From Veillonellales bacterium (GTDB lineage Bacteria > Bacillota > Negativicutes > JAAYSF01), in NCBI GenBank assembly GCA_039680175.1, contig JBDKTO010000038.1:1-49555 (forward strand): a DNA stretch of 49,555 nucleotides. The letters are read 5' to 3'. This document shows, piece after piece, positions 1 to 49,555 of this stretch. Position 1 is the first letter of the stretch. The number at the start of each line of letters is the position of its first letter. Position numbers and translations under genes: made by a program. The notes under the pieces are model-generated. The model did not search any database and was not told the origin of the DNA. It worked only from the letters and a program-made list of their open reading frames with translations.

Positions 1-49
1 TGGTGAAAGGCGTCGCCATTGCTGCATTAACTCCACTTGGTATGAACAA
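1..49 (-). CDS. DapA/N-acetylneuraminate lyase family protein, 5' end only
   Basis: The first 16 codons of a minus-strand gene are visible before the window ends. The frame opens with TTG at 49-47, directly after an in-frame TAA (52-50), with a GGGGGAAG ribosome-binding site 8 bases upstream. The peptide reads MFIPSGVNAAMATPFT, the typical opening of the dihydrodipicolinate synthase/N-acetylneuraminate lyase family (class I Schiff-base aldolases acting on 2-keto acids; usual opening M-F-x-P-x-G-x-x-x-A-M-x-T-P-F). Members cleave KDG, sialic acid or related keto-deoxy acids, or make dihydrodipicolinate. Position downstream of a Na+ symporter and an IclR regulator suggests a catabolic aldolase. 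The substrate cannot be told from this fragment. Confidence 0.7.
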   Translation of the reverse strand, partial: MFIPSGVNAAMATPFT

Positions 50-198
50 TTATGTCACTTCCCCCATCTAGTATATTTTTCTGAGAGTCAACTTGAGATT
101 CTTTAGAATCCTCTAAATCCGCCATCCCAAATTACTCTTATATCTGCGAATTGAGCTGCAAGCAATCCTTCTCTATCGATGGATTGAGCATTGTTCTT

Positions 199-223
199 AA
201 TTCATATATGCGAATCAAGTTCG
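199..223. promoter_or_regulatory. IclR-type operator copy 1
   Basis: AATTCATATATGCGAATCAA (199-218) followed by GTTCG. It is an exact inverted copy of 341-360, and a close variant lies in front of the IclR gene (1230-1255). It sits in the 379-base non-coding stretch ahead of the truncated minus-strand aldolase gene, so it is a likely operator for that gene. Confidence 0.6.
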
Positions 224-340
224 ATTAGTTGCTTAACAATTTATTTTCCTATCTATCGCTTCCTTCCAGTTCAATACACGCCTTAAATTCACCAGTAATT
301 TTGTCTTGTCTTACCTAAAGGCACGTATAAATAATATTTT

Positions 341-368
341 TTGATTCGCATATATGAATTAAGTTCGC
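341..368. promoter_or_regulatory. IclR-type operator copy 2 (inverted)
   Basis: TTGATTCGCATATATGAATT at 341-360 is the exact reverse complement of 199-218, and like copy 1 is followed on the plus strand by AAGTTCG. The rest of the 50-428 gap is AT-rich and holds no other gene that I can support. Confidence 0.6.
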
Positions 369-381
369 TATTATTTCTGAA

Positions 382-411
382 AAATTTGATTCATTTTCAT
401 GAATCAAATTT
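382..411. terminator. Hairpin after the IclR gene
   Basis: Perfect 12-bp arms (382-393 and 400-411, core TTGATTCA/TGAATCAA) around a 6-base loop, 18 bases past the IclR stop codon. On the minus strand a short TTTTC follows, so it may be a weak terminator. The core also resembles the TTGATTCG half of the nearby operators, so it may be a regulator site instead. Confidence 0.4.
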
Positions 412-428
412 GTAAATTATAATGGATT

Positions 429-1211
429 TTATTTCTCAAAATATAAAGTGTTTCTTCTGAAACCAAGTCTCTTTGATATATCCAAGGCGCTCTTCATAAT
501 TTCTTTGCCCAGCATCTCTATTCTATTCTTATTTATTTTAAAATAAACTGTTGCTATACTAATAGCGCCAACGGCATTATCCGTTCGGCCATAAACCGGT
601 GCGGCTACACAGAATATCTCATCTTCCATTTCACGATTATCAATAGCATAGCCCCGTCTTCGCGTTTGTTGGATATCTGCAACCAAATCGTTGTATTCAC
701 GAATTGTATTCTTGCCATAAACTTTAAGATCAGCCCTATTCCATATCTCTTCCACCCGATTGGCAGGATAAGTAGCTAACAACGCCTTCCCTAAACCTGT
801 ACAGTACATTGGCCGCCTAATCCCTAAACCTGCAGAAGTAGTTATCGAACTGCTTTCTTCAACTCTATCTAAATATACGATATCGCCCTTGTTTTCGACT
901 GCCAAAAATACTGTCTCCCCCATTTTCGAACTTAAATCTTCAAGAATGGGACGGGCCATTGTTGTAAGATCAGCTTTTTCCAGAACAGTCATACCCAGCT
1001 CAAAAAGTTTAAGACTTAACTTAAAAGTCTTTAAATCCTCGTTATCAAACTCAAGCATTCCCTTGTCCAAGAGTGTATATAAAAGTTCGTATGTGCTGCT
1101 TTTGGGTAAATCCAGCATCTGACTAACTTCCAGCTGGGTTAAAGGTTTCTTGCTCTTTGCAAGCAAATTTAATATCTCCACACTTCTAGCTGCTGATTTA
1201 TTTAATTTCAA
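429..1211 (-). CDS. IclR-family transcriptional regulator
   Basis: A 260-residue regulator with an N-terminal winged helix-turn-helix (about residues 5-65, containing SAARSVEILNLLA and LTQLEVSQMLDLPKSS) and a C-terminal IclR effector-binding domain (about 80-250, with MYCTGLGKALLA and GYAIDNREMEDEIFCVAAPV, both typical of the family). IclR proteins bind small organic acids and control catabolic operons. The start is TTG at 1211, preceded by GGCGGGATGG. It lies 101 bases downstream of the symporter gene on the same strand. A copy of the repeated operator lies 19-44 bases upstream of its start, so it probably regulates itself as well as the aldolase gene to its left. The effector is unknown. 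Confidence 0.9.
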   Translation of the reverse strand: MKLNKSAARSVEILNLLAKSKKPLTQLEVSQMLDLPKSSTYELLYTLLDKGMLEFDNEDLKTFKLSLKLFELGMTVLEKADLTTMARPILEDLSSKMGETVFLAVENKGDIVYLDRVEESSSITTSAGLGIRRPMYCTGLGKALLATYPANRVEEIWNRADLKVYGKNTIREYNDLVADIQQTRRRGYAIDNREMEDEIFCVAAPVYGRTDNAVGAISIATVYFKINKNRIEMLGKEIMKSALDISKRLGFRRNTLYFEK

Positions 1212-1229
1212 ATAGCCATCCCGCCTTTA

Positions 1230-1255
1230 AATTCACATATGATAATCAAATTCGC
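1230..1255. promoter_or_regulatory. IclR-type operator copy 3 (autoregulatory)
   Basis: AATTCACATATGATAATCAA followed by ATTCGC, matching 199-223 at most positions (differences at four or five bases). It lies between the symporter and iclR, just upstream of the regulator's start codon. Confidence 0.55.
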
Positions 1256-1312
1256 AAATACACCTTTTATGGCGATAATATCATTCTTCAGAATATTCGT
1301 CAAGTATAAATT

Positions 1313-2755
1313 TTATAAATTGTAATTACTTTTGGAATTTTCTCTGTCAGCCGGAAAAGCATACATCATCACCAGCATAATGATCACTGTCAACAAAATG
1401 GCCGTCGATTGCCCATTCAAAATTCCCAGTCCTTTCCCGCCATTGCCAAATTGCAAACACACGGCGGTGATAATTCCGGCAATAGAGGAAATAAAAGCAG
1501 CCGTCGTGCTGGGACGCCGGGAAAACAGGCCAAACAGCAGCGGCGCCGTTAAGCACACCGACATTAAGGAATAGAAAATCGATAGAGCTGTGATAATGTT
1601 CGGCAATAAAACAGCCAGTGCGATGCCGATGAGGCCGGCAGCCACCGAAACGACCCTGCCGGTCTTTAAAAGGGCTTTATCCGAAATATCAGGCCGAAGA
1701 AAAGCTTTATACAAATCTTCAGTAAAGGAAGAAGTAATCATATATAAAACCGCATCTGCCGCGCTAACCTCAGCCGAAAAAATAGCTGCCAATGATAGCG
1801 CCGAAGCCCAAAAGGGCATACAATCCTTCATAACGATGGGCAGCGCCAATTCCCGCTCTGTTAAATTCGGCACAACCGCGGCAGCAGCCATGCCAAGGAC
1901 AGTGGGTACAATGGCAAAAGCCAGCATGATCAAACCACATAACAGCGCACCGATTTTTACCGTTTTTTCATCCTTAGCCCCATATACCTTGCCGATTAAT
2001 CCCGGTGAAATAAAAAAGGACGGGGTAAGCATCAGAAAGAAGCCCAGAATCGTTGTCATTCCTGCCCCATCGAAGCTAAAATATGCGGCAGATTTCACCG
2101 TATCCGCCATGTTGGCGGCAATCGCAGTTTCCATACCGTTCCAGCCGCCAACAAAACTGAGAACAAAGGGTATGGCTATAGCAAACCCGACCAGCTTAAC
2201 CGATGCTTCAATAATATTGACATAAGCCGCCGTAAGCAGTCCGCCGGCACCAAAATAGAGGACAACGACCACTGCCCCAATTAAAATGCCTGCTGCTTTC
2301 GACGTTCCGGCAATAGCGGATAATATCCAGGATATTCCCATCAGCTGTCCGGCAAAAATGGCAATCGTACCAATCGCCATCATTAAAGAAATCAATCCGC
2401 GGAAATTCCGATTATAGCGATAATCCAGATAGTCTCCCAGGGTATAGAAATTGTGCTTTTTCGCCAGCCGCCAAATAGCCGGTCCAACGAAAAAAGCTAA
2501 AATGAAAGTGCCTACCGCCGAGGCAATAATCCACCAAACGGCGGATATCCCGATTTTATATCCCAGTCCGGCTACTCCAACTGTAGATCCCGCACCAATA
2601 TTAGGAGCCACCAGAGTAATAAACAGCAGTGCCGGTCCAAACTTTCTGCCGCCGACAAAAAAATCCGCGGACCCCTTTACCCGCCTGGTAATCAGGAAGC
2701 CAATCCCGATCAACAGCAGCGAATAAAGCAAAATCGCCCAAATATAACCATTCAC
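1313..2755 (-). CDS. Sodium:solute symporter (SSS family)
   Basis: A 480-residue, very hydrophobic membrane protein of the solute:sodium symporter family (PanF/PutP/SglT type), about 13 membrane segments. Visible family features are the first helix MNGYIWAILLYSLLLIGIGF, the TRRVKGSADFFVGGRKFGP loop, and GAGSTVGVAGLGYKIG in the second segment. It should import an organic solute with Na+. The start is GTG at 2755 with AAAGGAGAT upstream. The linked IclR regulator and DapA-family lyase suggest a sugar acid, sialic acid or other carboxylate as substrate, but specificity cannot be read from sequence. It is the first gene of the minus-strand locus; the upstream gap (2756-2844) shows no copy of the IclR operator. 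Confidence 0.88.
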   Translation of the reverse strand: MNGYIWAILLYSLLLIGIGFLITRRVKGSADFFVGGRKFGPALLFITLVAPNIGAGSTVGVAGLGYKIGISAVWWIIASAVGTFILAFFVGPAIWRLAKKHNFYTLGDYLDYRYNRNFRGLISLMMAIGTIAIFAGQLMGISWILSAIAGTSKAAGILIGAVVVVLYFGAGGLLTAAYVNIIEASVKLVGFAIAIPFVLSFVGGWNGMETAIAANMADTVKSAAYFSFDGAGMTTILGFFLMLTPSFFISPGLIGKVYGAKDEKTVKIGALLCGLIMLAFAIVPTVLGMAAAAVVPNLTERELALPIVMKDCMPFWASALSLAAIFSAEVSAADAVLYMITSSFTEDLYKAFLRPDISDKALLKTGRVVSVAAGLIGIALAVLLPNIITALSIFYSLMSVCLTAPLLFGLFSRRPSTTAAFISSIAGIITAVCLQFGNGGKGLGILNGQSTAILLTVIIMLVMMYAFPADRENSKSNYNL

Positions 2756-2844
2756 AACCCCATCTCCTTTGTTTTAATCCTATTTCTCTTTCTTGCTATT
2801 TTAAATAATTCCTTTATTCCTATGTCTAAATACGCTATATCGAC

Positions 2845-2887
2845 AGTAAAAGCAAGGCGTATCTTTTTGATATGCCTTGCTTTTACT
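2845..2887 (-). terminator. Terminator of the chemoreceptor gene
   Basis: An 18-bp stem (2845-2862 with 2870-2887, one G-T pair) and a 7-base loop, located 46 bases past the stop of the minus-strand chemoreceptor. No long T-run follows outside the stem. Confidence 0.65.
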
Positions 2888-2933
2888 CATCTATCTTTCT
2901 GCCGCGTTTTTACCCATCTTTCATTTTCCCTGA

Positions 2934-4649
2934 TTATATCTGAAACTTGCTGACAGTTTCCCGCAGTTCCATCGCCAGATGAGCCAAAGCCTGGCTGGAA
3001 GAAGCAATTTCTTCCATGGAAGCCGATTGCTCTTCGGTAGCTGCCGATACCGTCTGGGTTTCTCCTGATGCCTTTTTACTCAACTCATCAATCCGTTCTA
3101 CCGAACCGACAATCTGCTGGCTGCCAGTTGCCATTTGTTCAATTGCCGCCGATATCTCCTTAATCTGACCGGATACGTGAGTGACCAGATCCGCGATTTC
3201 CTGAAAGGCTTTCCCGGCAGAATTAACCACTTCCGCTCCCAGCTTGACTTCCCGAGTACCATCGTTCATGGCGGCCACAGCTTGATCGGTATCGCCCTGA
3301 ATTTCACCAATCAGATCGGCAATTTGCTTAGCCGATTCCTGGGACTGCTCGGCGAGCTTGCGCACCTCTTCTGCCACTACGGCAAAGCCACGTCCGTGTT
3401 CACCGGCACGGGCTGCCTCAATAGCGGCATTCAAGGCTAGGAGGTTGGTCTGACCGGCAATCCCGGAAATCGTACCTACAATCTGGCCGATTTCCTTAGA
3501 CCGTTCCCCTAACTTATCTACTAACTGAGAGGAAGCAGTAACGGTATGGTCAATTTGAGCCATTTGATTTACTGCTTTATCCACCGACTTATTGCCTTCA
3601 TTGGCCTTGTCAGCGGCCTGAGCCGATTGACCGGCTACTTCATTGGCATTAGCGGCAATTTGCTGAATACTGGCCGACATCTGCTCTACGACGGCGGAAG
3701 TATCATTGGTTGCCGCCAACTGATCCTCCATGCCTTTCGCCACATCGGTAATCGAAGCCGCCACCTGATTGGCAGCCTGAGCCGACTGATCGGCGCTGGC
3801 ATTCAGTTCCTCAGAAGACGCCGCCACCTGTTCCGATGATTCGTTGACCTGCTTCATCATAATACGGAGGCTGCCCCGCATGTCGACCAAAGAATCGGCC
3901 AATTGGCCAACTTCATCTTTTCTCAATAATTTTCTTGGTTTATCACGAAAATCCCCGGCCGCGAGTTCTTTACAAACCAACACCATCGTATGCAGAGGTC
4001 CGGCAATCATCTTGGTAATGAAGAATCCGCTCAGTCCTAAAAACACAAAAGCGATCACAAGCATACCCAGCATAATTTGCGTTGCACTCTCAAATGCCGC
4101 CTTGTTGTCCTTGTTCATTTGCTCAGATAACTTTGCGTAATAATCGGATAGTTCCTCTAAGTTGCCAACAAATTCATTGGCTAGTGGCGCAACAGCCTTA
4201 ACATAGAGTGCATAGGCTTCTACATCTTTGTTTTCCATTGCCAGCTGAATTACTTCTCCTCTGGCTGTACGATATTTTTCCAGAGAAGTCCGTACTTTAT
4301 TTAATAATTCCTTTGCTTTAGGATCTAAGGGTCGTTTTTCAATCTCGGTAAGAGTATTCGTCCCTAGCTTAGCTTGTTCATCGACAACATTTTTTAACTC
4401 CTGATTCTTTTTCTCATCGGTTGTGAGCATTAATTCCAATATTGCTGTATTCGCTGTCTTAGTAGCCACACGAGTTTCATTTAAGAGTTTTACCGGAATC
4501 AATCGTTCTGCGTACATTCGATTCATGTCTGCATTTGACTTCTGGAGATAATAATACCCGTTATACCCGATAACTCCCATTAATACAAAGGCGACAAGAA
4601 TCAAGATACTCAGCTTCATGCTTACTTTCAAATTGTTAAAGAAACTCAT
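2934..4649 (-). CDS. Methyl-accepting chemotaxis protein
   Basis: A 571-residue transmembrane chemoreceptor. Order: N-terminal membrane helix (about 10-35), a periplasmic four-helix-bundle (4HB_MCP) sensor (about 40-185), a second membrane helix (about 190-215), a HAMP domain, and a long coiled-coil signalling domain. The signalling tip is recognisable from [20 protein letters not shown] and [18 protein letters not shown]. It ends without a CheR-binding pentapeptide. The start used is the ATG at 4649, 7 bases after GGAGGA; a frame extension 8 codons upstream has no ribosome-binding site. It stands alone between terminators. The ligand is unknown. It belongs to the same family as the two receptors at the right end of the window. 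Confidence 0.93.
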   Translation of the reverse strand: MSFFNNLKVSMKLSILILVAFVLMGVIGYNGYYYLQKSNADMNRMYAERLIPVKLLNETRVATKTANTAILELMLTTDEKKNQELKNVVDEQAKLGTNTLTEIEKRPLDPKAKELLNKVRTSLEKYRTARGEVIQLAMENKDVEAYALYVKAVAPLANEFVGNLEELSDYYAKLSEQMNKDNKAAFESATQIMLGMLVIAFVFLGLSGFFITKMIAGPLHTMVLVCKELAAGDFRDKPRKLLRKDEVGQLADSLVDMRGSLRIMMKQVNESSEQVAASSEELNASADQSAQAANQVAASITDVAKGMEDQLAATNDTSAVVEQMSASIQQIAANANEVAGQSAQAADKANEGNKSVDKAVNQMAQIDHTVTASSQLVDKLGERSKEIGQIVGTISGIAGQTNLLALNAAIEAARAGEHGRGFAVVAEEVRKLAEQSQESAKQIADLIGEIQGDTDQAVAAMNDGTREVKLGAEVVNSAGKAFQEIADLVTHVSGQIKEISAAIEQMATGSQQIVGSVERIDELSKKASGETQTVSAATEEQSASMEEIASSSQALAHLAMELRETVSKFQI

Positions 4650-5010
4650 TTTGAATTCTCCTCCAAGCATCATTTTATTCGTCTAACTGATAATAGAATT
4701 TTTTGCCTGCAAGAGGATTTTATCGCTAAACTCCTTTGCAAAGAAATTGGCAATCTTTATGACATCATTCGTCATATTTATACATAATCCTTCATATTTT
4801 GCGAACTTATCGGTATATTTTTTTCTGTTTCCTGTTTAATCTCAATTTGTCGTTTATTCTGTCATTTCCGTCCATATATTCCCCTGCCGGAAGCCGGCTA
4901 CCGCCAATATCTCTCTGATCGCATTGACATTCATTTCGATGTCATATACTATTAAATTATATTGGGAGATTAACTTTCCTCGAACACACACAACAGAGAG
5001 GAGAAATACT

Positions 5011-5358
5011 ATGTTTGCCTTAAATTTTCAAGCTGCTTATCACGAAGAAATGTTGCGTAACCGTACGAAAAACTGTACCGTCCGGCTGGGGGATGTCCGC
5101 GATACCTATCCTGAGAACTCCATCGTTTGGGTCACCTTCGGCAAAAAGCAATGTCCCCGGCAAAAACTGTACCGGGCCATTATCGACAAGGTACGTGTCA
5201 AACATTTCTCCCAGCTGACCGCCGAAGATCTGGCCCACCAAAACCCTAACATTAAAACAGTAGACGAATTAATTGCCGATTTTGAACAGCTTTACCGTCG
5301 GTCCATCACGCCGGAGGATTATGTCAGCGTAGTTTATTTCTCGGAAATAATAGATTAA
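5011..5358 (+). CDS. ASCH/PUA-like domain protein
   Basis: A 115-residue protein resembling the ASCH domain family (PUA-like beta barrel, thought to bind RNA or modified bases). Visible traits are the N-terminal basic stretch RNRTKNCTVRLGD, the beta strand SIVWVTFGKKQ, and the IIDKVRVKHFSQLTAEDL strand-helix typical of ASCH proteins. The ATG at 5011 follows GAGAGGAG by 7 bases; the open frame extends further upstream but without a ribosome-binding site. A promoter-like TTGACA lies near 4925. It is a single gene and shares a two-way terminator with the convergent hydrolase gene. The biochemical role is not established for this family. Confidence 0.7.
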   Translation: MFALNFQAAYHEEMLRNRTKNCTVRLGDVRDTYPENSIVWVTFGKKQCPRQKLYRAIIDKVRVKHFSQLTAEDLAHQNPNIKTVDELIADFEQLYRRSITPEDYVSVVYFSEIID

Positions 5359-5396
5359 AAAGCTGGCTGGGAAATTTTCCAGCCAGCTTTTTAATC
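5353..5396. terminator. Bidirectional terminator between convergent genes
   Basis: Perfect 18-bp arms (5353-5370 and 5379-5396) with A-run and T-run ends. It contains the stop codon of the ASCH gene and abuts the stop of the minus-strand hydrolase, so it serves both. Confidence 0.9.
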
Positions 5397-6622
5397 TATA
5401 TTTTTAGAAAAGACCGCACGGCACGCCCCATAATTCTCTTGCCGGCAATATCGGGATGCAGCCCGTCCTGAGCATATTTTACCGGCAATATTCCCTGATC
5501 ATTGACCAATTTAGCATAAATATCAATGGAATACGTCTGGGCTTTGATATACTGATTGACTTTAGCTAATTCTTCCTGCCAATTATCCGTCGTTGGCTGA
5601 TTAAAGACCCGTGAAATCCGCTCCGGATTTACCGGTGGCAGTGTCAAAAAAATCGGCGTGATGCCATTTGCCCGGCATTTTTGCTTAATCTGTTCCAAAG
5701 ATTCAATCACGTCCTCAGCACTTACACCTTCCCGGATACTGTTGCTTCCCCCCAGAATAAACAAATACCTGGGGTGAAAAGGCAAAACATCACTTTCAAA
5801 TCGTTCTGCCAAATCAGCCGCCGTATCGCCGCTTCTGCCCAGATTTTTTACCGGGAAAGGCAGATAAGAAGAATAATCAAACCGGGAATCCGACGGCGGA
5901 TTAGAGATGGCCCCACCGCCATGAGTAATACTGTCGCCAAAAACGGCCCAATTACGGGGACCGGTCTGAACCTTAAAAGAAATGGCATCTGAATAGCCGC
6001 CGAGGGGTTGACCGTCTCCGTCAAAGGCAATCACGCGCCAGTAATAAATGCCATCTTCCGTATAAGCATGAGTGTCATAGCAGTCGAATCCATGATCGAC
6101 CGAATAGGAGCGTATCCGGTAACAGGACGGCGAAGTCCCATTGGGATTTTCCGGTATTCTATCGGTGATTTCCACCTCATACCGGGCTGCGTTCAACACC
6201 GGAATCCAGGAATAAACCGGATATAGAGGGGTAAGCCGCCTGTTAAAATAAGCCGTCGGCGTAGGCTTAGGCGGATTGAAATTTCCCTGGGACAAGGCCG
6301 CCGGCTGAGTAAATGCAGCAATGGGATTCTTGTCAAGATCTAATGGGCGGACGCGATAATACAGCCTATTTTGATTTTGTCCGTCAAACAAGTCCAGATC
6401 CAGCTCAATCCCCGGCGTATATACCTCCGTCGTCCGGTACACTGTCAGGCTCTGCGGTGCCGGCTGATTGCCCCGGAGCGGAACAGTGGCAATTTCAAGC
6501 TCATACATCACGGCATCTTCGGCATTTTGCCATAATAACTGCACTTTGCCTTCCTGGGCATAAGCTGTCAGCGAAAAAGCGAGCAACAATACTGTGATAA
6601 AAGCAATGCGCAATAACTTCAT
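5396..6622 (-). CDS. Secreted SGNH/GDSL-type hydrolase
   Basis: A 408-residue exported esterase-like protein. An N-terminal signal peptide (MKLLRIAFITVLLLAFSLTAYAQ) is followed by beta-rich, fibronectin-III-like segments (to about residue 210) and a C-terminal SGNH hydrolase domain. The domain shows block I FGDSITHGGG (nucleophile Ser), block II NLGRSGDT, block III LGGSNSI and block V DGLHPD (catalytic Asp/His). It likely removes acyl or acetyl groups from a surface or environmental polymer. The ATG at 6622 is placed 6 bases after AAAGGAGG; an open extension upstream lacks a ribosome-binding site. It is a single minus-strand gene. The substrate is unknown. Confidence 0.85.
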   Translation of the reverse strand: MKLLRIAFITVLLLAFSLTAYAQEGKVQLLWQNAEDAVMYELEIATVPLRGNQPAPQSLTVYRTTEVYTPGIELDLDLFDGQNQNRLYYRVRPLDLDKNPIAAFTQPAALSQGNFNPPKPTPTAYFNRRLTPLYPVYSWIPVLNAARYEVEITDRIPENPNGTSPSCYRIRSYSVDHGFDCYDTHAYTEDGIYYWRVIAFDGDGQPLGGYSDAISFKVQTGPRNWAVFGDSITHGGGAISNPPSDSRFDYSSYLPFPVKNLGRSGDTAADLAERFESDVLPFHPRYLFILGGSNSIREGVSAEDVIESLEQIKQKCRANGITPIFLTLPPVNPERISRVFNQPTTDNWQEELAKVNQYIKAQTYSIDIYAKLVNDQGILPVKYAQDGLHPDIAGKRIMGRAVRSFLKI

Positions 6623-6728
6623 GGTTTCCTCCTTTCTTTTATCCATAGACAAGTATACCACAATTTTTCTTGCTGGTTAATAATGCTGACACCCCGTCAA
6701 AAACGGAGTAGTTCCCTCTATTGCAGCT

Positions 6729-6767
6729 AAAAATTGAACCCATCCAACGAAAACGGATGGGCTCAAC
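6729..6767 (-). terminator. Terminator of the CoA-disulfide reductase gene
   Basis: A 12-bp stem (6734-6745 with 6756-6767, one G-T type mismatch) followed on the minus strand by a T-run (complement of the A-run at 6729-6733). It lies just past the reductase stop codon. Confidence 0.8.
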
Positions 6768-6791
6768 TTTTATTACTGGATTACACGACAG

Positions 6792-8477
6792 TTATAAATC
6801 TTCGTAACGGTAAATTCCCCGGTTTGATTGTTCCTGCACGGCTGCGTGATAGGTTTTGTAACCGCCGCTTAAGTTTTTCAGATTTTGATAGCCGTTTTGA
6901 ATCAGTATCCGGTAAGCCAGATAGCCGCGTAATCCGACCTGACAATATATAACAATGTCTTTTCTCTTTGGAATCTCCTCCATTCGCTGCCGCAGTTCAT
7001 CCACCGGAATATTCACTGCGCCCTGAATATGCCCCTGCTTGAATTCTCCGGGAGTCCGCACATCCAAAAATACTGATTTTTCTCTGTCCAACGCCGCGAT
7101 TTCATCCCAATGAATGACACGGCAATCTTGTTTCATGATATTGGACGCAACATATCCCGCCATATTGACCGGATCTTTGGCGGATGAATAGGGGGGCGCA
7201 TAGGACAATTCCAGTTTTTCCAGGTCGAATACGGTCATTCCCATGCGAATTGCCGCAGCGATTACATCAATTCGTTTCTCCACCCCCTTCATACCTACTG
7301 CCTGAGCCCCCAGTATCTTGCCGTTTTCCGGCGAAAATAGCAATTTTAATGAAATAGGCGTAGCGCCAAGATAATAACCGGCATGGGACAAGGAGTGAGT
7401 ATATGACTTTTCATAGGGAATCTGGAACCGCCGGAGCATCTTTTCATTATTACCGGTAGCAGCCACCGTTAAGTTAAACACCTTTAACACCGAAGTGCCT
7501 TGTGTTCCCTCGTATTTTTCCTGCAAACCGAATACATTGTTAGCCGCAATCCGCCCCTGCTTGTTGGCAGGACCGGCCAACGGAATCAACGCCGGCCGGC
7601 CGTTCACAAAATCAATAACCTCAATGGCATCCCCCACCGCATAAATATCCGGATCGGATGTCCGTAAATATTCATCGACTTTAATGCCGCCGCGTTCGCC
7701 TAACGCCAGATTCGCCAGCTTAGCCAGCTTAATATCCGGCGTCACACCAATTCCCAGAACGATCATATCCGCTTTTATTTCCGTCTGACTGCTCAGCGTA
7801 ACAACCGAATAGTTTTCTTCCTGCCGTATGGACTGAAGACCGTCCTCTAAATAAAATTCAATATCATTCAGTTTCAACTGCTGGTGAACCAGCGCCGCCA
7901 TTTCAAAGTCAAGGGGTCCAATGACTTGATTGGCCAACTCGACGATCGTCACGGCAATATCCCGTTCAGCCAGATTTTCGGCCAATTCAATACCAATAAA
8001 TCCGCCGCCCACTACCACGGCTCTTTTCGGCTGCTTTTTATCGATAAAATTTTTCATAGCGTATGTATCAGGGATATTTCGCATAGTAAATACATTATCT
8101 GCCTCAATCCCCGGGAGCCTCGGCTTTATGGGTGCAGCGCCGGGAGAAAGAATCAGCTTGTCATAAGACTCCCGGTAAGTAGAATGATTGTTAAAATCAG
8201 TCACTTCCACCTCTTTTTTAGCCGTGTCGATACCTGTCACTTCACTTAATGTGCGTATGTCAAGCTGAAATCTTGTCCGCATTGATTCCGGGGTCTGCAC
8301 AACCAGTTTTTCTTTCTCTCTGATTACCTCGCCGATATAATAAGGCAGACCGCAATTGGCAAAAGAAATATGCTCTCCCCGTTCAAACAAAATAATTTCG
8401 CATTTTTCATCCAGCCGTCTTAACCGTGCCGCCGCACTGGCACCGCCGGCAACTCCCCCCACAATTACTACCTTCAT
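6792..8477 (-). CDS. CoA-disulfide/persulfide reductase with C-terminal rhodanese domain
   Basis: A 561-residue FAD/NAD(P)-linked disulfide oxidoreductase fused to rhodanese. The FAD site is VIVGGVAGGASAAARLRRL at the N-terminus; the active cysteine sits in SFANCGLPYYIG (Cys42 from the chosen start), as in CoA-disulfide reductase and NADH-dependent persulfide reductase. The NAD site is AVVVGGGFIGIELAENLAE. The rhodanese tail (about 455-550) carries a full active loop, YCQVGLRGY. Such fusions reduce CoA-persulfide or polysulfide and help with thiol and sulfur homeostasis. The ATG at 8477 follows GGAGG by 9 bases; an in-frame GTG 18 bases upstream overlaps the ribosome-binding site and is rejected. 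It is divergent from the Fur-family gene. Confidence 0.9.
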   Translation of the reverse strand: MKVVIVGGVAGGASAAARLRRLDEKCEIILFERGEHISFANCGLPYYIGEVIREKEKLVVQTPESMRTRFQLDIRTLSEVTGIDTAKKEVEVTDFNNHSTYRESYDKLILSPGAAPIKPRLPGIEADNVFTMRNIPDTYAMKNFIDKKQPKRAVVVGGGFIGIELAENLAERDIAVTIVELANQVIGPLDFEMAALVHQQLKLNDIEFYLEDGLQSIRQEENYSVVTLSSQTEIKADMIVLGIGVTPDIKLAKLANLALGERGGIKVDEYLRTSDPDIYAVGDAIEVIDFVNGRPALIPLAGPANKQGRIAANNVFGLQEKYEGTQGTSVLKVFNLTVAATGNNEKMLRRFQIPYEKSYTHSLSHAGYYLGATPISLKLLFSPENGKILGAQAVGMKGVEKRIDVIAAAIRMGMTVFDLEKLELSYAPPYSSAKDPVNMAGYVASNIMKQDCRVIHWDEIAALDREKSVFLDVRTPGEFKQGHIQGAVNIPVDELRQRMEEIPKRKDIVIYCQVGLRGYLAYRILIQNGYQNLKNLSGGYKTYHAAVQEQSNRGIYRYEDL

Positions 8478-8526
8478 ACCATTCATCCTCCTCACAAGAC
8501 AGTTACCCCCCCGCAGGGGGGCTATA

Positions 8527-8560
8527 ATTATATTTTGAACGAAAATTCAAAATATGTCAA
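8527..8560 (-). promoter_or_regulatory. Promoter with palindromic operator for the reductase
   Basis: Minus-strand TTGACA (8560-8555) and TATAAT (8532-8527) are separated by 22 bases, too far for a normal sigma-70 promoter. The spacer holds a perfect palindrome: TATTTTGAA (8531-8539), 6 bases, TTCAAAATA (8546-8554). A GC hairpin of six C, gca, six G lies next to it at 8507-8521. The layout suggests regulator-dependent expression. Confidence 0.5.
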
Positions 8561-8674
8561 GCAAACCCCGAACAACTGCCTGGCTATTCCTTAACAGCCT
8601 GTTGACCGCATTTGCCTGGTTGGCGTAAATGGATTAAAATTGAACTAGACACTATCTCAAGGGAGCTTATAACC

Positions 8675-9094
8675 ATGAATGATATTCTGGAATTGATCAA
8701 GGAGAAAGGATTTAAACTGACGCCGCAGCGCATTGCTGTCATTCATGCTTTATTTCATTGCGGCAAATTTTTTACCGCACAGCAAATATGGCAGGATGTA
8801 AAAAAAGTGCAGCCGGAAATTGGCTTTGATACCATCTACCGCAATTTGAATTTACTTGCCAATTTAGGCGTACTAAATCAGATTAGCTCGCCTAGCCGTG
8901 ACGGTTATCTGTTTGAAGTCGTCACCAGCCACCATCACCATTTAATTTGTTTAGCCTGCGGCAAAACTCAATGTCTTGATTATTGTCCTATCGAACCGGC
9001 GAAATTAAACGAATCCCAAACCGACGGATTCCAAATTGTCGGGCATTCCTTTGAATTGTACGGCTACTGTAAAGAATGCAAAAACAAAAACTAA
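8675..9094 (+). CDS. Fur-family metalloregulator, probably Zur
   Basis: A 139-residue Fur-family repressor: N-terminal winged helix (about 1-80, with KGFKLTPQRIAVIHALF and GFDTIYRNLNLLANLGVL) and C-terminal dimerisation/metal domain with HHHH and two CxxC pairs (CLACG and CKEC) that form the structural zinc site. The ATG at 8675 follows AAGGGAG by 10 bases; the upstream in-frame extension has no such site. It lies directly ahead of a zinc-binding ABC lipoprotein whose promoter contains a palindrome, which is the reason for preferring Zur. PerR- or Fur-type function is not excluded by sequence alone. Confidence 0.85.
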   Translation: MNDILELIKEKGFKLTPQRIAVIHALFHCGKFFTAQQIWQDVKKVQPEIGFDTIYRNLNLLANLGVLNQISSPSRDGYLFEVVTSHHHHLICLACGKTQCLDYCPIEPAKLNESQTDGFQIVGHSFELYGYCKECKNKN

Positions 9095-9123
9095 CGCACT
9101 TCCTAATATTTTCCATACTCTTC

Positions 9124-9179
9124 TTGACGCAATCTTGTTATCGGTGTATTATCAAATAGTAATATTCTTATTTGATAAT
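9124..9179 (+). promoter_or_regulatory. Promoter and palindromic operator of the zinc-binding lipoprotein gene
   Basis: TTGACG (9124-9129), 17-base spacer, TATTAT (9147-9152). A perfect inverted repeat overlaps the -10: ATTATCAAATA (9148-9158), 10 bases, TATTTGATAAT (9169-9179). It fits repression by the neighbouring Fur-family protein. Confidence 0.65.
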
Positions 9180-9199
9180 TAATTCAAGGAGGTTTTGGG

Positions 9200-10159
9200 G
9201 TGTCAAAGTTTTTACGCATCATGTTAGTTTGCCTGACAGCAGCTGCTTTTATTGTTTCATTAGCAGGCTGCGGCAGCCGCAGCAATAGTACCCAAGCATC
9301 AGGTGAAAAAATAAAGATTGTAGCAACCATGTATCCTGTATATGAATTTGCCAAACAAGTCGGCAAAGACAAGGTAGCCGTAACCATGCTGGTTCCCCCG
9401 GGAGCCGAGCCCCATGACTGGGAACCTACTCCCAAAGACCTGGCCCAAATCCGGACCGCCAAACTATTTTTATACCATGGCGCCAATCTGGAGCCGGTAG
9501 ATAAGCTGCTGACCAAGGAAGTGCTGGGAACCACAACAGCCGTTGAAATCAGCAAAGGCATCCCGCTGCTGACAAAAACAGCTGAAGCTAAAGACGAGAC
9601 TAAAGAACCGCAGGAAGACCATGATCAACATCACAGCGGCACCGATACCCATGTTTGGCTTGATCCGCTATATGCCCAGCAGGAAATCAATAACATTGCC
9701 GCTGCTTTAGCCGCCATCGATCCCCAGAACAAAGAATATTATCAGGATAATGCCCGTCAATATAACAGCGAACTGGAAAAGTTAAACCAGGAATACCAAA
9801 CCGCTTTGGCAAATGTACCCCATCGGGATATTATCGCCAGCCATGATGCTTTTGGTTATCTGGCCAAACGCTACAATCTGCGGCAGGTTGCAATTATGGG
9901 ACTCAATCCCGATACTGAACCGACTCCGGATAAAATGGCAAAAGTAGTTAATTTTTGCCGCGAGCATCAAGTGAAATACATATTCTTCGAAACCGTCGTA
10001 AATCCGAAATTATCCCAAACTATAGCCAAAGAAACGGGGGCCGGACTGCTGGTTTTGAATCCGGTGGAAAGTCTTTCGGCAGAAGAAATGAAACAAGGAA
10101 AGAATTATCTCAGCATTATGCGGGAAAATCTGGTCAATTTGCAGACGGCATTGGAATAA
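9200..10159 (+). CDS. Zinc/manganese ABC transporter substrate-binding lipoprotein (ZnuA-like)
   Basis: A 319-residue cluster A-I (ZnuA/TroA/AdcA) binding protein. A lipoprotein signal (SLAGC, lipobox Cys at about residue 24) anchors it outside the membrane. Metal ligands expected for the family are visible: His in PPGAEPHDWEP, a His-rich loop DHDQHHSGTDTHVW, His in ASHDAFGYL and the C-terminal acidic region FFETVVNP. The His-rich loop favours zinc over manganese. It starts with GTG at 9200 after AAGGAGG. No ABC permease or ATPase gene follows; a strong terminator closes the gene, so the rest of the transporter must be elsewhere. Regulation is probably by the upstream Fur-family gene. Confidence 0.92.
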   Translation: MSKFLRIMLVCLTAAAFIVSLAGCGSRSNSTQASGEKIKIVATMYPVYEFAKQVGKDKVAVTMLVPPGAEPHDWEPTPKDLAQIRTAKLFLYHGANLEPVDKLLTKEVLGTTTAVEISKGIPLLTKTAEAKDETKEPQEDHDQHHSGTDTHVWLDPLYAQQEINNIAAALAAIDPQNKEYYQDNARQYNSELEKLNQEYQTALANVPHRDIIASHDAFGYLAKRYNLRQVAIMGLNPDTEPTPDKMAKVVNFCREHQVKYIFFETVVNPKLSQTIAKETGAGLLVLNPVESLSAEEMKQGKNYLSIMRENLVNLQTALE

Positions 10160-10197
10160 AGAGAACCACGAGCAAAAGCTCGTGGTTCTCTTTATTC
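10154..10197. terminator. Bidirectional terminator
   Basis: Perfect 20-bp arms (10154-10173 and 10178-10197) with an AAAA loop, overlapping the stop codons of both convergent genes. Confidence 0.92.
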
Positions 10198-10944
10198 CTT
10201 TGTCGGCAGGCTGGTCGGCTCAATCGTAAGATTGATGTCTCTGCTGCTTTCCGCATCAGCCGTTCCCGGCGGAATTGTAATCGTCTCATGGCAAGAGGTA
10301 GTCGCGGCAATTTTTCCCGGCAATATACGCAGAATCCGGTCATGCCCGGGGATAACGACATCCGCGGTCTGCCGGATTTTTCTGATCGTCCTGGCGCTGG
10401 CCGCGTTATCCCAGGACATAGCTACTTCACCGGTGGCAAGTTCACTGATATTTTTTACCGCATCACCGGCCAGCACGGTAATCGGCATGTCATGATCCCG
10501 CAGTACCAGGGACATGCAGCCGGGAGTATGCCCCGGCGACAACAACGTGGACACTCCGGGCAGGATTTCCTCATCCTTTTGGATTAGTTCCAGGCGGCCG
10601 CTATTTTGCAAAACCGGGAACAAGTATTTGGGAACAGGCCAATCTTCCACATCCTGACTGACCCATTCCGCTTCCTGTTCATGCAATAATATCCGGGCAT
10701 TCTTAAAGTAATCAAAGTTCATAATATGATCATGATGAAAATGGCTGAGTACAAGCAGATCAATGTCATCCATCCTCAAGCCGTGCTCGGCGAACCGTTT
10801 CGGCAGCTCGCTCCGTTCCACCATGCTCCCGGTGTCAAACAAAATCTTATGACCGACAGTCTCAACGTATACAACAGAGCTCCAGCTCATGTACCCTCGC
10901 GTGATTTTCCCCGGAAATCCCTGAAATAAAACGTCGATTTTCAC
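10192..10944 (-). CDS. Metallo-beta-lactamase-fold hydrolase
   Basis: A 250-residue MBL-fold protein with the metal motif SHFHHDH (about residues 67-73), a downstream SPGHTPG (third-site His) and AGDAV (bridging Asp), plus a late IPGHD. The layout resembles quorum-quenching lactonases and glyoxalase-II-like hydrolases, but no substrate can be assigned. It starts with GTG at 10944 after GGGAGG. It is the last gene of a three-gene minus operon with the MFS carrier and the DUF6282 protein (45 bases downstream of the latter), so lactone or ester hydrolysis in the same catabolic route is plausible. Confidence 0.82.
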   Translation of the reverse strand: MKIDVLFQGFPGKITRGYMSWSSVVYVETVGHKILFDTGSMVERSELPKRFAEHGLRMDDIDLLVLSHFHHDHIMNFDYFKNARILLHEQEAEWVSQDVEDWPVPKYLFPVLQNSGRLELIQKDEEILPGVSTLLSPGHTPGCMSLVLRDHDMPITVLAGDAVKNISELATGEVAMSWDNAASARTIRKIRQTADVVIPGHDRILRILPGKIAATTSCHETITIPPGTADAESSRDINLTIEPTSLPTKE

Positions 10945-10989
10945 ATCAAGCCGCCTCCCGTTTTTAGAAAACTATCCTGGCTTGCCAAA

Positions 10990-11826
10990 TTATGCGAGCA
11001 AACCATTCGGATTCTTCTTAATCATGATCTCTATTTCCAGCGGACTGATCCCGCCTTGCAGCATACAATCCAGGAAGCGCCGGAAGCCGACAGCCGGCTC
11101 CTCATTAAACACCTGCCCGAAATCGCTGCTTAAAACAGTGGACGCTGCCCCAACTGCCTTAATCTGGTTCACAAGTTCGCTCACCGGCAGCTTTTGCGGT
11201 GAATTGGAAGCATAAAAACAGCGCTCAAAATAAACCCCTTTCGCCGCAAGCCGCTGCTGTACCGCTACCGGCATAGCAGTCACTTCCCATTCCGGATGAG
11301 TAACAAGTATTTTGCTCACACCTTTTTTTAGCGCCGCAGCAATTACTTTTTCAGTTTCCTCAGTTGATAAATGTCCTGTGCCCAAAATAACATCAGCCCC
11401 GGCCACTACTTCCAGCACTTCATATAATGCCGGCAGCAGTTTTCCCTGATCATCAACAACAGGCACACCTTTTTCTAAATCCTGGTGATTAAACCGTAAG
11501 TGATTGAGGGCTGAAATCGTCGGCAGCCAAACCTCTTTTGCTCCCAATGCCACTTCCGTCGCCACAGCACACGGATTCAACCCGCCTACTGCTTGATTTA
11601 AAACAACGCCGCCATAAACCCGGATACCCGGGACACTTTCCCGGACCAGTGCCGCCCGGGAAGCCGTCGCACAATAATGACCTTTCAGCAGAACTCCGGC
11701 AAGCCCGGCCTGCTTTGCTTGAAGGGCAACGCCAATATCCGTCAGTTTGCGCGGTACAACATCCGGACTGCTGTGTACATGCATATCAACAGCTCCGGCA
11801 ACCAGTTCGTCAAGAACAGTATCCAT
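10990..11826 (-). CDS. DUF6282 family amidohydrolase-like protein
   Basis: A 278-residue protein resembling the DUF6282 family, with the amidohydrolase-type metal motif DMHVHSSPDV near the N-terminus and later conserved histidines (LLKGHY, LGTGHLS, VTHPEW) in a TIM-barrel-like pattern. A hydrolase or decarboxylase acting on a small organic acid or amide is likely. The ATG at 11826 lies 9 bases after AAAGGAA; an in-frame GTG nine bases upstream is too close to that site. It is 27 bases downstream of the MFS gene and translationally close to it. The reaction is unknown. Confidence 0.75.
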   Translation of the reverse strand: MDTVLDELVAGAVDMHVHSSPDVVPRKLTDIGVALQAKQAGLAGVLLKGHYCATASRAALVRESVPGIRVYGGVVLNQAVGGLNPCAVATEVALGAKEVWLPTISALNHLRFNHQDLEKGVPVVDDQGKLLPALYEVLEVVAGADVILGTGHLSTEETEKVIAAALKKGVSKILVTHPEWEVTAMPVAVQQRLAAKGVYFERCFYASNSPQKLPVSELVNQIKAVGAASTVLSSDFGQVFNEEPAVGFRRFLDCMLQGGISPLEIEIMIKKNPNGLLA

Positions 11827-11853
11827 TATCGCCACTTCCTTTGATCAGCTGCC

Positions 11854-13104
11854 CTATTGCTCCAAAGCTCTGCCTTTGGTTTCCGGTAAAAACATGACCA
11901 TGACAACTCCCAGAGCGTAGAACAAAGCAGTAATAAACAGGGATGTTCCGATTCCGTATGTCTTAGCCAGGGTACCGATAATAAACGGTGCCAAAGCGCT
12001 GACTCCCCGGCCGAAATTGTAGATAAAGCCGACAGCAGCTCCCCGTATCCGGGTAGGAAACAGTTCGGAGAGGAATGCACCGAAACCGCTGAAATAACCG
12101 GAACCGAAAAAGCCAATAAATGGGCCGACGACGAACAGCAATGTTGCATCCCGCAGGCTGCCGTAAATCGGCACTAAAATAGCGGCTGCCAGCAGAAAAA
12201 TAGCAAACGCCTTTTTTCTGCCCGCAGAATCGGCTAAATAACCGAAGGAAGTATAACCGAATAGAGCGCCGATCTGCATGGCAAAAACCCAGCCGGATGT
12301 CTTTACGATATTCATACCGGCTCCGCCCTGCTCAACCGGCGTTGACAGGAATCCCGGCAGCCAGCTGAACAAACCCCAATAAGCCAGTTGGACAAATGAA
12401 ACAAATATTGATGCAATGATAGTAAACCTTAACATATCTCCCTTGAAAATCTCAAAAAAGCCCGATCCCACACTTTCTTTTTTAACCGCAGTCTGTTTCA
12501 CTTTTATGTTTTCCCGCCATACTGCCGGCTCCTCGCAGCAGAACAGCACAAACAGGAACATAATAACACTCGGTATTACGCCGACAAAGAAAAGAACCCG
12601 CCAGCCATATACCGGTAAAACAAAACCGGCGAACAAGGCGGCTATCATGTAGCCGATTGCCCAGCCGCCCTGCATGAAGCCGGAGGCTTTCCCACGGTGT
12701 TCCGTTGGCCAGGTTTCGCTGACCAGAAGTGCCCCTGTTGCCCAGGCACCGCCCATGCCAAGTCCCAGAATTGTCCGGTACACGGCAAGTTCATTGACCG
12801 AAGTGGCAATTCCGCTTAGTCCGGTAAACAGCGTATAAATCGATATGGAGGCAAGCAATGCTTTCTTACGCCCCCAGGAATCGGCTATCACGCCAAAAGC
12901 AGTACCGCCTACCGCGGACGAAAGCAGCGTCACAGAGGCAAGCAGGCCGGCAACAGCTGTATCCACTTGAAAATCCTTCATGATTGCAGTCAGCGACATA
13001 ATATAAAGCAACATATCCATTGCATCAAGGGTCCAGCCGCCCATACCGCCAATTAATGCGTTTCTCTGCGTTTTGTTGATGACTTTGTACCATTTCTCTT
13101 CCAC
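11854..13104 (-). CDS. MFS transporter, carboxylate/aromatic acid-type
   Basis: A 416-residue 12-helix major facilitator carrier. The loop 2-3 signature is GVIADSWGRKKAL and the loop 8-9 counterpart is GYLADSAGRKKA. The N-terminal WTLDAMDMLLYIMSL (Asp in helix 1) and the general pattern match the metabolite:H+ symporters of the AAHS/sialate group (NanT, MucK, PcaK). It starts with GTG at 13104, with a purine-rich GGAGGGGG about 9 bases upstream. It is the first gene of the operon with DUF6282 and MBL genes, so it should import the compound those enzymes degrade. Exact substrate unknown. Confidence 0.88.
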   Translation of the reverse strand: MEEKWYKVINKTQRNALIGGMGGWTLDAMDMLLYIMSLTAIMKDFQVDTAVAGLLASVTLLSSAVGGTAFGVIADSWGRKKALLASISIYTLFTGLSGIATSVNELAVYRTILGLGMGGAWATGALLVSETWPTEHRGKASGFMQGGWAIGYMIAALFAGFVLPVYGWRVLFFVGVIPSVIMFLFVLFCCEEPAVWRENIKVKQTAVKKESVGSGFFEIFKGDMLRFTIIASIFVSFVQLAYWGLFSWLPGFLSTPVEQGGAGMNIVKTSGWVFAMQIGALFGYTSFGYLADSAGRKKAFAIFLLAAAILVPIYGSLRDATLLFVVGPFIGFFGSGYFSGFGAFLSELFPTRIRGAAVGFIYNFGRGVSALAPFIIGTLAKTYGIGTSLFITALFYALGVVMVMFLPETKGRALEQ

Positions 13105-13124
13105 TTATTAAATCCCCCTCCCAC

Positions 13125-13195
13125 TAAGATACTTTTGAAAATTTACCTGAACCCTCCCCCCCTTTACGAACCAACCCATTCATTTTAGTATCTTA
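13125..13195. promoter_or_regulatory. Inverted repeat upstream of the MFS operon
   Basis: TAAGATACT (13125-13133) and its exact complement AGTATCTTA (13187-13195) bracket 53 bases just upstream of the MFS start. It may be a pair of regulator sites. Apart from this and the terminator at 13320-13373, the 13105-13383 gap shows nothing. Confidence 0.35.
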
Positions 13196-13319
13196 CAACT
13201 TTTATTATTGCATTATTCATCATTATTTTTTCAATTCCTGCAAGAGCTCTTATTATTCGACAAATATTTTGAATAAGCTGTAAATTGAAACGTTTATTCC
13301 ATACTGTATGCTGAAAGCC

Positions 13320-13373
13320 GCACAGCAAAAAGGCCTGAATTTTATCGGCAAAATTCAAGCCTTTTTGCTGTGC
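13320..13373 (-). terminator. Terminator of the hydrogenase operon
   Basis: A long hairpin: perfect outer arms of 15 bp (13320-13334 with 13359-13373) and perfect inner arms of 8 bp (13336-13343 with 13350-13357). It begins 10 bases past the cytochrome stop codon. Confidence 0.85.
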
Positions 13374-13383
13374 GATTGCAAAC

Positions 13384-14079
13384 TTATGATTTTTGTGATG
13401 CCGCTTTCGCTTCTGTCCCGGTATCCTTCTTATGAACCACCAGTTCAACGTGGTGAGCTACCCACAGAGAATTATGCTTCCGGGCCACGTCCAGGGGTAT
13501 TGTGCCATCGCCAAACATAGCCTTAAATTCAGCCTGATTATAAATACCAAGGCCCATATGCGCAAAAACCGACGCCCCCATAAACAAGCCCACCCATTCA
13601 TGCCCTACGCCGGCCAGATAGGCGATTTCCCGGGGAACAACCGGCACAAAAGCGTACAATATCCAACCGCTTACCAGGAGAAAAATTCCGCCATGAAACA
13701 TGAACGCCCCCATGCTTTTTTGCCCTGAATTCAGCTTGCCCATCGGCGGAGTTTCAATCTCTTCTCCCAGAAAAATTTTATGGGGATACCCCCCGCCTAC
13801 CAGCATCCAGCGAATATCGTTCCTGCTCCATTCCGAAATGTGGCGGATAAATAAGGCCACCCGGTCAAAAGCGAACAGAAAAAAGAGCAGCGCCGCAGTT
13901 GTAAATACACCCGCCCCGATAATGTGAATGCGCATGGCCAGATTCAAGACATCCTCCATGGGCGGTTTCCACCAGATAATTAATCCGGTGATCACCGTCG
14001 GCAAAAAACCTAAGACAAGCCCCCAATGAAACAGGCGGGAGGAAAGGGGATGACGCAGGATATATGCTTTCTCCGGCAT
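13384..14079 (-). CDS. Membrane b-type cytochrome of the hydrogenase
   Basis: A 231-residue integral membrane protein resembling the cytochrome b subunit of formate dehydrogenase and membrane-bound hydrogenases (b561/FdhI group). About four membrane helices carry candidate haem-ligand histidines: RLFHW (helix 1), MRIHIIG (helix 2), FMFHGG (helix 3) and GVGHEW / FAHMG (helix 4). It would pass electrons between the hydrogenase and the quinone pool. It is the third gene of the hydrogenase operon, 36 bases after the small subunit. A short hydrophilic tail ends the protein. Confidence 0.82.
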   Translation of the reverse strand: MPEKAYILRHPLSSRLFHWGLVLGFLPTVITGLIIWWKPPMEDVLNLAMRIHIIGAGVFTTAALLFFLFAFDRVALFIRHISEWSRNDIRWMLVGGGYPHKIFLGEEIETPPMGKLNSGQKSMGAFMFHGGIFLLVSGWILYAFVPVVPREIAYLAGVGHEWVGLFMGASVFAHMGLGIYNQAEFKAMFGDGTIPLDVARKHNSLWVAHHVELVVHKKDTGTEAKAASQKS

Positions 14080-14115
14080 TGATGATCCCTCCTTTTCTGA
14101 GTTAGTATCAGCAAC

Positions 14116-14427
14116 CTATCCAATCGCCCTGCGATTGATATATCGCGTATGAAAAAGTTCCTCCGACAGCGGGCTGAGCGGCTGCTGGGCAAAAGTACGA
14201 TACATAGCCTGCAGCGCCGGATTATTATGGCTCTGTCTTACCTGACTGTTCGCATCATCCTTATACAGCCCCTGGATTCTCAGCTTTATATACTTCGTGT
14301 GATCCTGTACCAGATCCGTCGTTAAATATACGCCCGTCCAGATAACGGCACCGACTACCCCGACAATTTCCAGAAACTCGCGGCGGGTAACCTTAATTGC
14401 TTTTTCAGCATAGTCATACTGTTTCAC
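14116..14427 (-). CDS. [FeFe]-hydrogenase small subunit with Tat-type signal
   Basis: A 103-residue protein. The C-terminal half matches the iron-hydrogenase small-subunit family (LRIQGLYKDDANSQVRQSH, NPALQAMYRTF, ELFHTRYI). The N-terminus carries a twin-arginine motif TRREFLEIVG followed by a hydrophobic segment (VGAVIWTGVYL). In periplasmic [FeFe] hydrogenases this subunit provides the export signal for the signal-less large subunit and wraps around it. The start is GTG at 14427 with GGGAGG upstream, 18 bases after the large subunit. There is no clear signal-peptidase site, so the helix may remain as an anchor. Confidence 0.85.
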   Translation of the reverse strand: MKQYDYAEKAIKVTRREFLEIVGVVGAVIWTGVYLTTDLVQDHTKYIKLRIQGLYKDDANSQVRQSHNNPALQAMYRTFAQQPLSPLSEELFHTRYINRRAIG

Positions 14428-14445
14428 CTAAATTACGCCTCCCTT

Positions 14446-15705
14446 TTAATTCCACGGAAGTATTGCCTTGGCTTTGCTTAACCAGGATGTGCCCATAGGG
14501 TATACCGGCTGCCCGCCGCCGTTGACACAGCCGCCGGGACAATTCATAACCTCAATAAATTGGTACGGCGACTTGCCGGACAGCGTTTGTTCGATCACCG
14601 GAGCAATATTATCCCTGAGACCGTGAACTACAGCAACCGAAAGACGGATATCCTGATCCGTTTTGGCGTCGCGAATCGTAAGAGCGGCCTCTTTAATTCC
14701 TTCCAGTCCCCGTACAGGCTTATATTCCAACGTCTTCATTTCCTGTCCGGTAAAAACAAAATAAGCCGTTCGCAGCGCCGCCTCCATTACACCGCCGGTA
14801 TTACCGAAGATAGTGCCGGCGCCGCTATAATTTACCAGCGGATTATCGGCGTCGCTGAATTCAGAAACATTCCACAAATTAATATTTCTTTCTTTTAACA
14901 GCCGTGCCAGATCGCGGGTAGTCAGAACAAGATCCACATCCGGATAATCTCCGTCGCGTCCCTGCCGGCGCCAATAAGCGGCAGCGCTGTGAAATTCGGG
15001 ACGGGAGGCTTCAAACTTCTTGGCCGTGCAAGGCATTACGCCGACAACAAAAGTATGTTCCGGTTCCGTTTTCCAGACTTCCCTGACGCCATACGTTTTG
15101 GCTAAAGCACCGGCCATCATCATCGGCGATTTGGCGGAAGAAAGATAGGGAATCAACTGGGGGTGATTCAATTCAACATAGCGGACCCAGGCCGGACAGC
15201 AGGAAGTAAATTGGGGCAACGGACCGCTGTCAGTACTGCCCTGCTCCTGCAAAAGATGCTGGCGGATCCTGGCCACCAGTTCATAGCCTTCTTCCATAAT
15301 CGTCTGGTCGGCGGTAAAATTGGTATCCAGCACTTTAAATCCGGCCTGCTTCATCGCGCCATACAGTTTTTTCGTCAACAGCGTCCCCGGTTCGAAGCCA
15401 AACTCTTCGCCGATGGCGATGCGAACGGCAGGAGCAATGGTTGCTACAACCGTTGTTTGGGGATCACGCAGTTTCACTAAAACTTTTTCCACCGAGTCGA
15501 TAATATCCGTGGGAGCGCCAAAGGGGCAGTTCACCAGACACTGTCCGCAAAAGATGCAGTCCTGATTGGCTATGCTGTGCACGGCACCGTATTTCCCTTC
15601 TATCGCCCGGGTCGGACAATAGGACTTGCAGGAATCGCAGCCTTTGCATTTTTTCGAATCAACAGCGATAACCTGGGACAGTTCCGCTGATTGAAAACCG
15701 TTCAC
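14446..15705 (-). CDS. hydA: [FeFe]-hydrogenase catalytic subunit
   Basis: A 419-residue group A [FeFe] hydrogenase. Two N-terminal 4Fe-4S sites are visible (Cys 20/23/26/30 and 50/53/56/60). The H-cluster motifs are all present: L1 TSCCPAW (167-173, with the cysteine used in proton transfer), L2 MPCTAKKFE (224-232) and L3 NCPGGCVNGGGQP (388-400). It takes up or evolves H2. The short form without NuoG-like domains, plus a separate Tat-type small subunit and membrane cytochrome, indicates an extracytoplasmic, membrane-attached enzyme coupled to quinones rather than a cytoplasmic bifurcating one. It starts with GTG at 15705 after AAAGGAGGG. No maturation genes (hydEFG) are in the window. Confidence 0.94.
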   Translation of the reverse strand: MNGFQSAELSQVIAVDSKKCKGCDSCKSYCPTRAIEGKYGAVHSIANQDCIFCGQCLVNCPFGAPTDIIDSVEKVLVKLRDPQTTVVATIAPAVRIAIGEEFGFEPGTLLTKKLYGAMKQAGFKVLDTNFTADQTIMEEGYELVARIRQHLLQEQGSTDSGPLPQFTSCCPAWVRYVELNHPQLIPYLSSAKSPMMMAGALAKTYGVREVWKTEPEHTFVVGVMPCTAKKFEASRPEFHSAAAYWRRQGRDGDYPDVDLVLTTRDLARLLKERNINLWNVSEFSDADNPLVNYSGAGTIFGNTGGVMEAALRTAYFVFTGQEMKTLEYKPVRGLEGIKEAALTIRDAKTDQDIRLSVAVVHGLRDNIAPVIEQTLSGKSPYQFIEVMNCPGGCVNGGGQPVYPMGTSWLSKAKAILPWN

Positions 15706-15732
15706 AACTGTTCCCTCCTTTAGAAAAAATAA

Positions 15733-15770
15733 GAAAAAAGCTTATGAAACGAATGAATCGTTCATAAGCC
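15733..15770 (-). terminator. Terminator of the lut-type operon
   Basis: Stem GCTTATGAA (15740-15748) with TTCATAAGC (15761-15769), followed on the minus strand by TTTTTTC. It separates the LutBA gene from the hydrogenase operon. Confidence 0.85.
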
Positions 15771-15782
15771 ACACTTCATGTG

Positions 15783-15805
15783 TATATAGTCTTCATGACT
15801 ATATA
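15783..15805. promoter_or_regulatory. Palindrome in front of the hydrogenase operon
   Basis: TATATAGTC (15783-15791) and GACTATATA (15797-15805), 5-base spacer, perfect. It lies between the LutBA stop and the terminator hairpin, in the upstream region of hydA. It could be an operator or a second hairpin. Confidence 0.4.
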
Positions 15806-15819
15806 AAGCTTATTGGTCA

Positions 15820-17994
15820 TTACCGGGAAATGTTTTCCGCCAGAATATCGGCCACATGTTTCACCGCAATATTCGGCGCCTGCTTGTCCAATCCTCCCTG
15901 CAGCTGCATCATGCAGGCAGGGCAGCCTACCGCCACCACTTCGGCGCCGCTGTTTTTAATATTATCAATCTTTTGTTTTAAAATCGGCATGGACAACTCC
16001 GTATACTTAACGCCGAAGGCGCCGGCCATGCCGCAGCATTTATCGCAGTCTTTCATTTCAACAAATTGATAGCCGGGAGCCGCCTCCAAAATTTGACGGG
16101 GTTCTTGATAAATGCCCAAGCCGCGTCTCATATGGCAGGAATCATGATAGGTAATCTTCGTTTTACCGTCAGTCTTGCCCAACCGACCGGCTTTGGCATA
16201 TTCTTCGCTGACAAAACTGATAAACTCGCGTACTTTATGGGCGATATTTTCCGCCCGTTTTTTCCATTCGGGCTCATCGGCAAATAGTTCCGGATATGTT
16301 TGATGCCAAGTCTCCGCACAGGTCGGGCAGGCGGCAACAATTACATCCGCATTGGCGGCTTCAAACGCCTCTATATTCCGCTTGGCAATACCTTTGGCGG
16401 TTTCCCTGTCGCCCATCCCCAGTACCGGCTTGCCGCAGCAGCTTTGCCCTTCCGGGAAAACGACTTCCATCTTAAGATCCTGAAGAACCTTGAACACCGA
16501 TTCACCGGTAGCAGGAAAGACAAAATCAATATTGCAGCCGCTGAAAAAGGCCACTTTCTTCACCGGCTTGGCAATCTTCCTAGTCAGCGAAGAAATTCTG
16601 TCCCGCAGCGGCGTAGCGGCAATAGCCGGCAAACTGCGATCCTTGGCCATTCCGGCAAGGAACAGGGGTAAATGCCGAATTACATTGCCGGACTGAAATG
16701 GTTTTTGGCCGATCGAAGCCACACGCAGCAAAGAATGAAATATTTTCCGGTTGGACAGTACATTTTCAAAAACAACCCGGGTCGCAAAAGGAAGGCCGTG
16801 TTGTTTCACCGCTCTGGCCCGCAGTTCATCGATCAGTCCCGGAATATTAATCTTCCCGGCACATACTTCCGTACACTTCCGGCAGCCGATGCACATTTCA
16901 TTAAATTGTTCAAAATCACCCACACTGTTCAACAGCGCCGTAAGAATCGCCCCGACGCCGCCGGCATAAATATGGCCGTATACATGTCCGCCTACCAGGG
17001 TATAAACGGGACACACATTTAAACAGGCGGCGCAGCGCAGGCAATTGTAAATTTCCTTTAATTTCTCGTCATGAGCGGCTTTAAGCCGGCCGTTATCCAA
17101 CAGGATGATATGCAGTTCTTTATCCTGCTCCACCCATTTCCCGTCTTTTTCCACCATCGTGGGGGTAACGCCGTCCACCATAGTCATATAACTGGTCATC
17201 AGCTGGCAGGTGCCGTTGCGGGGCAGTATCCGCAGCAGACAGGCAGCGTCCTGAATTTTCGGGATTAGTTTTTCGTAACCGATGATCACCACATGAATCC
17301 GGGGCAAAGTCGTCACCAAACGAGCGTTTCCCTCATTCGTAACTAAGCCGATAGCGCCGTTTTCCGCAATACCGAAGTTGGCGCCGGAAATTCCCATATC
17401 CGCCTGTAAAAATTCTTCCCGCAGATTCTGCCGGGCCACCTGTACCATATACGGTATATCGGTGGAAATCTCCCGGTTCAGTTCTTTGGAAAAATAACCG
17501 GCCACTTGTTCTTTATTCAAATGAATTGCCGGCATAACCATATGGGAAGGCCGCTGTCCGGCAACGGCAATGATCCATTCGCCCAAATCCGTTTCCTTAA
17601 CCCGCAATCCGGCATTTTCCAGGCTTTTATTCAAATGGATTTCTTCCGACGCCATGGACTTTGATTTTACAATCCGTTTGACACCTTTTTCTTTGCAGAG
17701 ATTAATCAAATATTCTTTGAGAGCATCGCCGTCTTTGGCCCGGAATACCTTTGCCCCCCGTTTGCCTGCCTCTGCTTCAAACTGATCCGCCAGCTCTTCA
17801 ATATGGGCGACTGCACCAATCTTCATATTTTTAAACTGCTCCCGCAAAGCATCCACATCTTCCACATTCTCGAACGCTTTATCCCGGGAAGCGGGATATT
17901 CTGCCGCAAATCGTCCCAAAGCGCCGCGAAGCACCGGATCGTTTAGTTTTTCGTCAATTTCTTTTTTTAAATTACGCTGTTGCACCGATTCCAT
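15820..17994 (-). CDS. LutB-LutA fusion, lactate-utilisation-type iron-sulfur oxidoreductase
   Basis: A 724-residue protein that joins two normally separate proteins. Residues about 65-300 are a LUD domain (LutB-like, with GISGANFGIAENGAIGLVTN). Two 4Fe-4S binding motifs follow: CLRCAACLNVCP (about 318) and CIGCRKCTEVC (about 368). The C-terminal half is LutA/GlpC-like with two cysteine-rich CCG domains (SCCGKPVLGMG about 519; HDSCHMRRG and CCGMAGAFG about 618-660). With LutC this forms the flavin-independent L-lactate (or other 2-hydroxy acid) oxidation complex. The ATG at 17994 is 9 bases after GAGGAGG; an upstream TTG overlaps the site. It follows LutC by 14 bases. Confidence 0.88.
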   Translation of the reverse strand: MESVQQRNLKKEIDEKLNDPVLRGALGRFAAEYPASRDKAFENVEDVDALREQFKNMKIGAVAHIEELADQFEAEAGKRGAKVFRAKDGDALKEYLINLCKEKGVKRIVKSKSMASEEIHLNKSLENAGLRVKETDLGEWIIAVAGQRPSHMVMPAIHLNKEQVAGYFSKELNREISTDIPYMVQVARQNLREEFLQADMGISGANFGIAENGAIGLVTNEGNARLVTTLPRIHVVIIGYEKLIPKIQDAACLLRILPRNGTCQLMTSYMTMVDGVTPTMVEKDGKWVEQDKELHIILLDNGRLKAAHDEKLKEIYNCLRCAACLNVCPVYTLVGGHVYGHIYAGGVGAILTALLNSVGDFEQFNEMCIGCRKCTEVCAGKINIPGLIDELRARAVKQHGLPFATRVVFENVLSNRKIFHSLLRVASIGQKPFQSGNVIRHLPLFLAGMAKDRSLPAIAATPLRDRISSLTRKIAKPVKKVAFFSGCNIDFVFPATGESVFKVLQDLKMEVVFPEGQSCCGKPVLGMGDRETAKGIAKRNIEAFEAANADVIVAACPTCAETWHQTYPELFADEPEWKKRAENIAHKVREFISFVSEEYAKAGRLGKTDGKTKITYHDSCHMRRGLGIYQEPRQILEAAPGYQFVEMKDCDKCCGMAGAFGVKYTELSMPILKQKIDNIKNSGAEVVAVGCPACMMQLQGGLDKQAPNIAVKHVADILAENISR

Positions 17995-18008
17995 CAGAAC
18001 ACGCCTCC

Positions 18009-18614
18009 TCAAATAACTTCTTCATCGACAGCAATCAAAATAAACCGGCTGGGACCATGCACCCCGATCGTCAATACACGTTCTATATCGGCCGTCCGGC
18101 TTGGCCCGGTAAGAAATCCGGTATAGCCGCGTTTAAAAACTTTAGAAAATACTTCAAATGCTTCCTCCACCCCGGGAACAATATTGCTGCTGTTCATAAA
18201 AACCAGATGAATTGGCGGCAGCATGGAAACCAGCCTGCTCTCAACGGAATATCCGTCGTAGGCGACGCTGCCGGTTTCGGCGACACCAAACTCAACGCTG
18301 GAAATGCCGATATCCGCCGTCTTGGCATGCTCGGCAATGTCCGTATTGGCCGTATACAATTCAATACCCATAGACTGTATCGCCTGAAATATGCCGGAAG
18401 CCTGTTGATACGGCCCGTCCACAGCTACCACTTTTTTCGCCTGAATTGATTTCAGCAGGTCAGTCACAACTTGCTTTGCTTCAGCCGCGTTTTTCACATG
18501 AAAAATTTCCGTTGATGCCTTTTTAGCTCTTGCTTCAAAATCAGCAAAGTATTTCCCGCCGGATTTTCCGTTAGGAAGATTCTGTTCCCAATTCTCACAT
18601 ACTTTCTGCATCAT
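18009..18614 (-). CDS. lutC: LutC/LUD-domain protein
   Basis: A 201-residue LUD-domain protein like LutC (YkgG), a subunit of the lactate utilisation complex. Recognisable segments are VVAVDGPYQQASGIFQAI, DIGISSVEFGVAETGSVAYD, LPPIHLVFM and the C-terminal GPSRTADIERVLTIGVHGP, the usual nucleotide- or substrate-contact loop. A second ATG three bases in is slightly better spaced from AAAGGGG. It lies between the iron alcohol dehydrogenase and the LutBA fusion in a single-direction operon. Confidence 0.88.
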   Translation of the reverse strand: MMQKVCENWEQNLPNGKSGGKYFADFEARAKKASTEIFHVKNAAEAKQVVTDLLKSIQAKKVVAVDGPYQQASGIFQAIQSMGIELYTANTDIAEHAKTADIGISSVEFGVAETGSVAYDGYSVESRLVSMLPPIHLVFMNSSNIVPGVEEAFEVFSKVFKRGYTGFLTGPSRTADIERVLTIGVHGPSRFILIAVDEEVI

Positions 18615-18660
18615 TCCACCCCTTTAGGTTATTGTTATCGCCATAATGTGCTTGACAGTA

Positions 18661-19806
18661 TCAGTACGCCAGCCGCAGAATCTGTTCCACATCACTTTTA
18701 TGCAGCTTTTTCAGCCGTCCCAGCGATCCTTGGGCAACGGCATTCTCCGCCAGCCCGTTCAGCTGCTCCTCCCGGATTCCCAGTTCGTGCAAGCGGGTAT
18801 GTCCCTGCCACTTTTTAATTCGTGCCCGCATCTTCCTGATAGCTGCCGACAGACTGGCAGACTGCCATATGTTTTGGGCAAACCGGTTAAACTGCTTGGG
18901 ATTTTCGTCGTATACATACTGCATCCAGGCAGGAAATAAAATTCCCAGTCCCGCGCCGTGGGCAATGCTAGAGTTCAGGCAGCTGATACTGTGTTCCATT
19001 CCATGACAGGCCCAGTCGCCGCCTCGCATACCGGCGCCGCTGATACCGTTCAAAGCCAGCGTCGCCGCCCAGGCCAAATTGGCCCGGCTGTCCACATCCT
19101 TCGGATTTTCCTGCAGTTTATCCACCATCGCAATGATCGTCTTCATTAAGGCTTCATGGATTGAAATTGAAGTTTCTTCTTCTTTTCCCACAAAATAAAA
19201 TTCCATAATGTGAGCCAACGCGTCCAGCGCCCCGTTCACAGTTTGTTCCCAGGGCAGACTAGTCTGAACGCTTGGATCAATAATCGACACTTTCGGATAC
19301 AAAAAGGAACTGCCGATTCCCCATTTTTTCTTGTCTCTTTCGTTGGTGATGACTGCATTCCCATTCATCTCCGATGCGGTAGCCGACAGGGTAAGAACGG
19401 TAAAAACCGGCAATGCCTTAGAAATCCGGATCTCCCCTTCAAAGGCCTGCCAGATATCATCCAAAAAAACTCCGGCTGCCACTGCTTTGGCGGTATCAAT
19501 AACACTGCCGCCGCCTACCGCCAGAACCGCCTCCACTTGATGTTCAAGCGCCAGGTTAATTGCTTCCCGAACCTTGCTCAAACTTGGGTTTGGCTGGACA
19601 CCGAAACATTCCGCCCATTGAATTTTCTCAGCGTTCAATGACGCCGTAACCGCATCATAAACGCCGTTTTTCTGAATGGAGCCTGCGCCTGCCAGCAGCA
19701 ATACCCTAGTATAGCCGCTGTCGGCAATCCACTTTCCCACTTGCCCGAGGGTATGTTCGCCAAATACCAGCCGGGTAGGATTAAAAAAATTATAAGAAAT
19801 CATCAT
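18661..19806 (-). CDS. Iron-containing alcohol dehydrogenase
   Basis: A 381-residue group III (iron-dependent) alcohol dehydrogenase of the butanol dehydrogenase/YqhD-like branch. Visible are the nucleotide loop GGGSVIDTAKAVA, TLSATASEMNGNAVITN, and the metal-site histidine segments ALDALAHIMEF and CHGMEHSISCLNSSIAHGAG. It interconverts an alcohol and an aldehyde with NAD(P)H. The start codon overlaps the upstream dehydrogenase stop as TAATG, so translation is coupled. It is the fourth gene of the operon. In this context the substrate may be an aldehyde linked to 2-hydroxy acid metabolism, but that is inference. Confidence 0.9.
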   Translation of the reverse strand: MMISYNFFNPTRLVFGEHTLGQVGKWIADSGYTRVLLLAGAGSIQKNGVYDAVTASLNAEKIQWAECFGVQPNPSLSKVREAINLALEHQVEAVLAVGGGSVIDTAKAVAAGVFLDDIWQAFEGEIRISKALPVFTVLTLSATASEMNGNAVITNERDKKKWGIGSSFLYPKVSIIDPSVQTSLPWEQTVNGALDALAHIMEFYFVGKEEETSISIHEALMKTIIAMVDKLQENPKDVDSRANLAWAATLALNGISGAGMRGGDWACHGMEHSISCLNSSIAHGAGLGILFPAWMQYVYDENPKQFNRFAQNIWQSASLSAAIRKMRARIKKWQGHTRLHELGIREEQLNGLAENAVAQGSLGRLKKLHKSDVEQILRLAY

Positions 19807-20762
19807 TACAGTACCAGTCCTACCGACCTCAGTACATTGGAGATACTTTTTGCACTGTTCTTCAACTGAAAAATCTCATCCTCAGCCAAGGGGACTTCTA
19901 TTCTTCTGGCGACTCCATCTCCGGTAATAAGGCAGGGAAGACTCAGGGCAACATCATACAGGCCGTATTCCCCCTCAATAGTAGTAGAAACAGGCAGAAT
20001 ACTGTGCTCATTATAGAGCACCGCCTTGGCAAGGCGGCAGGCGGCCATAGCAATACCGGCGCTGGTAAATCCTTTAAAATTCAGGACATCATAAGCAACG
20101 TTGATAACTGCAGAACCGATTTTTTCACGGTCCAGCGGTTCCTCCGGTTGAAAATACTCATCCAGTCTGTCGCTGGGAACACCGGCAATGTTGAGCAAGC
20201 TCCATGCCGGAAAAGCTGAATTTCCATGTTCGCCCAGCATATAACCCTGAACATCCTTCGGATCTACATGATATTTATTGGCAATCATTCTTTTAAAGCG
20301 GGCTGTTTCCAGCGTAGTACCGGTGCCAAATATTTTATTTTTCGGATAATCAAAAAAGTTTCCCGCATAATAGGCCATCACATCCAACGGATTGGTAATC
20401 ATAATAATCACCGCGTCCCTGGTATACTGCGTGATGGAAGTCATTACATCCTTCATGACTTTGACATTGCGGTCGGCAAGAATCAAGCGGTCCATTGTCT
20501 CGCCCGGTATGATGCTGGGGCCTGCAGCAATAATAATAACGTTGGCCGCTTTGCATTCCGCAAAATCTCCGGCGTGAATATTTACGTTGGTACTGTAAGG
20601 GAAAGGCGTACCATGACTGGCGTCCAAAGCTTCACCCCGCGCTTTTTCGTCAATGATATCAATCACCGCGATTTCATCTGCCAGATTAAAGGATAAGGCA
20701 CAATTCAATACGGCTGAGCCTACATGTCCCGCGCCGACGATAACAAGCTTGTTTTTGGTCAT
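19806..20762 (-). CDS. Lactate/malate-type 2-hydroxyacid dehydrogenase with altered active site
   Basis: A 318-residue NAD-dependent dehydrogenase of the L-lactate/malate family. The Rossmann motif is VIVGAGHVGSAV and the catalytic histidine lies in GEHGNS (177-182). Three active-site features depart from L-lactate dehydrogenase: the substrate-specificity position (Gln in NQKPGET) falls in PSIIPGET; two residues appear inserted before the mobile-loop arginine (GETMDRL); and the Asp partner of the catalytic histidine is Glu (LETARFK instead of LDTARFR). The carboxylate-binding Arg155 is kept. It probably acts on a 2-keto/2-hydroxy acid other than pyruvate/lactate. The ATG follows GGAGGAGG. It sits between CooT and the alcohol dehydrogenase. 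Confidence 0.85.
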   Translation of the reverse strand: MTKNKLVIVGAGHVGSAVLNCALSFNLADEIAVIDIIDEKARGEALDASHGTPFPYSTNVNIHAGDFAECKAANVIIIAAGPSIIPGETMDRLILADRNVKVMKDVMTSITQYTRDAVIIMITNPLDVMAYYAGNFFDYPKNKIFGTGTTLETARFKRMIANKYHVDPKDVQGYMLGEHGNSAFPAWSLLNIAGVPSDRLDEYFQPEEPLDREKIGSAVINVAYDVLNFKGFTSAGIAMAACRLAKAVLYNEHSILPVSTTIEGEYGLYDVALSLPCLITGDGVARRIEVPLAEDEIFQLKNSAKSISNVLRSVGLVL

Positions 20763-20787
20763 ATTCCTCCTCCAATTTGCTTATATA

Positions 20788-20822
20788 TTTATAACAATCC
20801 CATCCCTGGGAAGCGTTATAAA
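20788..20822. other. Hairpin between the CooT and dehydrogenase genes
   Basis: TTTATAAC (20788-20795) and GTTATAAA (20815-20822) with an inner CCCA/TGGG pair. It overlaps the CooT stop codon. It may be an RNA processing or stability element inside the operon; there is no T-run. Confidence 0.35.
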
Positions 20823-21016
20823 CTTGCTCCAATCCGTTCTAATATGATGGCATGATCTACCAAACGCAGTTCTTTAATCCTGGCAGCCAGGATCTTCCTC
20901 TGGCCGAATATATTTTCAAGATAAATCTCTGTTTCATGCGGGAAAACCTTATCCACACTCTCCAGCAGTAATTCTTCCGTACCATCATGCAGCACATACG
21001 CATTTGCTTCACACAT
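20816..21016 (-). CDS. CooT-family nickel-binding protein
   Basis: A 66-residue CooT-like protein (MCEANAYVLHDGTEELLLESVDKV..., then FGQRKILAARIKELRLVDHAIIL). In characterised CooT the cysteine right after Met binds nickel for carbon monoxide dehydrogenase maturation. The ATG at 21016 gives exactly the Met-Cys start and lies 6 bases after AGGAGGG; an in-frame ATG two codons upstream would overlap the DUF3842 stop and place the cysteine at position 4. No CO dehydrogenase gene is in the window, so its partner here is unknown. Second gene of the operon. Confidence 0.8.
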   Translation of the reverse strand: MCEANAYVLHDGTEELLLESVDKVFPHETEIYLENIFGQRKILAARIKELRLVDHAIILERIGASL

Positions 21017-21018
21017 GT

Positions 21019-21432
21019 TCATCCCTCCTGATAGCTCCTTATTTGCAACAATAATTGATTGACACAGTGAGGAAGCGGCTCCGGCCGTAATCCGATAACG
21101 TCAACATTTTCACGATAGATAGGAAGCAGCAGCTTTCTTGCCTTGCAGGCCGCAATCGCCTCCGCCATTTTGGGCGTTAGCTCTCCGCCCATCGAATGGG
21201 CCAGAACAAGGCTCAGAGAACCAATAATAAAATCTACTTTATCAACATTATACAGAATGGCATTCTCGCCCGTAGCTCCTTCATCCGCTCCTGCTTTCAG
21301 CATAGCGGCAGTTGCCAGCTCATTCGTTCCCAGGGCCAGCACATTCACTTCTTCCTGAACCCCCTTTTTGAGCTTTTCAATGATCACTCTTCCCATACCG
21401 CCACCTTGTCCGTCAATCACTGCAACACGCAT
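21019..21432 (-). CDS. DUF3842 family protein
   Basis: A 137-residue protein matching the DUF3842 family. It begins MRVAVIDGQGGGMGRVIIEK, a glycine-rich loop at the end of a first beta strand that suggests a Rossmann-like nucleotide- or cofactor-binding fold, and contains NELATAAMLKAGADEGATGENA. Function is not known. It is the first gene of the operon that continues with CooT (3-base gap), with a good ribosome-binding site (CAGGAGG) directly after a terminator-like hairpin in the leader. Confidence 0.8.
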   Translation of the reverse strand: MRVAVIDGQGGGMGRVIIEKLKKGVQEEVNVLALGTNELATAAMLKAGADEGATGENAILYNVDKVDFIIGSLSLVLAHSMGGELTPKMAEAIAACKARKLLLPIYRENVDVIGLRPEPLPHCVNQLLLQIRSYQEG

Positions 21433-21604
21433 AGCAACCTCCTGATAAAAATAAAAAAATCCATAAAAGATAGAACTTTTCTAAGTTCTGTATCCTTCAT
21501 GGATCTTTAGTCATCATTCATATAGCCCAGGTCATCAAACCTCTTCATGAGATTCTCGCCATAAGTAAAATTTATCGCCGTATAAAAATTATTATTATGA
21601 TTAC
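21433..21604 (-). promoter_or_regulatory. Leader RNA with attenuator hairpin, candidate riboswitch
   Basis: About 170 untranslated bases precede DUF3842. The 3' part folds into a long terminator: 21459-21478 pairs with 21483-21504 (two unpaired bases), followed on the minus strand by seven Ts and then the ribosome-binding site. The upstream half contains GGCGATAA...TTATGGCG, CTC-atgaa-GAG and two TGATGAC blocks. I do not recognise it as a known riboswitch class. Confidence 0.55.
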
Positions 21605-21610
21605 TATTTT

Positions 21611-21639
21611 AGTATATGGACGAACCATGAATTAGTCAA
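21611..21639 (-). promoter_or_regulatory. Promoter of the DUF3842-CooT-lut operon
   Basis: Minus-strand TTGACT (21639-21634), exactly 17 bases, TATACT (21616-21611). Expected transcription start near 21604. Confidence 0.75.
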
Positions 21640-21781
21640 GAATATTTTGCATAATTCCTGAAAAACTTCACTGGTAAAATCAGTCCCGATAAAATCATAT
21701 CATTTTATGGAGGATTTAAGAATATGCTGTAGAACTCAATTATGGTAAATAAAAATTTCACTAGCGAAAGGGTTGTCCGTA

Positions 21782-22621
21782 TTGCAAAGATTGAAAAATA
21801 AAATGATAGTGGCAGGCATAGTGATTGTATTTTTTTTATTAGCAGGGCTGGGTTACATTATCTTTTCCTCGTTTTCCGGCGTTCCGGTTTTAAATTATCA
21901 TCAAATCAATGATGAAGCCCATAATGCATTAACACTTAGCTCTTATGAATTCGATGCACAGATGGCTTATTTATATAAGGCCGGTTATACGACCATATCT
22001 CCGGACCAACTGCTGGATAATCTGCAATATGGTAAACCACTCCCCCCAAATCCCATTCTGATCACGTTTGATGATGGCTATGAAGACAATTATCAGGTGG
22101 CCTATCCCATATTGCAGAAATATCATTTTACGGCAACGATATTTTTGATCACCGATTTCGTGGGCCGCAACGGCAGGTATGTAAGCTGGCGGCAAGTAAG
22201 GGAAATGCAGGATAACGGGTTTAGTTTTCAATCCCACACCTTAAGTCATATCTTGTTGGCCAAGGCCTCCGATGAGGAGGTGACTTCCCAACTGACTGGT
22301 TCCAAAGAGGCGCTGGAATGGCGTCTCGGCAAAAAAGCGGACTATTTAGCCTATCCCGGCGGGGTCTATGATCAACGGGTAATTAACCTGACAAAACAAG
22401 CCGGCTACCGGGCCGCATTTACCATCAACCTGGGACGAAATACGAAAGAATGCGGTTTGTTTACCCTCAACCGAATTCCTATTTTTGAAGCCTCCCACAC
22501 CTTGCTGCGGTTTTGGCTGCGATTAAAATTCACCGAAACCTTCAGTGCGTTGCAAAATTTTAAATCCTATTTGCGTAAAAACGGTGTCAGTTCCTTGGCA
22601 AATTTAATTTATGTTCCATAG
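21782..22621 (+). CDS. Polysaccharide deacetylase (NodB-type), membrane-anchored
   Basis: A 279-residue protein with an N-terminal membrane helix (MIVAGIVIVFFLLAGLGYII) and an extracellular NodB deacetylase domain. Motif 1 TFDDGY (metal-binding Asp), motif 2 SHTLSH (two metal-binding His) and motif 3 YPGGVYD are present. It likely removes acetyl groups from cell-wall or capsular polysaccharide. The preferred start is TTG at 21782, 9 bases after AAAGGG; a TTG at 21773 is too close to that site. It is a single gene, divergent from the lut operon and convergent with dedA. Confidence 0.88.
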   Translation: MQRLKNKMIVAGIVIVFFLLAGLGYIIFSSFSGVPVLNYHQINDEAHNALTLSSYEFDAQMAYLYKAGYTTISPDQLLDNLQYGKPLPPNPILITFDDGYEDNYQVAYPILQKYHFTATIFLITDFVGRNGRYVSWRQVREMQDNGFSFQSHTLSHILLAKASDEEVTSQLTGSKEALEWRLGKKADYLAYPGGVYDQRVINLTKQAGYRAAFTINLGRNTKECGLFTLNRIPIFEASHTLLRFWLRLKFTETFSALQNFKSYLRKNGVSSLANLIYVP

Positions 22622-22623
22622 CA

Positions 22624-22662
22624 AAAAAAGACCTCTTCGGCAGCCCCGAAGAAGTCTTTTTT
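22624..22662. terminator. Bidirectional terminator
   Basis: 17-bp arms (22624-22640, 22646-22662, one mismatch) with A-run and T-run flanks, between the convergent deacetylase and DedA genes. Confidence 0.9.
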
Positions 22663-22664
22663 GT

Positions 22665-23273
22665 CTATGAATCCGGATTCACTTCTCCCTTGCCACGCCT
22701 TAGCCAAAGAATTCCGGCTACGAGCAAGCACCCTGCAATGATCAAGCTTATATCATGGCCCACTGCATCTAACTTATGCCAGTTCTCGCCTAGAATCATG
22801 CCTCCGTAAATCAAAGCTATCGTCCAGGGCACAGAGCCAAGAATGGTACAGGCTACAAACTTGATGAACGGTACTTTGGCAAAACCGGCCGGCAGCGAAA
22901 TAAATGTCCGCACCACCGGCAGCAGCCGGCCGAAAAAAGTCGCGGCGATGCCATAGCGGTCAAACCAGCGCTGGGCTAACGCCACGTGCCGCTTGGATAA
23001 AAAAAAGAATCTTCCATATCGATCAATAAACGGCCGGCCGCCGTAATGGCCCACGCCATAAGCAAGTATGGAGCCCAGCAGCCCTCCTGATACCCCTGAT
23101 ACAACTGCGGCAGTAAAATCCATTCGTCCCTGGAAAACCAGATAACCGACGAAGCCGAAAATCAATTCGCTGGGCACCGGCAGGCAGGCGCTTTCCATGG
23201 TCATTCCGATAAAAATAGCCGTATACCCCCAAGCATCAATATATTGGGTAATAATAGAATAAAATTGTTCCAT
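22665..23273 (-). CDS. DedA family membrane protein
   Basis: A 202-residue DedA/SNARE-associated (VTT domain) integral membrane protein. Typical motifs are ESACLPVPSELI in the first half and FFGRLLPVVRTFISLPAGFAK in the second. DedA proteins act in lipid-carrier (undecaprenyl phosphate) or phospholipid flipping and membrane homeostasis. Start ATG at 23273 with GGAGG 11 bases upstream. It is transcribed alone; the 124 bases upstream (23274-23397) hold nothing I can name. Confidence 0.9.
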   Translation of the reverse strand: MEQFYSIITQYIDAWGYTAIFIGMTMESACLPVPSELIFGFVGYLVFQGRMDFTAAVVSGVSGGLLGSILAYGVGHYGGRPFIDRYGRFFFLSKRHVALAQRWFDRYGIAATFFGRLLPVVRTFISLPAGFAKVPFIKFVACTILGSVPWTIALIYGGMILGENWHKLDAVGHDISLIIAGCLLVAGILWLRRGKGEVNPDS

Positions 23274-23397
23274 CTAACACGTATCCTCCAAAAGCAGTGC
23301 GGCAAAATCATCTTTAGCGAATTTTTCGCTATTGCGGCTTCTATATCCTGCATTCCTGATTAGTTTAGACCAATACCGGCGCAAAAAATCATATTCT

Positions 23398-24180
23398 TTA
23401 AAATCCAACCTGCCGCCCCATGTCCTGCAGCAATTGTTTTGCCGCCTGAGCAAGAAGCACCGTATCACCGGAAACGGCAAAAATATCGGCGCCGGCCTGT
23501 TCCCATCGTTTCGCATCCGCCACACCGGGGCAGAAAATTGCCACATGCTTGCCGGCTTTCCTTCCCCGGGAAATCACATCCAGCACCGTGCGGTGAAAAT
23601 CAGGATGTTCAAACTGTCCGCTTAGCCCCATGGACTGAGATAAATCCGCCGGACCGATGAAAATACCGTCAATCCCATCAACCGCTATAATTTCGTCCAG
23701 ATTGCGAACCGCTTCCACTTCTTCCACCTGCACCATTATAAAAATATTTCGGTTCGCAGCTTCCCTATATTCTTTTCCCGCGATAAAACCGTATTTTGCG
23801 GCCCGAACCATGCCGGCCATACCCCGTTCACCGTCAGGCCCGTACTTTGCGGCACGGACAACGGCTTTGGCCGCCTGTGCCGTGTTGACCCGCGGCACAA
23901 GAATGCCTGTTGCGCCAACATCCAGCGCCTGAAGGATCAGCGCCAGATCGTTGGTGCGTACCCTTACAACAGGTTCGGCACCGCTGCCCTCAGCCGCTCT
24001 GACAATATGGACCAATTCGCTGGAAGTAGCAGGCGTATGTTCAGTATCAATCAAAACAAAATCCATTCCGGCATAGCCCAGAATTTCCGCACAGGCCGGC
24101 TCCCGGCTGAACAGGAAGCTGCCTGTAACCGTCCGACCGCCCAGGAGCCTAGCTTTGATCTTATTTTCTATTAGACTCAT
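23398..24180 (-). CDS. HpcH/HpaI aldolase family protein
   Basis: A 260-residue class II pyruvate/2-oxo acid aldolase of the HpaI/RhmA family (TIM barrel). Recognisable are YAGMDFVLIDTEHTPAT (active-site region), the metal-ligand pair at VQVEEVEAVRN and GPADLSQSMGL. It would split a 2-keto-3-deoxy acid into pyruvate and an aldehyde. The ATG at 24180 follows AAGG by 9 bases; two in-frame ATGs upstream lack a ribosome-binding site. It is 21 bases downstream of the FAH-family gene, forming a two-gene operon for sugar-acid or aromatic-ring-derived keto acids. Confidence 0.88.
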   Translation of the reverse strand: MSLIENKIKARLLGGRTVTGSFLFSREPACAEILGYAGMDFVLIDTEHTPATSSELVHIVRAAEGSGAEPVVRVRTNDLALILQALDVGATGILVPRVNTAQAAKAVVRAAKYGPDGERGMAGMVRAAKYGFIAGKEYREAANRNIFIMVQVEEVEAVRNLDEIIAVDGIDGIFIGPADLSQSMGLSGQFEHPDFHRTVLDVISRGRKAGKHVAIFCPGVADAKRWEQAGADIFAVSGDTVLLAQAAKQLLQDMGRQVGF

Positions 24181-24201
24181 TCGACTCATCCTTGTCATTG
24201 A

Positions 24202-25110
24202 TTATTTTTCAATTTGATTCACCAAAACACCGATCTTCTCTATTTCCAGACGCATTTCATCGCCTGGCCGCAGAAACTTGGGAGGATTAAAGCCCGCCCC
24301 AACTCCCGCCGGCGTACCGGTTGCAATGATATCCCCAGGCTCCAGGGTAATCACCGATGAAATTGTGGCAATCAGCGTGGGAATGTCAAACACCATGTTT
24401 TTCGTATTGGCGTTCTGACGTATCTCGCCGTTGATGAAGCTTTTGATCGCTAAATCATGCGGGTTCGGAATGTCGCTTTTATGGACGATACACGGTCCCA
24501 GGGGCGCAAAGGTATCGGGGCCTTTTCCCATAATCCATTGAGAATGAGCTTTCTGCAAATCCCGGGCCGAAACATCGTTCATAATCGTGTAGCCGAATAC
24601 AGCATCATACGCTTCCGCTTTCGCTGCCCGAAAGGTTTTCCTGCCAATAATCACCGCCAGTTCCGCCTCATAGTCAAGCTGAGAGGTGATCTGCTTGTGG
24701 TTTTTCACAATTGCACCTGAACCGACCACACAAGTAGGCGGCTTGGAAAAGATCATCGGCACTTTGGGGACTGCCAAATTAACATCCTTCGTTTTTTCAA
24801 ATTCAAGAGCATGTTCGACATAATTCTTGCCGATGCAGAATATATTTTTCCGCGGCCGGGGAATAGGGGCCAGAATACGTACATCCCTAAGGGAAATCTT
24901 AGGACAATCCTCATCGCTCCCGGCTATAATCTTTCGTACGACAGCAAGATCCGCCTCGCCGCCGTCAATCAAGTCCAGCATGTTATCCGGCAGCACAGCC
25001 GATTTACAGTACACCCGTTCAGCCGCCTGCAGCGGAATAACGGCGGTTTTGTCCGGGGACAAAATGCCGATATCCCTTTTCCCGTTAAACTCAAAAGTTA
25101 CAAAATGCAT
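24202..25110 (-). CDS. Fumarylacetoacetate hydrolase family protein
   Basis: A 302-residue FAH-family enzyme. The C-terminal catalytic domain begins at NIFCIGKNYVEHALEF and carries the metal-binding acidic residues in LDYEAELAVIIGRK, plus MNDVSARDLQ and ATGTPAGVGAG. Family members are acylpyruvases, 2-hydroxyhepta-dienedioate isomerases, oxaloacetate decarboxylases or 2,4-diketo-3-deoxy-sugar-acid hydrolases. Paired with the HpaI aldolase, a keto-deoxy acid substrate is likely. Start ATG at 25110 after GGGAGGAG. The 25111-25380 gap upstream holds the terminator of the next gene. Confidence 0.88.
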   Translation of the reverse strand: MHFVTFEFNGKRDIGILSPDKTAVIPLQAAERVYCKSAVLPDNMLDLIDGGEADLAVVRKIIAGSDEDCPKISLRDVRILAPIPRPRKNIFCIGKNYVEHALEFEKTKDVNLAVPKVPMIFSKPPTCVVGSGAIVKNHKQITSQLDYEAELAVIIGRKTFRAAKAEAYDAVFGYTIMNDVSARDLQKAHSQWIMGKGPDTFAPLGPCIVHKSDIPNPHDLAIKSFINGEIRQNANTKNMVFDIPTLIATISSVITLEPGDIIATGTPAGVGAGFNPPKFLRPGDEMRLEIEKIGVLVNQIEK

Positions 25111-25318
25111 GATGCACTCCTCCCAGCTTGTTTGCTCAATTGCTTCTCACACTTATCCGTCATTCACATCTATCTGTTTTGCCGCGTTCGGCTAATGATT
25201 TGCTCTTCTTCATCCCGGGATAAAAATCCTGCTTTTCGTCACGCCTGATAAACAACCATACAAGCCACCGAATAGCTTGGCAGCAGCAAAAGCCGGCACT
25301 TTCCACGGCAAAACAGCC

Positions 25319-25353
25319 GAAAAAAAAAGCAGACTGTCCGTAAAACAGCCTGC
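25319..25353 (-). terminator. Terminator of the GntP-MBL operon
   Basis: GCAGACTGT (25329-25337) pairs with ACAGCCTGC (25344-25352); on the minus strand a run of nine or ten Ts follows. It separates the GntP-MBL unit from the FAH-HpaI unit. Confidence 0.85.
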
Positions 25354-25380
25354 CCGCAAAACATCTATTTTTTAAGGCTA

Positions 25381-26220
25381 TCAGTCAACCTGTATTACCC
25401 GGCTTACAAAACCGGGAATAAACCTCTCGCCGAAACGCTTTTGCAGTTCTGCCATCATGGCAAAGCCGGTGCAATGGCTGGCCGCTAAAAATTGAGGCGC
25501 GTATTTCTCTAGCTGAAGGATCGTTTTATTTTGCTGCTCCGGCGACACCGGTCCCAGATGAGTACCGCCGATCCAGCCGATCAATTTTTTCATTCCGGTA
25601 AGTTTAAATCCCAGCTCCACCGTATTGACCAGGCCGGAATGAGTACAGCCGCCGATCACGATCAGCCCGTCCCGGCAGGAATAATACAAAGACGTATCGT
25701 CATCAATCGGGTCCTGGCAGTCGCAGCCTGCTGCGCCGCAAAGCATCAATTTATCATCACCGGTTTCGTAGTCTGTCTGCCGCGGAACTTGCCCGCTGAA
25801 CATAAGCCCGGGAACGATTTTCAGCGGTGCCCGCGACAAATGCCATTGAGCGCCGAGAGCCGTAAGTTCTTCCCGCGTATTGGGCATACCGATGTACCGT
25901 CTCGAACCGCCGGCCAGGGAATAGCGGCTTTGAAAAATATCAGGATGCCCGTATACCCGCACCGGCTTGCTCCGATGTTTCAAAAGAAAGGCCAAACCGC
26001 CGGTATGATCATAATGACCATGACTGACTATAATTCCATCCAGCTGATCCGGATGAATCCCCAGCAAGCTTAAATTATGGACAACCGCCCCCGACTGGCC
26101 GGTATCCAGAAGGAATTTAGCGGAATCTGTTTCCATCAGCAGCGAAAATCCGTGCTCACCCAAAAAAGGATGAGGCGTTGAAATCGGAACGGAATTATCA
26201 ACAACAACTGTCAGTTTCAA
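25381..26220 (-). CDS. MBL-fold hydrolase, COG1237/DHPS-like
   Basis: A 279-residue metallo-beta-lactamase-fold protein with SHGHYDHTGG, GGSRRYIG, GCTHSGLVN and a late ASHCTG, the pattern of the COG1237 group that includes a dihydropterin-type synthase. The true start is TTG at 26220: AAGGAGG lies 8 bases upstream and KLTVVVDNS follows. The open frame runs 58 codons further, but this overlaps the GntP gene out of frame and has no ribosome-binding site. It lies 34 bases after gntP, in the same operon. Its reaction is unknown; hydrolysis of a sugar-acid lactone is one option. Confidence 0.8.
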   Translation of the reverse strand: MKLTVVVDNSVPISTPHPFLGEHGFSLLMETDSAKFLLDTGQSGAVVHNLSLLGIHPDQLDGIIVSHGHYDHTGGLAFLLKHRSKPVRVYGHPDIFQSRYSLAGGSRRYIGMPNTREELTALGAQWHLSRAPLKIVPGLMFSGQVPRQTDYETGDDKLMLCGAAGCDCQDPIDDDTSLYYSCRDGLIVIGGCTHSGLVNTVELGFKLTGMKKLIGWIGGTHLGPVSPEQQNKTILQLEKYAPQFLAASHCTGFAMMAELQKRFGERFIPGFVSRVIQVD

Positions 26221-26254
26221 AAAAAGACCTCCTTGATTATACTTAACCAATATT

Positions 26255-27595
26255 TTAGCCGATAACGCCGCTGAAAAGCAATAATGAAACCAGCCCGGCA
26301 ACAGACGCAATCGTCGTAGACAACGTATACGTTTTAAAAAGATCGCCCATTTCCATGCCAAAATATTCTTTAACAAACCAAAATCCCGGATCATTCACAT
26401 GGGAGAAGCCGATCGCTCCCGCGCCAATGGCCACGGCAACCAATGCCGGATCAAGGCCGGGATACATCGGCAGGACCGGAATAACCAGTCCTACAGCAGT
26501 AATCATGGCAATCGTAGCGCCGCCTACGGCGAAGCGCATAATTGCCGCAACGCACCATGCCAGTATCAACGGATTAATATGCCATGCCGTCAAGACTGAT
26601 TTTATCGCATTGCCTATGCCGCTGTCCATTAAAACCTGATTAAATGCACCGCTGGCACCAATGATCAAAAGAATAGCTGCCATTGGCCCAATTGCAACCT
26701 CACTAAATTTCCGCAGCTTTTCCATCTTCATTCCCCGGTTTAACCCCAGCGTCCAATAAGCCAGAAACACAGCCAAAAACAAAGCAGTGACCGGAGATCC
26801 AATAAAATTCACATATACCATGGCCGGATGAGCTTTACCAAGCGCAAGCTCAAAAAGAGTCTTGGAAATCATCAATATCAGCGGAAACAAGATTGTAAAC
26901 AATGTTATACCAAAAGAAGGCAGTTCCTCTTCCGGCGTTGGCTCCGCCTTAAGAAGATGTTCCGGCGGATGCAGTTCGAACTTGTTTCCTACCAGTTTCC
27001 CGAACATGGGCCCGGCAATGACCGCTGCCGGAAATCCTACGATCAGTCCATATAAAATCACCTTGCCGATATCCGCATTCAGGCCAACGGCAACAGCAGT
27101 AGCCGCCGGATGAGGCGGTACCATGCAGTGAACCGTCAAAAGGCCGATGATCATCGGTATGCCGACCATTACCAGGGACATTCCCGCCTCAATCGCCACA
27201 CAAAATAACAGCGGCATTAAAAGAACGATACCCACTTGAAAAAAAACCGGTATGCCGCAGATATACCCCACAATCATTAACGCCCAATGGGTGTTTCGCT
27301 TCCCCAATACACGAATCATTGTCCTGGCCAAACGCTCCGCACCGCCGGATATTTCCATCATTTTACCGACAATAGCGCCTAACGCCAGGATGGGCGCCAG
27401 CATGCCCAAAAAGCCGCCGATGCCAAGTTCAATTGACTTTAGCATCTTATCCAGCGGCATCCCGGTACAAAAACCAATAAAAAAGCAAGCTGCAAGCAAA
27501 GCGACAAAAGCATGCAATTTAACACGCACTGTTAAAATAATAATCAATGCAATGGCCAACACCAAAACCGCTATCATCATTCCTGTAGTTCCCAT
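26255..27595 (-). CDS. GntP-family gluconate/sugar acid:H+ symporter
   Basis: A 446-residue, 12-14-helix permease of the GntP family (gluconate, D-serine, idonate and related). Typical segments are VALLAACFFIGFCTGMPL, GFLGMLAPILALGAIVGKMM, GIPVFFQVGIVLLMPL and MVPPHPAATAVA, and near the end SHVNDPGFWFVKEYFGM. It imports a sugar acid with protons. Start ATG at 27595 after GGGAGGAAGG. It is divergent from the CdaR regulator, which probably controls it. The neighbouring aldolase and FAH genes are consistent with sugar-acid use. Confidence 0.92.
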   Translation of the reverse strand: MGTTGMMIAVLVLAIALIIILTVRVKLHAFVALLAACFFIGFCTGMPLDKMLKSIELGIGGFLGMLAPILALGAIVGKMMEISGGAERLARTMIRVLGKRNTHWALMIVGYICGIPVFFQVGIVLLMPLLFCVAIEAGMSLVMVGIPMIIGLLTVHCMVPPHPAATAVAVGLNADIGKVILYGLIVGFPAAVIAGPMFGKLVGNKFELHPPEHLLKAEPTPEEELPSFGITLFTILFPLILMISKTLFELALGKAHPAMVYVNFIGSPVTALFLAVFLAYWTLGLNRGMKMEKLRKFSEVAIGPMAAILLIIGASGAFNQVLMDSGIGNAIKSVLTAWHINPLILAWCVAAIMRFAVGGATIAMITAVGLVIPVLPMYPGLDPALVAVAIGAGAIGFSHVNDPGFWFVKEYFGMEMGDLFKTYTLSTTIASVAGLVSLLLFSGVIG

Positions 27596-27698
27596 TTATC
27601 CTTCCTCCCTGCTGTATCTCTATTTTAGTCTTTTTATACAAAGTGCCTCCTTCCAAATTAATTTAAGCTTTAAACTTGCGATAACTTCTTATATACTA

Positions 27699-27716
27699 AT
27701 CCTATAGGATCCTATA
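27699..27716. promoter_or_regulatory. Overlapping palindromes between gntP and cdaR
   Basis: ATCCTATAGGAT (27699-27710) and TATAGGATCCTATA (27703-27716), both perfect and overlapping, in the middle of the divergent intergenic region. Good candidate for the CdaR operator. Confidence 0.5.
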
Positions 27717-27802
27717 CCATTATACAATTGTTGAAAAAACAGAAAATTAAATAAAATAATTTGCTTTTTTGTGCAAAATAACCAAAGGCAAGGAGAAACG
27801 AT

Positions 27803-28996
27803 ATGATTATATCCGACGAAATGGCGCAAAAAATAGTCGATACTACCATGTGCTTGGTTCATCGAAATGTAAACATTATGAATCGGGAAGGCATCATTAT
27901 TGCTACCGGACATCCTCATCGCTATAAAACCTTTCATAAAGGCGCAAAAGATGTGATTGAAACAGGGTCCGTCATTGAGATCTACCCTGACGAACTGCCT
28001 TTATATCCCGGTGCCTTGCAAGGCGTAAACCTGCCGATTGTATTTGACGGCCAAACCGTTGGCGTAGTAGGTGTTTTTGGCAGTCCGGATGAAGTTCGCT
28101 CTACCGGAAGATTAGTAAAAACGATAACCGAGCTTATTCTTGAACGAGAACTGCTGCAAAAAGAAATGCATTCCAAATACCTGCTGCGGGAACAATTTAT
28201 TGATATTGTCATTGCCAATGCTTCCGGTCTCGTTCCGCCAAAAATAAACAGAATTGCCAAAACGCTGGGGTTAAAAATGCAAATACCCCGTGCAGTCGCT
28301 TTAATTGACGCAACAAGTCTGATCAGCAAATATATAGCCGAGTATGGCTCCTCCGAACTTGTGCTGGAGCGCGCGGCTGATTTATCCATTCAAAAAATTA
28401 CCGAACTGGGTTTGATTAACGAACAAGATATTGCAGTTATGCTGGATGAAAAATTCATCATTCTAAAATGCTTCCCCCATAGACTTGACAATAAAAAAAT
28501 GCACCAGTGGGCCGAAAATCTAATAGCTGCCATTGCTTCAAACGATAACGTTTTTCTTGCCTGCGGTATCGGAGCAATCACAGGTTCCATCCATGCGTAT
28601 CATTCTTCCTATGAACAGGCAAAATACTGTCTTTCCCAATGTCAGAGCCAATCCGTGGTTCAAACGATATATGACCGTGATATAATCGTTCGTTACGCTC
28701 TGCAGGAAGCAGCTGCCAGTCCGGCCGGGCTGTCATTAAAAAATATAGCCGCATCTCTTTCCGGTACAAACTTTGAAAACACCGACATGCAAACGACTCT
28801 TCTCTCACTTTTGGAAAATAATCTTAACATCAACGCCACTGCCGATCAGCTTCATATTCACCGCAACACCCTTCTATACCGCCTTACCTGTCTGAAAAAT
28901 GAAACCGCTCTCGACCCATCCCGCTGTATTGATGATGCAATTTTATGCAAACTGCTTTTAATCCAGCAGCAGACGAAGCAGCCGGAGATATTTTAA
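27803..28996 (+). CDS. cdaR: CdaR-family sugar diacid regulator
   Basis: A 397-residue activator. Order: N-terminal putative sugar-diacid recognition domain (about 1-135, MIISDEMAQKIVDTTM, GVNLPIVFDGQTVGVVGVFG), a middle GGDEF-like region, and a C-terminal PucR/CdaR helix-turn-helix (about 330-385, NINATADQLHIHRNTLLYRL). CdaR-type proteins respond to glucarate, galactarate or glycerate. Start ATG with AAGGAG 7 bases upstream. It is divergent from gntP, so it probably regulates that permease and its operon. Confidence 0.9.
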   Translation: MIISDEMAQKIVDTTMCLVHRNVNIMNREGIIIATGHPHRYKTFHKGAKDVIETGSVIEIYPDELPLYPGALQGVNLPIVFDGQTVGVVGVFGSPDEVRSTGRLVKTITELILERELLQKEMHSKYLLREQFIDIVIANASGLVPPKINRIAKTLGLKMQIPRAVALIDATSLISKYIAEYGSSELVLERAADLSIQKITELGLINEQDIAVMLDEKFIILKCFPHRLDNKKMHQWAENLIAAIASNDNVFLACGIGAITGSIHAYHSSYEQAKYCLSQCQSQSVVQTIYDRDIIVRYALQEAAASPAGLSLKNIAASLSGTNFENTDMQTTLLSLLENNLNINATADQLHIHRNTLLYRLTCLKNETALDPSRCIDDAILCKLLLIQQQTKQPEIF

Positions 28997-29015
28997 TATC
29001 ATTATCTTTCTATTC

Positions 29016-29061
29016 TTGACATTCCCCGTTAAATCATATATATTTATTTTGAAATATAATT
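29016..29061 (+). promoter_or_regulatory. Promoter and operator of the DUF5320-ferredoxin gene
   Basis: TTGACA (29016-29021), 17 bases, TATATT (29039-29044). Directly after it comes GAAATATAATTCATAAT (29051-29067), one mismatch from 29675-29691 in the next promoter. Both -35 boxes lie in the same CTTGACATTCC. Confidence 0.7.
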
Positions 29062-29133
29062 CATAATGAATATACATTATCGCATCAGTTAAATTTCCGT
29101 AACGGCACTGAATCGTTCTGGCGTCGAATTATA

Positions 29134-29147
29134 AATTATATTTCAAA
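29134..29147. promoter_or_regulatory. Second operator half-site
   Basis: AATTATATTTCAAA is the exact inverted copy of 29048-29061, 72 bases away, and lies just upstream of the DUF5320-ferredoxin ribosome-binding site. The spacing suggests looping or a pair of sites. Confidence 0.5.
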
Positions 29148-29171
29148 TTGCTAGCAAAGGAGTTTTTTTAT

Positions 29172-29615
29172 ATGCCAAAAGGAGATGGAACCGGTCCGCT
29201 GGGCCGCGGCCCGCGAGGCAGCGGCCGCGGTGGCGGCTGCCGGAGGAATATGGTATTCAATACCGGCCTTGACCGCAGTAAGCGCAGCAGCTCCGGAGTT
29301 TCCAACATTAGCACGACTGCAAAGCAGGAACCTTTAGAAGCCCAGGCCGCCCGGCTGGAAGAACAAGCTGCGGCTCTGCGCAATTCAGCCAAGCAGAACC
29401 GTGCGGAAAAACGCTGTTCTGCCGGAACGGACGGCAGCCCGAAAGTATATAGTATTACTGACACCTGCCGGGGATGTGATGCTTGCAGAAAAGCTTGTCC
29501 CGTGGATGCGATCAGCGGCAATAGAAAAGAACAGCACTATATTGATCCCCTGAAATGTGTAAAGTGCGGCACTTGCATGGACATCTGCCCCTTTAACGCC
29601 ATAAGAAGAAAGTGA
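29172..29615 (+). CDS. DUF5320-like glycine-rich protein with C-terminal 2x[4Fe-4S] ferredoxin
   Basis: A 147-residue fusion. The N-terminus (MPKGDGTGPLGRGPRGSGRG) matches the glycine-rich DUF5320 opening. A helical linker (about 50-85) follows. The C-terminal ferredoxin has two full cysteine motifs: CRGCDACRKACP and CVKCGTCMDICP. The ATG at 29172 is placed 9 bases after AAAGGAG; an upstream in-frame ATG lacks a site. DUF5320 proteins are often found next to NifX/MTH1175-like proteins, as here. Probably an electron carrier or Fe-S scaffold in a metal-cluster process of unknown function. Confidence 0.8.
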   Translation: MPKGDGTGPLGRGPRGSGRGGGCRRNMVFNTGLDRSKRSSSGVSNISTTAKQEPLEAQAARLEEQAAALRNSAKQNRAEKRCSAGTDGSPKVYSITDTCRGCDACRKACPVDAISGNRKEQHYIDPLKCVKCGTCMDICPFNAIRRK

Positions 29616-29639
29616 GATAACAAAAGCAGCCGAATGTTC

Positions 29640-29704
29640 TTGACATTCCTTGGCAGACAGTGTATACTAATTATGAAATATATTTCATAATTAGTATACA
29701 CTGT
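29640..29704. promoter_or_regulatory. Promoter overlapped by a perfect 48-bp palindrome
   Basis: TTGACA (29640-29645), exactly 17 bases, TATACT (29663-29668). A perfect 48-bp palindrome spans 29657-29704 (centre between 29680 and 29681; central TGAAATATATTTCA). The -10 lies inside it. The promoter drives DUF1847. No T-run follows, so a terminator is unlikely. Confidence 0.75.
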
Positions 29705-29826
29705 GAATCTTCATACAAAAAACGCGGTCTGACACATGACTGAAAGGGTATTTGCCGTGTATTCCGAAAAATTATTTGAATACAATTAAATTTTCCAATC
29801 AAAAATAATTATGCAACGGAGATGGT

Positions 29827-30411
29827 ATGATGCAATGCGCACTGTGCAAACAAAAAAATTGCTACACCGGACAAAATTGTCCCGGCCTGCAGCCTGACGA
29901 AATCAAAGCAGCCTATGATACTACCGATCGGCAGTTGATGACGGCAGCCGCCAAGATTGAAGGAAACTATTATATGCAGCTATCACGCCTGGAAGAAAGC
30001 GTAAAATTTGCCCAGGAGATGAACTGCACTTCCATCGGCGTAGCCTTTTGCATTGGTTTAGCCAAAGAAGCCGGGTATATCGTACAATACTTCCAAAAAT
30101 TTTTCACTGTCCATTCCGTATGCTGCAAAGTCTGCGGCTTCGATAAACACCACTTTGAACTGAAGCAAATTAAAGATGACCGCTACGAGGCTATGTGCAA
30201 TCCGGCTATACAAGCTAGAATTTTAAATGATGCGGGAACAGAATTAAACTTTGCCGTTGGTCTTTGCGTGGGACATGATATGATTTTTAACCGTCACGTC
30301 AAAGCCCCGGTATCCACACTTGTAGCCAAAGACCGTCTGCTAAGCCACAATCCTCTCGGCGCTATCTATTCCGGCTACTGGCGCAATAAACGTCTTGAAT
30401 TAACCGACTAA
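29827..30411 (+). CDS. DUF1847 family metal-binding protein
   Basis: A 194-residue cysteine-rich protein of the DUF1847 family. It opens with CALCKQKNCYTGQNCPG (four cysteines, probable metal or Fe-S site) and continues with TSIGVAFCIGLAKEAG, CCKVCG, CNPAIQARILN and GLCVGHDMIFN. Role unknown. Two adjacent ATGs follow GGAG by 5 and 8 bases. It stands alone after the palindromic promoter and has no obvious terminator. Confidence 0.82.
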   Translation: MMQCALCKQKNCYTGQNCPGLQPDEIKAAYDTTDRQLMTAAAKIEGNYYMQLSRLEESVKFAQEMNCTSIGVAFCIGLAKEAGYIVQYFQKFFTVHSVCCKVCGFDKHHFELKQIKDDRYEAMCNPAIQARILNDAGTELNFAVGLCVGHDMIFNRHVKAPVSTLVAKDRLLSHNPLGAIYSGYWRNKRLELTD

Positions 30412-30721
30412 CAGGCAAAAAAGCCAAAGGAAAAAACGTCCGACACTGTTGGAATAAACACCGGCAATTCAGGCGGTGAGTCACCCTACTTGAATCAATG
30501 CCGCCTATTGCGGAAATTTTGACTCATCACCTAAAATAAAAACTTCCGAAAATAGCAGGAACATACCATAATCTGCAGCAGGGAAAACCAATTATCTATT
30601 AGGATGTAACGGCTGCAGGGCTGACCAAACTATTCAAATATACCAAGAATTTGTTTTTACGGTCACTAACTGCATAAAATTAAATACATTTTACCAAAAT
30701 AGGAAGGTGAGAGAAAGCGAG
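30412..30721. other. 310-base gap with unexplained inverted repeats
   Basis: No gene seen. GGTGAGTCACC (30475-30485) is palindromic, and GGTGA...GTCA pairs with TGACTCATCACC (30520-30531). TTGAATCAA (30490-30498) and CCGCctattGCGG (30501-30512... in between) add two more small palindromes. The stretch could be a structured 5' leader of the following gene or a regulator site. Confidence 0.35.
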
Positions 30722-31087
30722 ATGAAAATTGCCATCACCGCCTATGGCAAAAACCGTTTGGCAAAAGTTGATTCCCGATTTAGCCAAGCCGGTTATTTTG
30801 TCATCTATGATCAAAAAAAAGAGGTCTGGTCATCTCTGGCGAATACACAAACTGCCGAATCTGTCTATGGGACAAAAGCTCTGGCAGAAAACGACATTAA
30901 AATTCTCATTACCGGTTACATTGGTGCCAAATCTTTTAAACTGCTGCAAGCCAATCAAATTTCCATCTATTCTTCGGGGGAAACAACCAGCACTGCAGAA
31001 GAAATTCTATCGACGTTTCTGTCCGGTAAATTAGCTCTTCTTTATGCACCAAATGCTTTAGATATGCCAAACAGGAAACAAAAATAA
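30722..31087 (+). CDS. NifX/MTH1175-like dinitrogenase iron-molybdenum cofactor family protein
   Basis: A 121-residue protein of the dinitrogenase Fe-Mo cofactor biosynthesis domain family (NifX/NifB C-terminal/MTH1175 fold). Visible: MKIAITAYGKNRLAKVDSRF, then a beta strand ending VIYDQ, and ILITGYIGAKSFKLLQANQI, where family members bind or present Fe-S or Fe-Mo clusters. It starts at the ATG at 30722 (an in-frame GTG lies five codons upstream). No nitrogenase genes are in the window, so it more likely handles another metal cluster. Confidence 0.8.
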   Translation: MKIAITAYGKNRLAKVDSRFSQAGYFVIYDQKKEVWSSLANTQTAESVYGTKALAENDIKILITGYIGAKSFKLLQANQISIYSSGETTSTAEEILSTFLSGKLALLYAPNALDMPNRKQK

Positions 31088-31113
31088 CGCCGTCTCAGCC
31101 GCTTTCCCCCTTG

Positions 31114-31125
31114 ATATTTCATAAT
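31114..31125. promoter_or_regulatory. Third copy of the ATATTTCATAAT motif
   Basis: ATATTTCATAAT is identical to the middle of the 48-bp palindrome's right arm (29680-29691). It lies ahead of the second NifX-like gene. The rest of 31088-31245 shows nothing. Confidence 0.35.
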
Positions 31126-31245
31126 ATTTTTTCTTTTAGTTCATGAAACATAATCCGTTACTACAAAAGGAATCGCTGCCGCCAGAGCAGCAAATGTAAA
31201 AAATAAAAATTATCTTCAAAAAAACAGAAAGGTGTTGTTTCAACT

Positions 31246-31608
31246 ATGAAAATCGCTATTCCGTTAGCCGGAGGAAAACTTTGCACCCATTTTGGCCATT
31301 GCCAGGAATTTGCCATCGTAACCGCAGAAAACGGCAAAATTGTAAAACAGGAAACCATGACTCCGCCGCCTCATGCGCCCGGCGTCATTCCCAACTGGAT
31401 CGCCGACCAGGGCTGCACCGACATTCTAGTCGGCGGCATGGGGGAAGCGGCTCAAGCCATTTTGCGGGAACGTGGCGTAAAAGTCTTATGCGGTGCGCCC
31501 TCAGATACCCCGGAAAATCTTGCCGCCCGGTATCTGCAAGGCAACCTTGCCGATACCGGCAACGCCTGTGACCATGACCATGAGGGCCACGGCTGCGGCA
31601 ATCATTAA
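31246..31608 (+). CDS. NifX/MTH1175-like protein with His-rich tail
   Basis: A 120-residue protein of the same family, closer to MTH1175: MKIAIPLAGGKLCTHFGHCQEF, PPPHAPGVIPNWIADQG and ILVGGMGEAAQAILRERGVKVLCGA are characteristic. The tail CDHDHEGHGCGNH is rich in His and Cys and probably binds metal. The ATG at 31246 has AAAGGTG upstream. It may serve as a carrier or sensor for Fe-S or other metal clusters. It ends at a strong terminator. Confidence 0.85.
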   Translation: MKIAIPLAGGKLCTHFGHCQEFAIVTAENGKIVKQETMTPPPHAPGVIPNWIADQGCTDILVGGMGEAAQAILRERGVKVLCGAPSDTPENLAARYLQGNLADTGNACDHDHEGHGCGNH

Positions 31609-31615
31609 TCAATAT

Positions 31616-31665
31616 AAAACAGGGGCCGGTTAGACGACAATTGTCGTCTAACCGGCTCCTGTTTT
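31616..31665 (+). terminator. Terminator after the NifX-like gene
   Basis: A 50-base, nearly perfect inverted repeat (centre 31640/31641; one G-T pair) flanked by A-run and T-run, 8 bases after the stop codon. Confidence 0.9.
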
Positions 31666-31775
31666 GCGTTCAAAACTCACAAGCCTCGACCGCGAATTAA
31701 ATAAATTAAGGTTCCTTCCTAACTTTCGATTCCATTATGCTATTTTCCGTTTAGACCTTAATTTTATTAAAAATT

Positions 31776-32801
31776 CTAACGGATTACTTTAATCCATCCT
31801 TCTGGTGCTTCGATCCGTCCCATTTGAATACCTGTCAAAGTTTCATACAGCTTTTTGATTATAGGTCCCATTTCGCTCATACCGCTCGGGATACAAATTT
31901 CTTTTCCATGATCTACAATCTTTCCTACGGGTGAAATAACTGCTGCCGTACCGCACAATCCGCATTCAGCAAAGTCTTTCACTTCATCCAGAAGCACTTC
32001 CCTTTCTTCTACCTCCAATCCAAGATATTCTTTTGCAACATGCACCAAAGAACGTCTGGTAATCGACGGCAGAATACTCTCCGATTTAGGTGTTACAAGC
32101 TTGTTATTTTTTGTTATAAAAATAAAGTTTGCACCACCCGTCTCTTCAACCTTTGTTCTTGTCGCCGGATCGAGAAACATATTTTCATCGAAACCGGCTG
32201 CATGAGCTGTGACAGAAGCATGAAGGCTCATCGCATAGTTTAATCCCGCCTTAATATGACCTGTTCCATTCGGTGCGGCCCGATCAAAATCACTTACGCA
32301 AAGAGTAAGCGGCTTCATACCACCTTTGAAGTAAGGTCCAACGGGAGTCACAAAAACTCTGAACTGATACTCGTCTGCGGGTTTTACACCGATTACTGAG
32401 TTAGTTCCCATCATATACGGGCGAATATATAACGTAGCCCCTGAACCGTAAGGCGGAACATATGCCGCATTCGCTTCAACGGTTTTTACAACTGCATCGA
32501 CAAAACGCTCCGCGGGAAAAACCGGCATTTCCAATCTCCTGGCAGAATTCTCCAAGCGTTTTCCGTTTAAATCAGGGCGAAAGGTTACGATATGACCATC
32601 TTCAGTAGTATAAGCCTTCAGCCCTTCAAAACATGCCTGTGCATACTGAAAAACGCACGCACATTCGTTTAATACAACAGTATCATCTGAAGTCAGCGTG
32701 CCCTCATCCCAGGCCCCATTTTTGAAATTGGAAACATATCTCTTCTCTGTAGATATGTAACCAAAGCCAAGGTTCTTCCAATCCAATTGTTTCTTTTCCA
32801 T
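31776..32801 (-). CDS. ilvE: Branched-chain amino acid aminotransferase
   Basis: A 341-residue class IV PLP aminotransferase of the BCAT type. Visible: LDWKNLGFGYISTEKRYVSNF, VFQYAQACFEGLKAY, the PLP lysine region GHIKAGLNYAMSLHA, EETGGANFIF and ECGLCGTAAVISPV. It makes or degrades leucine, isoleucine and valine from the keto acids with glutamate. The ATG at 32801 has GGAGG 8 bases upstream; an ATG five codons earlier overlaps that site. The gene is preceded by a T-box leader, so its expression rises when a charged tRNA is scarce. Confidence 0.94.
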   Translation of the reverse strand: MEKKQLDWKNLGFGYISTEKRYVSNFKNGAWDEGTLTSDDTVVLNECACVFQYAQACFEGLKAYTTEDGHIVTFRPDLNGKRLENSARRLEMPVFPAERFVDAVVKTVEANAAYVPPYGSGATLYIRPYMMGTNSVIGVKPADEYQFRVFVTPVGPYFKGGMKPLTLCVSDFDRAAPNGTGHIKAGLNYAMSLHASVTAHAAGFDENMFLDPATRTKVEETGGANFIFITKNNKLVTPKSESILPSITRRSLVHVAKEYLGLEVEEREVLLDEVKDFAECGLCGTAAVISPVGKIVDHGKEICIPSGMSEMGPIIKKLYETLTGIQMGRIEAPEGWIKVIR

Positions 32802-32831
32802 AAAAATAGCCTCCATTCTTTATTTAAATAG

Positions 32832-33123
32832 TAAAAAATAAAACCTCCGCCCCCTATCTAAAGGGGCAAGAGGTTACTCTCGCGATACCACCCTTGTTAT
32901 ACCTAGCAATACATAAAAGCATATTAACTAGATACATCTCATCAAGCCTAGCAACTTTAGCAATATAACGGTTGCACTCACAAGGAGTTGATACCGGCGC
33001 AGCCTACTAAAAGGTTCAGCTTTGCAGTTCAGGAATGACACTCGCATCGTTCTGTTATCGGTTCACACCGCCCACCGACTCTCTGAAACATACTACATGC
33101 AACTAGCTCCTTCATTACTTTTC
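32832..33123 (-). promoter_or_regulatory. T-box riboswitch leader of ilvE
   Basis: Read on the minus strand, stem I has AGAGAGTCGGTGGGCGGTG and an AGTA/GAA loop; the T-box AGGGTGGTATCGCG is at 32894-32881; the terminator is a stem between 32842 and 32875 followed by TTTTATTTTTT. The codon after GAA in the specifier loop is CTG (33027-33025), leucine, though it lacks the usual following purine. This is the classical tRNA-sensing attenuator. Confidence 0.9.
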
Positions 33124-33176
33124 CGGTTACAATATTAAATTTTATTCAGAAAAATATGAATCTATAAAGTGTTTTT

Positions 33177-33205
33177 AGTATACTACTAAAAGAATTATTT
33201 GTCAA
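33177..33205 (-). promoter_or_regulatory. Promoter of the ilvE T-box transcript
   Basis: Minus-strand TTGACA (33205-33200), 17 bases, TATACT (33182-33177), a consensus sigma-70 promoter about 50 bases before stem I. Confidence 0.88.
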
Positions 33206-33306
33206 ACAAAAATAGCATGATCTTCAATTAGTCTTTTGGGGAAAAACAAAAGTATCCGCTTTAATTTAGTGGGATTCTAAATTATAAAAAATCAAGTGAT
33301 CCTGTT

Positions 33307-33444
33307 ATGATGCAACTGTGCCAAAAAGATAAAGAACGCGTATTGAATGCTATTAAAGCGGGACATATTGATGCCGCCGATGTAAGTTTACCCAATAATA
33401 TGACAGTAACGAATTCATTGGGTTTGCGGCGTCCCCGATCCCGC
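33307..33444 (+). pseudogene. Possible gene remnant at the trailer end of the CRISPR array
   Basis: An open frame (MMQLCQKDKERVLNAIKAG...) reads like protein with a helical opening resembling transposase or DNA-binding N-termini, but runs straight into the first CRISPR repeat and has no ribosome-binding site. It may be the truncated start of a gene interrupted by array evolution. Otherwise the 33206-33444 stretch is plain. Confidence 0.2.
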
Positions 33445-34734
33445 GTTTCAATCCACACGCCCGCGAAGGGCGTGACTATCGCCTCCTAAATAACATGATC
33501 AAACCACCAACGTTTCAATCCACACGCCCGCGAAGGGCGTGACATCCTTCCGATGGACTTCCTGCTGGAGTATCATTGTTTCAATCCACACGCCCGCGAA
33601 GGGCGTGACCTTAGGCAGGTGGGTTACAGCAGATATGCTTGACGTTTCAATCCACACGCCCGCGAAGGGCGTGACCGAAGATGGGTGATGCTGCAGAAGA
33701 AGTTAAGAAGTTTCAATCCACACGCCCGCGAAGGGCGTGACATTTGACATGTATGGTTCTAGCACAGTTTAATGTTTCAATCCACACGCCCGCGAAGGGC
33801 GTGACGAATACTCGTACATCATGTGCATATCCGATGCTCAGTTTCAATCCACACGCCCGCGAAGGGCGTGACTTTTTCAGCAGTTTATTGGCTTTCTTCA
33901 TGCGCTCGTTTCAATCCACACGCCCGCGAAGGGCGTGACGGTAATGGAAAGTTTGCAGCCAAACGAGTTATTGAGGTTTCAATCCACACGCCCGCGAAGG
34001 GCGTGACCATAGTAAAGCAACACCAACAAACTCTGTCTCTGTTTCAATCCACACGCCCGCGAAGGGCGTGACGTAACACTTTCAGGAACCTTATGGGTAT
34101 ACTGAAGTTTCAATCCACACGCCCGCGAAGGGCGTGACAACTCACATAGAGTTTCCACAGCTTCACCGAAGGTTTCAATCCACACGCCCGCGAAGGGCGT
34201 GACTAAGCATTACGCCCCAATTTGCAACCCATTCCCAGTTTCAATCCACACGCCCGCGAAGGGCGTGACCCCTACCCAGCTATTAACTGAGTAGGGACTT
34301 TGTTTCAATCCACACGCCCGCGAAGGGCGTGACTAAGCAGCTTGAAAGCTAAGAACCAAATTCAGAAGTTTCAATCCACACGCCCGCGAAGGGCGTGACA
34401 GATAGACGGTAAGTTACCTAACTTGGCACTGATGTTTCAATCCACACGCCCGCGAAGGGCGTGACTAAACTTTGTAGCAAAACAACGAGATAGAGCTATT
34501 GTTTCAATCCACACGCCCGCGAAGGGCGTGACCTGAATGGCTATACAAACGTAACCATAGCTTAACTGGTTTCAATCCACACGCCCGCGAAGGGCGTGAC
34601 TAGGTGTTAAAATGGTTGGCACGCAAGGGACAGGCGTTTCAATCCACACGCCCGCGAAGGGCGTGACCCTTTAAGCATCGAGATCACCAAATCCCCAGTC
34701 CCGTTTCAATCCACACGCCCGCGAAGGGCGTGAC
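33445..34734 (-). CRISPR. Type I-C CRISPR array, 20 repeats and 19 spacers
   Basis: Twenty identical 32-bp repeats (starting GTTTCAATCC and ending GGGCGTGAC on the plus strand) with 19 spacers of 32-36 bases. Repeat starts: 33445, 33512, 33578, 33644, 33710, 33774, 33841, 33908, 33976, 34041, 34107, 34172, 34238, 34302, 34368, 34434, 34501, 34569, 34636, 34703. On the minus strand the repeat ends GGATTGAAAC, the 5' handle of type I-C crRNA, so transcription runs from 34734 to 33445 and the newest spacers are at the cas2 side. No degenerate terminal repeat was seen. Confidence 0.98.
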
Positions 34735-34899
34735 AGTTTATCTTGTGCTACAGAAAACACCTGCCTTCAAGCACGTGTTTTTGCGAACCATTAAAAATTC
34801 CTTTTTATTTTACCAAAACTTGGCTACAAAAATCCTCAACCATTGTTTATCACTTGCCTGCGAACCTCCCGGGAAAATCATGACAACTCCAGGTTCGCA
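34735..34899 (-). promoter_or_regulatory. CRISPR leader with conserved stem
   Basis: AT-rich leader between cas2 and the array. Right after the cas2 stop, TGCGAACCT (34859-34867) and AGGTTCGCA (34891-34899) form a perfect stem; a further TGCGAACC occurs at 34782-34789. AAAACAC/GTGTTTT pairs (34755-34781). Similar GCGAACC stems are, from memory, common between cas2 and arrays in type I-C loci. Confidence 0.7.
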
Positions 34900-35190
34900 T
34901 CAAACCATGAGCATACCTTCCGGATCATATCCGGTTTTGGCGCCAAAATGTTCCACACGATTCTTCCAGTTGTTCCCGAGAAAATAATAACGCAAGCTGT
35001 CCGTTTTCGGATCGATAATACTCTCCAACCGGAATTTCAACTCGGCAAATTTTGTTGGATCAAGTAAGCACTCGAAAACTGAATTTTGAACACGCTGGCC
35101 ATAATTAACACATTGCTTTGCCACTTTCCGCAGACGACTCTTCCCTGCATCAGTAGTTACATTAACATCATAGGTAATCAATACCATCAT
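34900..35190 (-). CDS. cas2: CRISPR endonuclease Cas2 (type I-C)
   Basis: A 96-residue Cas2. It opens MMVLITYDVNVTT with the conserved Asp of the ferredoxin-like fold, followed by RLRKVAKQCVNYGQRVQNSVFEC, standard for I-C Cas2. It forms the integration complex with Cas1. The preferred start is ATG at 35190 (8 bases after GAGG); an upstream TTG is weaker. It ends the cas operon, 10 bases from cas1. Confidence 0.95.
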   Translation of the reverse strand: MMVLITYDVNVTTDAGKSRLRKVAKQCVNYGQRVQNSVFECLLDPTKFAELKFRLESIIDPKTDSLRYYFLGNNWKNRVEHFGAKTGYDPEGMLMV

Positions 35191-35200
35191 TGACAACACC

Positions 35201-36232
35201 TCATTTCCAGAAAAATGGCGGATAATCTTCTAAATCGCCTCGCATATATCTGGCCAGCAGCATCGCTTGGACATAGGGTATGAGCCCCAACGGAATCTTT
35301 ATTTCAAGATAAGGATGAACAATTTCCTCTTGTTTTCTTTTTTGCCATGCAGTCAACACTGCTTTGCGGGTATCGTCATCCATAAGCACAGTCCCATTTT
35401 CCTTTATAACAAAACCTTTTGCTGAAATCTGATTCCGATTCACCAGCGTTACTGCCAGCCGGTCGGCAAAATGAGGCCGCAATTCTTCCATGATATCCAG
35501 GGCAAGACTTGGCCGCCCCGGCCGGTCCCGATGCAAAAATCCCACCTGCGGGTCTAGCCCAACACTTTCCAATGCTGCTACAGATTCATGGGTAAGCAGA
35601 GTGTATAAAAAGGAAAGCAATGCATTCATCCGGTCCGTCGGCGGCCGACGGTTTCGATCTGCTATTTGAAAATCATCTTTTTGACTGAGAAGCAGCTCAT
35701 TAAAATGAGTGAAATAGAGCCGGGCCGCTTCTCCCTCAATGCCCCGCACGGCATCGCCATCCTTCGCCTGTTCCAGCCGTTTCGGCATGCCTGCCAACAG
35801 CTGGATTGCACGTCTCAATGAATCCTGATCAACTGCCTCCGGGTGGTCCCGTAATACTCTGTGCAGGACCGCCCGGCTATTCATAATTTTGGCAGCAATA
35901 AAGCGTCGGGACAACCGAACAGCCGTATTATTATCATCCGACCAGCGGTATTGTGTCCGCCGAAGCAGCACATTACCGGACACATTGCCGGTCACACGCC
36001 CCATAAACTTGCCGTATCCGGTCAAAAAGGAAAGGGCTACGCCGCGTTCACAGCACAAGTACATAAGTTTCGGGCTTGCACCCGCAAAACCGAAACAAAC
36101 AATGCCCTCCAGATTATGCACTGGAATGCGAAATTTAATCTCGTCTTGGGCTTTAATCAAAACATTTTCACCGTCACAAGCCAAATAGGCATCAGGCATG
36201 GTCACATAAAGTGTATTCAGAAGCCGTCTCAA
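35201..36232 (-). CDS. cas1: CRISPR integrase Cas1 (type I-C)
   Basis: A 343-residue Cas1. It begins MRRLLNTLYVTMPDAYLACDG, the usual I-C opening. The metal-binding residues lie in EGEAARLYF (Glu), FLHRDRPGRPSLALDIMEELRP (His and Asp). The true start is TTG at 36232, with GGAGG 4-5 bases upstream; it overlaps the cas4 stop as TTGA. The open frame extends 27 codons upstream into cas4 but lacks a site and the extra residues are not family-like. It integrates new spacers with Cas2 and Cas4. Confidence 0.95.
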   Translation of the reverse strand: MRRLLNTLYVTMPDAYLACDGENVLIKAQDEIKFRIPVHNLEGIVCFGFAGASPKLMYLCCERGVALSFLTGYGKFMGRVTGNVSGNVLLRRTQYRWSDDNNTAVRLSRRFIAAKIMNSRAVLHRVLRDHPEAVDQDSLRRAIQLLAGMPKRLEQAKDGDAVRGIEGEAARLYFTHFNELLLSQKDDFQIADRNRRPPTDRMNALLSFLYTLLTHESVAALESVGLDPQVGFLHRDRPGRPSLALDIMEELRPHFADRLAVTLVNRNQISAKGFVIKENGTVLMDDDTRKAVLTAWQKRKQEEIVHPYLEIKIPLGLIPYVQAMLLARYMRGDLEDYPPFFWK

Positions 36233-36921
36233 CGATCCTCCTCCTCTACACAGCACATCCGTGCTAAATAAGCTTCCACTGAACGGTGCTGCGTCATCCA
36301 GTACGGCTGACATTGCTCAACCAGCGAGCATTGGGAGCAATGCTTTCCTTTTTTTGCTTTTGGTGTTATTCCTTCCCGGAATAATTGATGCATCCGTTGG
36401 GTAAGAGCGACTGTATGCTGGCGAAGAGTTGCGTCTATGGCTATTGATTCCCGATGCTTAGTTTGTCCATAAAAGAGGAACCCTGAAACAACGGATACCT
36501 GCATCATCTCTTCCAGCGCCATAGCCTGCGCACACAACTGTACCGCATCCCGATCATCTCGCTTCGGACGTCCCCGCTTGTATTCTACAGGAGCCGGTCG
36601 CCACCATCCGGTACGGTCTTCCAACCGGCACACTTTGCCTGCTTCATACTCCTTACTTTGATAAAACTCCACAACATCCGCGATGCCCCGCAACCCAAGA
36701 GTGTGAGAGACCAAGGGCATCGCCCTGACCACGCGGAGTGTTTTCCTGCTTTCATCCTCAAAGGGATCATCCGTACGTTCGTGCAAATGCTTACCTTCTA
36801 CCGTCCGGACATTCTCCGACCAAACCTGTTCGATATGAATCAGCGCCCACTGCCGTTCGCAGAAGGCCATGTGCTGAATGCCGGAGAGCATGAGGAAATC
36901 GTCTTCTGAATAAATAGCCAT
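36229..36921 (-). CDS. cas4: Cas4 exonuclease (type I-C)
   Basis: A 230-residue Cas4, RecB-type nuclease with a 4Fe-4S cluster. Cys ligands: the N-terminal AFCERQWAL and the C-terminal CSQCSLVEQCQ. The nuclease motif PVEYKRGRPK (QhXXY-like Glu/Lys) and DAVQLCAQAMALEEM are present. It trims and selects PAM-bearing prespacers. No clear ribosome-binding site precedes the ATG at 36921. The gene overlaps cas1 by 4 bases and follows a 196-base gap after cas3. Confidence 0.93.
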   Translation of the reverse strand: MAIYSEDDFLMLSGIQHMAFCERQWALIHIEQVWSENVRTVEGKHLHERTDDPFEDESRKTLRVVRAMPLVSHTLGLRGIADVVEFYQSKEYEAGKVCRLEDRTGWWRPAPVEYKRGRPKRDDRDAVQLCAQAMALEEMMQVSVVSGFLFYGQTKHRESIAIDATLRQHTVALTQRMHQLFREGITPKAKKGKHCSQCSLVEQCQPYWMTQHRSVEAYLARMCCVEEEDR

Positions 36922-36940
36922 TATTATTTATACTCTAAGG

Positions 36941-37078
36941 TCATTTGCCACAACCTTTTCCCTTCATACTTATGAAATTATTTCTGGAATGCATTTCGTC
37001 AGAACATTGATAGCCCATAGTCATCGATCGAACATGGGGTGTCTGCTTTCGCAATAATATGTAAAACACGTTAACCAT
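36941..37078 (-). CDS. Possible 45-residue small protein between cas3 and cas4
   Basis: A short frame from ATG 37078 to TGA 36941 fills most of the gap between cas3 and cas4. It contains several Met and two Cys near the C-terminus (GKGCGK). A GGGGAT lies 6-10 bases upstream but is a weak ribosome-binding site. It could be chance; the gap (36922-37117) may only be a promoter region for cas4-cas1-cas2. Confidence 0.2.
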   Translation of the reverse strand: MVNVFYILLRKQTPHVRSMTMGYQCSDEMHSRNNFISMKGKGCGK

Positions 37079-37117
37079 TACGGAGATCCCCTTTGGTATT
37101 TTTTCAGAATCAATAAA

Positions 37118-39307
37118 TTAGACTATCAAGACTTCCCCGCTATACTTCTTCAATTTCACAATACCCGCCATATAGCCAAGAAAATCATCATAGTCAAGAT
37201 TCCACCTATATATGTTATCTACTACCATAGGCGTCTTCAGTTCATCTAATTTGAATTTAGCAATTTGAACTGAAACTTTTTGCAAATTGCGCCAATTTAT
37301 TTTGCCATATTTCAGTTGTTCTGCTACAGTAGCATCGACCACAACAAGACGCGTATCGGTGTCAATAACTTTAAAGTCATGTTCTACTTGACGAAACTCC
37401 TGAATGCTTTCATTGTCAACCAAACTCTTGTGCTTTCCCGATAGCCCATACAGCGCAATTTCATCAACTATAGATTGTGTACTGAGTTCTGGGGAAATCG
37501 TTTTGTTAATTTCAAAATACCCTTTCAGAACAGAAGCTGACTCTTTTAAGCCCGGATTAAGCTTCAACATTCCGTCCTCGGAGATACAAAATGTCCACAT
37601 TTGTGAATCTCCAAGAGTGCCTTCCCTGTTTACACGTCCTGCTGCCTGCAGCAAAGACACAAGCGAGCCAAGTTCTCGAAATCCATTTCTAAAAGACAAG
37701 TTTACTCCAGCTTCAACACAAGATGTTGCAATGAGAGTCCAATCAGTATCTTCTTTACTTTCTAATCGATTCCTTACCCGTTGGAGTGTGTTGTCACGAT
37801 CATCAGAAGTTAGAGCAGTTGATAAATGTTCAACCCGCCCCCGTCCAAAATGTTTCGCAAAATAATCTGCCAATACAGCTGCACTTTGAACGGTATTCAT
37901 GATGACCAATCGCGGACCAGGAAAGCCAGCAATCCAGTCAGAAGTTTCTTTTGTTCCTCTAGGCTGCAAGTCATTATGATAGGAAATCCGGTTATTTTCA
38001 TAACTCGAAAGTTGACTGCGAATTTCCTCATTAACGATTTCCGGTATGTTATCGGAGTCATTTCTATCAGATATTTCAGGAATTGTCCAAAAGCGATTCA
38101 ACGAGCCGGATGCCAATACCCAGTAGCAATCCCATTCGGCGGCATAAATATTGATCCATTTCCAAGCAAGTGGCAGAAGACTGACCGGTAAAGCAGCATG
38201 AGCCTCATCTACGAATATGGCACTTCCTGGCAATTCATGCAGACGACGTAACGTTGCAGAAGAGTTAGATGCAAGCGTTTCAAAGAAAGCAACAGCAGTC
38301 GTCACAATAATTGGCGCACGCCAAAGTGCGGTTAAATATCTGGTATCCTCACTTTCAAAATCTGCACGATGGTGCAACTCTGCTACAACATCCTCAGCGT
38401 TCTCACCCGGCAAAACGAGCATATCTCGATAGATATCAACTGATTGCTTAATGATATTGGTAAATGGCAGTATCACAAAAATACGTCGCAATCCACGTTT
38501 TTCTGCTTGTGCAAGCAAATGCGCCATAACTGCCGTTGTTTTCCCAGAACCTACCGGACTATCACAAGAGCTAATTCCTGAATTGATGTCGGCATCTCGA
38601 CACACGTGATACATCTTATTGCGCAAGGTATTTCTCTCATCATTGGCGCCCTTTTGCTGTAACTCGGCAATACAACGGTCTAATCGTGCAAGACGCTCGT
38701 CTGGACGCAACAGAATCGTTTTTTCGACGGATGGATACTGTCGATAATGAGTGGCCGTGTCGGTATGGTCGGCATCTGAAATGCATGATAATAGCAGTCG
38801 AAAGAAAACCGAACGGTTTCCCTTAATTGCTTCCTCAGGATATCTGAAGTGGCTTTCTATGAGGCTATCATGAATTGCTTCTAATTGGGGCACTTCTCTA
38901 TCTACATCAGAAGCAATGGAAACATCACGAAAAATTGCATCACCCTTATTCATTTCAACAGAAAAATCCGGGAAGCCAAGGTGATGAGCCTGTATCGCAG
39001 CAGCGGAAATTGCGGAAAAGTGCTTGCAGTTCAAAAAATGGGCCGCCCCTGCGTCCTGATGATGTCGTGGAAGAAACTTTGACGATTTTCTCCCAGACAG
39101 CACCTCTTGGTTATCTTTGTTTAACTTGCCCATATCGTGATAGACAGCTGCCTTTTCCACCACTTGCGATAGCAGGTCTTTGTCACATTCAGAATAACTG
39201 GTCATAGCGCGTACATATTCGCATGCACGCGATCTTACACCACAAATATGTGTTGAGTATTCCTGTTCGGGAATATTCCCCTTTTTACTGTGTGCTAAGT
39301 AAATCAT
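37118..39307 (-). CDS. cas3: CRISPR helicase-nuclease Cas3 (type I-C)
   Basis: A 729-residue Cas3. The N-terminal HD nuclease shows THICGVRSR, YHDMGKLN, RHHQDAGAAH, AHHLG and SDADHTDT. The SF2 helicase has Walker A SPVGSGKTTAV, DEAH box (VDEAHA), ASGSLNR and motif VI QAAGRVNREG. It degrades target DNA after Cascade binding. The ATG overlaps the cas7 stop as ATGA. It lies after cas7, not at the front of the operon where I-C cas3 usually sits. Confidence 0.95.
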   Translation of the reverse strand: MIYLAHSKKGNIPEQEYSTHICGVRSRACEYVRAMTSYSECDKDLLSQVVEKAAVYHDMGKLNKDNQEVLSGRKSSKFLPRHHQDAGAAHFLNCKHFSAISAAAIQAHHLGFPDFSVEMNKGDAIFRDVSIASDVDREVPQLEAIHDSLIESHFRYPEEAIKGNRSVFFRLLLSCISDADHTDTATHYRQYPSVEKTILLRPDERLARLDRCIAELQQKGANDERNTLRNKMYHVCRDADINSGISSCDSPVGSGKTTAVMAHLLAQAEKRGLRRIFVILPFTNIIKQSVDIYRDMLVLPGENAEDVVAELHHRADFESEDTRYLTALWRAPIIVTTAVAFFETLASNSSATLRRLHELPGSAIFVDEAHAALPVSLLPLAWKWINIYAAEWDCYWVLASGSLNRFWTIPEISDRNDSDNIPEIVNEEIRSQLSSYENNRISYHNDLQPRGTKETSDWIAGFPGPRLVIMNTVQSAAVLADYFAKHFGRGRVEHLSTALTSDDRDNTLQRVRNRLESKEDTDWTLIATSCVEAGVNLSFRNGFRELGSLVSLLQAAGRVNREGTLGDSQMWTFCISEDGMLKLNPGLKESASVLKGYFEINKTISPELSTQSIVDEIALYGLSGKHKSLVDNESIQEFRQVEHDFKVIDTDTRLVVVDATVAEQLKYGKINWRNLQKVSVQIAKFKLDELKTPMVVDNIYRWNLDYDDFLGYMAGIVKLKKYSGEVLIV

Positions 39308-40188
39308 ATCAGCATCAAGTCAGTTGCCAAGCTTACCCTTCCTATCAACTCCTCTGGCAGAGCGGTTTTGTCCTCATAATCAGCCCAAGTCGTAGACGCA
39401 ATGGTCGTATCTCCAATACGCTTTGGCGTAAGTGCTTCCAAAAGCATAAAATCAGGACAGCTGCCAAGAGCATTTTTATGCTCAATATACCAAGCATGAC
39501 GGATGCGTACATCTGTGCGAATGGCAGAACGATTCAAATCATACGCTTGGGGAATAAGCAGTTTAAGTAAGGCGATGTCCTGCTCAGTACAGCCTGTTTT
39601 GTGAGCAAAATTAGGATTCACAAAGAAGGGCATACAATACACACCATGTTCCACAACTCGGAAAGCCAGTGGTGCCATGCCAGCGTTTTTACCTTCCTGT
39701 CTTGGAGCTTTTTGCGTATTTGAATGACGTATAGTATTTATTGGTGAAATTGAGACCCCAACACCGAACTGAACAACACCGGTTTTTATAAAATTCTTAT
39801 TTGCTCCTTTCTCCAAAAAAGTATTTCCGAAGATTCGCGCATCCCAATATTTTTTAACAAAAGTACTTTTCAAAAATTCTTTCTGATCAAAACTTGTTAT
39901 GTCATGTGCCATTTCTTTAGTAATAGCCCCTAGTTCACGGTCTCTTGACTCCAATATGCAGTAATTATCACTATTCTTAGTATACGTATCAGGGAGACTC
40001 TGAAAAAAGTCACTGTCATGGTCCTCTAGTAAATCACGCAGCTTACGCTTGAAGGATACTGGTGAAATCTCGCCTATGCCATTCGGACGCTGGCGGGGAT
40101 CACTTTCTCTGTCTGGATCGCCATTTGCATTTGAGTTTACAACCTCAATTACCAAAAGACCAGTTGCCCGTTTAATTTCACTGCTCAT
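39304..40188 (-). CDS. cas7: Cascade backbone protein Cas7 (Csd2, type I-C)
   Basis: A 294-residue Cas7c/Csd2 (RAMP fold). Recognisable: ATGLLVIEVVNSNANGDPDRESDPRQR, the KYWDARIFGNTF stretch, TGVVQFGVGVSISPI and VVEHGVYCMPFF. It forms the crRNA-coating backbone. It overlaps cas8c by 11 bases and cas3 by 4 bases. Confidence 0.95.
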   Translation of the reverse strand: MSSEIKRATGLLVIEVVNSNANGDPDRESDPRQRPNGIGEISPVSFKRKLRDLLEDHDSDFFQSLPDTYTKNSDNYCILESRDRELGAITKEMAHDITSFDQKEFLKSTFVKKYWDARIFGNTFLEKGANKNFIKTGVVQFGVGVSISPINTIRHSNTQKAPRQEGKNAGMAPLAFRVVEHGVYCMPFFVNPNFAHKTGCTEQDIALLKLLIPQAYDLNRSAIRTDVRIRHAWYIEHKNALGSCPDFMLLEALTPKRIGDTTIASTTWADYEDKTALPEELIGRVSLATDLMLI

Positions 40189-40630
40189 TATCAGACCCTC
40201 CTATATTATTGCCATTATTGTTGTTATCTGTGGTACTTGCTGGTGGTTCACTTTTAGGGAATGATGCAAGATATCCAATGAAAAGCTGCGCCTTGTCAAA
40301 ATCGTTAAACCTTGTTGAATTTGTCATCGTTAAGCTCCGCTTGTTGGCAACATTTTCAAATAGCTTGAGGTACCAAGCCGCTTTCCAACTTTCTTTTCCT
40401 TCATCCTTGATATTCTTAAAGCGGTATTGCTTTGCCCATGTTATGTAGGGATTCATTCGGCAGGACAATTGTGCAATTGCCTGATATGGTGTCTCTCCAG
40501 CAGTCACAAACAGCGCACTGCCTGCAAGTTGCGGCGGAACATCCCCATTCCGAACAACTTTGCAATACAATGTATGAAGCTCATCGGATATTTTCAGTAG
40601 CTGTCCGACTAAGTACGCCATGTTTTCCAT
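40178..40630 (-). CDS. cas11c: Cas11c small subunit from an internal start in cas8c
   Basis: Inside cas8c, in the same frame, an ATG at 40630 is preceded by AAAGGAG with 6 bases of spacing, as good as any start in the window. It gives a 150-residue helical protein beginning MENMAYLVGQLLKISDELHTLY, the expected opening of Cas11c. In characterised I-C systems the small subunit is made this way and lines the Cascade belly. I infer it here from site and sequence position. Confidence 0.8.
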   Translation of the reverse strand: MENMAYLVGQLLKISDELHTLYCKVVRNGDVPPQLAGSALFVTAGETPYQAIAQLSCRMNPYITWAKQYRFKNIKDEGKESWKAAWYLKLFENVANKRSLTMTNSTRFNDFDKAQLFIGYLASFPKSEPPASTTDNNNNGNNIGGSDNEQ

Positions 40631-42328
40631 ATATTTCTCCTTTCGGTCACTATTTTTATCAAGCAACAGTCCAAGAACGGACAGTAGCAAGACTATTTCT
40701 CTTTTCAGCTTTTCTAAGTTTTTCCCCTCTGTCTTGTCTTTGCATTTTGCTCCACCATGTACCCAATTGCCAAAATAGTTTACTAATCCCGACGAGTTTG
40801 TAATTACGATATGGAGGTAATTGCAAATCATACTTTTTTGCATAATATCGAGCAGTAACTCCATCCCCTGATAGCACTTCATCCGTTCAACAGTGGATTT
40901 CCCTTGTGCCAAATCTCCATTTTGCTTCCATACATTGTTGACGATACGAGCCACTTGTAGCGGAAAAGGAGTTTCCCTCTCTCCAAGTTCAGTCTCTGGA
41001 ATATTGCTACAGCCAATCGCCCAGTTTTCAGCAGCTTTGATCATCTGCTCCGGTGAGCAATTTCGAGAAAAAATTACCTTTGACCGAGCTTTATCCATTT
41101 TCCGAATTGTGAAAATCTGAATAAATTCTGGCTTTTCATGCGTGGGAATGCCTCTAAGTGCCTTAATAAACTCTTCCGCAATATTTTCAAACCGCGCTTC
41201 CGTTTGCACAGAGATTTCTGTTTGATTTGACCCGAAAATTGATGCAAACTTGGGCGGAACCTCAGGCAATTGAGATGGGTAAACAAAAACAATCTCTTTT
41301 GTGTCGACTTTCTGCCATGTAACCCCCTTTCTATCCGAGCTAGCAACCCATTCAAGCGCTTTTTTTGCTAACGAGCGGTTTTCTGGCGAAATCGGATATG
41401 AATTGTTTTCAAAGTATTTATAACGACCTTGACATGGGTGTTCTGAGAACATAGAACGCAATTTTACATCAGATATACCTGCGCCCTTAAGGTCTATACT
41501 GGGCATAGGTTTATCAAAAATTTTGAGAGGCTTTCCAAATGCATCAGTTAGGCCTACAACAGGAGGAATTTTAGCTATGGTATTGTGATAGGTTCGTAAA
41601 AGTGCGCTGTTTACCCATTCGGTGATATGTTTGCTTGCTACAGGATATCCATATTGTTGCCAATCAACCAAATCTAAGATAATCGATATCGATGTGTCAG
41701 TGTCGTTTTTTGGCGCCTTTTTGGGGTTGGCCTTATGGAACAGTATGAAGAATGCCAAATCAACGTCCTCTTGTTTTTGGAGCTTTGCAAAAATGCATTT
41801 CTCCAGTGCAGACCTAAAGCTCTTATCGCAATCGTTATCATTGGAAAATTCAGCGGCCAAACGAATCAGTTCTAAGATCAGACAACATTCCGGTTGTTGC
41901 TGTGTACCGATTAATTCAAGAAAGCTCTGTGGAACACTATGCAAACTCCGATTGACTTTATCAATAGTCCCTCTATGCCAATTGTCATTAGCACACCACG
42001 ATTGAATCTTGTCTACGTCGAGTGCTGTGTTTGCTTTTTCTATGCGTTCTAGTTCAGATAGATGTTCTTTATTGGTGATACGATACAACGGTGGAATATT
42101 GAAAGCAGGAAAGGTCCCTTGTTTATTCCCGAATTTTCTCAGCGACTGTGCAAGCTCTGCACTTATGCTCTCAAGCTCGCAGATCGAGCCATCCTTGGCA
42201 AGCCATATTCTGATACAGGGAGCTTTGGAGGTAACCTTGGGAAGTGCGCCGTAATCATCATACCAATCCTTTACATTTATCCCATTGCTCTCTAATGCGT
42301 TTGAAAGGCGATACAATTCATTCAGCAT
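40178..42328 (-). CDS. cas8c: Cascade large subunit Cas8c (Csd1, type I-C)
   Basis: A 716-residue Cas8c/Csd1. It opens MLNELYRLSNALESNGI and contains RKGVTWQKVDTKEIVFVYPSQLP, all typical of Csd1. It recognises the PAM and recruits Cas3. The start overlaps the cas5 stop by 7 bases. The 3' third contains a separate in-frame start for Cas11c (see next entry). A His- and Asn-rich, low-complexity tail (PPASTTDNNNNGNNIGGSDNEQ-like) ends the protein, longer than in most homologues as far as I can judge. Confidence 0.94.
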   Translation of the reverse strand: MLNELYRLSNALESNGINVKDWYDDYGALPKVTSKAPCIRIWLAKDGSICELESISAELAQSLRKFGNKQGTFPAFNIPPLYRITNKEHLSELERIEKANTALDVDKIQSWCANDNWHRGTIDKVNRSLHSVPQSFLELIGTQQQPECCLILELIRLAAEFSNDNDCDKSFRSALEKCIFAKLQKQEDVDLAFFILFHKANPKKAPKNDTDTSISIILDLVDWQQYGYPVASKHITEWVNSALLRTYHNTIAKIPPVVGLTDAFGKPLKIFDKPMPSIDLKGAGISDVKLRSMFSEHPCQGRYKYFENNSYPISPENRSLAKKALEWVASSDRKGVTWQKVDTKEIVFVYPSQLPEVPPKFASIFGSNQTEISVQTEARFENIAEEFIKALRGIPTHEKPEFIQIFTIRKMDKARSKVIFSRNCSPEQMIKAAENWAIGCSNIPETELGERETPFPLQVARIVNNVWKQNGDLAQGKSTVERMKCYQGMELLLDIMQKSMICNYLHIVITNSSGLVNYFGNWVHGGAKCKDKTEGKNLEKLKREIVLLLSVLGLLLDKNSDRKEKYMENMAYLVGQLLKISDELHTLYCKVVRNGDVPPQLAGSALFVTAGETPYQAIAQLSCRMNPYITWAKQYRFKNIKDEGKESWKAAWYLKLFENVANKRSLTMTNSTRFNDFDKAQLFIGYLASFPKSEPPASTTDNNNNGNNIGGSDNEQ

Positions 42329-43023
42329 GATTCTCCCTCCTTTTGGGGATACTCCAACACACCGTTTTGAATAACAAGGTCATTGTCGTAAACATAGGAG
42401 ACCGGAGAAAAATTCTTTTTTGCATAGGAACCCAGAGGGGTATATCCCTTGGAAAAAACCTGTCTAAGCATTGATGGTATGATTACTGGCAGTAAATCAG
42501 ATAATACCTGCGTTGTGTCACGAAACTTGCCAAAATATGAAGGAGTAAACTCTTTCCATCCCAATACCGGAATGGAATAGCACTGCCCCCTCTTGAGACG
42601 TCTTGCAAAAATGCTTTGATAAGCATGTCCGGGTGATGTCGTATTTTTATCCCATCGTATAGCACTTTCCGGCAATTTGCTTTTTTCTTTATTGGGAACA
42701 ACTGCTGCGTATAGTCGATAACAGACATCAATTAACACGGTAGTATACAACTGATAATTATTTCCCTTTTTTATCGATGTGGGTTTTCGCAAAGGTCCTC
42801 CATAATTTGTACAATAGGAGTGGTATTGTATGGGCTCACACAATTCCACTTTTGTTGGAATTATTTCTACATCCGGCCCCCACAAAATAGATTCAAAAAT
42901 AGCCTTGACCGCAGAATATGTTGGAGCTGGATAACTGACAGGACAATCACCGGTATCCGGTCTTGTCCACATCGCGGTATTTCCGGCTATCTCCATTTCA
43001 ATGGGATAAGACAATCGTACCAT
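42322..43023 (-). CDS. cas5c: CRISPR pre-crRNA endonuclease Cas5 (Cas5c/d)
   Basis: A 233-residue Cas5d-type RAMP protein. Type I-C has no Cas6, and Cas5d cuts the repeat RNA. Visible: the PTYSAVKAIFESILWGPDVEI segment, CTNYGGPLRKP and GQCYSIPVLGWKEFTPSYFG. Start ATG at 43023 with AAAGGAGG. First gene of the cas operon here. Confidence 0.94.
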   Translation of the reverse strand: MVRLSYPIEMEIAGNTAMWTRPDTGDCPVSYPAPTYSAVKAIFESILWGPDVEIIPTKVELCEPIQYHSYCTNYGGPLRKPTSIKKGNNYQLYTTVLIDVCYRLYAAVVPNKEKSKLPESAIRWDKNTTSPGHAYQSIFARRLKRGQCYSIPVLGWKEFTPSYFGKFRDTTQVLSDLLPVIIPSMLRQVFSKGYTPLGSYAKKNFSPVSYVYDNDLVIQNGVLEYPQKEGESC

Positions 43024-43280
43024 AAAAATCCTCCTTTGCTTTAAAATTAGGTAGTTCGTGGTAATTTTGACAAATGCATTATCCCATAATGTCTATCCCG
43101 TAAATCGGACTTTTCATAGTGACATCGGGAAACTGCAAACCTGCATTCCAGCGTAGTTAAAATCATGAGATTAAAATTCTTCAGTAATATAATTTACACA
43201 TACTTCTTTCTTCTCGTTTTATTCCAAAATTTCCTTCCTTTTTTACAAAATTCCTCCATTTTTTCAAATCTTTTTAGCAA
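43024..43280. promoter_or_regulatory. Upstream region of the cas operon
   Basis: A 257-base stretch that must hold the cas promoter. TTTACG and GATAAT on the minus strand (about 43100-43070) are a candidate pair but not strong. No gene supported; AT-rich. Confidence 0.35.
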
Positions 43281-43318
43281 AAAAGCGCTCTTCCCTTTTC
43301 CAGAGAAAGAGCGCTTTT
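43281..43318 (-). terminator. Hairpin with T-run on the minus strand
   Basis: AAAAGCGCTCTT (43281-43292) and AAGAGCGCTTTT (43307-43318), perfect, with TTTTTT on the minus side. No minus-strand gene runs into it, so it may end a short antisense or small RNA made from 43320-43450. Confidence 0.6.
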
Positions 43319-43392
43319 CTCAATCTACTATCCTATGCCATACAATTTAGCAAATTCGTTAAAAATAAATAACAGAAAATACTGAAAAGTGC

Positions 43393-43398
43393 TATAAT
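43393..43398 (+). promoter_or_regulatory. -10 box for the small hydrophobic peptide
   Basis: TATAAT within GCTATAATATAAG, 38 bases before the start codon; no good -35 at 17 bases. Confidence 0.4.
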
Positions 43399-43435
43399 AT
43401 AAGTAGGAAGGAGAATAAAGGGAGGTGGCCTTGAG

Positions 43436-43531
43436 ATGGAACTGATTCGGACATGTATCGTTTCTTTTGGGCTTGCAAGCCTGTTTTCTCTGGTCGCCGC
43501 ATTAGTGTTCGGGCTGACAATAAAAAGTTAA
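43436..43531 (+). CDS. 31-residue hydrophobic peptide, type I toxin-like
   Basis: ATG at 43436 with GGGAGGTG 9 bases upstream, TAA at 43529, then a terminator. The product is a short charged start (MELIRT) with one membrane helix (SFGLASLFSLVAALVFGL) and a basic end (TIKS). Size, topology and strong translation signals recall holin-like type I toxins of Bacillota. Hairpins on the opposite strand on both sides could belong to an antisense RNA, but none is certain. Confidence 0.55.
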   Translation: MELIRTCIVSFGLASLFSLVAALVFGLTIKS

Positions 43532-43537
43532 CTTTTA

Positions 43538-43560
43538 GGAGCCGCAAGGCTCTTTTTTTT
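43538..43560 (+). terminator. Terminator of the small peptide gene
   Basis: GAGCC-gcaa-GGCTC stem followed by eight Ts (43553-43560), 7 bases past the stop codon. Confidence 0.9.
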
Positions 43561-43565
43561 GAATG

Positions 43566-43603
43566 CTAAAAAAGCGCCCATCCTGATGACCGAACGCTTT
43601 TAG
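43566..43603 (-). terminator. Terminator of the second chemoreceptor gene
   Basis: CTAAAA...GCG (43566-43576) with CGCTTTTAG (43595-43603); on the minus strand GCG is followed by six Ts. It lies 126 bases past the receptor stop. Confidence 0.65.
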
Positions 43604-43728
43604 TTTAAATAAATTTTCTGAAGTTTTACTGTCCATGTAAAAATACTCAATAAAACAATTACCCACAGTCAAACAAGCTTGCTTCACTATCGTTCGCACT
43701 GACAAAATTCTTACTATAAAAGGCTCTT

Positions 43729-45444
43729 TTAAATTTTAAAAATAACCGCTGTCTGCTGAAGTTCTTCCGCCATTTTCGCCAGCCCCTGAGCGGCGGCGGC
43801 AACCTCCTGCATCGAAGCCGCCTGCTCTTCGGTCGCTGCGGAAACGCTTTGGGCTTGATTGGAAATATGTTTGCTGGTTTTATCAATTTCTCCTATGGAA
43901 GAAACCACCTGCTGGCTGCCGCCGGCCATTTGTTCGATGGCCGCTGAAATTTCCTGAACATCGGCTGATACCTTGCTGATCAAAACCACAATATCCTTAA
44001 AGGACTGTCCCGCATTGACTACTACGCCGGAGCCAGCTTGTACCGCCTGGGTCCCCTGCTTCATCGCTTCCACTGCGTTATCCGTCTCGCTTTGAATACT
44101 TTGAATCAACGCGGCAATTTCTTTCGCCGCTTCCTGTGACTGTTCCGCCAGTTTCCTGACCTCCTCGGCGACTACCGCAAAGCCCCGTCCCTGTTCTCCC
44201 GCTCTGGCGGCTTCAATCGCCGCATTTAAAGCCAATAGATTGGTCTGCCCGGCAATCCCGGCAATGGTATCGACAATCTGGCCGATTTCCTTCGACCGTT
44301 CCCCCAGCTTGGCAACCATGGAGGCGGTTTTTGCTACTGTGGCATCAATATTGGACATCTGGGCTACAGCCGAATCGACGGCCTCGCCGCCTTTTTCTGC
44401 CGACTGAACCGTATCTTCAGCCACTGCCGCAACCGAATTGGCGTTGGCCGCTATCTGCTGGATACCGGCCGACATCTGCTGGACGGAAGCGGATGCATCG
44501 TCTAGCGCTGCTGCTTCTTGCTCCGTACCTTTAGAAACTCCGGTAATGCCGGTAGTAATTTGTTCCGCGGCCTGAGCCGACTGCTCAGTACTGGCCGTCA
44601 GTTCCTCCGACGCAGAGGTGACATTCTGCGCCGCCCCGGCAATACTCTGTACCAGTTTCCGCAGATGGTCGGCTGTAGCATTAAGCGCATGTCCCAATTC
44701 GCCGATTTCGTCTTCCGCCGTAACCGCAAGCTTCTGCGATAAATCGCCCTGGGCTACCTGCTTCAGAGCCGCCACAACATTATGCAGCCTTTTCGTAATC
44801 ATCCGCGATACCCCGACTCCCGCTATGACCGACAGAACTAAGCAAAGAATCGTAATCAAAGCAATGGTGAGCCCAATGGCGGCGGCATCTTTTCTGCCTG
44901 CTTCATCTAGTTTCTCCGCCCGCTGGGCATGAAAATCGGCTAACTGGCTCAATCCTTCGTTAATTTTATCCAAATGGGGAGCAGCCGTAGTGGAAAAGTA
45001 CGCATAAGCTCCCTGCTTATCTCCCGTCAGCGCCATGTCAACCGCCCTTTGCCGCTCCGCCCGATAAGCCTTTAACTCATCTTGCAGCCGGGTTAGCTGT
45101 TCTGTTTCAAAGGACTCCCTATCTGTTCCCGCATAGCTTTGCAGAAGCTTATCCACCTCGCCGGTCCGCTGCCTGGCCTCTTCCAGTATCTTCTGTTCCT
45201 GCGCTTTACTCACTCCCGGCTGAAACAGTTCCATGGTCAGTGCTTCCACTGCCCGGGACTGACTGCTGGCCGCATTGATCCACTTCACCGGCAGCAGATA
45301 TTCCTTGTACAGCAAATTCATTCCGCTGCTCAGCTTGTCCACATAATAATATCCGGCAGCACCGACTACACCCGTAAACAGGGCTATAATTACAACCAGC
45401 CCTACAAGCTTCGTTCCTATTTTCAGATTATGAAACCACTGCAT
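43729..45444 (-). CDS. Methyl-accepting chemotaxis protein, paralogue 1
   Basis: A 571-residue chemoreceptor: membrane helix 1 ([20 protein letters not shown]), 4HB sensor (about 35-185), membrane helix 2 ([20 protein letters not shown]), HAMP, then the MCP signalling domain with [20 protein letters not shown] and [18 protein letters not shown]. The ATG at 45444 is 7 bases after GGAGGG. It is nearly identical over most of its length to the receptor at 46400-48115, most different in the sensor. It has no C-terminal pentapeptide. Ligand unknown. Confidence 0.93.
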
Positions 45445-45543
45445 TTCAAGTCCCTCCATTCAAAATTGCGACGACGCTTCCCACAATATATTGAACATTC
45501 ATGGAATCAATCCCAGCCTCCATAGAGACTTGCCTCTAATTCC

Positions 45544-45572
45544 AAAAAAAGGCGTTTGTAAACGCCTTTTTT
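45544..45572. terminator. Orphan bidirectional terminator
   Basis: GGCGTTTgtAAACGCC (45551-45566) with seven As before and six Ts after. No annotated gene ends here, so it may close a small transcript. Confidence 0.7.
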
Positions 45573-45762
45573 GTCATATGGTCCCAATTGATATGGAGAA
45601 TGGCATACGCTAAGATAATTTACTAGGAATAATTACGAGTTTCATTAATATAGAGGGATTATTTTAGAGTATAATAAAACAATGGATAGGTATGAAAATT
45701 TCTCTATTTCCCCCTGTAAGGACAAAACGTTTCGTAAGTATTCCGTTCAATAAATATTTCTA

Positions 45763-45816
45763 TTTACATTTTAATTCAAATATGAATAAATTTCAAGATA
45801 AAAATTCATATTTGAA
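45763..45816. promoter_or_regulatory. Promoter region and inverted-repeat operator of the Xre gene
   Basis: TTCAAATATGAAT (45775-45787) and ATTCATATTTGAA (45804-45816), perfect 13-bp inverted repeat with a 16-base spacer. Each half is nearly a palindrome. A TTTACA at 45763 lies ahead. Likely autoregulatory operator. Confidence 0.6.
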
Positions 45817-45833
45817 CTAAATGAGGTGAGCTT

Positions 45834-46247
45834 TTGGTTGAAAAAAATAATCAAATGAATACCTTGGGAGAACGTCTCCAATTTCTACGCAAGCTTTCAA
45901 ATGTCACCCAGAAAATCATCTATGAAGCAACGGGAATTTCTCAAAGCAATTTGAGTAAATATGAACGGAACATCACGCAGCCGACAGCGGATGCTATCGC
46001 AGCAATCTGCCGATTTTACAATGTATCCGCCGACTGGCTTCTTTTTGGGATAGAACAGAAAAATTTCGTAGTTACTAATGACCCCGAGTTATCTCATATG
46101 CTTTTTTTATTGTACAAGATGATGCAGGGAGACAAAGAAACCCGGTGCTGGGCTAAAAAACAGTTTGAATACTGCTTTAAGCCTTTTATTGAAGAAGAGT
46201 CAGACAGATTTAAAAAAGAAAGCGCTTCTCCCACTCGCTCAGAATAA
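45834..46247 (+). CDS. Xre-family transcriptional regulator
   Basis: A 137-residue regulator with an N-terminal HTH_3 (about 8-70: NTLGERLQFLRKLSNVTQKI, GISQSNLSKYERNITQPTADAI) and a short C-terminal helical segment. The start is TTG at 45834 with GAGGTG 5 bases upstream; an ATG seven codons in lacks a site. It sits between the two chemoreceptor paralogues on the opposite strand. Its own promoter holds a perfect inverted repeat. Target genes unknown. Confidence 0.85.
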   Translation: MVEKNNQMNTLGERLQFLRKLSNVTQKIIYEATGISQSNLSKYERNITQPTADAIAAICRFYNVSADWLLFGIEQKNFVVTNDPELSHMLFLLYKMMQGDKETRCWAKKQFEYCFKPFIEEESDRFKKESASPTRSE

Positions 46248-46293
46248 GTAATAGCAGCAGCCGGTTAGTATTCTCTTGAAAAGCTGATTGACA

Positions 46294-46316
46294 GGAGCCC
46301 CGGGGCTCTTTTTTTT
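46294..46316 (+). terminator. Terminator of the Xre gene
   Basis: GAGCCCCGGGGCTC (46295-46308) perfect palindrome followed by eight Ts. Confidence 0.92.
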
Positions 46317-46320
46317 ATAT

Positions 46321-46356
46321 ACAAAAAACGCGTGATCACAAGGATCCCGCGCTTTT
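46321..46356 (-). terminator. Terminator of the third chemoreceptor gene
   Basis: Stem of ACGCG/CGCG and GATC halves (about 46326-46352) with TTTTTT on the minus strand; 44 bases past the receptor stop. Confidence 0.7.
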
Positions 46357-46399
46357 TCGTCTAGACAGCGATTCGGTTGTCGTATAAATTAAAATCGCT

Positions 46400-48115
46400 T
46401 TACACTTTAAAAATAGTCGTTGCCTGCTGCAAGTCTTCCGCCATTTTCGCCAAGCTTTGGGCAGATGCGGCAACCTCTTGCATCGAGGCCGACTGTTCTT
46501 CCGTTGCGGCAGAAACACTTTGCGTTTGACCGGAAATATGTTTGCTGGCTTTATCGATTTCTTCTATGGAAGAAACAACCTGCTGGCTGCCGCCGGCCAT
46601 TTGTTCGATGGCCGCGGAAATTTCCTGAACATCGGCTGATACTTTGTTGATTAAAGCCACAATGTCCTTAAAGGACTGTCCCGCATTGGCTACCACGCCG
46701 GAACCGACCTGGACCTCGTGCGTCCCCTGGTTCATCGCTTCCACCGCACTGTCGGTTTCGCTCTGAATGCTCTGAATCAAGGCCGCAATTTCCTTGGCCG
46801 CGTCTTGTGACTGTTCCGCCAGTTTCCTGACTTCTTCGGCGACTACCGCAAAGCCCCGTCCTTGTTCTCCCGCTCTGGCGGCTTCGATAGCCGCATTCAA
46901 AGCCAGCAGATTGGTCTGCCCGGCAATCCCGGCAATGGTATCGACAATCTGGCCGATTTCCTTCGACCGTTCACCCAGCTTGGCAACCATGGAAGCGGTT
47001 TTTGCTACTGTGGCATCAATATTGGACATCTGGGCTACAGCCGAATCAACGGCCTCGCCGCCTTTTTTCGCCGACTGGACCGTATCTTCAGCCACTGCCG
47101 CAACCGAATTGGCGTTGGCCGCTATCTGTTGAATACCGGCCGACATCTGCTGGACGGAAGCGGATGCACCGTCTATCGCCGCCATTTCTTTTTCCGCACC
47201 GCTAGAAACTTCCGTGATGCCGGTTGTGATTTGTTCCGCAGCCTGAGCGGACTGGTCGGTACTGGCCGTCAGTTCCTCCGATGCGGCGGTAACATTCTGC
47301 GCCGCCCCGGCAATACGCTGTACCAATTTCCGCAGATGGTCGGCTGTAGCATTAAGCGCATGTCCCAATTCGCCGATTTCGTCTTGCGCCGTAACCGCAA
47401 GTTTCTGCGATAAATCACCCTGGGCTACTTGTTTCAGCGCTGCTACGACACAATCTAACCTTTTCGTAATCATCCGTGATACCCCAACTCCCGCCAGAAT
47501 AGACAGAGCTAAACAGAAAATCGTGATCACAACGATGATAATCCCGACGGAAGCAGCATCCTTTTTGCCTGCCTCATTGATTTCTTCCGCCCGCCGGGCG
47601 TTAAAGTCGGTTAACTGATTCAAGATGTTATTGACTTTATCCACATGGGGAGCAGCGGAAGTGGTAAAGTAGGCATAAGCTCCCTGCTTATCTCCTGCCA
47701 AAGCCATGTCAACGGCTTTTTGCCGTTCGGAACGATAAACCTTTAGTTCACCCTGCAGTATCGGCAGCTGTTCTTGCTCAAACGGATCCAGTTTCGCCTG
47801 CGAGTAGCTTCCCAACAGCGTATCGACCTCTCCAATCCGCTGCTTTGCCTCTTCCAGTACCTTCTGTTCCTGTTCCTTACTCACTCCCGGCTGAAACAGC
47901 TCCATGGTCAGCGCTTCGACTGCCCGGGACTGGCTGCTGGCCGCATTGATCCACTTCACCGGCAGCAAATAATCCTTGTACATCGCATTCATTCCGTCAC
48001 TTAGCTTGTCCGCGTAATAATAGCCGGTGAAACCGACCACACCCATAAACAAGGCTATAATCAAAATGAGCCCGACAATTTTCGTCCCTGTCTTCAAATT
48101 ATGAAACCATTGCAT
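46400..48115 (-). CDS. Methyl-accepting chemotaxis protein, paralogue 2
   Basis: A 571-residue chemoreceptor with the same layout as the one at 43729-45444 (two membrane helices, 4HB sensor, HAMP, signalling domain). The signalling region is almost base-for-base the same (compare 44258-44400 with 46931-47073). Differences gather in the sensor and in the membrane helices. The ATG at 48115 is 7 bases after GGGGGAA. The pair looks like a tandem duplication; the Xre gene lies between them. Ligand unknown. Confidence 0.93.
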
Positions 48116-48156
48116 GTTCAATTCCCCCATTCAACGCTTGCTATTGTTCATCCTTA

Positions 48157-49401
48157 CTAATCAAGGATTGTCAAGAGCTTCTCTCTCGGGCTTCCGCCCA
48201 TTCCCAGGACATCCATATTATGAGAAAAAGTTATACTTTGCTGCCAATATTTTTGCACTTTTGTTTGCAAATCCGTAATTTTTCCCTCGGCGATACATTC
48301 CAAAAATGCGTCCAGTACAACAGGATCAAATTTTTTCTCTCTGCCCTCCCGCATAATGTTTAATGCCTGTTCAAAGCTCATAGCTTTCCGGTAGACCCGG
48401 TCTGCCGTTAACGCTTCAAAAACATCGGCCACGCTAAGAATCCGGGAAATCAGCGGGATGGCTTCCCCTTTCAGTCCAAAAGGATAGCCGCTGCCATCAA
48501 AAGCCTCATGATGATAGCGGACGTATTCGGCAATCCTTTGCAGCGGTTCAATATCTTTCAACGCATTATAGCCGATTTCGCAATGCCGCTGTATCTCTTT
48601 GTATTCCGCCGGCGTCAGTTTCCCTTGTTTCTTCAGAATATTCTCCGGAATGCCGATCTTGCCAATATCATGCAGTAAGGCGGCAACGCCAATTTCTTGC
48701 ATAACTGTGAGGGGAAGCTGCAATTGCTTCCCGATCAGCAGCCCAATGCCGCATACCCTTTCCGAGTGGGTGCCGGTGGAGTGATCCCGGCTTCCAATCA
48801 GTTTTGCCAGGGAAGAAACCGTCTCAATAAACATATTGCTATTTCTGTTTTTCAACTCATACTGTTCCGTTAAGTTAACGGCGGATTCCAGAATGCATTT
48901 TACATTCCCGTTATTGTCAAAAATAGGAATGGCGGTTTGCTCAACATAAAGCTCGGATCCGTGAATTCTCCAGATATGCTGCTGAACACGGCAAACCGTC
49001 TTTTCTGTCATCACCTTTGGCACCGGACAATCTTCGCACATTTTGCCGCTGCCAAAAACATCGTAGCACTTTTTCCCCAGTATTTCCTGCTCGTGAACCC
49101 CGGATAAGCGGGAACCTTCCCGATTCAGCATGAGAATATCAAACTCCGGCGATATGAGCTTGATGGTACATGGCATATTCTCAAATATAGCTTTGCTGTT
49201 TACCTCCCGCTGCATATCCGCCAGTTTACTTTTACCCACCGTCGCCCGAAGCAGAATGAGCAAAATAAGGGACAGGCCAATATCATCCAGATATTGCAGA
49301 TAGGCAGCAATCGTGCCGCTGATATGTCGAATAGTACCAAGCAGGTTTAAACCAAGATCGGCCGCAATTACGGCAATCAGCATCTTTTTCAGATTTTCCA
49401 T
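48157..49401 (-). CDS. Membrane PAS/HD-GYP cyclic di-GMP phosphodiesterase
   Basis: A 414-residue protein: two N-terminal membrane helices (about 5-55), a PAS domain (about 70-175) and an HD-GYP domain (about 190-380). HD motif HDIGKIGIP (244-252) and GYP motif HHEAFDGSGYP (298-308) are complete, so it should hydrolyse c-di-GMP. The PAS domain carries a Cys cluster CYDVFGSGKMCEDCP (112-126), which might sense redox or bind a cofactor. Start ATG at 49401 with GGGGATGG upstream. A terminator-like hairpin in the leader suggests attenuation. Confidence 0.9.
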   Translation of the reverse strand: MENLKKMLIAVIAADLGLNLLGTIRHISGTIAAYLQYLDDIGLSLILLILLRATVGKSKLADMQREVNSKAIFENMPCTIKLISPEFDILMLNREGSRLSGVHEQEILGKKCYDVFGSGKMCEDCPVPKVMTEKTVCRVQQHIWRIHGSELYVEQTAIPIFDNNGNVKCILESAVNLTEQYELKNRNSNMFIETVSSLAKLIGSRDHSTGTHSERVCGIGLLIGKQLQLPLTVMQEIGVAALLHDIGKIGIPENILKKQGKLTPAEYKEIQRHCEIGYNALKDIEPLQRIAEYVRYHHEAFDGSGYPFGLKGEAIPLISRILSVADVFEALTADRVYRKAMSFEQALNIMREGREKKFDPVVLDAFLECIAEGKITDLQTKVQKYWQQSITFSHNMDVLGMGGSPREKLLTILD

Positions 49402-49421
49402 TCATCGTCCATCCCCCAACT

Positions 49422-49446
49422 AAAAAACGACCAGCAACTCTGGTCG
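49422..49446 (-). terminator. Attenuator-like hairpin in the HD-GYP leader
   Basis: CGACCAG (49428-49434) and CTGGTCG (49440-49446), then TTTTTT on the minus strand, 21-27 bases before the start codon region. It could end an upstream transcript or serve as an attenuator for the HD-GYP gene. Confidence 0.6.
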
Positions 49447-49518
49447 CAAAGACAACTTATCAAACGAAAACAGCGGCCTAACAACCATTGTCGTATAACG
49501 TCGATCTCTGTGAAATAC

Positions 49519-49547
49519 ATTATACCCTTTTATTCTTGCTTCGTCTA
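49519..49547 (-). promoter_or_regulatory. Promoter of the HD-GYP gene
   Basis: Minus-strand TAGACG (49547-49542), 17 bases, TATAAT (49524-49519). The leader would be about 110 bases, covering 49402-49512. Between this and the hairpin, nothing recognisable as a known c-di-GMP riboswitch was seen. Confidence 0.6.
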
Positions 49548-49555
49548 TCCATTCT

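Follow-up and report, generated by a model that had tools for sequence, protein, structure and literature searches.

A two-hairpin transcription attenuator associated with nickel and cobalt genes in Bacillota

The dual-hairpin sites of CsrA/RsmA and the TwoAYGGAY motif each present two hairpins that carry a common short purine-rich loop. Where nickel and cobalt are concerned, NikR acts on promoter DNA and controls nickel-uptake genes similar to those considered here, and metal-sensing riboswitches exist in the form of the NiCo (czcD) class, which has been linked to efflux. In another kind of system, that of the leaders targeted by ANTAR proteins (the EutV, NasR and AmiR leaders), a pair of small hairpins carries conserved residues in the loops, and the second hairpin of the pair overlaps a terminator (PMC3369931). 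Termination is the default at these targets and read-through follows when both loops are bound; the model used to search for them has 3-bp stems and hexaloops with A at position 1 and G at position 4, and the linker between the hairpins is 5-12 nt in the case of E. faecalis eut (PMC3369931).

Here we describe a leader RNA located within a 49,555-nucleotide contig of a Veillonellales bacterium (the whole of this stretch is referred to as the window), together with related leaders in other Bacillota. We hold with high confidence that the element they share is a genuine conserved class of attenuator tied to nickel/cobalt genes. The fuller proposal, that it is a default-off nickel/cobalt attenuator relieved by a trans-acting protein, we put at a probability of roughly 0.6.

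The leader of the DUF3842-CooT operon

An earlier note on this DNA had described a promoter, a leader, a terminator and a ribosome-binding site in succession, and all of these parts are present, reading of the sequence placing them, like DUF3842-CooT, on the minus strand. The sigma-70-type promoter, TTGACT-17-TATACT (21611..21639), matches the consensus at 10 of 12 positions, its -35 element TTGACT (21639-21634) being separated by a 17-nt spacer from the -10 element TATACT (21616-21611). The 1.3-kb region contains three promoter-like matches against 4.0 expected from shuffles, and because such matches are no commoner than in shuffled sequence the promoter match alone is weak evidence. With its start placed from the -10 element, the transcribed leader would be ~172 nt long (21433..21604). 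When the 170-nt leader was compared with 200 dinucleotide shuffles, it folded better than every one of them (z = -4.1), mostly because of an intrinsic terminator (21453..21508) whose hairpin, at about 21508-21460 with a folding energy of -24.8 kcal/mol, is followed by a run of seven U residues (21459-21453). This hairpin is missing from the output of an automated terminator scan, but RNA folding does show it. Upstream, the minimum-energy fold contains a hairpin that we refer to as P1, GAAUCUC-AUGAA-GAGGUUU (21537..21555). A second hairpin, P2, AUCC-AUGAA-GGAU (21492..21504), lies within the 5' strand of the terminator and appears in folds that precede synthesis of the terminator 3' strand; we take it to be an antiterminator. 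What had been read as an aptamer-like folded part is indeed folded, but amounts only to the single small hairpin P1 together with P2 nested in the terminator. The ribosome-binding site AGGAGG (21437..21442) then precedes the DUF3842 start codon, an ATG at 21432.

The DUF3842 gene (21019..21432, minus strand; PF12953) is an open reading frame with homologues and encodes a protein of 137 aa for which a Rossmann-like structure is predicted (pLDDT 94). It is followed on the same strand by a gene for a CooT-family nickel-binding protein of 67 aa (20816..21016), which begins with an ATG at 21016, ends at 20816 and matches PF10133 over 20837-21016 with 81.7 bits. Serial open reading frames on the minus strand (15820..20762) probably make up the rest of the operon, and from their sequences alone appear to encode LDH/malate-dehydrogenase-like, iron alcohol dehydrogenase-like, LutC-like and LutB-like proteins. 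We also note that the window contains a T-box leader (Rfam RF00230, 98.3 bits) at 32859-33124 on the minus strand, which is unrelated to the attenuator.

The expectation that the leader would fall into no known class was borne out by Rfam, which has no match over it at the gathering threshold; at E values up to 10 the window leader drew only spurious eukaryotic or plastid models that score far below their thresholds. When 20 further loci carrying the element were searched, the matches obtained (a T-box at L186 and others below threshold) missed the element, and across the searches of the window and these 20 loci the NiCo, cobalamin, TwoAYGGAY and T-box models gave no match over it. Sequence similarity revealed no second DNA copy of the window leader in its own genome.

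Recurrence, anatomy and gene context of the element

Recurrence was computed with a pattern (CCATGAAGG, a gap, ATGG and a run of T) that describes P2 and the terminator alone, P1 not being used for selection. Terminators whose 5' strand begins with CCATGAAGG, as in the window, are present at several more distant DUF3842 loci. The pattern matched 59 of the 398 genomes sampled from the phylum (Bacillota), as compared with a single match in a reversed control, and by inspection (~95 loci read overall) about 49 of the 59 pattern-positive genomes contain real leaders. Pattern searches also found the element in many relatives and in Negativicutes generally, part of the Negativicutes matches being intragenic; intragenic matches to the exact pattern, such as those in G761, G568, G527 and G605 and the Selenomonas-type matches, were left out. 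The genome from which the window derives has three copies, one in the window leader and two on another contig (C74). A looser pattern, CCANGAAGG, applied to 55 genomes thought to be negative or lying outside the sample, produced few true matches, chiefly variants in G381 and G390, and because such variants exist the absence of the exact pattern sets only a lower bound on the number of carriers.

The earlier note had named a lack of conserved structure among orthologous leaders as grounds for refuting its idea, and this was nearly the case: the element is absent from the leaders of the closest DUF3842-CooT orthologues (Pelosinus, ~65% identity, and others, L002-L017). It does, however, precede the DUF3842 genes of other Negativicutes and of a Thermincola assembly, and it is found ahead of other nickel/cobalt operons. 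In a group of Bacillota MAGs (L049-L052, L055) a conserved DUF3842 leader has a CATGAAGG hairpin adjoining the ribosome-binding site and is without a terminator; this may be a form of the element that acts on translation. DUF3842 occurs at ~45-55% identity in Desulfobacterota-type, Spirochaetes and Planctomycetes assemblies (L046, L054, L070, L075, L081, L089, L091, L101, L103), and the element was not detected at these DUF3842 loci.

We computed the anatomy of the element over 84 leaders that were lightly de-duplicated and whose phylogenetic independence is only partly controlled. P1 is typically a hairpin of 5-7 bp with a loop of ANGAA or NGAA. Hairpins with at least 5 pairs and a loop of 4-5 nt ending in GAA are found in 56 of the 84 leaders, as against 2.7 ± 1.8 in dinucleotide shuffles (maximum 9), whereas all other loop endings combined are near chance (103 against 92.7 in shuffles); loops ending in GGA are present in 9 leaders. 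Under relaxed rules P1 can be recognized in 64 of the 84 leaders, as 42 pentaloops (mostly ANGAA) and 22 tetraloops (mostly NGAA) in which the closing pair is mostly C-G and all pair types occur in the stems; even so, 20 leaders have no clear P1. Some leaders have two upstream hairpins. The linker from P1 to P2 ranges from 1 to 104 nt, with clusters at 4-8 and 45-65.

P2, in turn, is a 4-bp hairpin, CC-AUGAA-GG, with a loop of 5 nt, and shares its left arm and loop with the 5' strand of the terminator. The AUGAA loop is fixed by the search pattern, while the bases outside CC...GG are free to vary. At these outer positions, the -1/+1 pair is present in 78 of the 84 leaders (68.7 expected) and the -2/+2 pair in 64 (37.3 expected; G-C, A-U and U-A all common), and neither count was reached in any of 2000 shuffles; pairing at the third position and in slid registers is at chance. 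Since the outer two pairs covary and the third position does not exceed chance, a P2 of 4 bp is under selection alongside the terminator. The terminator forms in all 84 minimum-energy folds, and outside the hairpin loops the computation reveals no core that is conserved. Tandem attenuators, two in series before one operon, occur at four loci (L300, L204, L043, at 3719-3766 and 3831-3865, and L336), and in some of these tandem copies the P2 loop is ACGAA or ACGGA instead of AUGAA.

The genes behind the element mostly share a nickel/cobalt theme. The computed counts of downstream families are CbiM 15, ECF S-component 15, DUF3842 10, SBP_bac_5 (NikA-type) 9 and FmdE 8, so that CbiM/NikM is among the commonest targets; FmdE comes with a zinc ribbon. 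Further downstream genes encode NikB-type permeases, LarC (nickel insertion), TonB receptors with ExbB/ExbD/TonB, and CooT, and reading of sequences adds putative CooC-, NiCoT- and CobN-like proteins. The NikA at L179 scores 725 bits, where the cut-off is 393, and one of the C74 elements in the window's own genome (L195) precedes a nickel permease that scores above its cut-off. A metal ion had been one guess at the ligand, and these genes, found in many genomes, bear out the metal; the other guess, lactate or a 2-keto acid, finds no support, the dehydrogenase at L194 in G033 being the sole sign of lactate metabolism outside the window operon. We note two further arrangements. Pairs of genes for an ECF S-component and a SAM-methyltransferase stand behind the element at L314, L322, L325, L327, L330 and L192, which suggests that nickel or cobalt is transported as an organic complex. 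At L188, L196, L176 and L204 the element controls genes for long lipoprotein-like proteins (558-630 aa), beside likely nickel transport genes; two of them have beta-propeller matches and two have no Pfam family.

Inferred switching and candidates for a proposed trans-acting factor

In window transcripts lengthened stepwise, P2 persists until the 3' strand of the terminator emerges, and P1 is missing from some of the minimum-energy folds of the truncated transcripts. Once complete, the terminator is favoured by 15 kcal/mol (-39.4 against -24.4 with P1 and P2 enforced). From these energies we infer that the default state is off and that something must hold P2 for the operon to be on. The nascent RNA would by default form the terminator, and transcription would stop; P2 (CC-AUGAA-GG, 4 pairs) would form first during transcription and compete with the terminator; a factor acting in trans, most likely an RNA-binding protein that is dimeric or has two binding sites and that responds to nickel/cobalt status, would recognize the loop common to P1 and P2 and hold P2; and RNA polymerase would then continue into DUF3842-CooT and what follows. 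Uptake genes predominate among those controlled, which makes it probable that the factor acts under metal scarcity. The direction of the response is nevertheless uncertain, because some of the controlled genes (LarC, CooT, LDH) are nickel users rather than uptake genes.

The earlier note had proposed an orphan riboswitch, of which the conserved, structured transcription attenuator stands, but direct binding of a ligand by the RNA is less likely given linkers of 1-104 nt. A true riboswitch would require the P1 and P2 loops to dock, to bind Ni2+/Co2+ or a small molecule containing nickel or cobalt, and in doing so to switch between P2 and the terminator. The layout and the gene theme would suit a metal riboswitch, no protein partner is proven to be universal, and one genome (G381) has variant elements and no DUF3842. 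On the other hand, so wide a range of linkers, a P1 that may have a tetraloop or a pentaloop and may occur once or twice, and the lack of a conserved core beyond the loops sit badly with a compact metal-binding aptamer; moreover, metal should turn uptake genes off, whereas a stabilized P1/P2 would turn them on. We therefore consider a riboswitch possible but unlikely. The matching small loops, repeated two to three times and set apart by so variable a linker, suggest that a protein target is likelier than an aptamer.

Terminators before genes are common, and this one could be an ordinary constitutive or readthrough terminator that exerts no specific regulation on the operon; such a terminator would not predict the enrichment of P1, the covariation of P2 or the common gene theme, and we regard it as highly improbable. 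Least probable of all is translation-coupled attenuation by a leader peptide, for although a 13-codon open reading frame (ATGAAGAGG...GATGACTAA) runs in the window from the P1 loop to a point just before the terminator it would control, it is without a good ribosome-binding site and takes its start codon from the AUGAA of that loop, which in the family is often AAGAA, ACGAA, CGAA or AGAA, so that the ATG is not conserved.

If the attenuator is relieved by a protein, DUF3842 is a candidate for it. DUF3842 is encoded in 44 of 45 element-bearing genomes, whereas of the other genomes 16 of 35 encode it (p = 5e-8). This co-occurrence clearly surpasses that of the commonest target, CbiM (36 of 45 against 20 of 35, p = 0.05). 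Within Negativicutes it is found in 12 of 12 element-bearing genomes, against 30 of 88 genomes. Two genomes are exceptions in lacking DUF3842: G452, which is 84% complete, and G381, which is 99% complete and whose elements are variants with CCACGAAGG and CTATGAAGG. The predicted structure is a small Rossmann-like domain (pLDDT 94), which by sequence has no match among solved structures; fold searches return many Rossmann-like matches, none of them clear (best Foldseek E value 1.5e-3; best structural Z 9.0 over 91 residues). Both the variant elements of G381, in a genome without DUF3842, and the resemblance of the model to Rossmann-type nucleotide-binding domains count against DUF3842 as the factor. 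That DUF3842 binds RNA in response to metal, serves as the antiterminator for a large nickel/cobalt regulon and controls its own operon through P1/P2 is accordingly a doubtful proposition that we advance only tentatively, and DUF3842 may instead simply belong to the regulon as a member that is almost always present.

Two other candidates for a universal factor were rejected. CooT is a nickel-binding dimer (PMC6006190), and PF10133 is absent from seven element-bearing genomes: G040, G106, G108, G109 and G110 have no match to it, and G112 and G113 are not among the 32 matches. Element-bearing genomes of family f15 are thus without CooT. ANTAR proteins are ruled out by loop, linker and distribution: they show no association with the element (33 of 45 element-bearing genomes against 23 of 35 others, p = 0.47), and 12 of the 45 are free of them, several of these being 98-99% complete and one (G709) a single contig.

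Relation to known systems

The element is an RNA found in about one-eighth of the sampled Bacillota genomes. Rfam 15 has no entry for it, and we found no paper on it or on DUF3842 in the literature searched, the coverage of which excludes subscription journals and preprints. Its targets would make up a nickel/cobalt regulon that extends over Negativicutes, Clostridia and related groups, and it would offer clues to the function of the DUF3842, FmdE-type and ECF-plus-methyltransferase genes that have it in common. It bears on the way in which these anaerobes gauge the nickel that their nickel enzymes need, and on what reads the pairs of ANGAA hairpins. Were DUF3842 the antiterminator, a family without known function or link to RNA would gain a role as a regulator.

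With the NikR regulon the element has in common the control of similar nickel-uptake genes, but NikR has promoter DNA as its target, whereas the signal here lies in the transcribed leader. The NiCo (czcD) riboswitch resembles it in its nickel/cobalt theme and in the control of transcription within a leader; it differs in its link to efflux, the genes behind the element being mostly for uptake and cofactors, and in that the element has no Rfam match. Like the CsrA/RsmA sites and the TwoAYGGAY motif, the element has two hairpins with a matching short purine-rich loop. Unlike them, it has a loop of ANGAA, not ANGGA or AYGGAY (P1 ends in GGA in few leaders), and it sits on a terminator; the CsrA-type ANGGA loop is not what we find, P2 being AUGAA by virtue of the search and P1 mostly ending in GAA. 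With the targets of ANTAR proteins the element shares the layout of two hairpins, one of which overlaps an intrinsic terminator. It differs from those targets in its loops, which are ANGAA (with G at position 3) or NGAA on stems of 4-7 bp, in a linker of 1-104 nt, and in its genes, which concern nickel/cobalt where those of the ANTAR systems concern nitrogen. The working principle, antitermination by a dual hairpin, is known; what is new, as far as Rfam and the literature searched go, is the code in the loops, the regulon and how widely the element occurs.
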